A stretch of DNA of 42,642 nt, from the NCBI GenBank assembly GCA_030523425.1, contig JAUNIP010000011.1, positions 1 through 42,642 on the forward strand, read 5' to 3'. The notes under the pieces are model-generated. The model was not told where the DNA came from. It ran no database searches and saw only the letters and a list, made by a program, of their open reading frames with translations. A program made the translations under genes and the position numbers. Of this stretch, positions 1-42,642 are shown piece by piece (positions within the stretch are counted from its first letter, which is position 1; every line of letters starts with the position of its first letter). This DNA is from Coriobacteriia bacterium (lineage in GTDB: Bacteria; Actinomycetota; Coriobacteriia; Coriobacteriales; Eggerthellaceae).

Positions 1-52
1 TTTCACATTTTGCTCCCCCAAAATGTGAAAAATGCTACGTCCCCATTTCACA
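1..52. repeat. Palindromic repeat element, left part cut by window edge
   Basis: Two arms at 1-11 and 20-30 are reverse complements around a short C-rich loop. They are followed at 31-51 by a sequence that also occurs, almost unchanged, in the right arm of the large inverted repeat at 37064-37162. The outer left arm would lie before base 1. Such dispersed palindromes resemble REP elements mobilised by RAYT transposases, but no transposase is visible here. Identity as a genome-wide repeat is inferred from the two copies in this window. Confidence 0.6.
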
Positions 53-79
53 TGTTGTCTCCCATTGTTGGCAGAGTCA

Positions 80-188
80 GCGAGCGGGGCGTGGGTGCCC
101 TGATAAGCCCCGCCTCGCAGGCGTAGCGTATCGAGCATACGTGAGCCTGCGAACAAGGGGTTTAGCAGGGCATTCACGCCCCGCGCAG
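80..188. repeat. Long imperfect palindrome (hairpin of about 110 nt)
   Basis: Bases 80-121 and 144-185 are reverse complements with a few mismatches and bulges. The centre (about 126-142) contains a smaller stem. It lies downstream of the putP stop codon and has no coding potential that I can see. It could be a MITE-like relic, a structured 3' UTR or a transcription barrier. No T-run follows either arm, so it is not a classical intrinsic terminator. Confidence 0.5.
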
Positions 189-200
189 CGTCGGGCAGTG

Positions 201-222
201 GCGCCGTTCGTCAGAACGGCGC
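201..222 (-). terminator. Hairpin after putP, possible terminator
   Basis: Perfect 9-bp stem (201-209 with 214-222) and a 4-base loop, starting 8 bases past the putP stop. There is no T-tract on either strand, so a true intrinsic terminator is doubtful. It may work with the larger palindrome beyond it or simply protect the 3' end. Confidence 0.35.
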
Positions 223-229
223 AACGAAT

Positions 230-1831
230 TTAGCCTTCTTGGCCGACCATTCGGGGTTGCAGGTCGTCGCTTAGGTCGGCATCCATGTAGTGTTCGAAGT
301 CTTCGCACACTTCCTGGGAAGGGGCCTTGGTTAGAAGCGAGACCACCACGATGGCCAGCGCGCTGAAGATGAAGGCGGGCAGCAGCTCGTAGATGCCGAA
401 CACACCGCCTAAGGGCTTCACCAGGTTATGCCACAGCAAAACCGTGGCCGCGCCTACTACCATGCCGGCAACGGCGCCTTGCTTGTTCATGCGCTTCCAG
501 TACAGGCTAAACAGCATCAGCGGGCCAAACGAAGCGCCCAGGCCGGCCCAGGCGTAGGAAACCACGCCGAAGATGGACGACGATTCGTCGTAGGCAACCA
601 TGATGCCAAACGCGAACACCACAATGAGCGTGATGCGGCTGACAATAAGAACCTGGTTGTCAGTAGCGTCCTTCTTAAAGATGCCGCGGAAGATGTTTTC
701 AGCCACCGAAGAGCCCGTAATAAGAAGGTAAGACGAAGCTGACGACATGGAAGCCGCCAAGATGCCGCACACCACCACGCCGCACACAAAGCTAGGCAGC
801 ATGATGCGCGAAAGCACGATGAAGATGGTTTCGCCTTGGGCGTTGGTCAAAAGCTCGGTGGGCAGAAGCGCGCGCCCGATGATGCCGATGCACACCGCGC
901 ACAGCATGGAAATGACCACCCACACAATGGCGATGCGGCGCGAAACCTTCACTTCTTCGGCACTGCGGATGCCCATGAAGCGCACCAGCACCTGCGGCAT
1001 GCCGAAGTATCCCAAGCCCCAGCTGAGCGTGGAGATCACCGTCAGCAGGCCGTATTCGCCGGCTTCGCCGAACAGGGGCTGCCCGCCGGCAACCATCTGC
1101 AGGCCGTCTTCGCCTAAGATGGGCGTGGCAATGGATGTCATGGACAAAAAGCCAGGGATGTCCTGCAAAAACGCCACCGTGTTGTCAAGGCCGGCGGCCC
1201 AGGTGATGGAGCCTACCACCACTACGATCAGTGCGAAAAACATCAGGCAGCCCTGCACGAAGTCGGTGGCAACCACCGAAAGGTAGCCGCCCACCATGGT
1301 GTACAGAAACACGATGATGGCGCCTAGGATCATCATGGTGGCGTAGTCAAGCCCCAACAGCGTGTTGAACAAACGGCCGCAGGTAACAAAGCAGCTGCCC
1401 ACGTACACGCAGAAGAACACCAAGATGATGACGGCGGCCACGGTGCCCACGATGTTGTGGCTGTCCCCCACCCGCTTGCTAAAGAACTCCGGCAGCGTGA
1501 TGGAACCGGTGCGCACCGAATACTGGCGCAGGCGCTTGGCCACCAACAGCCAGTTCAGGTAGGTGCCAATGGCCAAGCCGATGCAGGTCCAACCCACATC
1601 GGACGCGCCGCACCAGTAAGCCAGGCCCGGCAGGCCCATAAGCAAATACCCCGACATGTCGGAAGCTTCAGCGGAAAGGGCCGTGAACCACGGACCCACC
1701 TTCCGGCCGCCCAAGAAGTATTCATCGGTGGACGAATTGGAGCGCTTCGCGTAGATAAAGCCGATGGTCAGCACCACGGCGAAGTACAAAAACATGGCCA
1801 ACAAGACCATGAAGTCGCCATTTTCGAACAT
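230..1831 (-). CDS. putP: Sodium/proline symporter, SSS family
   Basis: Integral membrane transporter that imports proline (or a related solute) with sodium. The 533-residue product has the length and about 12-13 hydrophobic segments of PutP/SSS proteins. The family-typical stretch LPEFFSKR follows the second membrane region, and the tail is hydrophilic and acidic. An ATG four codons upstream (1843) is open, but AGGA abuts it directly; the ATG at 1831 leaves better room for a ribosome site and gives an N-terminus like E. coli PutP. The gene diverges from an aspartate aminotransferase, which suits amino acid use. Substrate specificity among SSS members cannot be settled by eye. Confidence 0.85.
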   Translation of the reverse strand: MFENGDFMVLLAMFLYFAVVLTIGFIYAKRSNSSTDEYFLGGRKVGPWFTALSAEASDMSGYLLMGLPGLAYWCGASDVGWTCIGLAIGTYLNWLLVAKRLRQYSVRTGSITLPEFFSKRVGDSHNIVGTVAAVIILVFFCVYVGSCFVTCGRLFNTLLGLDYATMMILGAIIVFLYTMVGGYLSVVATDFVQGCLMFFALIVVVVGSITWAAGLDNTVAFLQDIPGFLSMTSIATPILGEDGLQMVAGGQPLFGEAGEYGLLTVISTLSWGLGYFGMPQVLVRFMGIRSAEEVKVSRRIAIVWVVISMLCAVCIGIIGRALLPTELLTNAQGETIFIVLSRIMLPSFVCGVVVCGILAASMSSASSYLLITGSSVAENIFRGIFKKDATDNQVLIVSRITLIVVFAFGIMVAYDESSSIFGVVSYAWAGLGASFGPLMLFSLYWKRMNKQGAVAGMVVGAATVLLWHNLVKPLGGVFGIYELLPAFIFSALAIVVVSLLTKAPSQEVCEDFEHYMDADLSDDLQPRMVGQEG

Positions 1832-1889
1832 AGCGTTCCCCATTCCTGTTCTTTTTCTCTATTTTCATTTCTTGCGGAAAACGCACCGT

Positions 1890-1920
1890 ATTATACGGGA
1901 TACTTGCAAGCACAACGCAA
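1890..1920 (-). promoter_or_regulatory. Candidate putP promoter
   Basis: The minus strand carries a perfect TATAAT (1890-1895), with a weak TTGCGT (1915-1920) 19 bases upstream. The start would lie about 50 bases before the putP ATG. The -10 is convincing, the -35 is not. Confidence 0.45.
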
Positions 1921-2021
1921 TTCTTTACTGCTGCGTAACAATTTGACAGGGTGGTTGGCCTATCATGGCTACTTACCTTCCGGATAACATGCGTTACCGC
2001 GCAATCAAAAAAGGATACGAT

Positions 2022-3308
2022 ATGCCACGTTATGACACTATGAATACCGACCAGCTGCGCGCTGAACAGGCCCACCTGCAACAAGAATACGCTGCGTACA
2101 AGGCTGCGGGGCTGAAGCTGAATATGGCCCGCGGCCGGCCAAGCACCGAACAGCTGAACTTAAGCAATCCCTTGCTTGACATGCTGAATTCGTCTTCCGA
2201 CTTCATTTCCGAAGAAGGCATAGACGTGCGCAATTACGGCACCACCACCGGACTTACAGAAGCCAAGCGCCTGATGGCGTGCATGGTCGACGAAGACCCC
2301 GAACATGTGGTGGTAGGCGGCGTATCCAGCCTGAACTTGATGTACAACACCGTGGCGCAGTTTTTGGATTTCGGGTGCTTGGGGTCAAAGCCTTGGAGCC
2401 AATACGACGGCATCAAATGGATTTGCCCCTGCCCCGGCTACGACCGCCATTTCCAAATCTGCGAAACCTTCGGCATCAAAATGATCCCGGTTGCCATGAC
2501 ACCGGATGGCCCCGACATGGACGAAGTGGAGCGCATTGCCGCATCGGATGAGCGCGTGAAGGGCATATGGTGCGTGCCGAAGTATTCCAATCCCACCGGC
2601 GTCACGTTTTCTGACGCCACGGTGCGCCGCTTGGCGTCCATGACGTGCGCGGCAGACGACTTCCGCATTTTCTGGGACAACGCTTATGGCGTGCATCATC
2701 TGCACAACACGCCGGAATGCCAAGATAAGCTGCTTGACCTTGGGGCAGCTTGCGTGGAAGCCGGCAACCCCCACCGCTATGTGAAGTTCGCGTCCACGTC
2801 GAAAGTCACCTTCGCAGGCGGCGGCATAAGCGCCATGGCCGCCAGCCAAGAAGCCATAGACGAAGTGACCAGCCACCTTTCCATCCAGACCATCGGCTAC
2901 GACAAGATTAACCAGTTGCGCCACGTGCGCTTCCTGAAAGACGCCGCCGGCATTGCCAGCCATATGGAAAAGCACGCCGCGCTGCTGCGGCCGAAGTTCG
3001 AAACGGTAGACGAGCGGCTGACCGCCGGCTTGTCCGAAGCCGGCATAGGCACCTGGACCAAACCCCGCGGCGGCTACTTCATCAGCTTCGAGGCGCCGCT
3101 TGGGTGCGCCAAGCGCAGCGTGGAACTGGCGCGCGAAGCCGGCGTGATTATGACCAGCGCAGGCGCCACGTGGCCTTACGGGAAAGACCCGCAAGACACC
3201 AACGTGCGCATTGCCCCTTCCCTGCCCCCGGTTGCCGAACTGGCCCAGGCCATGGACGTGTTCACCTGCTGTGTGAAGCTGGCCTACCTGGAGCGCGTGC
3301 TAGGTTAG
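2022..3308 (+). CDS. Aspartate aminotransferase, AspT (Corynebacterium-type) family
   Basis: PLP-dependent fold-type I transaminase, expected to interconvert aspartate and oxaloacetate with the glutamate/2-oxoglutarate pair. The 428-residue protein closely resembles what I recall of C. glutamicum AspT: NYGTTTGL near residue 70, KWICPCPGYDRHF near 150, a WDNAY segment, STSKVTFAGGG holding the PLP lysine, and RIAPSLPP near the end. An ATG at 1965 is in frame, but AAGGA six bases before 2022 fixes the start and gives the family's usual length. It is followed by a bidirectional terminator and stands alone between putP and the por operon. Other amino donors are possible. Confidence 0.88.
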   Translation: MPRYDTMNTDQLRAEQAHLQQEYAAYKAAGLKLNMARGRPSTEQLNLSNPLLDMLNSSSDFISEEGIDVRNYGTTTGLTEAKRLMACMVDEDPEHVVVGGVSSLNLMYNTVAQFLDFGCLGSKPWSQYDGIKWICPCPGYDRHFQICETFGIKMIPVAMTPDGPDMDEVERIAASDERVKGIWCVPKYSNPTGVTFSDATVRRLASMTCAADDFRIFWDNAYGVHHLHNTPECQDKLLDLGAACVEAGNPHRYVKFASTSKVTFAGGGISAMAASQEAIDEVTSHLSIQTIGYDKINQLRHVRFLKDAAGIASHMEKHAALLRPKFETVDERLTAGLSEAGIGTWTKPRGGYFISFEAPLGCAKRSVELAREAGVIMTSAGATWPYGKDPQDTNVRIAPSLPPVAELAQAMDVFTCCVKLAYLERVLG

Positions 3309-3343
3309 GCGCCCCGCCGCCGCTCGCAGGCCTCGGAATGCGA

Positions 3344-3372
3344 AAAGGCGCCCCACCAGGGGCGCCTTTCTT
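3344..3372. terminator. Bidirectional intrinsic terminator
   Basis: An 11-bp stem (3344-3354 with 3359-3369) with a 4-base loop is flanked by A-rich and T-rich runs. It can end both the aspartate aminotransferase transcript (plus) and the converging por operon (minus). Confidence 0.85.
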
Positions 3373-3395
3373 GTTGGCCAACGTACAGCCTGCGC

Positions 3396-4343
3396 TTACA
3401 GGTCCTTTGAACCCTCCACGCGGCCTTCCAAGTAGCGCCAGTACGCTTCGATGTCGTCCTTCATTTCCTGCAGCAGGGCTTCGCTTCCGGGGGCAAACAG
3501 ATGCTTGAAGCGTCCTTGCGGGCGCAGGAAGTCCTCCAAAGGCTTGGCGTTCTTTTCCTTCACGGGCGTTAAGGTCCACTTGCCGTTTTCCACTTCGAAC
3601 AAGGGCCAAAACTTGGTGTCTACCGCCAAGCGGGCCACCTGCAGCGTTTCGTCGGACTTGATGCGCCATCCGCGCGGACAGGGCGCCAACACGTTGATGA
3701 ACGCAGGGCCGTCCGCCGCGAAGGCCTTTTCGGCCTTGGCCACCAGGTCCTTCCAGTGACCCACCGTGGACTGCGCCACATAAGGCACCCCGTGGGCGGC
3801 AATAATGGACGTTAAGTCCTTGCGCACCTGGATCTTGCCCAGCTGGGCCTTCCCAACTTCGGCCGTGGTTGCCCAAGCACCCTTCGGTGTGGCCGAAGAG
3901 CGCTGGATGCCGGTATTCATGTAGGCGCCGTTGTCGTAGCACACATATACCAGGTCATGCCCGCGCTCCATAGCGCCCGAAAGGCTTTGCAGGCCAATGT
4001 CGTAGGTGCCGCCGTCGCCGCCGAAGGCCACGAACTTCATCTTCTTGCTTGCCGGAATCTTGCCGGCGCGCTGCATGCCCTTAAACGCCGCCTCCACGCC
4101 GGAAAGCGTGGCGCCCGCGTTCGCGAAGGCGTTGTGCACGAAGGGCACCTTCCAGGAATTGTACGGGTAGATGGTGGTGGAAACCTCCAGGCAGCCCGTG
4201 GCGTTGGCCACCACCGGGTAGGCATCTTCCGGCACGCCCATCATCACCTGGCGCACGCAGATGGAAGCGCCGCAGCCGCCGCACAGGCGATGCCCCGGGG
4301 CCAAGCATTCGGCGCGTTGGGAAAGTTCTTTGATGTTCGCCAT
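3396..4343 (-). CDS. porB: Pyruvate:ferredoxin oxidoreductase, beta subunit
   Basis: Thiamine diphosphate and proximal iron-sulfur cluster subunit of the cytoplasmic enzyme that converts pyruvate and CoA to acetyl-CoA, CO2 and reduced ferredoxin. The 315 residues contain cluster cysteines in LCGGCG (C21, C24), ATGC (C51) and CPRGW near residue 210. The GDGGTYDIG...YDNGAYMNTG segment binds Mg and ThDP. An ORF extends 50 codons upstream, but only by overlapping porA; AAGGGGG six bases before 4343 marks the start. It is the last gene of the operon, 10 bases after porA. A related 2-oxoacid substrate cannot be fully excluded. Confidence 0.9.
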   Translation of the reverse strand: MANIKELSQRAECLAPGHRLCGGCGASICVRQVMMGVPEDAYPVVANATGCLEVSTTIYPYNSWKVPFVHNAFANAGATLSGVEAAFKGMQRAGKIPASKKMKFVAFGGDGGTYDIGLQSLSGAMERGHDLVYVCYDNGAYMNTGIQRSSATPKGAWATTAEVGKAQLGKIQVRKDLTSIIAAHGVPYVAQSTVGHWKDLVAKAEKAFAADGPAFINVLAPCPRGWRIKSDETLQVARLAVDTKFWPLFEVENGKWTLTPVKEKNAKPLEDFLRPQGRFKHLFAPGSEALLQEMKDDIEAYWRYLEGRVEGSKDL

Positions 4344-4353
4344 AGCGTCCCCC

Positions 4354-5529
4354 TTACATGCCCAGGTACACGGAGTGCGCAGCCGAAGCGCCGCTTTCCG
4401 CCAAGCGCTCAAGCTGCTCATACACAAACCGCACCATATCGTTGGGCACGTCTTCGCCGCCCAAGCCATAAATATAGTTGCACACGGGAACACTCAGCCC
4501 CGCGCCGTAGAAGGCGGCGAAGGTGTCGGCCGCAAGCGGGCCGGTCACGCCGCCCACAGAATCGCTTCGGTCCATGACCGCCACGGCTTTCGCGCCCTTG
4601 CAGGCATCCACCACGGCATCTAACGGGAACGGCCGATACACGCGCGGCCGCACCACGCCTACCTTCTTGCCTTCGGCGCGCAGCTGGCGCGCCACGTGGC
4701 GGAAGTTGCCCGCGGCCGACCCCAGAATAACAACCAGGTAATCGGCGTCTTCGGTGCCCCAGGTGTCCACCACATCAAACGGACGGCCGGTAACGCCCGC
4801 CCATGCCTTGCCGTGTTCTTCCACCACCGGCAGCGCCTTGTCAACCGCGGCGCGCAGGGCAAAGCGGCCCTTCACGAATTCGGCAATGTTGGTGTAGCTG
4901 CCCTGGCCGTTGGGATGTTCGGTGTCTAGCAGCGCAAACAGCGGCTGGTAGTCGCCCACAAACGCGGCCACCTCTTCGTCGGTGTTCATTTCGCAGGTTT
5001 CCATGGCGTGCGACGTGATGAATCCGTCAAGGGTGGTAAGCACCGGCAGCAGCACGCGGTGGTCTTCGGCAATCTTGAACGAGATGACCGTGTTGTCATA
5101 GGCTTCCTGGGCGGTTTCGGCGAACATGATGATCCAGCCGGAATCGCGCACGCCCATGATGTCGGAATGGTCCACGTGGATGGTCAGCGGCGCGGAAAGC
5201 GCGCGGTTGGAGTTGGCCATCACAATGGGCAGGCGCATGCCCGCGGCAATGGGAAGCACTTCCCACATATACGCCAAGCCCTGGGAAGCCGTGGCCGTGC
5301 ACACACGCGCGCCGGCAGCGCTGGCGCCCACGCAGGCCGAAAGCGCGGAATGTTCGGATTCCACGGTCACGAATTCGGTATGCACGCGCCCCTGGGCCAC
5401 AAACTTCGCGAAGGTTTCCACGATGGTGGTCTGCGGCGTGATGGGGTATGCGGCCATGACATCAGGCTTGGCCTGGCGCATGGCTTCGGCAACCATTTGG
5501 TTGCCGGTGGCAGAAAACGGTGTTCCCAT
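4354..5529 (-). CDS. porA: Pyruvate:ferredoxin oxidoreductase, alpha subunit
   Basis: Catalytic alpha subunit (391 residues, usual PorA length) that forms the ThDP active site with PorB. Visible family marks are AAYPITPQT near residue 25, the VESEHSALSACVGAS stretch near 78 (the conserved Glu region), TASQGL near 100, and a C-terminal Rossmann-like half with GVVRPRVYRPFP. It begins 3 bases after porD and ends 10 bases before porB, so it is clearly in the same operon. The motifs favour pyruvate over branched-chain oxoacids. Confidence 0.9.
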   Translation of the reverse strand: MGTPFSATGNQMVAEAMRQAKPDVMAAYPITPQTTIVETFAKFVAQGRVHTEFVTVESEHSALSACVGASAAGARVCTATASQGLAYMWEVLPIAAGMRLPIVMANSNRALSAPLTIHVDHSDIMGVRDSGWIIMFAETAQEAYDNTVISFKIAEDHRVLLPVLTTLDGFITSHAMETCEMNTDEEVAAFVGDYQPLFALLDTEHPNGQGSYTNIAEFVKGRFALRAAVDKALPVVEEHGKAWAGVTGRPFDVVDTWGTEDADYLVVILGSAAGNFRHVARQLRAEGKKVGVVRPRVYRPFPLDAVVDACKGAKAVAVMDRSDSVGGVTGPLAADTFAAFYGAGLSVPVCNYIYGLGGEDVPNDMVRFVYEQLERLAESGASAAHSVYLGM

Positions 5530-5532
5530 GGT

Positions 5533-5853
5533 CTAAGCCTCCTTCGCCTGGTCTTCGCGGATAAGCTCTAGCGCGCCGAACGCGCATTCGTGGATGCAGA
5601 TGCCGCAGCCCTTGCAGTGGTCGTAATCTATGCCGGTCATGCGGCCGTCTTCCACCAGAATGGAAACATCCGGGCAGGCAATCCAGCACAGCATGCAGTT
5701 CTTGCAGGCGCCTTCATTCCACACCGGGCGCATGGCGCGCCATCCGCCGGTCACATACCGCGCAGAAGACCCGGCTTCGCAGGCCAGCCCTTCCGGCATG
5801 TCCTTGTAGTTCCAGGCATCTACCTGGGCGTAATCCATTTCATGGGGCTTCAT
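5533..5853 (-). CDS. porD: Pyruvate:ferredoxin oxidoreductase, delta (ferredoxin-like) subunit
   Basis: Electron-transfer subunit with two [4Fe-4S] clusters. Cysteines at residues 50, 53, 56, 60 (followed by Pro) and 80, 83, 86, 90 form two CxxCxxCxxxC motifs in a 106-residue protein. It would pass electrons from the PorB cluster to free ferredoxin. Its ATG overlaps the porG stop by four bases, which implies translational coupling. The N-terminal 45 residues are the usual PorD extension. Confidence 0.9.
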   Translation of the reverse strand: MKPHEMDYAQVDAWNYKDMPEGLACEAGSSARYVTGGWRAMRPVWNEGACKNCMLCWIACPDVSILVEDGRMTGIDYDHCKGCGICIHECAFGALELIREDQAKEA

Positions 5854-6425
5854 GAAACACGCACCTCCTCAAAGGCCCGCTCCACGCTGTGCAAGTTGGC
5901 ATCAATCATGTCCTGCGAAAACTTCTTGCCGAACATGCTGACCAGGCGCTCCTTCACGGCATCTACCGGCACCACATTCGTCACGCGGGCCAACGCGCCC
6001 ACAATGGGCGTGTTGGGAATGTTGCGCTTGATGGTGTCAAGCGCAATGCCGGTGGCGTCTACCACCGCAACCGTCATGGAATCAGGTGCCGAAAGCGCAG
6101 CGCGGGCATCCGCGACGCTCATTTCGGTATTAAGAATGATAGTGCCATCGGCCGGCATGCCTTCGGTGGGGTCTACCAAGCCAAGCAGCGTTTCGTCTAG
6201 GACCACCACGATGCCCGGATTAGTAATAGTGTTATGCACTTCTATGGGTTCGTCGCTCACACGCGTGTATGCCTTCAAGGGCGCGCCCGTGCGCTCCGGG
6301 CCGTATTCGGGCATGGCCTGGATGAAAGCGCCCTGCGCAAGCGCTGTGTCGGCAACCAATTTCGCGGCCGTGACCGCACCCTGCCCGGCCCGGGCATGCC
6401 AACGAATCTCAGTCAGCTGGGACAT
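5850..6425 (-). CDS. porG: Pyruvate:ferredoxin oxidoreductase, gamma subunit
   Basis: First gene of the operon. The 191-residue gamma subunit has the family opening (IRWHARAGQGAVTAAKL) and EYGPERTGAP near residue 40, as in PorG/VorG proteins that help bind CoA and shape the complex. AGAGGAG six to seven bases before the ATG is a strong ribosome site. The order gamma-delta-alpha-beta is classical for archaeal-type four-subunit enzymes, also found in many anaerobic bacteria. Confidence 0.9.
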   Translation of the reverse strand: MSQLTEIRWHARAGQGAVTAAKLVADTALAQGAFIQAMPEYGPERTGAPLKAYTRVSDEPIEVHNTITNPGIVVVLDETLLGLVDPTEGMPADGTIILNTEMSVADARAALSAPDSMTVAVVDATGIALDTIKRNIPNTPIVGALARVTNVVPVDAVKERLVSMFGKKFSQDMIDANLHSVERAFEEVRVS

Positions 6426-6748
6426 GGTTCTCCTCTCGTTATCTTAGAAAGCAAGGCCCGCGAAAGGAACACCCCCGTGCGTTTCCCCGCGCGAAACCCA
6501 GTTCAGTCATGATACCCGCCCCGCCCAAAAGAAGAAAGCGCATTGAGCGCGCCACAAAACCTGTTCGGTGAGCGGGCTGGCAGCACGGCGGCACCAAGCT
6601 GACAACAGGCTTTACCAAACCGTTAAAAAAAATTTCATAGAATCTTTATTTTTCAGCTGGTTTAGCGGATAATACCGCTATTAGGTTTGTGATCGGATGC
6701 ACGAACCAAATAACGGGGGTGGAACCCCGTGGAAATGGAGGAACCATT
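6426..6748. promoter_or_regulatory. Divergent control region between por operon and ABC importer
   Basis: Both neighbours point outward, so both promoters should lie here, but I find no clean sigma-70 pair. The AT-rich part (6618-6680) includes GATAAT at 6668-6673. Inverted repeats follow: 6664-6679 (5-bp arms around ATAATA), 6684-6707 (8-bp arms, one G-U) and 6713-6730 (6-bp arms), the last ending six bases before the importer's ribosome site. A weaker hairpin lies at 6560-6609. Regulator unknown. Confidence 0.45.
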
Positions 6749-8353
6749 ATGGACAACGCCAAATCCCTGAGCCGTCGTAGCTTCGTGGCGGCTGGCGCAG
6801 TCACCGCCGGTGCTGCAGCCTTAGGCCTGTCCGCCTGCGGTGGCGGCAGCTCTAACAACACCAGCAACACCGCAAACACCAACAGCAGCGGAACGGCCGC
6901 CAAGGGCGGCACCCTGACCGGCGCCGCTGCGTACAGCTCCACCAACTACAACCCCATCGGCAACAGCTCCGCTTTGGTGCTCGGTGCCATCTGGCATGTA
7001 TTTGAGGGCCTGTATGAACTAGATCTTCACAACTACACCACCTATCCCGCCCTGGCCAAGGAAGCCCCGAAGAAGATTTCCGACACCCAGTACGAGATCA
7101 CCCTGCGCGACGGCGCTAAGTTCTCCGACGGCACCGCTGTGACCGCCGCTGACGTTGTCAACGCATTCCAGCTGAACATGGCTGACGCCACTTACTCCGC
7201 CATGCTGGAGTTCATTGATTCTGTGGCCGCCAAGGACGACACCACCGTCACCCTGACCCTGAAGTATGCCTTCGCCGACCTGCTGGAAGGCCGCTTGGCT
7301 ATCGTGAAGATCTTCCCCGCCACCCAAACCGTTGACGACCTGAAGGTCATGCCCATCGGTTCCGGCCCGTGGATGTATGACAAGATCAACGGCGACGAAG
7401 GCGGTGCCATCGACTTCTTGCCCAACCCCAACTACAACGGTTCTTACCCGGCCTCGGCTGACAAGATGCACTGGGACGTGCTGAAGGACGCCACCGCCCG
7501 TACCACCGCTCTGCAAGAGGGTTCGGTCATGGTCATGGAGAGCGTGCCCGATGCCAACGTTGACCAGCTGACGGCTGCCGGCGCCACCATCGAATACGTA
7601 CAGGGCTTCAACCAGGCATTCCTGATGTTCAACACCAAGAAGGCCCCGTTTGATGACTACCGCGTGCGCCAGGCCTTCTACTATGCCATCAACGTTGAAA
7701 AGCTGATTTCCAACGCCATGGCCGGCAACGCCACCGCCATCACCAGCTTCCTGCCCAAGGAACATGCCAACTACCATCAGGCCGCCACGGTGTACACCTA
7801 CGACCCCGAAAAGGCGAAGTCGCTGTTGGCAGAAGCCGGCGTGAGCAACCTGACCTTCACGCTTATGTGCAACAACAACTGGGTGCAGGACCTGTCCGCC
7901 CAGATCAAGGAAGACCTGGACGCTGTTTTAGGCTCCGGCGCTTGCACGCTGAACGTGACCACCATCGCTTGGCAGGAATTGGCCGCTTCTGATTCCATCC
8001 TGCCCTACGACGTCATGCTGACCCCGGGCGACCCCACTTGCTTCGGCAACGACCCCGACCTGCTGATGTCTTGGTGGTATGGCGACAACATCTGGACCCA
8101 GGGCCGTTCTTGCTGGAACTACACCGCCGAATGGGCCCAGCTGCAGGATTACATGCAGCAGGCTCGCGTTGCCTCCGGCAGCGCTCAGCAGGAACTGTGG
8201 AACAAGTGCTTCGACCTTCTGGCCGAGCAAGTGCCGCTGTATCCGCTGTTCCATCGCAAGCTTGCTACGGGCTACCTGCCCAAGAAGATCACCGGATTTG
8301 CGCCTATCGCTACTACCGGCCTGGTCTTCATCGGCGCCTCCTGCGCTCAGTAA
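6749..8353 (+). CDS. ABC importer substrate-binding lipoprotein, family 5 (candidate sialic acid binder)
   Basis: Extracytoplasmic binding protein of the peptide/nickel/oligosaccharide class (534 residues). The N-terminus has a twin-arginine signal (SRRSF, residues 8-12) ending in lipobox LSAC with C30, so it is probably Tat-exported and lipid-anchored. An Asn/Ser-rich linker follows. GGAGGA six bases before 6749 sets the start, rather than an upstream in-frame ATG. Family 5 marks are the YPALAKE and FSDGTAVTAADV stretches. A terminator-like hairpin separates it from the permeases, the usual way to over-express the binding subunit. The nan/nag genes nearby suggest N-acetylneuraminate as ligand, but peptides remain possible. 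Confidence 0.88.
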   Translation: MDNAKSLSRRSFVAAGAVTAGAAALGLSACGGGSSNNTSNTANTNSSGTAAKGGTLTGAAAYSSTNYNPIGNSSALVLGAIWHVFEGLYELDLHNYTTYPALAKEAPKKISDTQYEITLRDGAKFSDGTAVTAADVVNAFQLNMADATYSAMLEFIDSVAAKDDTTVTLTLKYAFADLLEGRLAIVKIFPATQTVDDLKVMPIGSGPWMYDKINGDEGGAIDFLPNPNYNGSYPASADKMHWDVLKDATARTTALQEGSVMVMESVPDANVDQLTAAGATIEYVQGFNQAFLMFNTKKAPFDDYRVRQAFYYAINVEKLISNAMAGNATAITSFLPKEHANYHQAATVYTYDPEKAKSLLAEAGVSNLTFTLMCNNNWVQDLSAQIKEDLDAVLGSGACTLNVTTIAWQELAASDSILPYDVMLTPGDPTCFGNDPDLLMSWWYGDNIWTQGRSCWNYTAEWAQLQDYMQQARVASGSAQQELWNKCFDLLAEQVPLYPLFHRKLATGYLPKKITGFAPIATTGLVFIGASCAQ

Positions 8354-8390
8354 GCACCAGCAAGCGCATTACGCGCGCCAATTAGCAACG

Positions 8391-8424
8391 AAAGGGCGGA
8401 GCTCCATAGGGGTTTCGCCCTTTT
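8391..8424 (+). terminator. Intercistronic terminator/attenuator after binding-protein gene
   Basis: Stem 8391-8398 with 8416-8423 (AAAGGGCG and its complement) ends in TTTT. It lies 38 bases after the binding-protein stop and about 58 bases before the permease start, and would lower expression of the membrane parts relative to the binder. Confidence 0.65.
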
Positions 8425-8434
8425 AGCTTCACAC

Positions 8435-8454
8435 GTTGGGACACATGTCCCAAC
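8435..8454. promoter_or_regulatory. Near-perfect palindrome before permease genes
   Basis: Arms of 9 bases (8435-8443 and 8446-8454) are exact reverse complements around a 2-base centre. This symmetric site fits an operator better than a terminator, as it has no T-run. It lies between the attenuator and the permease ribosome site. Confidence 0.45.
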
Positions 8455-8481
8455 CCATGATTCGAAACGAAAGGAGGAAAG

Positions 8482-9438
8482 GTGAACAACCTGCTAAGGC
8501 TCATCGGACGACGCCTTATCGCATTGCCTATCATGGTAATCGGTGTCACCATCCTCGTGTTCTTCATCATGGCGCTTTCCCCTATTGACCAGGCATATTC
8601 GGTATTAGGTGAAAATGCCACCGAAGAACAGGCTCAGCAATACCGCGACGAGCACGGTTTGAGCGATCCGCTGATTGTCCAGTACGGCAACTACATGATT
8701 GGTTTGTGCCAGGGCGACTTCGGAACCTATGGCGCTAGCCAAGCCAGCGTAGGCGAAAAGATTGCTTCTGCGTTACCCATTACGCTGGAACTTACCTTCG
8801 CCGGCTTGATTATCGCTTTGATCTTTTCTGTGATATTGGGTGTTATTTCGGCCCTGTATCGCGACAAATGGCCTGACCAACTGATACGCGTGATTTCGAT
8901 TATCTTCATCGCCATGCCGTCGTTCTGGTTGGCTGTTTTGCTTATCCTGCTGTTCTCTTCCAACTTAGGCGTGCTGCCCGCCTCCGGCGAACTGCCCGAC
9001 TTCTTTACCGACCCGGGCGGATGGATTGCCCGCATGGCTATGCCGTCTATTGCTTTGGCGGTGCCGGTCATCGGCCAGATGACGCGTGTTATCCGCACTT
9101 CCATGGTGGAAGAGCTTGACAAGGACTACGTGCGCACCGCCCTTGGCGCCGGCATCCCGAAAGCTACCGTGGTTGCCCGCAACGTGCTGCGCAACGCCCT
9201 GATTTCCCCCGTGACCGTGTTAGGCCTGCGCATTGCGCACCTCATCGGCGGCGCGGTGGTCATCGAAGTCATCTTCAACCTGCCCGGCATGGGCATGGCC
9301 ATCCTGCAGGCCATCACTTCCAACTACGTGCTGCTAGTGCAGGGCGTGGTGCTAGTCGTGGCGCTGTCCTTCATCATTATCAACATCATCGTGGATATGC
9401 TGTATATCCTGATCGATCCGCGAATCAGGACGGTGTAG
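8482..9438 (+). CDS. ABC importer permease, DppB/OppB type
   Basis: Membrane subunit of the importer (318 residues, six predicted membrane segments). It has the normal DppB layout: first helix at the N-terminus (RRLIALPIMVIGVTILVFF), a periplasmic loop, then the permease core with the EAA loop (DYVRTALGAGIPKATVVARN) that docks to the ATPases. The start is GTG, 4 bases after a full AAGGAGG. Only 4 bases separate it from the next gene. The family is annotated for dipeptides but also serves sialic acid, nickel and oligosaccharides; the locus favours sialic acid. Confidence 0.88.
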   Translation: MNNLLRLIGRRLIALPIMVIGVTILVFFIMALSPIDQAYSVLGENATEEQAQQYRDEHGLSDPLIVQYGNYMIGLCQGDFGTYGASQASVGEKIASALPITLELTFAGLIIALIFSVILGVISALYRDKWPDQLIRVISIIFIAMPSFWLAVLLILLFSSNLGVLPASGELPDFFTDPGGWIARMAMPSIALAVPVIGQMTRVIRTSMVEELDKDYVRTALGAGIPKATVVARNVLRNALISPVTVLGLRIAHLIGGAVVIEVIFNLPGMGMAILQAITSNYVLLVQGVVLVVALSFIIINIIVDMLYILIDPRIRTV

Positions 9439-9442
9439 GCAT

Positions 9443-11482
9443 ATGGTTAAAGTAAGAGAAAACACAACCAAGAAGCTGGAAGCGCAAGCCGGCAAGAAGA
9501 TCACCTTCCGCCACCTGCGCGCCATGGGCGTGGGCGGCCGCATTTCGCTGGTGGTCCTGATCCTTATCATCTTGATGGCCATCTGTGCCCAGTGGATTGC
9601 CCCGTACGACCCCTTGGCCATTTACACCGCGCGCCAAGCGCCGGGTGTGGTAGACGGGCAGATGTTCTTGTTCGGCACCGACGACAAGGGCCGCGACGTG
9701 TTGTCCCGCATGATGTACGGTGCCCGCTATTCGCTGGTCATCGGCTTGGGTTCCACCATATTCGCCCTGGTCACCGGCGCCATTATCGGCGGCATTGCCG
9801 CTGTTGCCCGCAAGTGGATTTCCGAAGTGATCATGCGCATCATGGACATTGTCATGTCCTTCCCCGGCATCGCCTTGGCCGCCACCATCGTTATCGTGGC
9901 CGGCCGTTCGGTGCCTTCGCTGATCATAGCCATCGGCATCATGTACGCACCGCAGATTGCGCGCGTGGTGCGGGCGAATGTTATGAGCGAATACGGGCAA
10001 GACTACGTGCGTGCCGCCATAGTCAGCGGCGCCCGCGCCCCGTGGATTCTGTGGAAGCACGTCATGCGCAACTGCCTGGCGCCCATTTTGGTGTTCACCG
10101 TGGTGTGCGTGGCCGACGCCATCGTGTTCGAGGCTTCGCTGGCCTTCATTTCCGCCGGTATTCCTGAGCCCACGCCTACGTGGGGCAACATCTTGGCCGA
10201 CGCCCGTGCCGGCGTGTTGGCCGGCCGTTGGTGGCAAGCGCTGTTCCCGGGCTTGGCCATCATGATCACCGTGCTGTGCCTGAACATTTTGTCCGAAGGC
10301 ATCACCGACGCCATGGCCGCCGCTCCCAGCGCTCCGCTGGAAGCAAGCGATTCCAACCTGAGCAGCGACCGCGAAGCCGACCGCTTGGTGGCCGACCCGA
10401 AGCTGGCCTACGCCGCCCAGGCAGATGCCCTAGAGCAGCGTCTTTCCCGCCTGCGCGAAGTGGAGCTGCAACGCACCGACCGCTTTGAGGCGCGAACCGA
10501 TGCTGAACCCATTTTGGAAGTGCAGGATCTGTGCATCAAGTTCCCGCGCCACGGCGACGTGAACGTGGTCGACCACATCAACTTCGTGGTTCGTCCGCGT
10601 CAGACCATGGGCTTGGTGGGCGAATCCGGCTGCGGCAAGTCCATTACCAGCCTGACCGTTATGGGCCTAATCGACAGCCGCGCCACCATTACCGGCAAGG
10701 TGATGTACAACGGCCAAAATCTGTTGGAGCTTTCGCCCAAGCAGATGAACGACCTGCGCGGCACGGAAATTGCCATGATCTACCAGGACGCGTTGAGCTC
10801 GCTGAACCCGTCCATGCTGATCAAGGCGCAGTTCAAGCAGCTGACCAAGCGCGGCGGCACCCGCACGGCCGAAGAGCTGCTGGAATTGGTAGGCCTAGAC
10901 CCCAAGCGCGTGCTGGATTCCTACCCGCACGAGCTTTCCGGCGGCCAGCGCCAGCGTGTGCTGATTGCCATGGCCCTTACGCGTGACCCCAAGCTGGTCA
11001 TTGCCGATGAGCCCACCACCGCCTTGGACGTTACCGTGCAAAAGCAGGTTGTGGACCTGCTGAACAAGCTGCAGCACGAACTGGGCTTCGCCATGGTGTT
11101 TGTCAGCCACGACCTTGCCTTGGTGGCCCAGGTGGCCAATTCCATCACCGTTATGTATGCCGGCCAGGTTGTGGAGCAGGGCCCCGTGAAGGAAATCATG
11201 ACCAACCCCATCCACGAATACACCCGCGGCCTTTTGGGCAGCGTGCTGTCCATCGAAGCCGGCGGCGACCGCCTGCACCAGGTGCCCGGTTCGGTGCCTT
11301 CGCCGAAGGATTTCCCCGAAGGCGACCGCTTCCGTCCGCGCTCCAGCCATCCGGATTTGGTTTCCACCGAAGAGCCCATCATGAAGCGCCTGGAAGGCAC
11401 CGACCACTACTACGCCGAGCTGCCTGACGAAGAGCTGGCACGCATCGGACTTGAGCCCTTGGTGAAGGGAGGTGTTCAGTAA
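9443..11482 (+). CDS. ABC importer permease-ATPase fusion (DppC + DppD)
   Basis: A single 679-residue protein joins two importer subunits. Residues about 30-300 form a DppC-type permease with an EAA loop (DYVRAAIVSGARAPWILWKH). A charged linker (about 310-350) leads to a DppD-type ATPase with Walker A GESGCGKS at 393-400, LSGGQ at 498-502 and Walker B ending D522-E523. A C-terminal oligopeptide-type extension follows. The reading frame is continuous and both halves keep their key residues, so it is a real fusion. I recall fusions of this kind in SAT-type sialic acid importers of actinobacteria. Its stop overlaps the next start (TAATG). Confidence 0.9.
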   Translation: MVKVRENTTKKLEAQAGKKITFRHLRAMGVGGRISLVVLILIILMAICAQWIAPYDPLAIYTARQAPGVVDGQMFLFGTDDKGRDVLSRMMYGARYSLVIGLGSTIFALVTGAIIGGIAAVARKWISEVIMRIMDIVMSFPGIALAATIVIVAGRSVPSLIIAIGIMYAPQIARVVRANVMSEYGQDYVRAAIVSGARAPWILWKHVMRNCLAPILVFTVVCVADAIVFEASLAFISAGIPEPTPTWGNILADARAGVLAGRWWQALFPGLAIMITVLCLNILSEGITDAMAAAPSAPLEASDSNLSSDREADRLVADPKLAYAAQADALEQRLSRLREVELQRTDRFEARTDAEPILEVQDLCIKFPRHGDVNVVDHINFVVRPRQTMGLVGESGCGKSITSLTVMGLIDSRATITGKVMYNGQNLLELSPKQMNDLRGTEIAMIYQDALSSLNPSMLIKAQFKQLTKRGGTRTAEELLELVGLDPKRVLDSYPHELSGGQRQRVLIAMALTRDPKLVIADEPTTALDVTVQKQVVDLLNKLQHELGFAMVFVSHDLALVAQVANSITVMYAGQVVEQGPVKEIMTNPIHEYTRGLLGSVLSIEAGGDRLHQVPGSVPSPKDFPEGDRFRPRSSHPDLVSTEEPIMKRLEGTDHYYAELPDEELARIGLEPLVKGGVQ

Positions 11483-12477
11483 TGTCTACCGATAAGGAAT
11501 TAGAGCAGGTATTGACCGTGGAAGCCGAAGCTGCCACCGACCTGGACACCGCTGAAGCCGAAGAGTTGTATGCCAAGCCCACGAATTCTTCCCGCGAAGT
11601 GTTAGACGCTTTGGCTGCCATCCCTGAGCCCACCGAAAGCGTGCCCGACGACACGCCGGACGACGGCCGCGAACCCATCATCTTCTTAGACAACGTGAAG
11701 GTGACGTTCAAGACGCGCACTGGTTCGCTTCTGCATCCCAACAAGGTGCAGGCCGTGCGCGGCCTGACCATCAAGCTGATGCCGGGCGAAACCATCGGCA
11801 TCGTGGGCGAATCGGGCTGCGGCAAGTCCACCACCGCCAACGTGATGTGCGGCCTGCAAGCGCCCACCGAAGGCAAGGTGTACTTCAAGGGCCGCGACGT
11901 GACCAAGCGCACGGCCGCCGACCGCAAGGCCATCGGCCGCGTAATCAGCGTGGTATTCCAAGACCCGGCAACAGCCCTGAACGCCCGCATGAGCGTGCAA
12001 GACCAGCTGCTTGACCCCCTGGTGGTGCACAAGGTTGGCACCGACCAGGAACGCAAAGCCCGCGTGCTAGAGCTTATCCACATGGTGGGCCTGCCCACTT
12101 CGTGCTTGGAAGCCCTGCCCGGGCAGATGTCCGGCGGCCAGCGCCAGCGTGTTGCCATCGCGCGCGCCTTGGCCTTGCAGCCCGACGCCATCATCGCCGA
12201 CGAGCCCACTTCGGCCTTGGACGTTTCCGTGCGCGCGCAGATTCTGAACCTGCTGATGGACCTGAAGAAGGAACTGAACCTTGCCATGGTGTTCATCAGC
12301 CATGACATTCAGACCATCCGCTACATTTCCGACCGCATCATTGTCATGAACAAGGGCATGGCGGTTGAGCGCGGCACGTCCGAGCAAGTGTTCAACAACC
12401 CGAAGGACCCCTACACCAAGCTGCTGCTAGGCGCAGCTCCTTCGCTTTTGCACCCCGACCTAGGCAAAGGCAACTAG
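11482..12477 (+). CDS. ABC importer ATPase, DppF/OppF type
   Basis: Second nucleotide-binding subunit (331 residues), expected to pair with the ATPase half of the preceding fusion. Walker A GESGCGKS is at 109-116, the signature MSGGQ at 216-220 and Walker B ends D240-E241. An acidic N-terminal extension of about 55 residues precedes the ATPase domain, which is longer than usual. GGAGG lies nine bases before the ATG, inside the previous gene. A strong terminator follows, closing the operon. Confidence 0.9.
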   Translation: MSTDKELEQVLTVEAEAATDLDTAEAEELYAKPTNSSREVLDALAAIPEPTESVPDDTPDDGREPIIFLDNVKVTFKTRTGSLLHPNKVQAVRGLTIKLMPGETIGIVGESGCGKSTTANVMCGLQAPTEGKVYFKGRDVTKRTAADRKAIGRVISVVFQDPATALNARMSVQDQLLDPLVVHKVGTDQERKARVLELIHMVGLPTSCLEALPGQMSGGQRQRVAIARALALQPDAIIADEPTSALDVSVRAQILNLLMDLKKELNLAMVFISHDIQTIRYISDRIIVMNKGMAVERGTSEQVFNNPKDPYTKLLLGAAPSLLHPDLGKGN

Positions 12478-12499
12478 ACTGGTTTCCCAGCCGCATCCG

Positions 12500-12532
12500 A
12501 AAACCCCGAAGGCAGTGCCTTCGGGGTTTTTG
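12500..12532 (+). terminator. Intrinsic terminator of ABC importer operon
   Basis: The GC-rich stem 12504-12513 with 12517-12526, with flanking A and T runs (TTTTT at 12527-12531), is a textbook intrinsic terminator 23 bases after the ATPase stop. Confidence 0.9.
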
Positions 12533-12555
12533 TTGAATCCGCCATTCAGACCGGG

Positions 12556-12625
12556 GCGCAAAACGCGCGCACGTGTCACCTCGACCGGAGGCGCAAAACG
12601 CGCGCACGTGTCACCTCGACCGGAG
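12556..12625. repeat. Exact 35-bp tandem duplication
   Basis: Units 12556-12590 and 12591-12625 are identical, and a partial third copy precedes them. Each unit contains a CG-rich run (ACGCGCGCACGTG). Its function is unknown; replication slippage is the likely origin. Confidence 0.8.
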
Positions 12626-12741
12626 GCGGCGAAGCCGCCGGAGTGGAGAGGTCTGCTCAGAAGCATAGACCGTTCCCGTTAGGCAAGGGCATTTTGCCGC
12701 GGGGCCTTGGCGGCCTAGCGGCGAAAGCAGAAAATTCCCGA

Positions 12742-12843
12742 TTACTGGTTCACCCACAGGGCAGGGCAGACGGCGTTGAACAAGACTTCTGCGCCGTAGC
12801 CGTCGGAGTGCACGCTGCCGTCGCAGACCATGACCGCGGCTGA
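12742..12843 (-). pseudogene. C-terminal remnant of a DUF6273-like protein
   Basis: The last 33 codons before a TAA at 12742-12744 read like the end of DUF6273-domain proteins: a DGSV segment, then a short Gly/Tyr part, then PALWVN near the stop (family ends typically read VRPALWVNL). Upstream the frame runs into the repeat region and loses similarity, and the conserved Arg before PALW is now Cys. This is a motif-level resemblance from memory, so it is only suggestive of a decayed surface or secreted protein gene. Confidence 0.4.
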
Positions 12844-12884
12844 GCCCGCTTTTGCGCTTCCCTGCCGCCCCGGGCACCCGCTTG

Positions 12885-13199
12885 CGTTCAGGAACGGAGA
12901 AAGGCGCCCTGTGCGGGGCGCTGGACCGGTTTCCGGCAGCAGGCTTCGTTCAGGAACGGAGAAAGCCCTAAAAGGCAGCCTGCGCGCGCGGGGCGGCGGC
13001 GGCCGCAAGCGAAGTAGCGGGGGTTTCCCGCCGGTGGCGTGCGGGAAACACCAGGTCAGCGCTGTTCGCTTCCTTTTGTCACCGCGTAGCGCCGCGCACC
13101 GCGAAGCGCGAAGCCCCCTTTCTCCGTTCCTGAACGCACACGAATGCGGAAAGCCTCCCGAAACCGGCGGTTTCTGCCCCCGTTCTCCGTTCCTGAACG
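12885..13199. repeat. Four copies of an 18-bp dispersed repeat, two in each direction
   Basis: The motif CGTTCAGGAACGGAGAAA occurs at 12885-12902 and 12947-12964 on plus, and as its reverse complement at 13119-13136 and 13183-13199 (last copy one base shorter). The spacing is 62, then 172, then 64 bases, so the array is roughly mirror-symmetric about 13042. It may be a dispersed repeat family or a set of protein-binding sites. Confidence 0.7.
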
Positions 13200-13350
13200 A
13201 AAGTGACTAATCGCCGCGGCGAACATGCCGCTTCGCGGCCGCAGGCAGGTTCCTCGGTTCCGCCGCGCGTGCGCGCAGGTCCGCTAGAAATGTTGCGCCG
13301 CCGAAGGCGAAAATACATGCCCCAGCCTGCATGTCCTTCTCTTCTTTGCC

Positions 13351-13557
13351 CTAAACCCCCAGCGCAGCGCTCTTGCCACGGCTCTTGCGCACACCCGCCG
13401 GAAGCGGTTCAAACTCCGGAATAGATTCTTCGGCGGCGCTGGCTATCGCGTTCGCACACTTATCGCAGGTTTTAGCCTTGCCGCGTCCGCGCGTCGTGAC
13501 ACCGCTTGCTCGGAATGGCACGCGTTCTTCACCGCCTTCGATTGAAATACCGTGCAT
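13351..13557 (-). CDS. Small hypothetical protein, uncertain
   Basis: A 68-residue open frame with codon use like the neighbouring genes, unlike the GC-extreme repeat region beside it. It contains one CxxC (TCDKCANA), a basic N-terminal third and an acidic middle. A stop codon lies four codons upstream of the ATG, so the start cannot move. The only ribosome-site-like sequence (AAGGGCGG) is too close (3 bases), which counts against it. No family recognised. Confidence 0.3.
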   Translation of the reverse strand: MHGISIEGGEERVPFRASGVTTRGRGKAKTCDKCANAIASAAEESIPEFEPLPAGVRKSRGKSAALGV

Positions 13558-13607
13558 TATCCGCCCTTAAACCCCAATACCTCCCCATCACATTAGGCTA
13601 TCTGTCG

Positions 13608-13639
13608 TATACTTTTCCCATGTGAAACCAACGGGTTTC
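13608..13639 (+). promoter_or_regulatory. Candidate promoter and operator of the nan operon
   Basis: TATACT at 13608-13613 is a fair -10 without a good -35, which suggests activator help. Just downstream, at the expected start point, GAAACC (13624-13629) and GGTTTC (13634-13639) form an exact inverted repeat with a 4-base centre, positioned for a repressor. No regulator gene is adjacent. Confidence 0.4.
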
Positions 13640-13666
13640 TCAGTGTTTTCAGTAAAGGGGTTCAAG

Positions 13667-14623
13667 ATGGATTGCAGTATCGATTGTTCAAAATTCAAAG
13701 GCGTTATCCCTCCGGTGGTCATACCGCTTACCAAAGAAAAGACGCTGGATCTGGACGCTTTCACCAATACTATCAACCGCATGATAAATGCAGGCGTCGA
13801 TGGTCTGTTCTTCTTGGGTTCCAGCGGCGAAGTGGCGTTTCTGACCGACGCGCAGCGCTATCACATCTTGATGGAGGCCGTTGCCATTGTGAACGGACGG
13901 GTGCCGGTGATGGCCGGCATCATCGATATGGAAACCCTTCGCGTTGTTGACCAGGCTAAGCGCGCCTCAAGCTTCGGCGTGGACGCCTTGGTGGCAACCG
14001 CGCCCTTCTACGCCTTAGGCGGCCCGAAGGAAACCGAGCGGCACTTCCGCGCCATTCGCGAATACACCGACCTGCCCCTGTTCGCCTACGACCTGCCCGT
14101 GTGCGTGCATACCAAGCTTGATCCCACCATGTTGGTGCGCTTGGGTCGCGACGGCGTGCTGCAGGGCGTGAAGGACTCTTCCGGCGACGACGTGAACTTC
14201 AGGTGGCTGTGCCTGCAAAACGAAGACGCCGGACACCCCCTGCGCTTGTTCACCGGCCACGAAGTTGTGGTTGACGGCGCATACCTAAGCGGCGCCGACG
14301 GCAGCGTGCCGGGCCTGGCCAACCTGGTTCCCGCAAAATACGTGGAGCAGTGGCGCGCCTACCAGGCCGGCGACTGGGAAAAGGTCCGCGAAATCCAGGA
14401 TTACTGCGCGCGCCTGATGTACCTTACACGCTACGTGAAGGCCACCGTGGGCTTCGGTGCCGGCGTGGGTGCCTTCAAGACGGCGCTGTGGCAGATGGGC
14501 GTGTTCAATTCCAACCAAATGCGCGAACCTGTGCAAGCCTTGGAAGGCGAAGACGTGGCCCACATCGTGGAAATTCTGAAGCGCGCCAACCTGATGGACG
14601 CCGACGCGCCCATTCGCGAATAG
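13667..14623 (+). CDS. N-acetylneuraminate lyase-like aldolase (DapA/NanA family)
   Basis: Cytoplasmic class I aldolase of the DHDPS/NAL superfamily, 318 residues. The signature GSSGE (51-55), a catalytic-type Tyr (Y141 in YDLP) and the Schiff-base lysine K169 in GVKDSSG are all present. An upstream in-frame ATG at 13622 exists, but AAAGGGG six bases before 13667 fits better. It is followed by an N-acylglucosamine 2-epimerase and a ROK kinase, and faces nagB-nagA, which makes cleavage of N-acetylneuraminate to ManNAc and pyruvate the best guess. The YDLP segment differs from classical NanA (YNIP/YYIP), so another 2-keto acid remains possible. Confidence 0.75.
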   Translation: MDCSIDCSKFKGVIPPVVIPLTKEKTLDLDAFTNTINRMINAGVDGLFFLGSSGEVAFLTDAQRYHILMEAVAIVNGRVPVMAGIIDMETLRVVDQAKRASSFGVDALVATAPFYALGGPKETERHFRAIREYTDLPLFAYDLPVCVHTKLDPTMLVRLGRDGVLQGVKDSSGDDVNFRWLCLQNEDAGHPLRLFTGHEVVVDGAYLSGADGSVPGLANLVPAKYVEQWRAYQAGDWEKVREIQDYCARLMYLTRYVKATVGFGAGVGAFKTALWQMGVFNSNQMREPVQALEGEDVAHIVEILKRANLMDADAPIRE

Positions 14624-14658
14624 CAACGCGCGAAACGCATTCATAGTTAGGAGGCACC

Positions 14659-15879
14659 ATGACTGCTGAAACCACCGAACAGCTTACCCAGGTGCGCGAC
14701 TGGATTCGCGCAGAGCTTGACGCCTGCATCCAGTTTTGGCTGGAACACGGCATGGACGCCGAACACGGCGGCGTGTACACCTGCCTGGACCGCGCCGGCA
14801 ACGTGTATTCCACGGACAAAAGCGTGTGGATGCAGGGCCGATGCGCCTGGACTTTTTCGCATTTGTGCCGCCTGTACGGCGAAAAGCCCGAATGGATGGC
14901 CGCCGCGAAAAGCTGTCTGGACTTCTTGGAGGACCACTGCATCAACCACGAAGCGGGCGGACGCCTGTACTTCACAGTGACGGCGGACGGCAAGCCGCTG
15001 CGCCAGCGCCGCTACTGCTTTTCCGAAGGCTTCTACGCCATCGCCAACGCGGAATATTACGGGCTGACCGGCGAAAAAGTGTACCTGGAACGGGCACGCC
15101 GGGCCTACAACCTAATCTACGACCTGAACAACGGCCGCATTGAGGACCCCACGGGCATGGGCCCGAAAACCATCGCCGAAACCCGCACGGGCCGCGCGCT
15201 GGCCGACCCGATGATCTTCTTGAACATCATCGGCATCATGCGCCGCGTAGACCCCGCCAACACGGCCGAATACGACCAGCGCTCAAAGGAATGCACCGAC
15301 GCCATCATCAACCTGCACTACCACCCGGAACTGGGCTGCACGCTGGAAAGCGTGGCGCCGGACGGCACGCCCGAACTGGACTACACCGCCGGGCGCGTAG
15401 TGAACCCCGGGCATGACATTGAATGCAGCTGGTTTGTGATGGACGAAGCGAACTACCGCAACGACAAAGCCATGCACCAAGCCGCCGAAGCCATCTTCCG
15501 CCAGGCCATCGAAGCCGGCTGGGACGAAGAATACGGCGGACTGCTGTACTTCATAGACTGCAAGGGCCTGCCCACCGAAGCCTACGAGCACGACATGAAG
15601 CTGTGGTGGCCCCACAACGAAATCATGATTGCTGCTTCCAAGGCCTACAAAGACACGGGCGACGAATACTTCCTGAACTGGCTTTTGCGCACCGTGGATT
15701 ACTGCAAGCAGCACTTCGCCGACCCCGAATACGGCGAATGGTACGGATACCTGCGCCGCGACGGGCTGCCCACCATGCCCTCCACCAAGGGTTCCACCTT
15801 CAAGGGCCCCTTCCACGTGCCGCGCGCCCTGTCCATGACCGAACGCACGCTGACCGAAATCCTAGAAGCCGCCGAATAG
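14659..15879 (+). CDS. N-acylglucosamine 2-epimerase (AGE family)
   Basis: A 406-residue alpha/alpha-barrel enzyme, the normal AGE length, expected to interconvert ManNAc and GlcNAc. Conserved parts are a QGRCAW segment near residue 55, the NPGHDIE motif near 250 carrying a catalytic histidine, KLWWPHNE near 315 with a second histidine, and KGPFHVPRA near the end. An AGGAGG ribosome site precedes the ATG. Its position between a NanA-like lyase and a sugar kinase supports a sialic acid role in place of the unrelated NanE. Cellobiose epimerase relatives are less likely given the context. Confidence 0.85.
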   Translation: MTAETTEQLTQVRDWIRAELDACIQFWLEHGMDAEHGGVYTCLDRAGNVYSTDKSVWMQGRCAWTFSHLCRLYGEKPEWMAAAKSCLDFLEDHCINHEAGGRLYFTVTADGKPLRQRRYCFSEGFYAIANAEYYGLTGEKVYLERARRAYNLIYDLNNGRIEDPTGMGPKTIAETRTGRALADPMIFLNIIGIMRRVDPANTAEYDQRSKECTDAIINLHYHPELGCTLESVAPDGTPELDYTAGRVVNPGHDIECSWFVMDEANYRNDKAMHQAAEAIFRQAIEAGWDEEYGGLLYFIDCKGLPTEAYEHDMKLWWPHNEIMIAASKAYKDTGDEYFLNWLLRTVDYCKQHFADPEYGEWYGYLRRDGLPTMPSTKGSTFKGPFHVPRALSMTERTLTEILEAAE

Positions 15880-15905
15880 GCATGCAACCACAGAAAGGAA
15901 ACCGC

Positions 15906-17282
15906 ATGAACTACCTGGGCATTGAATTTGACATCAAGAACACCCCCGTACTCGACAAAGATTTCATCCCCTTCGGCGTGTGGATGCAGGAATACTTGAA
16001 GGGCGCCACGCAGCCCATCAAGATTGCGGTGGAGCGCGAAGACGGCAAGATCTCCGTGCGCGAAAGCTTCATCCGCGGCGGTGAATTCGCCGAGGCGGAC
16101 TTCCGTTACGTGGAGCGCCTGGTGAAGTTTCAGCTGTGGAGCATCGGCGGCTTCCGCGTGTACGTGTGCGGGTGCAATGACGTGGCCGCGAAGCTGGCCG
16201 CCGCATATTCCCCCGAAGGCGAGCGCGCCTTCGACTACGGCTTTGTAGGCGACGTGTACGAAAAGCCGCTGGAAGTGGTGTGCTGCACCGAAGCGGACTT
16301 CCCCGCCGCCAACGAAGTGGTGCAGGCCATTGGCGGGCACATGGACGGCTGCCGCATAGGCTTTGACGCCGGCGGTTCCGACCGCAAGGTTTCCGCGGTC
16401 ATAGACGGCGAAGCGGTGTATTCCGAAGAAGTGGTGTGGTTCCCCAAGGTTACCGAAGACCCGGACTACCACTTCAACGAAATTGTAACCGCGTTCAAGA
16501 CCGCCGCTTCCAAGATGCCCCGCGTAGACGCCATAGGCATTTCTTCGGCCGGCACGTTTGTGGGCAACGCGCCCATGGTGGCTTCTCTGTTCATCAAGGT
16601 GCCGCGCGAGCGCCGCGAAGAGGTGAAAACCATCTACGACCGCGCCGCCGCTGAAATTGGCAACGTGCCCACCGTAGTATCTAACGACGGCGACGTGGCC
16701 GCTCTGGCAGGCTTCATGGGCACCAAGAAAGGCGAGATCTTGGGCATTGCCATGGGCACGTCCGAAGCTGTGGGTTATGTGAACGCCGAAGGCAACGTGT
16801 TGGGCTGGATCAATGAACTGGCCTTCGCGCCGGTAGACCTGTCCCCTGCCGCCATGCAAGACGAATGGTCCGGCGATTTCGGCGTGGGCTGCAAGTACTT
16901 CAGCCAAGACGCCGTGATCAAGTTGGCCCCCGCTGCCGGCATAGACCTTGACCCCAGCCTGTCCCCCGCCGAAAAGCTGAAAGTGGTGCAGGCGAAGTCC
17001 AACGAAGGACACGCTGGCGCGCTAGACATCTTCCGCTCCATCGGGTCGTATCTGGCCTACACCACCGTGCTGTACAGCCAGTTCTACAACATCCAGACCA
17101 TGATGATCATGGGCCGCGTGGCATCCGGCGTAGGCGGCGACCTGATCATCAGCGAATGCAACCGCATCCTGGGCGAAGAATATCCCGAGCTGGCAGCTCA
17201 GGTGAACGTAACCCTGCCCGACGAAATGATGCGTCGCGTAGGCCAATCCGTAGCCGCCGCCAGCCTCCCCGAAATAAAGTAG
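15906..17282 (+). CDS. Atypical ROK-family sugar kinase (candidate N-acetylmannosamine/GlcNAc kinase)
   Basis: The 458-residue protein is far longer than common ROK kinases (about 300). A 145-residue N-terminal part of unknown fold precedes the ATPase core, whose phosphate loop is GFDAGGSD (D154) and whose catalytic segment is SNDGD (N260, D261). The cysteine-rich zinc motif of ordinary ROK proteins is absent, so substrate closure must differ. AAAGGAA lies before the ATG, and it is the third gene of the operon. By context it would phosphorylate ManNAc or GlcNAc to feed NagA. Similar long ROK-like proteins occur in anaerobes, but I do not know a characterised one. Confidence 0.65.
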   Translation: MNYLGIEFDIKNTPVLDKDFIPFGVWMQEYLKGATQPIKIAVEREDGKISVRESFIRGGEFAEADFRYVERLVKFQLWSIGGFRVYVCGCNDVAAKLAAAYSPEGERAFDYGFVGDVYEKPLEVVCCTEADFPAANEVVQAIGGHMDGCRIGFDAGGSDRKVSAVIDGEAVYSEEVVWFPKVTEDPDYHFNEIVTAFKTAASKMPRVDAIGISSAGTFVGNAPMVASLFIKVPRERREEVKTIYDRAAAEIGNVPTVVSNDGDVAALAGFMGTKKGEILGIAMGTSEAVGYVNAEGNVLGWINELAFAPVDLSPAAMQDEWSGDFGVGCKYFSQDAVIKLAPAAGIDLDPSLSPAEKLKVVQAKSNEGHAGALDIFRSIGSYLAYTTVLYSQFYNIQTMMIMGRVASGVGGDLIISECNRILGEEYPELAAQVNVTLPDEMMRRVGQSVAAASLPEIK

Positions 17283-17303
17283 CGCCCGCCCGCAACCAGC
17301 AAC

Positions 17304-17334
17304 AAGAAGGCCCTCTGCGGAGGGCCTTCTTTGT
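17304..17334. terminator. Bidirectional terminator between nan and nag genes
   Basis: The 11-bp stem 17305-17315 with 17320-17330 has a 4-base loop and T-rich or A-rich flanks. It can stop the plus-strand nan operon and the minus-strand nagBA transcript. Confidence 0.85.
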
Positions 17335-17383
17335 ACCTGGAATAAGACCTTGCCACCGGGCGCCGCACGCCCGTGATGCAGCC

Positions 17384-18511
17384 TTACAGCGCTTGTCCGC
17401 GCAGGATTACTTGTTTCAGCTCTAAGGTTTCTTTGTCTAGCAGCACCACGTTGGCCACATGGCCGGGGTTCAGGCTGCCGTACGCATCGGCAATGCCTAG
17501 CGCACGCGCGGGGTTGGCACTGGCGGCCTTCACAGCGCTTACCAGCGGGATGCCCATCTGCGTTACCGCCACGTACAAGCAGCGCATCAGGTCGCTCACC
17601 GAACCCGCTAAGGCACCGTTTTCTATGGTGGCCACATAACCGTCCACCGTGACGTCTTGGCCGCCCAAATCGTACACGCCGTTGCCTAGGCCCACCGCGC
17701 GCAGCGTGTCGCTGATCAAAATCATGCGGTCGTCGCCGAACAGGTTGAAAGCCAAGCGCACCATGGAAGGATGGATGTGGATGCCATCAGCGATAATCTC
17801 TGCCGTCACATCGGTGCGCTCTGCAGCTGCCGGAATGGGACCGGGCTTGCGGTGGTGCATGCCCGGCATGGCGTTGTACAGGTGGGTCAGGTGGCGCGCG
17901 CCCAGCTCGAACGCCTTGGCGGCAGTGTCATAGTCGGTGCAGTTGTGAGCCAGCGAAATGCGCACTTCACCCGAAAGCTGCTCTATGAACTCCAGCGCGC
18001 CTTCTTCTTCGGGGGCCAAATCTATCAGCTTCACCAGGCCGCCCGCGGCTTGCTGCAGGCGGCGAAATTCTTCCACCGTGGCCAAGCGCACGTATTCGGG
18101 GTTTTGCGCCCCCACCTTGTCAGGCGAAATGAAGGGCCCTTCCAGGTTCACGCCCACCAGGTCCGCTTCGTTGCCTGCGGGCACATACGCAGCGGCGCTG
18201 GTAAGCGCGGCGGTCAGAATTTCTTCGGACAGCGTCATGGTGGCCGGGCAGATGGCCGTCACGCCGCGGGATGCCTCGTAAGCGCCCATGGCATGCAGGC
18301 CTTCCAAGCTGCCATCGCTTATGTCAGCCCCGGCGGCGCCGTGGAAGTGCAGGTCCACCAGGCCGGGAATCACATAACACCCTGCAGCGTCAACAACCTG
18401 GCCTTCGCCGGCCGCTTCGGCAATAGCCGCGTCGTTTATGCACACATCTGCCGGGGCGAAGCCTTCGCCGGTGAAAACAAAGCCGCCTACAACCTTGCTT
18501 ACTGCTGGCAT
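17384..18511 (-). CDS. nagA: N-acetylglucosamine-6-phosphate deacetylase
   Basis: Amidohydrolase that removes acetate from GlcNAc-6-phosphate to give glucosamine-6-phosphate. The 375 residues carry H55 and H57 (DLHFHG), metal ligand E124 (NLEGPF), H189 (SLAHN), H210 (HLTHLYNAM) and catalytic D268 (ISDT), a complete NagA active site. The start overlaps the end of nagB by 13 bases, so the two are translationally coupled. It is the last gene before the convergent nan operon. Confidence 0.93.
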   Translation of the reverse strand: MPAVSKVVGGFVFTGEGFAPADVCINDAAIAEAAGEGQVVDAAGCYVIPGLVDLHFHGAAGADISDGSLEGLHAMGAYEASRGVTAICPATMTLSEEILTAALTSAAAYVPAGNEADLVGVNLEGPFISPDKVGAQNPEYVRLATVEEFRRLQQAAGGLVKLIDLAPEEEGALEFIEQLSGEVRISLAHNCTDYDTAAKAFELGARHLTHLYNAMPGMHHRKPGPIPAAAERTDVTAEIIADGIHIHPSMVRLAFNLFGDDRMILISDTLRAVGLGNGVYDLGGQDVTVDGYVATIENGALAGSVSDLMRCLYVAVTQMGIPLVSAVKAASANPARALGIADAYGSLNPGHVANVVLLDKETLELKQVILRGQAL

Positions 18512-19236
18512 AGCGCACCTGCTTCCTTGTCCACAATGATGGTCACGTTGGGATGGAACTTCAGAATAGACGCCGGCACCTGCGGGGTGACCAGGCCATA
18601 CATTACATCGTGGACAATCTGCGCCTTGCTGGAGCCGGTGGCCACCAACAAAATGGACCGGGCCGCCATGATGGTGCCAATACCCATGGTGTAGGCTTCG
18701 CGCGGCACGTCGTCTATGGAATCGAACAAGCGGCTGTTCGCTTCGATGGTGCGCTGCGTCAGCTGCACCAGGTGCGTTTTCGCGGGGAAGTCATCCTGCG
18801 GTTCGTTGAAGCCGATATGCCCGTTGTGGCCTAGGCCCAACAGCTGCAAATCTATGCCGCCGTTGCGCTCAATCAGCTGCTCGTAGATGGCGCAGGCGTG
18901 TTCGGCATCCGGATCGGCCCCGTCGGGCACGTGGGTGGCTTCCTTGTTGATGTCCACCTTGTCAAACAGGTGGTGGTTCATGAAATACCGATAGCTCTGG
19001 TTGTGTTCAGGGTTCAAGCCGCGGTATTCGTCTAAGTTGAACGTGGTCACGTCCTTGAAGCTTATTTCGCCTGCCTGGCACTTTTCCACCAGCTTGGCGT
19101 ACAGCCCTATGGGCGAAGTGCCCGTGGCTAACCCCAAGGTGCAGGCAGGGTCAGCCTCCACGCACGACGCGATAATGTCGGCCGCCCGCTGGCTGAGCTC
19201 CTCGTAATTGTCAACGATAATAAGATCGATAGCCAT
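18499..19236 (-). CDS. nagB: Glucosamine-6-phosphate deaminase
   Basis: Converts glucosamine-6-phosphate to fructose-6-phosphate and ammonia. The 245-residue form is of the short Bacillus type. Motifs: ATGTSP at 38-43, NLDEY with D69, and NGHIGFNEP with H140 and E145. An ORF reaches 43 codons further upstream, into the previous gene; AAAGGAAA before 19236 and the family N-terminus (MAIDLIIVDNYEEL) fix this start. It lies 41 bases after the stop of the large membrane protein gene on the same strand, so it may be co-transcribed with it. No separate promoter is evident in that gap. Confidence 0.93.
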   Translation of the reverse strand: MAIDLIIVDNYEELSQRAADIIASCVEADPACTLGLATGTSPIGLYAKLVEKCQAGEISFKDVTTFNLDEYRGLNPEHNQSYRYFMNHHLFDKVDINKEATHVPDGADPDAEHACAIYEQLIERNGGIDLQLLGLGHNGHIGFNEPQDDFPAKTHLVQLTQRTIEANSRLFDSIDDVPREAYTMGIGTIMAARSILLVATGSSKAQIVHDVMYGLVTPQVPASILKFHPNVTIIVDKEAGALCQQ

Positions 19237-19277
19237 TCCCGTTTCCTTTCCCCCCGCGCAGCCCGCGCGGCCAGTTC

Positions 19278-21458
19278 CTACGTCCAGAATTGGACAGCTT
19301 CTATCAGGCTTTGGTACGCCCACGGATACACATCCGAATACCAACCCACCTCCGGTACAAAGCATAGTAGCACGCTGTACAGCACACTGATACCAACCAA
19401 TGCAATCAATACCTTCATCAGCGCATCTTTAAGCTTCGATCCATCAGGCAAATTTTCGTTGGCAATGAACACCAGCAGCACCACGCTGGCCAAAAACATA
19501 AAGCTGAAGTCGGCGTAATAGCGCTGCAGAATGCCCGCCACCTGGGCGTCTAACACCGCCACCACCACCCCGCTTGCCAGCAGAATACCCACCACGGCCG
19601 CCACGGTGTGGGTGGAACGCTGCCGCACGCGCAGCTTCAGGATCTTCGGCGCGAAGGCTAACGTCCACAGCATGGGCAGGCAGGCGAAGATGCCGCCGAA
19701 CGTGACTTCTTTGATGGTTTGACCCATGTAGGTGGTTTGGAAATCCACCGCCTGCAGGAAGGGGAACACCCCCACTACGTTAGGCGGCTGCAGGAAGTAC
19801 GCGAACAGCGCTGGGGCCAAGCGGCCTAGGTTCATGCCGCGCTTGGTCATGTCGTTCACCGTTAGGTTGTAATTGGCGCCGAAGTCGGTCAGGCTGCCGA
19901 AGCGCGCGTAGTTGTACGCCATGATGCCGGCGGCCACCAGCACATACGGCGCCACCAGGCAGCTGAACTCAAGCGCGCCGCGCTTGGTGAACAGGCGTTT
20001 TTTCGTAATGTAGGTGCGCCAAAACAGCGGGAAGGCCACCAGCGAAAACACCATCAGCGTGGGGCGGCACCCCAGCACCAGCGCCATGCACAGCGAACCT
20101 GCGAAATACCATCCGAAGGGTTTTTCGCTGGAGCGCCCCTTCATCCAGAAGTACAGGCCCCATACCGAAAACGCCAGGGCACACGCTATGGGCAGCGAAT
20201 AAAACGTGGGGAACTTCGCCAAATACAGAATGCCGCAGCACATGACCAGCGGAATCTGCAGCAGCAGGTACAGCCCCAGGCTCACACGCTTGAAGTGGTA
20301 GCGCGCAAAACGGTCCAGCAGCGCCGCGCAGCCCACTATGAAGGCCACCAGCATGGCCAACACACCTAAGGCCGTGGGGAAATTGCTGCCGGCAAGCATA
20401 TAATACGGCAGATAGAACAACACGCAGGGCACCACGCCGAAATACACGTAGTAGTGCCCGTCGTAATAGGCCACGTCAAACAGATACGATTCACCGGTTT
20501 CCTTTTGTAACTCGTCGCGCGCACCCTTGTCGTAGGGGTCTTCCATGTCTTGCAGCCACTGGGGCGGCTGCTGCTCCAAGTACAGGTGCCCGTGCGCCAT
20601 GGACTGTGCCAATTCGGCATACTGCTGGGCGTTTTCGCCGCCCACCTCATAAGAATTGGCCACACTGACGCCGTCCCACGCGCCATAGTTGTAGCTTTCG
20701 GTGGCCACGCCCACAAGGTTGGCGCCATAGAACACATACCCCGAAACCAAGAAGGCCTCCACCACCACCGAAACCACAATAACAGCCTTGCTGGCACCGG
20801 GGTGGTCCACCACGAACAGGCGGTACAGGGAAGATTTCGGGCGGAACGCATACGCCAGCAACAGCAAGGCCAGCACCACCGCAAACCGCAGGAAGTTGAA
20901 ACTGAACGGATGGGGCTTATTGATGGAAATGCCGTCAATCTTCACCGGGTAGGACAAGCCGTCTTTGTCCACCAGCTCAATGCGCAGGCTTTGCACCACG
21001 CCCGACGTGGTCAAATTCACGTACTTGCTTTCGTCCACGCAGGTGGAAACCGAAACCTCGGGAATGCCCACCGTGTATTCCGTGGAATCGAAATAGGTTT
21101 TATGCGCTTCGTCGGTGAAGTTGATCTTCAGGGTCAGCTCCTGCGCGGGCTGCGTGCTGTCGAAATCCAGGTACACATCCTTCACTTCGGTGTTCAGGTT
21201 GCCAAACTCCACAGAATTGTCCACTTCCGTGAACAGGTAATGGCCGTCGGAGTCCTGCCGCAGTTCCAGGTTGCTGTTCATAGAAACTTCCTGGTAGCCC
21301 GCTGAAAGGAAGAAGTTCATGTTGAACAGCAGCACTTCTAGCGCCAAAGCCACCGCGAAGATGATGCCCAGGCGAATCACATAGTGCAGCACCCGTTCCC
21401 GTTTCCCCTGGAACGTGGTGTCATAGACATACCGTATGTTCTCACCCACTGTTGGCAT
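19278..21458 (-). CDS. Large polytopic membrane protein, possibly GT-C-like
   Basis: A 726-residue protein with one N-terminal membrane helix, an extracellular domain of about 160 residues (beta-rich in appearance), then about ten or more hydrophobic segments. Motifs such as AWDGVSVANSYEV, LEQQPP, MEDPYDKGARDEL and YDGHYYVYFGVVP recur, as I recall, in uncharacterised membrane proteins of Firmicutes and Actinobacteria that resemble GT-C glycosyltransferases. That would suggest transfer of a sugar from a lipid carrier at the outer face of the membrane, but no catalytic residue is certain. The start at 21458 avoids running into the adk terminator. It has no ribosome site, but a TATAAT lies nine bases upstream (possible leaderless mRNA). 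It precedes nagB-nagA. Confidence 0.6.
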   Translation of the reverse strand: MPTVGENIRYVYDTTFQGKRERVLHYVIRLGIIFAVALALEVLLFNMNFFLSAGYQEVSMNSNLELRQDSDGHYLFTEVDNSVEFGNLNTEVKDVYLDFDSTQPAQELTLKINFTDEAHKTYFDSTEYTVGIPEVSVSTCVDESKYVNLTTSGVVQSLRIELVDKDGLSYPVKIDGISINKPHPFSFNFLRFAVVLALLLLAYAFRPKSSLYRLFVVDHPGASKAVIVVSVVVEAFLVSGYVFYGANLVGVATESYNYGAWDGVSVANSYEVGGENAQQYAELAQSMAHGHLYLEQQPPQWLQDMEDPYDKGARDELQKETGESYLFDVAYYDGHYYVYFGVVPCVLFYLPYYMLAGSNFPTALGVLAMLVAFIVGCAALLDRFARYHFKRVSLGLYLLLQIPLVMCCGILYLAKFPTFYSLPIACALAFSVWGLYFWMKGRSSEKPFGWYFAGSLCMALVLGCRPTLMVFSLVAFPLFWRTYITKKRLFTKRGALEFSCLVAPYVLVAAGIMAYNYARFGSLTDFGANYNLTVNDMTKRGMNLGRLAPALFAYFLQPPNVVGVFPFLQAVDFQTTYMGQTIKEVTFGGIFACLPMLWTLAFAPKILKLRVRQRSTHTVAAVVGILLASGVVVAVLDAQVAGILQRYYADFSFMFLASVVLLVFIANENLPDGSKLKDALMKVLIALVGISVLYSVLLCFVPEVGWYSDVYPWAYQSLIEAVQFWT

Positions 21459-21467
21459 AACCCAATA

Positions 21468-21473
21468 ATTATA
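21468..21473 (-). promoter_or_regulatory. Candidate -10 box giving a leaderless or near-leaderless mRNA
   Basis: The minus strand has TATAAT ending 9 bases before the membrane protein ATG, and no ribosome site in between. A start 6-7 bases downstream would leave 2-3 untranslated bases. The box overlaps the T-rich tail of the adk terminator, and there is no good -35. Confidence 0.4.
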
Positions 21474-21503
21474 TAAGAAGAAGGGGGCCGTGAGGCCCCC
21501 TTC
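21472..21503 (-). terminator. Intrinsic terminator of the ribosomal operon, after adk
   Basis: The perfect 10-bp stem 21480-21489 with 21494-21503 and a 4-base loop is followed on minus by a T-rich run (21472-21479). It ends the long rplB-to-adk transcript. Confidence 0.9.
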
Positions 21504-21527
21504 TGGCAAAGCGAAACAGTGCGAAGC

Positions 21528-22154
21528 TTAGGCGGTCAGAGCCTGCTTCACATCGGCATATACCACGTTCGGGTCGCGGTCGCCGTCGATGGACACCAAC
21601 ACATCGCACCCGCGATAGTAATCAACCAGCGGAGACGTGGACTTGTCGTACACATCCAAGCGATTGCGCACCGTAGCTTCGTTGTCGTCGTCGCGCTGAT
21701 ACATTTCGCCTGCGCACTTCGGGCACACGGCGTCTGCCGCAGAGCCAATGTAGCCGCAGTCGCGGCACATGCGGCGCGCGGTCAGGCGGCGCACGATGAC
21801 TTCAGGGTCCACGTCGATAAGCAAGGCGGCGTCTAAGGGGCGCTCCAGCTTGGCAAGTTCGGCATCAAGCGCCACAGCCTGGGCCGTGGTGCGCGGGAAG
21901 CCGTCCAAAATGAAGCCCACCTGGGTGTCAGGTTCGGCCAAGCGCTCGATGACAAGGCCGATGATGACCTCGTCAGGCACCAGGTTACCGGCGTCCATGT
22001 AAGACTTCGCCTTCTTGCCCAGTTCGGTGCCGGCCTTCACGGCGGCACGCAGCATGTCTCCCGTGGAAATGTGGGGCAGGTTGAATTCCTCAACCAGTTT
22101 CGCAGCCTGGGTGCCCTTACCGGCACCAGGTGCGCCCAGCAATACGATATTCAT
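21528..22154 (-). CDS. adk: Adenylate kinase, zinc-binding LID type
   Basis: Phosphotransfer ATP + AMP to 2 ADP in the cytoplasm. The 208-residue enzyme has the P-loop GAPGAGKGT at 7-15, the AMP site around STGDMLR (30-36) and DGFPRT at 84-89. The LID has four cysteines (C130, C133, C144, C147) that hold a structural zinc, as in Gram-positive enzymes. It follows secY by 26 bases, the classical secY-adk order, and ends this transcript. Genes often found next (map, infA, rpsM) are not here; a sugar-related locus follows instead. Confidence 0.95.
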   Translation of the reverse strand: MNIVLLGAPGAGKGTQAAKLVEEFNLPHISTGDMLRAAVKAGTELGKKAKSYMDAGNLVPDEVIIGLVIERLAEPDTQVGFILDGFPRTTAQAVALDAELAKLERPLDAALLIDVDPEVIVRRLTARRMCRDCGYIGSAADAVCPKCAGEMYQRDDDNEATVRNRLDVYDKSTSPLVDYYRGCDVLVSIDGDRDPNVVYADVKQALTA

Positions 22155-22180
22155 ATTGGTAGTTCCTTTCGTTACGACCG

Positions 22181-23464
22181 CTACTTGAAGAAGCCGTCGT
22201 AGTTGTACATCTTCAGCTGGGATTCCACCTTGGTCATGGTGTCAAGCGCAACGCCAATCATGATCAGGATGGACGTGCCGCCAAATGCCTGGATAAGCTG
22301 GTTACCCGTGAAGTAGAACAGGATGGACGGAATGACGGCGATGGCAGCGATGAACAGGCCACCGGGCAGCGTCACGCGCCTGATAACGTTTTTGATGTAG
22401 GTAACCGTGGCAGACCCAGGACGAATGCCGGGGATGTAACCGCCCTGCTTACGCAGCTGGTCAGACGTTTCTTCCGGGTTGAACACCATGGAGGTGTAGA
22501 AGTAAGCAAACGCCACGATAAGGGCCATGTTCAAGATCCAGTTGACCCAACCGGTGGAAATTACGTTCGCGAACCAGGTCAGCCAATCCACGTTGAAGAT
22601 GGCGGCCAACTGAGCCGGGAAGTAGATGATGCAGCTTGCGAAGATGATGGGGATAACGCCCGCGGAGTTCACCTTCAGAGGAATGTAGGTGCTCTGGCCG
22701 CCCATCTGCCTGCGACCCTGCATGCGCTTGGCGTAGTTGACCGGGATGCGGCGCTGCGCACGCTCCACGAAGATGATGGCGGGGATGCACGCCAGCACCA
22801 CAACCAGAATGAGCACCGTGACAGCAATGCCCATGCCCAAATCAGAGCCCGTCAGGTTGATGGACGAGAAGATGGCCGAAGGCACGCGGGACACGATGCT
22901 GACAAAGATGATCAGCGACATGCCGTTGCCCACACCGCGCTGGGTGATAAGTTCGCCCATCCACATGATGAAGGCCGTGCCAGCCACCAACGTGAACACA
23001 ATAAGAACGCTGGTCAGCCAATGCGGCACCGCATCGGAGAAGACCACGCCGTAGGTGGAAGACTGGAACAGCAGCAGATAACCGATGGCGTTGATAAGGC
23101 CCAGAACCAGCGTAAGGTAACGGGTGATCTGAGTGATGCGACGCCGGCCGGTTTCGCCTTCCTTGGCCCACCTGCCGACAGCAGGGATAACGCCCTGCAT
23201 CAGCTGCATGATGATGGACGCGGTGATGTAGGGCATGATGCCCAGAGAAAACACCGAGAAGTTGGAAAGAGCACCGCCGGTGAACAGGTCCAGCATGCTC
23301 ATGGCAACGCCAGAATCCTGGAAGGACGTGGCGAACTCATGGAAGGGGATGCCGGGCACCGGGATGTAGGCTCCCAAGCGATACAGTGCCAAAATGGCCA
23401 AGGTGAACAGGATTTTGTTCCTGAGCTCCTTAACCTTGAACGCATCGACAATTGCACTTAGCAA
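22181..23464 (-). CDS. secY: Preprotein translocase channel subunit SecY
   Basis: Forms the protein-conducting channel of the Sec translocon with SecE and SecG. The 427-residue product has ten hydrophobic segments, the plug/TM2 region after YIPVPGIP near residue 35, [14 protein letters not shown] near 76 and a conserved QGRRQMGG... cytoplasmic loop. It overlaps the end of rplO by 7 bases, implying coupled translation. The usual length and order support the assignment. Confidence 0.96.
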
Positions 23465-23907
23465 GGCGTTTCAACCTTTCCTCCAGCTGCTTCAATCTTA
23501 GCCTGAGCAGAAGCGGACACCTTATCCACCGACACGGTGAGGGCCTTAGTGATCTCACCGTCGCCCAGAACCTTGACCAGGGCGTCTGCATGCTTGATGA
23601 TGCCCTTTTCCACCAAGGTTTCGCCATTCACCACATCGCCCGCTTCAAACTTTTCTTCCAAGCGGGAAACGTTGACAGGCACATATTCCACACGGTTGAT
23701 GTTGCGGAAACCGGGCAGCTTCGGCAGACGACGGGCCAAGGGGGTCTGGCCGCCTTCAAAGCCGGGACGCTTGCCGCCACCAGCACGGGACTTCTGGCCG
23801 TTCATGCCACGACCGGCGGTTTTGCCGGTGCCGCTGGCGTTGCCGCGGCCCACGCGCTTGCGGGAATGGGTGGAGCCCGGGTTGGGCTTCAAATCCTTCA
23901 ATTCCAT
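23458..23907 (-). CDS. rplO: Large-subunit ribosomal protein uL15
   Basis: The 149-residue L15 has its hallmark basic, glycine-rich N-terminus ([17 protein letters not shown], then [15 protein letters not shown]) that threads into 23S rRNA, and a globular C-terminal half. Unlike most neighbours it is preceded by a long gap (143 bases after rpmD) that contains a possible promoter and hairpins. It overlaps secY downstream. Confidence 0.96.
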
Positions 23908-24048
23908 GTTTTATTTCCTTTCGCTTTCAGGGGTTTGGTGCTCCCCCTGCTGACAGCTCGCCGTCAGCAAACTTCCTAAAACATGCCAGCGGCGCACCCT
24001 TTGGCGCGCCAGCTAGCACATTATACCTAATAGTGAATAACAGGGAAA
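23908..24048 (-). promoter_or_regulatory. Internal promoter and structured leader before rplO-secY-adk
   Basis: On the minus strand a perfect TATAAT (24020-24025) lies 17 bases from TTTCCC (24043-24048, a weak -35). The leader of about 105 bases contains a stem at 23948-23954 with 23963-23969, a second C/G-rich hairpin just before the rplO ribosome site and a third GC-rich one near 23990-24011. This could give separate control of secY and adk, or host ribosomal-protein feedback. Confidence 0.5.
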
Positions 24049-24050
24049 GC

Positions 24051-24242
24051 CTAAATTTCTTCCACTTCCACCAGATGCTTCACCTTGAAGATCATGCCGC
24101 GCACGCTGGGATTGTCAACCAATTCAACGGTGCGGCCGATTTTGCCAAGACCCATGGCCTTCAGGGTTTTGCCCTGATCGGCCTTGCGGCCGATGGCGCT
24201 GTGGACCTGCGTCACACGCAAAGACTTCTTTGCTTCAGTCAT
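24051..24242 (-). CDS. rpmD: Large-subunit ribosomal protein uL30
   Basis: L30 of 63 residues, starting MTEAKKSLRVTQVHSAIG. A longer open frame starts within rpsE, but AGGAGG nine bases before 24242 and the family's usual size (about 60) support the short form. The conserved LKAMGLGKIGRTVE segment lies in the middle. It starts 4 bases after rpsE. Confidence 0.93.
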   Translation of the reverse strand: MTEAKKSLRVTQVHSAIGRKADQGKTLKAMGLGKIGRTVELVDNPSVRGMIFKVKHLVEVEEI

Positions 24243-24246
24243 GTGC

Positions 24247-24774
24247 TTAAGCCTCCTTCTTGCCGAACATGTGGCCAACGGTGATGCCGCGGCGCTGCGC
24301 AACAGCTTCGGGGCTTTCCATCTGCTTCAGGCCTTCAGCGGCAGCCTTCACAATGTTCATGGCGTTGTTGGTGCCCAAAGACTTAGCGATGACGTTTTCA
24401 ACACCCGCAAGCTCCATCAGCGCGCGCACCGGGCCACCGGTAATAATGCCGGTACCAGGAACAGCAGGCTTCAGCAGAACGCGGCCTGCGCCGAATTCGC
24501 CCATTATTTCATGGGGCAGGGTTTTGTCGGCCGTAAGGGTGACATGGAACATGTTCTTCTTGGCATCTTCGGTGCCCTTGCGGATGGCGTTAGGCACTTC
24601 TTGGGACTTACCCATGCCAACGCCCACATTGCCGTTGCCATCGCCTACGACCACCAGAGCGGTCAGCGCCATGCGGCGGCCGCCTTTGACGGTCTTGGCA
24701 ACGCGGTTGATATAGACTACACGCTCCTGGAGTTCGGGGGCTCCGGCGTTCTCTTGCTTATTGTTTCTGGCCAT
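24247..24774 (-). CDS. rpsE: Small-subunit ribosomal protein uS5
   Basis: The 175-residue S5 takes part in decoding fidelity and mRNA entry. Seen: the N-terminal [20 protein letters not shown] (double-stranded-RNA-binding-like region), [19 protein letters not shown] near residue 55 and the [11 protein letters not shown] segment. It is 18 bases after rplR and 4 before rpmD. Confidence 0.96.
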
Positions 24775-24792
24775 AAGACAACCAAATCCCTT

Positions 24793-25161
24793 CTAGAACT
24801 TCAAGCCGGCTTCGCGAGCCGCTTCTGCCAGGGCCTTCACGCGGCCGTGATAGATGTTGCCGCCGCGGTCGAACACCACGGTTTCGATGCCCTTGTCTAG
24901 GGCCTTCTTCGCAATGATGGTACCCATTTCGGCAGCGCCTTCAATGTTTGCACCGCTTTTGCCGGTGGCCTTGAAGTCGGGGCCTAACGTGGAAGCGCCG
25001 CACAGCGTGATGCCGGCCACGTCGTCGATGACCTGGACGTAGATGTTGTTGTTGGAACGGGTGACGCACAAGCGCGGACGCTGCGCGGTACCGGAAATCT
25101 TAGCGCGGACGCGGCGATGGCGACGGCTAAGAGCTGCTTGCTTTTTCTGCAGTTTGTTCAT
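24793..25161 (-). CDS. rplR: Large-subunit ribosomal protein uL18
   Basis: The 122-residue L18 binds 5S rRNA in the central protuberance. Recognised by the basic N-terminus ([19 protein letters not shown]), the [24 protein letters not shown] ending and its position between rplF and rpsE (19- and 18-base gaps). Confidence 0.96.
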
Positions 25162-25180
25162 AGCTACTCCTTACCTTTCA

Positions 25181-25723
25181 CTAGTCGCCCTTGGCGGCCT
25201 TGCCCAGCTTGCGGCGGACAACTTCGCCTTCGTAACGGATACCCTTGCCCTTGTAGGGTTCAGGCTTGCGCCATGCGCGGATGTTGGCAGCAACCTGGCC
25301 AACCTGTTCCTTGGAAGAACCCGACACCACGATTTCGGTCTGGGTGGGAACTTCGAAGGTGATGCCTTCGGGGCACTTCACCGCAACAGGGTGGGAATAA
25401 CCCAGCTGCAGTTCCAGGTCCTTGCCCTTCAGCGCGGCACGGTAACCCACGCCGACCAGCTGCAGCTTCTTGGAAAAGCCCTTTTCCACGCCTTCCACCA
25501 TGTTGGCGATAAGGGTGCGGGACAGGCCATGTTGGCTGCGGGCTTCGCGGCTGTCATCTGCGCGCGTGACGCTGATAACGGGGCCGTCCTGGGAAATGGT
25601 CATCAGCGGGGAAAGGGTGCGGGTCAGTTCGCCCTTGGGGCCTTTCACCGTGACGGTGGTTCCTTCGATGGTCACATCAACCCCGGCAGGAACGGTGATG
25701 GGCAATTTGCCAATACGAGACAT
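25181..25723 (-). CDS. rplF: Large-subunit ribosomal protein uL6
   Basis: The 180-residue L6 begins [15 protein letters not shown] and ends with the typical [14 protein letters not shown] segment that contacts 23S rRNA near the factor-binding site. An ATG eight codons upstream is open, but GGAAGGG seven bases before 25723 and the family N-terminus set this start. The gap from rpsH is 17 bases. Confidence 0.95.
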
Positions 25724-25740
25724 ATTGAATCCCTTCCTTC

Positions 25741-26139
25741 CTACCAAATATAGGCGATGACTTCGCCGCCGACGCCGGCTTTGCGCGCGTCGCGGTCGGT
25801 CAGAACACCCTTAGACGTTGAAATAATAGCCGTGCCCAAACCGCCCAGCACGCGGGGCAGTTCGTCCTTGCCGGCGTAAATACGCAGGCCAGGCTTGGAA
25901 ACACGCTTAATGCCCTTGATGGCCTTGGCTTTCTTTTCGCCGTACTTCAAGGTGATGGTCAGCGTAGCGCGGGGCTCGCCTTCCTCTACCTGATAGCCCG
26001 CAACATAGCCTTCCTGGTCAATGATGCGAGCAATTTCGACAAGCTTCTTGCTTGACGGCATGGAAACCGTCTGCTTGCCGGCGGTCTGTGCATTACGAAT
26101 TCTCGTAAGCATATCCGCAATGGGATCGGTCATGCTCAT
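25741..26139 (-). CDS. rpsH: Small-subunit ribosomal protein uS8
   Basis: The 132-residue S8 binds the central domain of 16S rRNA. It starts [17 protein letters not shown] and ends with the conserved [21 protein letters not shown] stretch. AAAGGAG seven bases before 26139 fixes the start over a longer frame. In E. coli S8 is the autogenous regulator of the spc operon; the 104-base gap before this gene leaves space for structure, but no homologous site can be claimed. Confidence 0.95.
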
Positions 26140-26243
26140 GTGTTTTCTCCTTTGGTCCGTGATGAGCCTCATCGATGCGGTTCGCGTGCGCCCTTAGCGC
26201 CAACGCCTGCATCGAGGACACACCCTTGTGCGTAACTAGCGTC

Positions 26244-26429
26244 CTACCAGGAAGCTTTGGTCACGCCGGGCAGTTCGCCTTTGCTAGCCAATTCGCGCAC
26301 GCAGATACGGCACAGGCCGAACTTACGGTAGTAAGCGCGGGGACGGCCGCAACGGCTGCAGCGATTGTGCTGGCGAGTCGAGAACTTCGGCTCGCGCTTC
26401 GCTTTGGCGATCATCGATTTCTTAGCCAT
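26244..26429 (-). CDS. rpsZ: Small-subunit ribosomal protein uS14, zinc type
   Basis: The short 61-residue S14 keeps the zinc site: C24, C27, C40 and C43 (CSRCG and CRICV). This is the form typical of Gram-positive bacteria and sits in the usual place between rplE and rpsH. It is flanked by rather long gaps (107 bases before, 104 after). Confidence 0.96.
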
Positions 26430-26536
26430 GCAGTTCCTTCTTTCTACTTCTTAATCTGTGCAATTACAGATAAAGCGCAAACAACGAAACGATACCGCAA
26501 AACGGGCACCGTTTCAAGCGAATGATGCCTTTTTGC

Positions 26537-27085
26537 TTAGTTGTTCTTGAACGGGAAGCCCAAGGCAACCAGCAGCGCCTTGGCGCTGGCATCATCTTCG
26601 GCAGTGGTGACAAACGTGATGTCCATGCCGCGGGTGCGGTCGATCTTGTCGTATTCGATTTCCGGGAAGATCAGCTGCTCGGTGACGCCTAGGGAATAAT
26701 TGCCGCGGCCGTCAAAACTGGTAGGCGAAATGCCACGGAAGTCGCGCACGCGGGGCAACGCGGTTGCCAGCAGGCGATCCAAGAATTCCCACATACGGTC
26801 GCCGCGCAGGGTGACCTTGCAGCCGATGGGCTGACCTTCGCGCACATGGAAGCTGGCGATGGACTTACGGGCACGGGTGATGCAGGGCTGCTGGCCGGTG
26901 ATGACGCGCATGTCGTTCATGGCGGCATCTAACAGCTTCGAATCAGAAGCAGCGCCACCGACGCCCATGTTCACCACGATCTTTTCCAAGCGGGGAATCT
27001 GGTTCACATTCGCGATGCTCAGATCTTCCTTGAGCTTGGGGGCAATTTCGTTGCGGTACTTTTCCTTAAGGCGGGGAATAGTCAT
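26537..27085 (-). CDS. rplE: Large-subunit ribosomal protein uL5
   Basis: The 182-residue L5 contacts 5S rRNA and tRNA in the P site. Seen: [13 protein letters not shown] near residue 30, [29 protein letters not shown] in the middle and the [17 protein letters not shown] segment. It is preceded by an unusual 132-base gap with three stem-loops. Confidence 0.96.
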
Positions 27086-27112
27086 TGTGTTTACCTTCTT
27101 TCGATGAATTAA

Positions 27113-27205
27113 ACGCAGGATTTCCGACCCTGCGTCCCTTCAGGTGTTCCTGAAAGGGCCATGAATTACCACGGTGCCTGTGGCCTTAGCCCTAAGCACC
27201 GTGGT
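27113..27205 (-). promoter_or_regulatory. Three consecutive stem-loops between rplX and rplE
   Basis: Stems, in transcription order: 27196-27205 with 27168-27177 (10 bp, perfect), 27149-27157 with 27137-27144 (8 bp with a bulge), and 27129-27135 with 27113-27119 (7 bp). None has a T-run, so they are not terminators. They may be a protein-binding or RNA-processing site that controls the distal spc genes. Confidence 0.55.
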
Positions 27206-27217
27206 TGAACCTTACGA

Positions 27218-27535
27218 TTAATCGATGTCTTTGCCGCACTTCTTGCAAACGCGCACGCGCTTGCCGTCTACGCGCTTCTTGGCCAGGCGCGTAGCTTCCT
27301 TGCAGTGGGGGCACACCAGCATAACGTTGGACACGTGAAGGGGAGCTTCCATGGTGGTGATGCCACCCTGCTGGTTTTGCTGAGTCGGGCGCTGGGCCTT
27401 CTTCATCATGTTGCAGCCTTCCACCACAACGCGCTGGGACTGCGGCAGGCTGCGAAGGATTTCGCCTTCCTTGCCCTTGTCCTTGCCAGCTAGAATGCGA
27501 ACCTTGTCGCCTTTCCTGACATGCATCTTTGCCAT
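27218..27535 (-). CDS. rplX: Large-subunit ribosomal protein uL24
   Basis: The 105-residue L24 is an early assembly protein with a KOW-type N-terminus (RKGDKVRILAGKDKGKEGEIL). The C-terminal part carries CPHC and CKKC pairs, a zinc-ribbon-like feature common in actinobacterial L24. It is 16 bases after rplN. Confidence 0.95.
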   Translation of the reverse strand: MAKMHVRKGDKVRILAGKDKGKEGEILRSLPQSQRVVVEGCNMMKKAQRPTQQNQQGGITTMEAPLHVSNVMLVCPHCKEATRLAKKRVDGKRVRVCKKCGKDID

Positions 27536-27551
27536 TTTAGTTCACACCTCC

Positions 27552-27920
27552 CTACAGCGTTTCCGGTGCCAGAGACACAATTTTCATGTACTTCTTGTCA
27601 CGCAGCTCGCGCGCCACGGGCCCGAAGATGCGGGTGCCGCGGGGGTTGCCGGTGGCATCGATCAAAACGGCGGCGTTCTGGTCAAACTTGATGTAGCTGC
27701 CGTCAGCACGACGGTTTTCCTTCTTCGTGCGCACGACAACGCAGCGGACGACATCGCCCTTCTTCACATTGCCGTTAGGCATTGCTTCCTTGACGCTGCA
27801 GATGATGACATCGCCAAGTCCTGCATAGCGGCGCTTGCTGCCGCCCAGAACCTTGATGCACTGCACCTTGCGGGCGCCGGAGTTGTCGGCCACTGACAGC
27901 ATGGATTGCATCTGAATCAT
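27552..27920 (-). CDS. rplN: Large-subunit ribosomal protein uL14
   Basis: The 122-residue L14 begins [18 protein letters not shown] and contains [15 protein letters not shown] and the end segment [17 protein letters not shown]. It is a highly conserved interface protein at the L19 and bridge region. The gap from rpsQ is 46 bases. Confidence 0.97.
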
Positions 27921-27966
27921 TGCTATACCCTACTTTCTTCGCATAGGTTGTGCGAAAACCGCAAAC

Positions 27967-28227
27967 CTACTTGGCCCTTTCAACAATCTGCAGGAGACGC
28001 CAACGCTTCAGCTTGGACATCGGGCGGGTCTCCATGATGGTGACGGTGTCGCCAACACCGGCTTCGTTGTTCTCGTCATGCGCGTGGAACTTCTTGGTGC
28101 TGGTCATCATCTTCTTGTAAACCGGGTGCGGCTTGCGCTGCTCAACCTGCACAACGATGGTCTTATCGTTGGTGGCGCTGACGACAACGCCTTGGCGCAC
28201 CTTACGGGAATTACGCTGTTCGCTCAT
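27967..28227 (-). CDS. rpsQ: Small-subunit ribosomal protein uS17
   Basis: The 86-residue OB-fold S17 has the family marks [17 protein letters not shown] near the start and [17 protein letters not shown] in the middle. It binds 16S rRNA early in assembly. Gaps of 17 bases (rpmC) and 46 bases (rplN). Confidence 0.96.
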
Positions 28228-28244
28228 TGTCTACCTACCTTTAC

Positions 28245-28439
28245 CTATGCGCTCAGTTCGCGTGCGCGCATCTCGGTCTGGATGCGAGCGATGTCCTTCT
28301 TGACCTGCTTCACACGAGCCGTGTTGTCAAGCTGGCTGGTTGCCATCTGGAAGCGCAGGTTGAACAGCTCTGCGCGGGCTTCTTTCAGCTTTTCCTGCAG
28401 ATCTTCTGCGGAAAGCTCACGAATTTCTGCTGGCTTCAT
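28245..28439 (-). CDS. rpmC: Large-subunit ribosomal protein uL29
   Basis: The 64-residue helical L29 sits at the tunnel exit, where it helps dock trigger factor and SRP. Seen: [14 protein letters not shown] and a LFNLRFQMATSQLDN core. The start codon shares one base with the rplP stop (TAATG), which implies coupling; a longer frame overlapping rplP is rejected. Confidence 0.95.
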   Translation of the reverse strand: MKPAEIRELSAEDLQEKLKEARAELFNLRFQMATSQLDNTARVKQVKKDIARIQTEMRARELSA

Positions 28440-28861
28440 TAGTTCTGCCCCTCCGTTTCGCGCGTGACGATCTTGCACTTGATGGGCAACTTGTTGATTG
28501 CCAGGCGCAAAGCCTCGCGGGCAGTTTCGTCATCAACGCCGTCGATCTCGAACATGATGCGACCAGGCTTCACAACGGCCACCCAGCCTTCAGGGTTGCC
28601 CTTGCCCGAACCCATGCGGGTTTCAGCAGGCTTAGACGTGATGGGCTTGTCGGGGAAGATGGTGATCCACACCTTGCCGCCACGCTTCATGTGCCTGGTC
28701 ATGGCAACACGGGCAGCCTCAATTTGACGGTTGGTAATCCAGGAAGCCTCTAAGGCCTGGATGCCATAAGAGCCGTGGTTCAGACGGGTGCCGCCCTTGG
28801 CCTTACCCTTCATGGAGCCACGCTGCACCTTGCGGTGCTTTACACGTTTAGGTACTAGCAT
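28439..28861 (-). CDS. rplP: Large-subunit ribosomal protein uL16
   Basis: The 140-residue L16 opens with the nearly universal [15 protein letters not shown] and contains [16 protein letters not shown] and [12 protein letters not shown]. It helps position tRNA at the A and P sites. The start follows the rpsC stop with no gap (TAAATG). Confidence 0.97.
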
Positions 28862-29575
28862 TTACCTTGCCCCCCTCTCGTTACGATTGTTGCGACGGGG
28901 ACGTTCCGGACGCGAGCTGCCTTCCAAAGCCGGCTGGGGAGCCTTTTGGCCCGGCAGAACGTCGCCGTGATACACCCACACCTGGACGCCGATGGAGCCC
29001 ATCTGGGTGGCTGCGGTGGCGAAACCGTAGTCGATCTTGGCACGCAGGGTGTGCAGGGGCACACGGCCTTCGTGATACCACTCGCGACGGCACATTTCGG
29101 CGCCGCCCAAACGGCCCGAGCACTGAATCTTGATGCCCTTGGCACCGCTTTTGATGGCGGACTGGACCGCACGGCGCATGGCGCGGCGGAAAGCCACACG
29201 GCCTTCCAGCTGCTCAGCCACGGACTGGGCAATCAGCACAGCGTCAAGTTCGGGACGCTTGATTTCGATGACTTCCACGGAAACCGGGCCGTTGGCCACC
29301 GTTTCCAACTTCTTGCGCAGCTGGTCAATTTCTGCGCCCTTCTTGCCAATGACCACGCCGGGGCGGGCCGTGGTGATGATGACTTTGATCTTGTCGCCGG
29401 CGCGCTCGATCTCTACGCGGGAGACAGCGGCGCGAGCCAGGTAATCATCCAAAAACGCGCGGATTGCCCGGTCGTTTTCCAACGTCTTGGCGTAGTCTTT
29501 GCCGGCGTACCAGCGGCTGCGCCAATCTTCGGTGATACCCAGGCGGAAACCGGTAGGGCTAACCTTCTGACCCAT
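28862..29575 (-). CDS. rpsC: Small-subunit ribosomal protein uS3
   Basis: The 237-residue S3 lies at the mRNA entry site. It begins [13 protein letters not shown], contains a KH domain with [16 protein letters not shown] near residue 75 and ends in a charged Arg/Asn/Pro-rich tail of about 30 residues, longer than in E. coli. Three bases separate it from rplV. Confidence 0.96.
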
Positions 29576-29578
29576 GGC

Positions 29579-29920
29579 TTATGCCTCCTCTCGGGTTGCA
29601 ACGATGACAGTAATGTGGCTCATGCGCTTGTTGATGCGCGACGCAGAGCCCTTCGCACGCGGACGGATGCGCTTCATGGTGGGGCCTTCGTCCACATAGC
29701 ACGTCTTCACATACAGGGACTCGGCGCCAACATGATGCTGGTCTTCGGCGTTTGCCACGGCGGAATTCAGCGTCTTCAGCACGTCTTCTGCCACGGCGCG
29801 GTTGGTGAACAACAAGGTTTCACGCGCAGCTTCGACAGACTTGCCACGAATCAGATTGATAACGATGCGGGCCTTGCGGGGCGATACGCGGACGTAGCGA
29901 CTAATTGCTCTTGCTTCCAT
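29579..29920 (-). CDS. rplV: Large-subunit ribosomal protein uL22
   Basis: The 113-residue L22 lines the exit tunnel with its long loop. Seen: ARAISRYVRVSPRKARIVI at the N-terminus and the tunnel-loop region DEGPTMKRIRPRAKGSA near residue 80. It is 15 bases after rpsS. No resistance-type deletion is visible in the loop. Confidence 0.96.
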   Translation of the reverse strand: MEARAISRYVRVSPRKARIVINLIRGKSVEAARETLLFTNRAVAEDVLKTLNSAVANAEDQHHVGAESLYVKTCYVDEGPTMKRIRPRAKGSASRINKRMSHITVIVATREEA

Positions 29921-29935
29921 GTTTCACTCCCCTTC

Positions 29936-30208
29936 TTATCGCTTGCCCTTGTCGGCGGAATGACCCTTGAACGTGCGGGTCGGGGCGAATTCGCCCAGCT
30001 TGTGGCCGACCATGGATTCAGTTACATACACCGGCACGTGCTTGCGGCCATCATGCACGGCAATGGTGTGACCCACCATGTCCGGGAAGATGGTGCTGGC
30101 ACGGGACCAGGTTTTGACGACTTCCTTTTCGCCTGCTGCGTTCATAGCCTCAATGCGGCTTAGAAGACGCGGCTCAACGAAAGGACCTTTTTTCAAACTT
30201 CTGCTCAC
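29936..30208 (-). CDS. rpsS: Small-subunit ribosomal protein uS19
   Basis: The 90-residue S19 starts [16 protein letters not shown] and ends in a basic tail ([17 protein letters not shown]). It resides in the head of the 30S subunit. It follows rplB by 23 bases. Confidence 0.97.
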
Positions 30209-30231
30209 TGGTTACTCCTAACGTTTCCGCG

Positions 30232-31062
30232 CTACTTCTTGCGACGACGAATGATCAGGCGGTTGGTGCTCTTCTTCGGGTTACGCGTACGATGGCCCTT
30301 GGTGGGAACACCCCATGGGGTGACCGGGTGACGGCCGGCGGACTTGTTCTTGCCTTCGCCGCCGCCATGGGGGTGGTCAACCGGGTTCATAACCGTACCA
30401 CGAACGGTAGGACGAACGCCCATCCAACGCTTGCGACCAGCCTTGCCGATCTTGATGTTTGAGTGTTCGGCGTTGCCCACTTCGCCCACAGTGGCGCGGC
30501 AGGTAAGCAGAACGCGACGCATTTCAGAAGAGGGCATGCGCAAAATGGCATACTTGCCTTCCTTGCCCATCAGCTGAATGCTGGTGCCGGCAGAGCGGGC
30601 CAACGCAGCGCCCTTGCCAGGCTGCAGTTCCACGGCGTGGATCAACGTACCCACGGGGATGTTGGCCAAAGGCAGAGCATTGCCAGGCTTGATGTCGGCA
30701 TCGGGACCGCTGACCACGGTGTCGCCTACCTGCAAGCCCTTGGGATGCAGGATGTAGCGCTTTTCGCCGTCCACGTAATGCAGCAGGGCGATGCGAGCCG
30801 TGCGGTTGGGGTCGTACTCGACGGTGGCCACCTTAGCGGGCACCCCGTCTTTGTTGCGCTTGAAGTCGATGATGCGATAACGGCGCTTGTTGCCGCCGCC
30901 CTGATGGCGGGTGGTAACGCGGCCGTAGCAGTTGCGACCGGCTTTCTTGGAAAGCGGTGCAAGCAGCGACTTCTCCGGCTTGTCCGTGGTGATTTCGGCA
31001 AAGTCCGAAACCGTCTGGAAGCGTCGACCAGGACTGGTCGGCTTGTATTGCTTAACTCCCAT
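30232..31062 (-). CDS. rplB: Large-subunit ribosomal protein uL2
   Basis: The 276-residue L2 supports the peptidyl-transferase centre. It begins [14 protein letters not shown] and includes [18 protein letters not shown] and the conserved [15 protein letters not shown] loop with the key histidine. Normally rplW precedes it directly; here 286 bases separate it from a trigger-factor-like gene and it probably has its own promoter. Confidence 0.97.
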
Positions 31063-31348
31063 TCTTGTTCCTTCCTTGGGCTTATCGCGCGTTTTTGCAG
31101 GTTGGAGGACTTCCCCCGCGCTGCGAAACGCGCTTGCCCTTTTGCGGATTCCCGCTCGCGCGCCTCACCGCACACCGGAAACCCTGTTACTATTACTGGG
31201 TCCGCGATAGCCGCGTACGGTCGCATGAGGACGAACCGTACCGACGCCGTTTTCCCACGCATCCGGGCGTATCCATTCGGAAACGTCAGACGCAAATGCA
31301 TAGTTTACCTGCAATTCGGCAGGTAATCAAGAACTATTTTTTTGAAAC
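31063..31348 (-). promoter_or_regulatory. Leader region of the rplB-adk operon, with promoter
   Basis: The minus strand carries TTGATT (31325-31330), a 17-base spacer and TAAACT (31302-31307). The start would lie near 31295, giving an mRNA leader of about 230 bases. The spacer contains an exact inverted repeat (31306-31312 with 31319-31325), placed like an operator. A stem at 31216-31240 lies inside the leader. Ribosome site: AAGGAAGG just before rplB. Confidence 0.55.
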
Positions 31349-32638
31349 TTACGCGTAAGTGATGATGGCGTGATCGACCGCCCAGTTGGCAGCCTTCAGG
31401 CGCGCGGCGGATTCCTTCAGGATGTAGTTGCGTCCGGACGTTTCCATTTCTTCGCGGATGGCCTTAGGGTTTTGGGGGTTCAGCGAACGGCACACCTGGT
31501 CTATGTCTTCGGATGTCACCTGCAAGCCTTCGTGCGCGAACAAGGCGTCAAGCGCAAAGCCCTGGGCCATGTTTTGGCGGACCTGCATCATCATCATCAT
31601 GGTCATCTGCTGCTCGCCGCCCATTTCCTTGGTGTAATCCTCCAACGACGTGCCTTGCTGGGCCAATTCCCTGGTCATGGCGTCACGCATGTTCTTCATC
31701 ATGGCTTCGTAGAGCTCGTCGGGGATGGATCCCTTGAAACGGTCCCCCAGCTTTTCGCCGGCAAGCTGCTGCAGCACGTCGCGCTGCTGGAAGGCAGCCT
31801 GGCTTTCAAGCCGGGCGCGCACGCTGCTGCGCAGTTGGTCGGCAGAATCGAAGCCCGGCATGAAGCGCTTCACCCATTCGTCGGTCAATTCGGGCATCTG
31901 GGATTGCTGAAGCTCTTTCACCGTGACCGTGCAGTTCACCGGGACCATTTCGGTTTCGCCGGCATCGTTGAAGTCGGGGGCCTGGAAGGTGAAGCTTTTG
32001 GTTTCGCCCGGCATCATACCCACCAGGTTGTCGTCGAAGCCCGCGGGCATGTAGTTTTCCCCTGTGACGTACGGGCGGCTTTCGAAGGTCATGTTGGGAA
32101 GCGGTGCGCCGTTCATGGACGTATCCATCTTCAGCAACACCGAGTCGCCTAAGGCCACGGGGCGGTTCTCGTCAAGCTTTACGTACTGGGCGAAACCGCT
32201 GATCATCTGTGTTACCGACTGCTCCACCTGATCATCGGTCACTTCCATCTTCGGCGCGGTGATTTCCACCGGCTCATATGATTCCAGTTCATAGCTGGGC
32301 TTGGGCAGAATGGTAATGCGGAACGGGAATTCCTTGCCGCGCACCAGCGGGCCCATAGGCACCGGGTCCGCCGGGCAAGCAGGCGTGATGCCGCGCTTGT
32401 CTATGGCGAAAGGCCCCAGGTATTCCACCACGTAATCCGCCACGATGGAATCCAAATCCTTGATGCCCATTTTTTCTTCGGCCACCTGGGCCACCGTCTT
32501 GCCTTCTTGCGGACGCCACCCCATCTGGTTGGCAAAGCGGATGTGAGCCTTGTTGAACGCCTGATCGACTTCCTTGGCGGTGGCCAAGGCCTCCAACCAC
32601 ACATGGCCGTCCTGCAGCGGCTTGGATATAACCTTCAT
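31349..32638 (-). CDS. Divergent trigger-factor-like chaperone
   Basis: The 429-residue protein follows the trigger factor plan: N-terminal domain, FKBP-like middle with a GDSVLLKMDTSMNG strand and the MPAGFDDNLVGMMPGETKSF core (about residues 165-225), then a long helical C-terminal domain. The ribosome-docking loop normally reading GFRxGKxP is replaced by MGWRPQEGKTV near residues 39-49, so docking on uL23 may be lost or altered. AGAGGA seven bases before the ATG supports the start. It lies between the TetR gene and rplB, an unusual place for tig. It may be a paralogue with another role, or the only copy; this window cannot tell. Confidence 0.7.
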   Translation of the reverse strand: MKVISKPLQDGHVWLEALATAKEVDQAFNKAHIRFANQMGWRPQEGKTVAQVAEEKMGIKDLDSIVADYVVEYLGPFAIDKRGITPACPADPVPMGPLVRGKEFPFRITILPKPSYELESYEPVEITAPKMEVTDDQVEQSVTQMISGFAQYVKLDENRPVALGDSVLLKMDTSMNGAPLPNMTFESRPYVTGENYMPAGFDDNLVGMMPGETKSFTFQAPDFNDAGETEMVPVNCTVTVKELQQSQMPELTDEWVKRFMPGFDSADQLRSSVRARLESQAAFQQRDVLQQLAGEKLGDRFKGSIPDELYEAMMKNMRDAMTRELAQQGTSLEDYTKEMGGEQQMTMMMMMQVRQNMAQGFALDALFAHEGLQVTSEDIDQVCRSLNPQNPKAIREEMETSGRNYILKESAARLKAANWAVDHAIITYA

Positions 32639-32712
32639 GAGAAATTCCTCTGTTCAAAAGCGGCCACCGCACACATGCACGGCCGTGCCTGGTCTGTTAG
32701 GCACCTATTGTA

Positions 32713-33348
32713 TCAGGCTATCGCGTACGTTCTGCGGGCGAATTGCGCAACCAGCGCCGCAAATTCGTCCTCGGCCAAGTTGCGCGACGACGACGCCAAG
32801 CGCACGCCTCCTTCGTCGTTTTGAATGTCCAAGAAATACAGCGCCGTGGTAAGCACGGCCCCTAGCATGGCCACCGCATGAAACTCCACGTCGGTGTTTG
32901 GGTCTACGCCGCCTTCGGCTATGCCGCGTTGGATGCAAGACGCCAAAAGGTCTATCAGGCGCTTTTCGTAGCTGTTTATGAACCCGATCATATTCCCCGT
33001 GGTCAGCGACATTTCGCTAGCCAAAAAGCGCGCCACTGGCTGGTTTTCGCACGCGAAATGGGCAAACGCGCTGCCCATGGCCTCCAGGGCGGCCAGCCCG
33101 CCTTGACTGCAATCCGCCACCTGTTCCAGCTGCGCCAGAAAGCCTTCCAACTGATCTTCCATCACGCAGGCGGCCATCGCTGCCTTGTTCTTGAAGTGGT
33201 AATACGCCAGGCCCTTGGAAACGCCGGCCTCCTTGACTATGTCGTCCATGGTAGCAGAAGCGTATCCCTTCGCACCGATGACCTTCGCGCCGGCTTCTAG
33301 CAGCGCCTGCCGCGTTGCCTTCGCTTTCGCTGTTGTGCGCGCACCCAT
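32713..33348 (-). CDS. TetR-family transcriptional regulator
   Basis: The 211-residue protein has an N-terminal helix-turn-helix (ATMDDIVKEAGVSKGLAYYHFKNK, about residues 33-56), very typical of TetR. A helical ligand-binding and dimer domain follows. An ORF extends 54 codons upstream inside the YhgE/Pip gene, but the start at 33348, eleven bases after that gene's stop, gives the usual length. It is third in the ATPase-YhgE/Pip-TetR-trigger factor order and probably represses this operon through the two sites at 36912-36986. Confidence 0.88.
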   Translation of the reverse strand: MGARTTAKAKATRQALLEAGAKVIGAKGYASATMDDIVKEAGVSKGLAYYHFKNKAAMAACVMEDQLEGFLAQLEQVADCSQGGLAALEAMGSAFAHFACENQPVARFLASEMSLTTGNMIGFINSYEKRLIDLLASCIQRGIAEGGVDPNTDVEFHAVAMLGAVLTTALYFLDIQNDEGGVRLASSSRNLAEDEFAALVAQFARRTYAIA

Positions 33349-33359
33349 AGCAGCCCGCC

Positions 33360-36146
33360 TTAGCCGGCCATCTGGATCTTGGGATACATGACGTCGAGCG
33401 TGGCCTTGCGGCGCTTCATGGCAAGCAGCGTGGAAAGCGCCAAGAACCCTACCATGAACAGCGCCATGACCACAAACGGCACCGCCATGTAGCCGGGGCT
33501 CAAACCGCACATGGCCACGCGGAAGCCCTTCACCACATAGGTCAGGGGAAGCACGGGGTTCAGCACGTTGAAGATGGGCAGTTCCGCTTCAATGGGGAAG
33601 GTGCCTGCGGCGGTACACAGCTGCAGCATCAGCAACACCACCAATACCACCAAGCCCGCCGTGCCGAAGGCGGCGCGGAAGAACTGCGCTATGGCCACGA
33701 ACGTCAGCGCCGTCAGCAGGCCGAACAGGTAATACTCCAAGGGGAAGTTCACCGTGAAGCCCAGCCCGAATTGGATAAGCAGCAGCAAAATGAGCACCTG
33801 AATGATGGCGATGCCGGCCATGGGCAGATAGCTGGAAAGCACCGCCGAAAAGGAGCTGGCGTTGCTCATAAGGATGCGGTCGTTCAACGAACGGATTAAG
33901 AAGGTGATCATCAGGCAGCCTACCCACATGCTCAGCCCAATGAAGTACGGAGCGAAGCCGGTGCCGTAGTTGCGCACCTGGGTGATGCTTTCGCCTGTTT
34001 GGTTTGAGCCGTTAGCAGTAACGGGGGCACTCATCATTTCGGACTTGGCGCTGCCGTTTGCGCTGCTTTCGGCAATCTGGGTTTGGCCATCCTTCAGACC
34101 GTCATACAGCGTGGCGGACCCGTCAGCAGCTGTGGAAAGGCCGCTGGTCAATTCGCCGGAGCCGTCGCGCAGTTGGCTGGCGCCGCTGTGCAGCTGGGAA
34201 GCGCCGCTAGAAGCGCTTTGGGCGCCGCTGTACAGCGAAGCCGTGCCGTATTTCAGCGTTGCCGCGCCGGCGCTAATTTGGCCGCTGCCGTCCTTGGCAG
34301 AAAATGCGCCTGCCTCCAGCTGGGTTACGCCCGTAAGCGCACTGGCGGTGCCGGCAACCAACGCCGCCGAACCTGCCGAAGCGCTGCCCAGGCCCTCTGC
34401 CAACTGTTTAGAGCCGTCCAACGCGCTTGCCGCGCCCGCATTCACCTGCGAAGCGCCGGCGCTGGCGCTTTCCAAACCGCTTGCCAGCTGGTCAGAGCCG
34501 TCTTTGGCCGAAGCGGCCCCGCCGGCAACGGAAGCCGCGCCGCTGTTGACGCTGGAAATGCCCGAAACGGCAGCCGCCACGCCGCTGTTCAGCTGAGCAG
34601 CACCGCCCGCCAAGGCCGAAGCGCCCGCCGTGTAGCTGGAAACGCCGTCGGCCAGGGACGAAGCACCCGCTGCGGCGCTGGAAATGCCATCGTTAATCTG
34701 GGCGAAGCCCGCATCGGCCGTGCCTAGCGCCTGGTAGGCGCCAGCATTTCCCGAAACCTCCCCCAGCCGCGTGACCGCGGCGTTCAGGGAATCAAGCGCT
34801 GCCGCCGCTTCGGCGCTGGTGGGCCCATAGGCCACCACGGCCATGGTGTAGTCGCTTAAAGCAGCGGCATAGGCGCCCTTGGCGCTGTCCACATCCATAT
34901 CAGCCGAAAGCGCTTCCATGGCGCCTTCGATGGTTTGGGTGTATTGGGCGCTGCCGGCCTGAAGCTGCGAAAGACCGCCGGAAAGTTCGGCCGCGCCGCC
35001 GTTCAAGGCATCGTTGTTGCCCACCAGCTGCCCCAGCCCGCCGCTGATTTCGCCAGCCCCGCTGGCAAGCGCGCCGGAGTTGTCAACCAGTTGCTGGGTG
35101 CCCGCGGCCAACGAAGCGCTGCCGTCGCTTAACGTACCCAAGCCTTCGCTGAGTTCCGTGGCGCCCGCAGAAAGGCTGACCAGCCCCGTATCCAGGCTTT
35201 CAGCGCCCGCAGAAAGCGACTGCATGCCGCTATACAGCGCCGCCGCGCCAGAATTCAGCGCTATCAGGCCGTTATCCAAAGAAGAGGTTCCATCGCCTAA
35301 GGCAGCAATGCCATAACGCAGCGTGGTGGCACCCGAAGCAAGCGAATCCAGGCCGCTGTCCAACGCAGTGGCACCCGACTGCAGCTGTTCGGCGCCGGAA
35401 TCAACCTGCCCGGCGCCGCTGGTAAGCGTCACCAAGCCGGAATTCAGTTCGGCGGCGCCGTCGGTCAGCGTGCCCAGGTTCACCGTGATGGTGTTGCTGC
35501 CATCGTATGCGCTGGTCAGACCGTCTTGCAGTTCCTTGGACCCGTCCACGGCGTCTTCCAAGCTGCTGCTGGCATCGCTTAAGGAAAGGAAGATATTCTC
35601 GTAATAGCTCTTCCCCACCTTTTCGTTCAGTTCCGCCCTGATCTTGGTGACCATGGAAGAGCCCACCGTTTGGGCGATCAGATTGGTGGAGGGGTTGAAA
35701 TGCACGTCCAGTTCGGCCTTTTGCGGCGCGCTGCTGTCAGCCGAAGCTATGCTGGCGCTGAAGTTTTCCGGAATGACCATTTCCATGTAGTAGGTGCCGT
35801 CTTCCAGGCCCGTGCGTGCTTCGTCAACGCTGTCCAAAAACACCCAGTCATAGCCTGTAGCCTGCCCCTCTTCGGCGTTCGCGTTGGCTTCCACCAACGA
35901 ATCGCACAGTTCGGTGCCCACATTGCGCACTTCGCCATCAATCGTAGCGCCCGCATCCAGGTTCACCACCGCTGCGGGAACATTGGAAAGGTTGCCGTAA
36001 GGGTCAAGGAAGGCCAGCAAGAACAGCCCTGCGTAAATTAGGGGAATCAGCGCTACGGCACACACGCTGAACATCTTCCAGCCGTTGGACTTCAGGTTTT
36101 TAGCTTCAAGCAGGGCGGAACGAATTCCTGTGAATGGTGACTTCAT
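33360..36146 (-). CDS. YhgE/Pip-type membrane protein with long repeat domain
   Basis: The 928-residue protein has one N-terminal helix (about 25-48), a very large extracellular region (about 50-700) and five to six C-terminal helices (about 715-905), the plan of the YhgE/Pip and ABC-2-like family. The extracellular part is mostly a short repeat of the form LxxGAxxLxxG, dozens of copies, expected to form a long helical rod. A break near residues 415-470 lacks the repeat. Relatives include phage-infection protein of Lactococcus and the membrane part of EsaA/MmpL-like exporters. It follows the ATPase gene by 3 bases. The function is likely export or surface transport, substrate unknown. Confidence 0.8.
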   Translation of the reverse strand: MKSPFTGIRSALLEAKNLKSNGWKMFSVCAVALIPLIYAGLFLLAFLDPYGNLSNVPAAVVNLDAGATIDGEVRNVGTELCDSLVEANANAEEGQATGYDWVFLDSVDEARTGLEDGTYYMEMVIPENFSASIASADSSAPQKAELDVHFNPSTNLIAQTVGSSMVTKIRAELNEKVGKSYYENIFLSLSDASSSLEDAVDGSKELQDGLTSAYDGSNTITVNLGTLTDGAAELNSGLVTLTSGAGQVDSGAEQLQSGATALDSGLDSLASGATTLRYGIAALGDGTSSLDNGLIALNSGAAALYSGMQSLSAGAESLDTGLVSLSAGATELSEGLGTLSDGSASLAAGTQQLVDNSGALASGAGEISGGLGQLVGNNDALNGGAAELSGGLSQLQAGSAQYTQTIEGAMEALSADMDVDSAKGAYAAALSDYTMAVVAYGPTSAEAAAALDSLNAAVTRLGEVSGNAGAYQALGTADAGFAQINDGISSAAAGASSLADGVSSYTAGASALAGGAAQLNSGVAAAVSGISSVNSGAASVAGGAASAKDGSDQLASGLESASAGASQVNAGAASALDGSKQLAEGLGSASAGSAALVAGTASALTGVTQLEAGAFSAKDGSGQISAGAATLKYGTASLYSGAQSASSGASQLHSGASQLRDGSGELTSGLSTAADGSATLYDGLKDGQTQIAESSANGSAKSEMMSAPVTANGSNQTGESITQVRNYGTGFAPYFIGLSMWVGCLMITFLIRSLNDRILMSNASSFSAVLSSYLPMAGIAIIQVLILLLLIQFGLGFTVNFPLEYYLFGLLTALTFVAIAQFFRAAFGTAGLVVLVVLLMLQLCTAAGTFPIEAELPIFNVLNPVLPLTYVVKGFRVAMCGLSPGYMAVPFVVMALFMVGFLALSTLLAMKRRKATLDVMYPKIQMAG

Positions 36147-36149
36147 AGC

Positions 36150-36896
36150 TTATTCCCCCTGTCCGTCCAAGCGCACACCGTTACCTGCACCGAACACCGG
36201 GCACAGCGCGCCGTCCCCTTGGTCGGCAAGCACAGCCTGACGCTGATCTTCGGCCCGCTGGGACAACACGACCACGCCGTGAGCATGCTTGGCAATGTCA
36301 TATTCGCCCGTAGCGAACAAAACAGTCATGCCCCGTTGTTCGCTCATATCACGCAACCGGTGCACCCAGTCAATAGACCGATGCTGGGTAACACCCATCT
36401 GGATGTCGTCCACCAGCAACAACGCCGGGTCGCCCGCACATGCCAACATGATGTTGAAAAGCAACCTTTCATTGGCTTCCAAGCCACGGTAAGACTCCTT
36501 CGCATAGTCCTGCATATCCCATTGCGCAAGGTAGTCCGCAACCGCCGCGCGCCCCGACTTCTTCCCCACCAACTGCATTTCAGCAGCCACAATGTCAGCA
36601 ATAGGAAGGTTTTCAGGAACGTCGTTCACGCGATGAATGATGGTAACAGCGCTCAGGTTACGCACCTTAGCAGCATTCTTCTTAACATCAAGACCGCCCA
36701 CGCGCGCCTGCCCGCCCTGATATTTCATGCGCCCGCACAACGAAAGCATCAACGCCGTCTTGCCGCTACCCTCAGAAGCAAACAACGCGCAAGCCTTACC
36801 CTTAGGCACGCTAAAGCTAACATCCCTATACACATAATCCATAGGAGTACGAAGCGAAAGCCCCCGCACATCCACAAACGCAAGTTGATCAGTCAC
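36150..36896 (-). CDS. Degenerate ABC-type ATPase, partner of the YhgE/Pip protein
   Basis: A 248-residue ABC fold with Walker A intact (SEGSGKT, 41-47). Other hallmarks are altered: the signature LSGGQ is RGLEANER (137-144), Walker B is LLLVDD with Asp164 where the catalytic Glu should be, and the switch histidine near residue 197 is missing (ATGEYD). It may bind ATP but hydrolyse it poorly. It starts with GTG, five bases after AAGGAG, and lies first in the operon, immediately upstream of the YhgE/Pip gene. Similar poorly conserved ATPases beside YhgE/Pip genes may form an unstudied exporter family. Confidence 0.7.
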   Translation of the reverse strand: MTDQLAFVDVRGLSLRTPMDYVYRDVSFSVPKGKACALFASEGSGKTALMLSLCGRMKYQGGQARVGGLDVKKNAAKVRNLSAVTIIHRVNDVPENLPIADIVAAEMQLVGKKSGRAAVADYLAQWDMQDYAKESYRGLEANERLLFNIMLACAGDPALLLVDDIQMGVTQHRSIDWVHRLRDMSEQRGMTVLFATGEYDIAKHAHGVVVLSQRAEDQRQAVLADQGDGALCPVFGAGNGVRLDGQGE

Positions 36897-36911
36897 ACAA
36901 GCTCCTTTTTT

Positions 36912-36925
36912 TGACTATGCGGTCA
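36912..36925. promoter_or_regulatory. Operator-like site 1 (TetR type)
   Basis: TGACTATGCGGTCA has TGAC and GTCA arms six bases apart and lies just upstream of the ATPase ribosome site. It matches site 2 (read in the other direction) at 12 of 14 positions. Binding by the operon's TetR protein is inferred. Confidence 0.6.
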
Positions 36926-36972
36926 GTTTTGAACCCAGTGTACCCTACAATCAAGAAAAGCCGCCATTTTTT

Positions 36973-36986
36973 TGACCGCCCAGTCA
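36973..36986. promoter_or_regulatory. Operator-like site 2 (TetR type)
   Basis: TGACCGCCCAGTCA, whose complement TGACTGGGCGGTCA differs from site 1 at only two central bases. Both are flanked by T-runs. Centres are 61 bases apart and bracket a TACACT (-10-like) on the minus strand, as expected for repression of the ATPase-YhgE/Pip operon. Confidence 0.6.
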
Positions 36987-37063
36987 GTTTTTCATAAACC
37001 CCACAAACAAAAAGCCATGTTGTGCGAAGCGCAACGAGCACGACACCCCTGACGGTGAAATGG

Positions 37064-37162
37064 GGTGAAATGGGGACGTAGCACTTTTCACATTTTCATG
37101 TGTCAGCTGCAACTTGGTGCACGAACCAGAAAATGTGAAAAGTGCTACGTCCCCATTTCACC
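37064..37162. repeat. Large inverted repeat, 33-bp perfect arms
   Basis: Arms 37064-37096 and 37130-37162 are exact reverse complements with a 33-base loop. A direct duplication of the outer 11 bases precedes the left arm (37054-37064). The right arm recurs, with small changes, at 20-52 of this window, so it is a dispersed element. No ORF is inside. Confidence 0.85.
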
Positions 37163-37164
37163 AA

Positions 37165-37221
37165 AACTGCACCTCCGAAACTCGAACTTTCTTTTCTAAG
37201 TCCAAGTTCCGGGGTGCAGTT
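37165..37221 (-). terminator. Imperfect palindrome after rplW, possible terminator
   Basis: Arms 37165-37189 and 37198-37221 pair with a few mismatches and G-U pairs. On the minus strand the stem is followed by TTTT. It lies 85 bases past the rplW stop, so it could end the rpsL-rplW transcript before the efflux operon. Confidence 0.45.
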
Positions 37222-37306
37222 CAGTAAGCGGAGGGTCTTAAGCAGTGAAGCGGGTGTTCCCACACACATCCCGGGAAGCGCACAGCCCAGGAAGATAGCA
37301 GCAACG

Positions 37307-37588
37307 TTAGCCGAAGATCTCGATAGTCTGCCCTTCGGCCACCGTAATCATGGCCTTCTTCCAAGTACGCGTGAACCCGGCATGCACGCCGCGGCGCTTC
37401 GGCTTAGCCTTCACGTTCAGCGTGTTCACCTTCACCACATCAACGCTGAAGATGGTCTCAATGGCCTTGGCGATCTCAATCTTGTTGGCGTCCTTGGCCA
37501 CCTCGAAGGTGTACACGCCTTCCTCCATCACGTCGTAGCTGCGCTCGGTGATGACCGGGCGGATGATAATCTCGCGAGGATCCTTCAT
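37307..37588 (-). CDS. rplW: Large-subunit ribosomal protein uL23
   Basis: The 93-residue L23 at the tunnel exit is the main docking site for trigger factor and SRP. Seen: DPREIIIRPVITERSYDVME at the start and VNTLNVKAKPKRRGVHAGFTRTWKKAMI, the rRNA-binding loop. Its start shares a base with the rplD stop (TAATG). It is the last gene before the break in the S10 cluster. Confidence 0.96.
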   Translation of the reverse strand: MKDPREIIIRPVITERSYDVMEEGVYTFEVAKDANKIEIAKAIETIFSVDVVKVNTLNVKAKPKRRGVHAGFTRTWKKAMITVAEGQTIEIFG

Positions 37589-38214
37589 TATGCAAGCACC
37601 TCCTGGATATGCTTCAGAGACTCAACGGTCACAACAAGCTTCTTGTTGTCGATGAAGTCGTAGGTGTTGATGCAGGTAGCCGGGATGATGTACACCTCGG
37701 GGATGTTGCGGAAGGAAAGGAAGGTGTCGATGGCATCATCGGGGATAACCAACGTGATGCGCTTGCCTTCCAGTTCCAACGCCTTCAGAATGGCCACCGC
37801 CTGCTTGGTGGAGGGCTTTTCGAAGGTGAAGTCTTCCACAATCACCAGCTCGTCGTCAGCCAGCTTGGCAGAAAGCGCAGAACGCATGGCCAGCTTGACT
37901 TCCTTCTTGTTCATCTTCAGTTCGTAAGAACGCGGGTGCGGGCCGAACACGGTGCCGCCGCCACGCCATTGGGGAGCACGGATGGTGCCCTGGCGAGCAC
38001 GGCCGGTGCCCTTTTGGCGCCACGGCTTGCGGCCGCCGCCGCGCACCTTGCCGCGCGTAAGCGTGTTAGACGTGCCCTGACGCCACGAAGCGCGCTGGAC
38101 ACGCACAGCCGTATGCATCACATGCATATTCGGCTCAATGCCGAAGACGGCGTCGGAAAGTTCGGCAGTGCCGGCGGCCTTCCCGGTTGCGTCTTTGATA
38201 TCAATAGTTGCCAT
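37588..38214 (-). CDS. rplD: Large-subunit ribosomal protein uL4
   Basis: The 208-residue L4 has a long basic loop ([32 protein letters not shown], about 58-90) that reaches into the exit tunnel. In E. coli L4 represses the S10 operon through the leader and terminator; no such leader is recognised here. It is 22 bases after rplC. Confidence 0.96.
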
Positions 38215-38236
38215 AGTTTCTAAGCTCCTTAGTTAC

Positions 38237-38857
38237 TTAAGCCATGCGAACGCGCACGATGCCGTTCTTGCCGCCCGGCACAGCGCCCTTCACGATGATC
38301 AGGTTCTGGTCTTCGTCTACGCGCACCAGCTCCAGGTTCTTGGTGGTCACGGTGTCGCAGCCCATGTGCCCCGGAAGGCGCAGGCCCTTGAACACGCGGG
38401 ACGGCGTGGCGCATTGGCCCACAGAACCCGGTGCACGGTGGAAGTGGGCACCATGGCCGCCCGGGCCGCCGCCGAAGCCGTAGCGCTTCATGACGCCGGC
38501 GAAGCCCTTGCCCTTGGAAGTGCCGGTCACGTCAACCTTCTTCACGTCGGCAAACGCAGCCACGGTCATTTCGTCACCCACGCTGTACTCAGAAGCGTTT
38601 TCCACGCGCACTTCGCGCAGGTAACGGGTGGGCTGGGTGCCCTGCTTGGCGAAGTGACCCGCCATGGGCTTGTTCACCTTGTGCTCCTTGATGGTGCCAA
38701 AGCCCATCTGCACGGCTTCGTAGCCGTCGGTGTCGGCGGTCTTCACCTGGCACACCTTGTTGGGTTCGGCCTGGATAACCGTCACGGGGATCAGTTCGTC
38801 CTTGTCGTTGAAGATCTGGGTCATGCCGATCTTCTTGCCATAGATTGCATTAATCAT
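38237..38857 (-). CDS. rplC: Large-subunit ribosomal protein uL3
   Basis: The 206-residue L3 begins MINAIYGKKIGMTQIF and has the conserved GTSKGKGFAGVMKRYGF and HRAPGSVGQCATPSRVFKG stretches that approach the peptidyl-transferase centre. AAGGAGG eight bases before 38857 fixes the start over an 18-codon longer frame. The gap from rpsJ is 13 bases. Confidence 0.96.
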   Translation of the reverse strand: MINAIYGKKIGMTQIFNDKDELIPVTVIQAEPNKVCQVKTADTDGYEAVQMGFGTIKEHKVNKPMAGHFAKQGTQPTRYLREVRVENASEYSVGDEMTVAAFADVKKVDVTGTSKGKGFAGVMKRYGFGGGPGGHGAHFHRAPGSVGQCATPSRVFKGLRLPGHMGCDTVTTKNLELVRVDEDQNLIIVKGAVPGGKNGIVRVRMA

Positions 38858-38870
38858 AGTGGGCGCCTCC

Positions 38871-39179
38871 TTACAGCTTGATCTCGATGTCGACACCAGC
38901 CGGCAGGTCAAGGCGCATCAGGGAATCCACCGTGTTCGGGGTGGGCTCCAAGATGTCAATCAGGCGCTTGTGCGTGCGCATCTCGAACTGCTCACGGGAG
39001 TCCTTGTCAACATGGGGGCCCTTGACCACGCAATACAGGTTGCGCTCTGTGGGCAGCGGGATGGGGCCGGAAACCTTGGCACCCGTCTTCTGAGCGGTGT
39101 CGACGATGAGCTTGGTGGACTGATCCACGATCTCATGGTCGTACCCCTTCAAGCGGATGCGAATCTTTTGATTAGCCAC
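38871..39179 (-). CDS. rpsJ: Small-subunit ribosomal protein uS10
   Basis: S10 of 102 residues (N-terminus [20 protein letters not shown]), first gene of the S10 cluster, also the NusB partner in antitermination. Two other in-frame starts exist: TTG at 39194 and ATG at 39185. The GGAGG lies only two bases before that ATG but eight bases before the GTG at 39179, so GTG is the better start and yields the usual length. The gap from fusA is about 30 bases. Confidence 0.93.
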
Positions 39180-39208
39180 TTGCATTACCTCCAATAATTA
39201 GCGTGCGC

Positions 39209-41329
39209 CTAAGATGCGCTTCCGCCAGCCTTGCTGATGATTTCGTCTTGAATATTTTTGGGCACGCGTTCATAGCTGCCAAATTGCATGGTGTACGAAG
39301 CGCGGCCCTGAGTGCCGGAACGCAGGTCGGTAGCATAGCCGAACATGTTGCTCAGCGGAACCTTCGCGCTGACGATGGTTGCGTTGCCACGCTTTTCTTG
39401 GCCTTGGATCATGCCGCGACGGGAAGGAATGTCACCCATCACGAAGCCCGTGTACTCATCGGGCGTTTCAATTTCCACGTCCATGACCGGCTCCAAGATG
39501 CAGGGGTTGCCCTTCTTCAAAGCCGCCTTGATGGCCATAGAGCCCGCCACCTTGAAGGCCGCTTCGGAAGAGTCCACGTCGTGGTAGGAACCGTCGATGA
39601 GTTCGATGCGCACCGCTTCTACCGGGAAACCCGCCAGCACGCCGGCGTTCAGCGCTTCCTGGATGCCCTTGTCCACAGCGGGAATGTATTCCTTGGGGAT
39701 GACACCGCCCACAATCTTGTTCTCGAATTCGTAGCCCTTGCCGGCTTCCTGCGGGTACATGTTGATGACGCAGTCGCCATATTGGCCATGGCCACCGGAC
39801 TGGCGCACAAACTTGCCCTGCACGTTCAAGGCGGGCGTGGTGGCCGTTTCGCGGTAGGCAACCTGGGGCTTGCCCACGTTGGCTTCCACCTTGAATTCAC
39901 GCAGCAGACGGTCCACGATGATTTCCAGGTGGAGTTCGCCCATGCCGGCGATGATGGTCTGACCGGTTTCCTGGTTGGTGGAAACGCGGAACGTGGGGTC
40001 TTCTTCGGCCAACTTCTGCAGCGCGATGCTCATCTTGTCCTGTTCGGCCTTGGTCTTCGGCTCGATGGCAATGTCGATAACCGGGTCGGCGAATTCCATG
40101 GATTCCAGGATGACCGGGGCGTTTTCGTCGCACAGCGTGTCGCCGGTAGAGGTGTTCTTCAGGCCCACCACGGCAACAATGTCGCCCGCAGAGCACGAAT
40201 CGATGTCAACGCGCTGGTTGGAGTGCATCTGCAGCAAGCGGCCGATGCGTTCCTTTTTGTCTTTGGACGCGTTGTGGGCATAAGAGCCGGAATCCAGCGT
40301 GCCGGAATACACGCGCAGGTAGGTGAGCTTGCCCACGAAGGGGTCGGTCATAATCTTGAAAGCCAGGGCGCTAAAGGGTGCCTTGGGATCGGAAGGACGC
40401 TCGGTCTCTTCGTCGGTTTCAGGGTTGATACCCTTGATGGCAGGAACGTCCAGCGGCGAAGGCATGTAGTCGACCACGGCGTCAAGCAGTTCCTGCACGC
40501 CCTTGTTCTTGTAGGCAGAGCCCACGAACACCGGGTTCACCTTGCATTCGCACACGCCCTTGCGCAGCGCGGCCTTCAGTTCCTCGACGCTGACCTCTTC
40601 GTCCATCAGCACCTTTTCCATCAGGTCGTCGTCGCAGTCGGCGGCGGCGTCCATCAGTTCTTGGCGGTACAGTTCGGCGTCTTCCATGAATTCGGCCGGG
40701 ATGGCATCCATGGGTTCGGGATAGGTCATGCCCTTTTCGTCGGCCTTGAAGTCCCATGCGGTCATGGTGACCAGGTCAACCACGCCCCAGAACTTGTCTT
40801 CGGCGCCCATGGGAATCTGGGCGGCCACGGCGTTGGCGCCTAAGCGGTCACGCATGGTCTGGATGGCATGGAAGAAGTCCGCACCCACGCGGTCATACTT
40901 ATTGATGAAGGCGATGCGGGGAACGCCGTAGCGTTCGGCCTGGCGCCACACGGTTTCGGACTGGGGCTGCACGCCGGCAACGGCGTCGAACACAGCCACC
41001 GCGCCGTCCAAAACGCGCAGGGAGCGCTCCACTTCGGCCGTGAAGTCCACGTGGCCGGGAGTATCGATGATCTGGAAGCGATACGGCTTGCCATCGGCGG
41101 CGCCACCGGGGTAGTTCCAGAAGCAGGTGGTGGCGGCGGCGGTAATGGTCACGCCGCGTTCCTGTTCCTGGACCATCCAGTCCATGGTGGCCGCACCGTC
41201 ATGGACTTCGCCAATCTTGTGGGTCTTGCCCGTGTAATAAAGGATGCGCTCGGTGGTGGTAGTCTTGCCCGCGTCGATGTGGGCCATGATACCGATGTTG
41301 CGCGTATCCTGCAGGGTTATTTTAGCCAT
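39209..41329 (-). CDS. fusA: Elongation factor G
   Basis: The 706-residue GTPase drives translocation and, with RRF, ribosome recycling. It has the P-loop AHIDAGKT at 16-23, DTPGHVDF near 85, NKYD in place of the usual NKMD near 140, and the standard EF-G domains II-V. It belongs to the rpsL-rpsG-fusA string; tufA does not follow, as rpsJ starts at once. Confidence 0.97.
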
Positions 41330-41344
41330 GAGTTTTACCTGCCC

Positions 41345-41815
41345 TTAGAAACGATAATGGGAGAAGGCGCGGTTGGACTCGGCCATCTTGTACAGGTCTT
41401 CGCGACGCTTCACGGAAGCGCCGGTGTTTTCGGCGGCATCCATGATTTCGGCGGCCAGACGCTGCTTCATGGTGTGTTCCTTGCGCTTGCGGGAAAAGTC
41501 CACAATCCAACGGATGGCCAACGTGGTGGCACGGCGGGAATTGACTTCCATGGGCACCTGGTAGGTGGCGCCACCCACACGCTTAGGCTTGACTTCCAAG
41601 GTGGGACGAACGTTGTCCATGGCCTTCTTGAACACGGTCAGAGGATCAGAACCGGTCTTTTCCTCAATCATGTCGAAGGCGCCGTAGACGATGTCTTCGG
41701 CGATGGACTTCTTGCCATCAAGCAAGATTTTGTTGATCAGCTGAGTGACCAAACGGTTGTTGTACTTTGCATCCGGCTGCACTTCGCGGCGGATGGCTGC
41801 TGCACGACGCGGCAT
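41345..41815 (-). CDS. rpsG: Small-subunit ribosomal protein uS7
   Basis: The 156-residue S7 organises the 30S head. It begins [18 protein letters not shown] and contains [14 protein letters not shown] and [17 protein letters not shown] lies six bases before the ATG. The 85-base gap after rpsL is GC-rich and could hold an S7-type autoregulatory structure as in E. coli, which is an inference. Confidence 0.96.
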
Positions 41816-41900
41816 TCATTTCTCCTTTGTTCCTGCGCGCTTCCAGGCAAGCCCTTCTTGCCCATTAGGCCAAAAGCCCGCGCGACTTAACGGTTACTTC

Positions 41901-42272
41901 TTACTTGGGACGCTTAGCGCCATAGCGGCTGCGGGCCTGGCGACGCTTGTCTACAGCGGCGCAGTCTAGCGCGGCGCGGATGACCTTGTAGCGAACACCG
42001 GGCAGGTCCTTAACACGACCGCCGCGGATGAGCACCATGGAGTGCTCCTGCAGGTTGTGACCTTCGCCCGGAATGTAGGCGGTCACTTCCATGCCGTTGA
42101 CCAAGCGGACACGGCATACCTTGCGCAGCGCGGAATTCGGCTTCTTCGGCGTGGTGGTGTACACGCGGGTGCACACGCCGCGCTTTTGCGGGTTGCCCTT
42201 CAAAGCCGGCGTCTTGGACTTGTCCGCCGTCTGCTTGCGGCCCTTGCGGACCAGTTGGTTAATAGTAGGCAT
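41901..42272 (-). CDS. rpsL: Small-subunit ribosomal protein uS12
   Basis: The 123-residue S12 at the decoding centre starts [14 protein letters not shown]. The streptomycin-related lysines are wild type: TPKKPNS (K43, K44) and RVKDLPG (K88). AGGAG five bases before the ATG is the ribosome site. It has its own promoter, 120-150 bases upstream. Confidence 0.97.
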
Positions 42273-42473
42273 TCATGCTCCTTCATTACTTACGAGCCGG
42301 CAGGCTAAAGCAGGCCCGATCTTTCACCTTTCCTGTGCGCTCAGCTGCTGCGCACACGAAAACAAACGCCTCTTCAAGAGACGCGGGTTGCTAAGATACA
42401 CGCCTTTTTAGCGGCTGTCAAACGACACGGAGCCGGGTGTGTCCATCCCCTACCCCGTCCTTCGGTTTGCACT
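42273..42473 (-). promoter_or_regulatory. rpsL operon promoter and leader
   Basis: On the minus strand a perfect TTGACA (42416-42421) lies 17 bases from TATCTT (42393-42398), a strong pair for the str operon. The start is expected near 42386. Directly at the 5' end of the mRNA a 7-bp stem (42377-42383 with 42367-42373) is followed by a T-rich run (42359-42366). The rest of the leader shows no ORF. Confidence 0.7.
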
Positions 42474-42498
42474 AAAAAAACCGGCCCCGAAGGGCCGG
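42474..42498 (-). terminator. Intrinsic terminator before the rpsL operon
   Basis: On the minus strand the stem CCGGCCC (42492-42498) pairs with GGGCCGG (42481-42487) around a TTCG loop, followed by seven T (42474-42480). It ends the transcript of the preceding gene, probably rpoC. Confidence 0.9.
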
Positions 42499-42522
42499 CT
42501 TCACTCACCTTGCTGGCACGCG

Positions 42523-42642
42523 CTATTCGGCAGCCTCGGTGGCCTTGGCAGCTTCGGCTGCAGGCTCAACGGCCTCGGCCTCAGCCTCGGGCGCAGCTTC
42601 GGCAGCTTCCGCAGCAGCGGCTTCGGCTTCCTTGGCAGCCTT
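42523..42642 (-). CDS. Partial CDS, Ala/Glu-rich C-terminus (probably RNA polymerase beta')
   Basis: Only the last 39 codons are in the window, almost entirely Ala, Glu, Lys and Pro, ending in AKATEAAE and TAG. The gene continues beyond 42642. The usual neighbour upstream of rpsL is rpoC, and the terminator at 42474-42498 suits its end, so a long acidic tail on the beta' subunit is likely. The tail alone cannot prove identity; another low-complexity protein is possible. Confidence 0.5.
   Translation of the reverse strand, partial: KAAKEAEAAAAEAAEAAPEAEAEAVEPAAEAAKATEAAE

Follow-up and report, generated by a model that had tools for sequence, protein, structure and literature searches.

The canonical trigger factor (TF) is reportedly tethered to the ribosome on uL23, through its FRK residues. 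The DNA analyzed here, a 42,642-nucleotide stretch from a Coriobacteriia bacterium of the family Eggerthellaceae (assembly GCA_030523425.1, contig JAUNIP010000011.1; hereafter the window), encodes among its ribosomal protein genes a TF paralog that lacks the docking motif. What might such a protein do in the cell, and is it a peculiarity of one genome or a feature of the family?

The window gene has the domains of a full-length trigger factor

The gene (Table 1), which we call TF2 together with its orthologs, scored 198.9 bits against the TIGR00115 (tig) model, above the cut-off of 180.2, and is thereby a member of the family. Trigger_N (44.0; cut-off, 22.2) and Trigger_C (64.3; cut-off, 22.7) were both recognized in the Pfam search, and FKBP_C scored 15.7, under its cut-off of 21.1. 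The FKBP-type middle domain was nevertheless recognizable by fold, with residues ∼156 to 249 matching FKBP chains at Z scores of 9.3 to 10.9 and an rmsd of mostly 2 to 3.7. The underlying AlphaFold model, made with 45 sequences, had a mean pLDDT of 91.2 (all residues at least 70) and a pTM of 0.73. Its best PDB match in a Foldseek search was E. coli TF (1w26; E = 4.9e-22), and the top matches were trigger factors, with the ribosome-binding-domain chains 1oms and 1p9y further down (TM of 0.61 to 0.63 on the target). In a VIA comparison, 1w26 matched over residues 1 to 429 with a Z score of 16.0, 383 aligned residues and an rmsd of 18.2. Since we ascribe this rmsd to a differing domain placement, we claim for TF2 the domains and not their arrangement.

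The three-domain architecture of canonical TF (tig, TIGR00115; 1w26) is thus common to TF2 over its full length, and the claim of an earlier note on this DNA, that the FKBP-like and helical domains remain, is borne out by the Trigger_C score and by the fold matches to FKBP chains and 1w26. The N-domain, too, was predicted at high confidence (strands at 2 to 7, 13 to 19 and 104 to 110; helices at 21 to 38, 49 to 57 and 67 to 82); in the model, its fold is retained and the docking loop is rewritten. TF2 differs from canonical TF in the absence of GFRxGxxP, in a neutral loop, in a Met-rich arm and in a location away from clpPX, often within the S10 operon.

Table 1. Coordinates of the features in the window
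Feature	Position	Strand	Remarks
TF2, trigger factor paralog lacking the GFRxGxxP motif for uL23 docking	31349..32638	-	429 aa; ATG start
Loop codons of TF2, residues 39-49, MGWRPQEGKTV, replacing GFRKGKAP	32492..32524	-	Derived by hand from the ORF start
Conserved Met-rich helix of the C-terminal arm of TF2, residues 340-362, GGEQQMTMMMMMQVRQNMAQGFA	31553..31621	-	Coordinates by hand
rplW (uL23, docking protein of canonical TF), last S10-operon gene before the insert	37307..37588	-	Start set by hand at the MKDPREI Met; Pfam scan used 37312-37576
ABC ATPase, at the head of the window-specific insert	36150..36896	-	
YhgE/Pip-type ABC-2 exporter	33360..36146	-	928 aa; TIGR03061, TIGR03062, PF12698
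TetR-type regulator	32713..33510	-	Longest ORF; TetR_N domain
rplB (uL2), S10 operon resumes	30232..31062	-	

Two other trigger factors of the same genome carry the motif

A Trigger_N search of the whole genome, which is 99% complete, yielded three genes: the window TF2, TF1 and TF3. TF1 (contig C58) carries GFRKGKAP and adjoins clpP and clpX, and the divergent TF3 (contig C4) carries GFRKGKAP as well. Proximity of tig to clpP and clpX is common, not universal; a usual location beside clpP-clpX is stated in PMC7804408. The earlier note had remarked that the window gene lies away from clpP/clpX, which agrees with these genes flanking TF1, and had suggested looking for a second, canonical tig; the genome in fact contains two motif-bearing ones. 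With other tig genes present, the absence of any other tig, one half of what the note had named as speaking against its reading, is excluded. We also rejected the idea that TF2 is the sole, degenerate tig of a reduced genome, there being two more.

TF1 and TF2 of the window genome are about 30% identical. This low identity speaks against the idea, drawn by analogy, that TF2 mainly acts on TF1 as a partner or brake through mixed dimers. Such dimers would find a precedent in the head-to-tail dimer of E. coli TF, in which the ribosome-binding domain touches the substrate-binding domain (PMC5722895), yet we consider this role very unlikely.

TF3 (L005:6064-7368, minus strand), the second motif-bearing TF of the window genome, was found by hand count in 20 of 99 Eggerthellaceae genomes, all of them bearing TF2 (20/71, versus 0/28 of the genomes without TF2; hand counts). 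TF1 and TF3 were read with both motifs intact in nine genomes (G000, G006, G013, G022, G030, G051, G056, G061 and G070), and in G082, which is among the 20, the Trigger_N search turned up no TF1. On the contig of TF3, ∼4 kb away, lies a C-domain-only TF relative (L005:1372-2148, plus strand; Trigger_C, 31.8 bits), and beside it on the opposite strand, ∼3.3 kb from TF3, an FKBP/SlyD-like gene (L005:2215-2724, minus strand). This pair resembles a dismantled trigger factor.

The docking loop is replaced by a different conserved loop

The earlier note had recognized that MGWRPQEGKTV replaces the uL23 loop, and the comparison within the genome confirms it: TF1 reads GFRKGKAPRPV at that place, the aligned loop regions being NFPGFRKGKAPRPVID for TF1 and QMGWRPQEGKTVAQVAE for TF2. 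Within the first 100 to 110 residues, GxRxG was present in 31/31 TF1 (the window genome's and the 30 best-scoring Trigger_N loci, hence not a random sample) and 20/20 TF3 sequences. It was found in 0/55 TF2 sequences (56 rows, one of which, L097, ends before the loop) and 0/21 TF4 sequences, TF4 being a second motif-less group of the family. It was likewise found in none of the 45 rows of an alignment of the window TF2 with 44 of 49 named loci, which overlaps with the TF2 row set. The mean net charge of the loop, aligned to residues 33 to 58, was +4.4 for TF1, +3.1 for TF3, -0.5 for TF2 and -2.5 for TF4; for TF4, these charge counts and the composition counts below include 23 rows, among them L096 and L098, both of which were left out of the 21-row motif count.

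The replacement loop is itself conserved, with M39 in 43, G40 in 32, R42 in 26, P43 in 40, K47 in 35 and G58 in all 45 rows of the alignment. Judging from this conservation, the loop could have another binding task, which might even be on the ribosome. A weak residual ribosome contact of the window TF2 is also possible, because its loop keeps R and GK (GWRPQEGK). TF2 might still be bound to the ribosome, via its own loop (MG-L/I/M-R-P-x-x-GKTVAQVAEE) or another face, and serve other nascent chains as an additional factor at the tunnel exit. The N-domain fold retained in the model, the clade-wide conservation of the loop and the frequent location of the gene beside or near rplW would all suit such a factor. 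However, the loop has lost its basic charge, and the motif-less TFs of Myxococcus xanthus, whose N-domains differ or are missing, do not co-sediment with ribosomes (PMC11559001). On balance, we regard a ribosome-bound TF2 as unlikely.

The second hallmark of TF2 lies in its C-terminal arm. Met content at residues 336 to 372 was 12.7% in TF2 (12.6% once L092, whose arm is cut, is left out), compared with 3.1% in TF1, 4.6% in TF3 and 7.1% in TF4. The arm motif GGEQQFxMMxMMQxR is nearly fixed, with G340, Q344 and R354 in 45/45 and M347 and M350 in 44/45 rows; it is Met- and Gln-rich and falls within a helix that the AlphaFold model predicts at residues 342 to 369. At the matching residues of the TF1 arm, acidic and lysine residues are commoner than in TF2. 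In SRP, a Met-rich groove binds hydrophobic segments. The TF2 arm would resemble this groove in composition only, and what it may say about the type of client is a guess by analogy.

TF2 is a maintained clade across the Eggerthellaceae

TF2 orthologs were counted by hand in 71 of 99 Eggerthellaceae genomes and 32 of 48 genera, the 71 comprising 70 genomes at 261 bits or more and G015, which was placed by a tree of 105 rows; several of the 28 genomes without TF2 are incomplete. Carriers include Gordonibacter, Eggerthella, Paraeggerthella, Adlercreutzia, Slackia, Rubneribacter and Ellagibacter as well as other Eggerthellaceae/Coriobacteriia bacteria. When the TF2 profile was run against 197 Coriobacteriia genomes, including 33 from the Eggerthellaceae, orthologs within the family scored at least 568 bits, and the best match outside the family scored 275 bits. 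The latter is an N-domain-less TF (L227:7046-8077, plus strand) of G117, from another Coriobacteriia family.

Score alone fails to part TF2 from TF4 at the lower edge, where the tree was used. G067 (L100; 261.7 bits), located between rplW and rplB, falls in the TF2 clade of the 105-row tree, and G015 (L097; 237 bits) groups with TF2. Grouping with TF4 are G007:C19 (L125; 260.3 bits), G047 (L098; 233 bits) and G001 (L096; 224 bits); L096 and L098, TF2 by score, were moved to TF4 on account of their tree placement and their lack of S10 neighbors. The tree holds 30 TF2-clade rows, the remaining genomes of the 71 having been assigned by score, most of them far above the edge.

In this quick tree, TF2 formed one clade (30 rows; SH-aLRT, 100). 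With 60 of these 105 rows and without the motif columns, a careful tree again recovered TF2 as one clade (99/99; 16 rows), TF2 plus TF4 as one motif-less clade (100/100; 28 rows) and TF1 and TF3 as separate clades (100/100 each). It excluded L096, L098, L097, L100, L144, L145, L213 and L241 and was also without L200, and two long TF4 branches meet in it. The two trees disagree on where the TF2/TF4 clade stands with respect to TF1, TF3 and the outgroups. In the 105-row tree, the motif-less L241 (G040) stands on a long branch beside an outgroup row, and the N-domain-less L200 (G117, other Coriobacteriia family) stands on a long branch beside TF2/TF4; in view of these two placements, a single origin of the motif loss is supported for the TF2 plus TF4 set only. 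TF4 is like TF2 in being motif-less, in forming one supported clade and in having part of the Met/Gln arm in common, but it is more divergent and patchy, and some copies stand in tandem with a C-domain-only gene. No S10 genes were seen beside TF4 at L096 and L098, the two loci with wide flanks. Separately, TF2-profile matches numbered 11 in G073 (Raoultibacter-like) and 10 in G040 (Gordonibacter-like); some are pieces of one gene and several are without the N-domain, and they look like a large expansion of the TF family.

In 12 pairs of TF2 genes from other genomes, dN/dS was 0.03 to 0.40, compared with 0.12 to 0.42 in four TF1 pairs and 0.02 to 0.24 in three TF3 pairs calculated with the same script, the values being rough for some pairs, with synonymous distances near or above 1. 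The window TF2, whose closest relative is 49% identical, stood outside this comparison. Since the TF2 values lie in the range of those of TF1 and TF3, we conclude that the gene is maintained and not decaying. Chance or mis-assembly as the source of the loop was rejected, since the loop change is common to a supported clade under purifying selection.

TF2 often resides in a split S10 operon

The gene order in the window is rpsL rpsG fusA rpsJ rplC rplD rplW, ABC ATPase, YhgE/Pip, TetR, TF2, rplB rpsS rplV rpsC rplP. The earlier note had correctly seen TF2 between a TetR gene and rplB (Table 1), and because rplW lies upstream of the ABC, YhgE/Pip and TetR genes, TF2 is located inside an interrupted S10 operon. 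The true start of TetR probably belongs to the stretch from 32716 to 33345, which alone yields TetR_N. A promoter consensus scan of the window gave 0 sites (mean in shuffled sequences, 2.3), and 8 terminator-like sites were found (7.7 expected); as neither scan did better than chance, we make no claim about transcription units.

Several repeats were noticed in the intergenic regions of the window. Between rplW and the ABC gene, in a gap of 413 bp, lies an inverted repeat with perfect 34-base arms (37064-37162) that has the look of a small mobile element or IS end. Rfam models matched the window only below threshold, with microRNA models on the long palindrome at 37059-37166 and one snoRNA in fusA, all taken as chance. 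Just upstream of the ABC gene (36912-36986), two near-palindromes, TGACTGGGCGGTCA and TGACCGCATAGTCA, are candidate TetR operators. In the TF2-rplB gap (31062-31349), a palindrome, TTACCTGC-cgaatt-GCAGGTAA, lies inside a promoter-like TTGATT-17-TAAACT, and it was the top palindrome in no other locus scanned.

We mapped 39 TF2 loci, the window and 38 others, with up to 7 kb on each side as the contig permitted. TF2 stood between rplW and rplB in all 13 loci with both genes in view; only rplB was visible in 10 loci, only rplW in 4 and neither in 12, and S10 genes lay on the expected side in 27/39. Short contigs or larger inserts could explain the 12 loci without an S10 gene in the fetched stretch, several of which have FtsX. 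The simplest arrangement, rplW-188 bp-TF2-310 bp-rplB (gaps between aligned ends), was seen at L075 and likewise at L160, and TF2 follows rplW by ∼200 bp or less at L075, L078, L094 and L099. Such closeness to rplW may point to a function tied to the ribosome.

The split itself extends beyond TF2. In other Coriobacteriia families, rplW and rplB were neighbors, 139 to 206 bp apart, in 9/9 rplB loci, whereas in Eggerthellaceae without TF2 (L247 to L263, L269, L273 and L275) there was no rplW within 1.5 kb upstream of rplB in 20/20 loci, various other ORFs lying there instead. The S10 split is thus seen throughout the family members examined, as a gene-collecting site of which TF2 is a frequent resident. 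Since genes are inserted between rplW and rplB in the Eggerthellaceae generally, the position of TF2 may be inherited rather than functional.

This bears on the idea that TF2, made within the S10 operon, is specialized in chaperoning ribosomal proteins or the assembly of the 50S subunit. The constant position between rplW and rplB and the short distances behind rplW would agree with it. Support from other trigger factors comes from the Thermotoga maritima TF structures 3gty and 3gu0, whose title names an assembly activity; the client was reportedly S7. The plant TF variant Tig2, for its part, acts in ribosome biogenesis (PMC11731035). Against it stand the 20/20 family loci that are split without TF2 and the 28/99 genomes, some of them incomplete, that do without the gene, and we hold a dedicated assembly chaperone to be rather improbable.

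Exporters accompany TF2 but are not conserved with it

The earlier note had proposed TF2 as a chaperone for the large exporter upstream. The start of TF2 in the window is separated by ∼75 bp from the preceding TetR gene, which belongs to the exporter cluster, yet YhgE/Pip and TetR stand beside TF2 in the window only, being absent beside 40 other mapped loci (38 of them TF2) and 49 loci from named records. This makes the exporter-client idea weak. In 21 of the 39 loci, TF2 is preceded on its own strand by an ABC permease of the FtsX/MacB type, mostly of 900 to 1,200 aa (Pfam FtsX, 103.8 bits in the one scanned), and in several cases the two are within ∼150 bp of each other. This would again agree with a role of TF2 in serving the ABC exporter encoded beside it. 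However, the type of exporter varies by genome and is absent in others, TF2 standing alone between rplW and rplB at L075 and L160. The FtsX permease, counted as present at 400 bits or more in one piece, also occurs in 17/28 genomes without TF2, versus 56/71 with it (hand counts, confounded by descent), and in the window genome we found no ortholog of it, the best match being 26% identical. No fixed exporter-TF2 pair is shown by these data. An exporter-specific chaperone was therefore set aside, the exporter not being conserved with TF2, and service to the neighboring exporter appears highly improbable.

Discussion

The whole clade has lost the motif together with the basic charge of the loop, as would suit a chaperone that does without uL23 docking. 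In our preferred explanation, TF2 is probably an old TF duplicate, widespread in the Eggerthellaceae, that has given up the known mode of uL23 docking and works as a free, ATP-independent holdase/foldase beside the ribosome-bound TF1. Judging by the E. coli FRK/AAA mutant and the motif-less paralogs of Myxococcus, loss of the loop would abolish docking on uL23, and TF2 would work untethered in the cytosol as an ATP-independent chaperone. Its cradle would bind distinct, probably more hydrophobic clients through the Met-rich arm. Placement in the ribosomal operon would let the TF2 dose track growth without crowding the tunnel exit. The N-domain fold may have been retained as part of the cradle or for binding another partner via the new loop.

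The free-cytosol reading of TF2 draws on two published observations. Bound-state occupancy of E. coli TF was 85%, and the FRK/AAA mutant had an occupancy of 20% in the slow state (PMC11725819). Three motif-less TF homologs of M. xanthus did not co-sediment with ribosomes and raised GAPDH refolding (PMC11559001). The motif-less M. xanthus copies did not, however, prevent GAPDH aggregation (PMC11559001), which counts against our preferred explanation.

Motif-less TF duplicates as such are already known. In the study by Wan et al. (mBio 2024; PMC11559001), TF is described as almost always single-copy, its dose being limited by ribosome binding and holding activity, and multi-TF genomes make up 390 of 15,241 TF-bearing genomes; just one TF bears the motif in 367 of the 390 and two do in 23. 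These genomes are not closely related except for the Myxococcales, many belong to Clostridia, and most, not all, of the motif-less copies are shorter, mostly by N-domain deficiency. TF2 is like these duplicates in lacking GxRxG and in being an addition to a motif-bearing TF, and like them it is likely relieved from the dosage limit; it is unlike them in keeping the whole N-domain fold and in forming a family-wide clade. With two motif-bearing TFs, the window genome is also of a kind that is rare among the multi-TF genomes of that study (PMC11559001). The plastid Tig2 of plants is, like TF2, a paralog that derives from TF and has its own task. It is the reverse case in structure, consisting of the ribosome-binding domain only and hypothesized to bind the tunnel exit (PMC11731035), whereas TF2 is full length and has lost the docking motif. 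The main text of PMC11559001 contains no mention of "Eggerthell," "Coriobact" or "Actinobact," and in open-access full text we found no treatment of TF paralogs in Eggerthellaceae or Coriobacteria or in the S10 operon. As far as searched, the family-wide full-length clade, the operon position and the Met-rich arm are thus new.

A more far-reaching reading, which we offer tentatively and consider doubtful, is that the Eggerthellaceae possess a second conserved TF system whose gene is set between those for uL23 and uL2. It would not hold on to the ribosome by the known motif and would grip clients by the Met-rich arm, and being produced together with ribosomal proteins would determine its task, be it r-protein or 50S assembly or hydrophobic post-translational clients, within a three-part network that includes TF3. 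If true, such a network would break the rule of one docking TF, and TF3, present in 20/99 genomes by hand count, marks a clade-level cluster of exceptions to that pattern. A full-length TF with a rewritten loop throughout a family amounts to a natural separation-of-function experiment on what TF does off the ribosome and on the purpose of its N-domain. Eggerthella and Gordonibacter are drug- and diet-metabolizing gut bacteria, and through them the question of TF2 function touches cultured strains.
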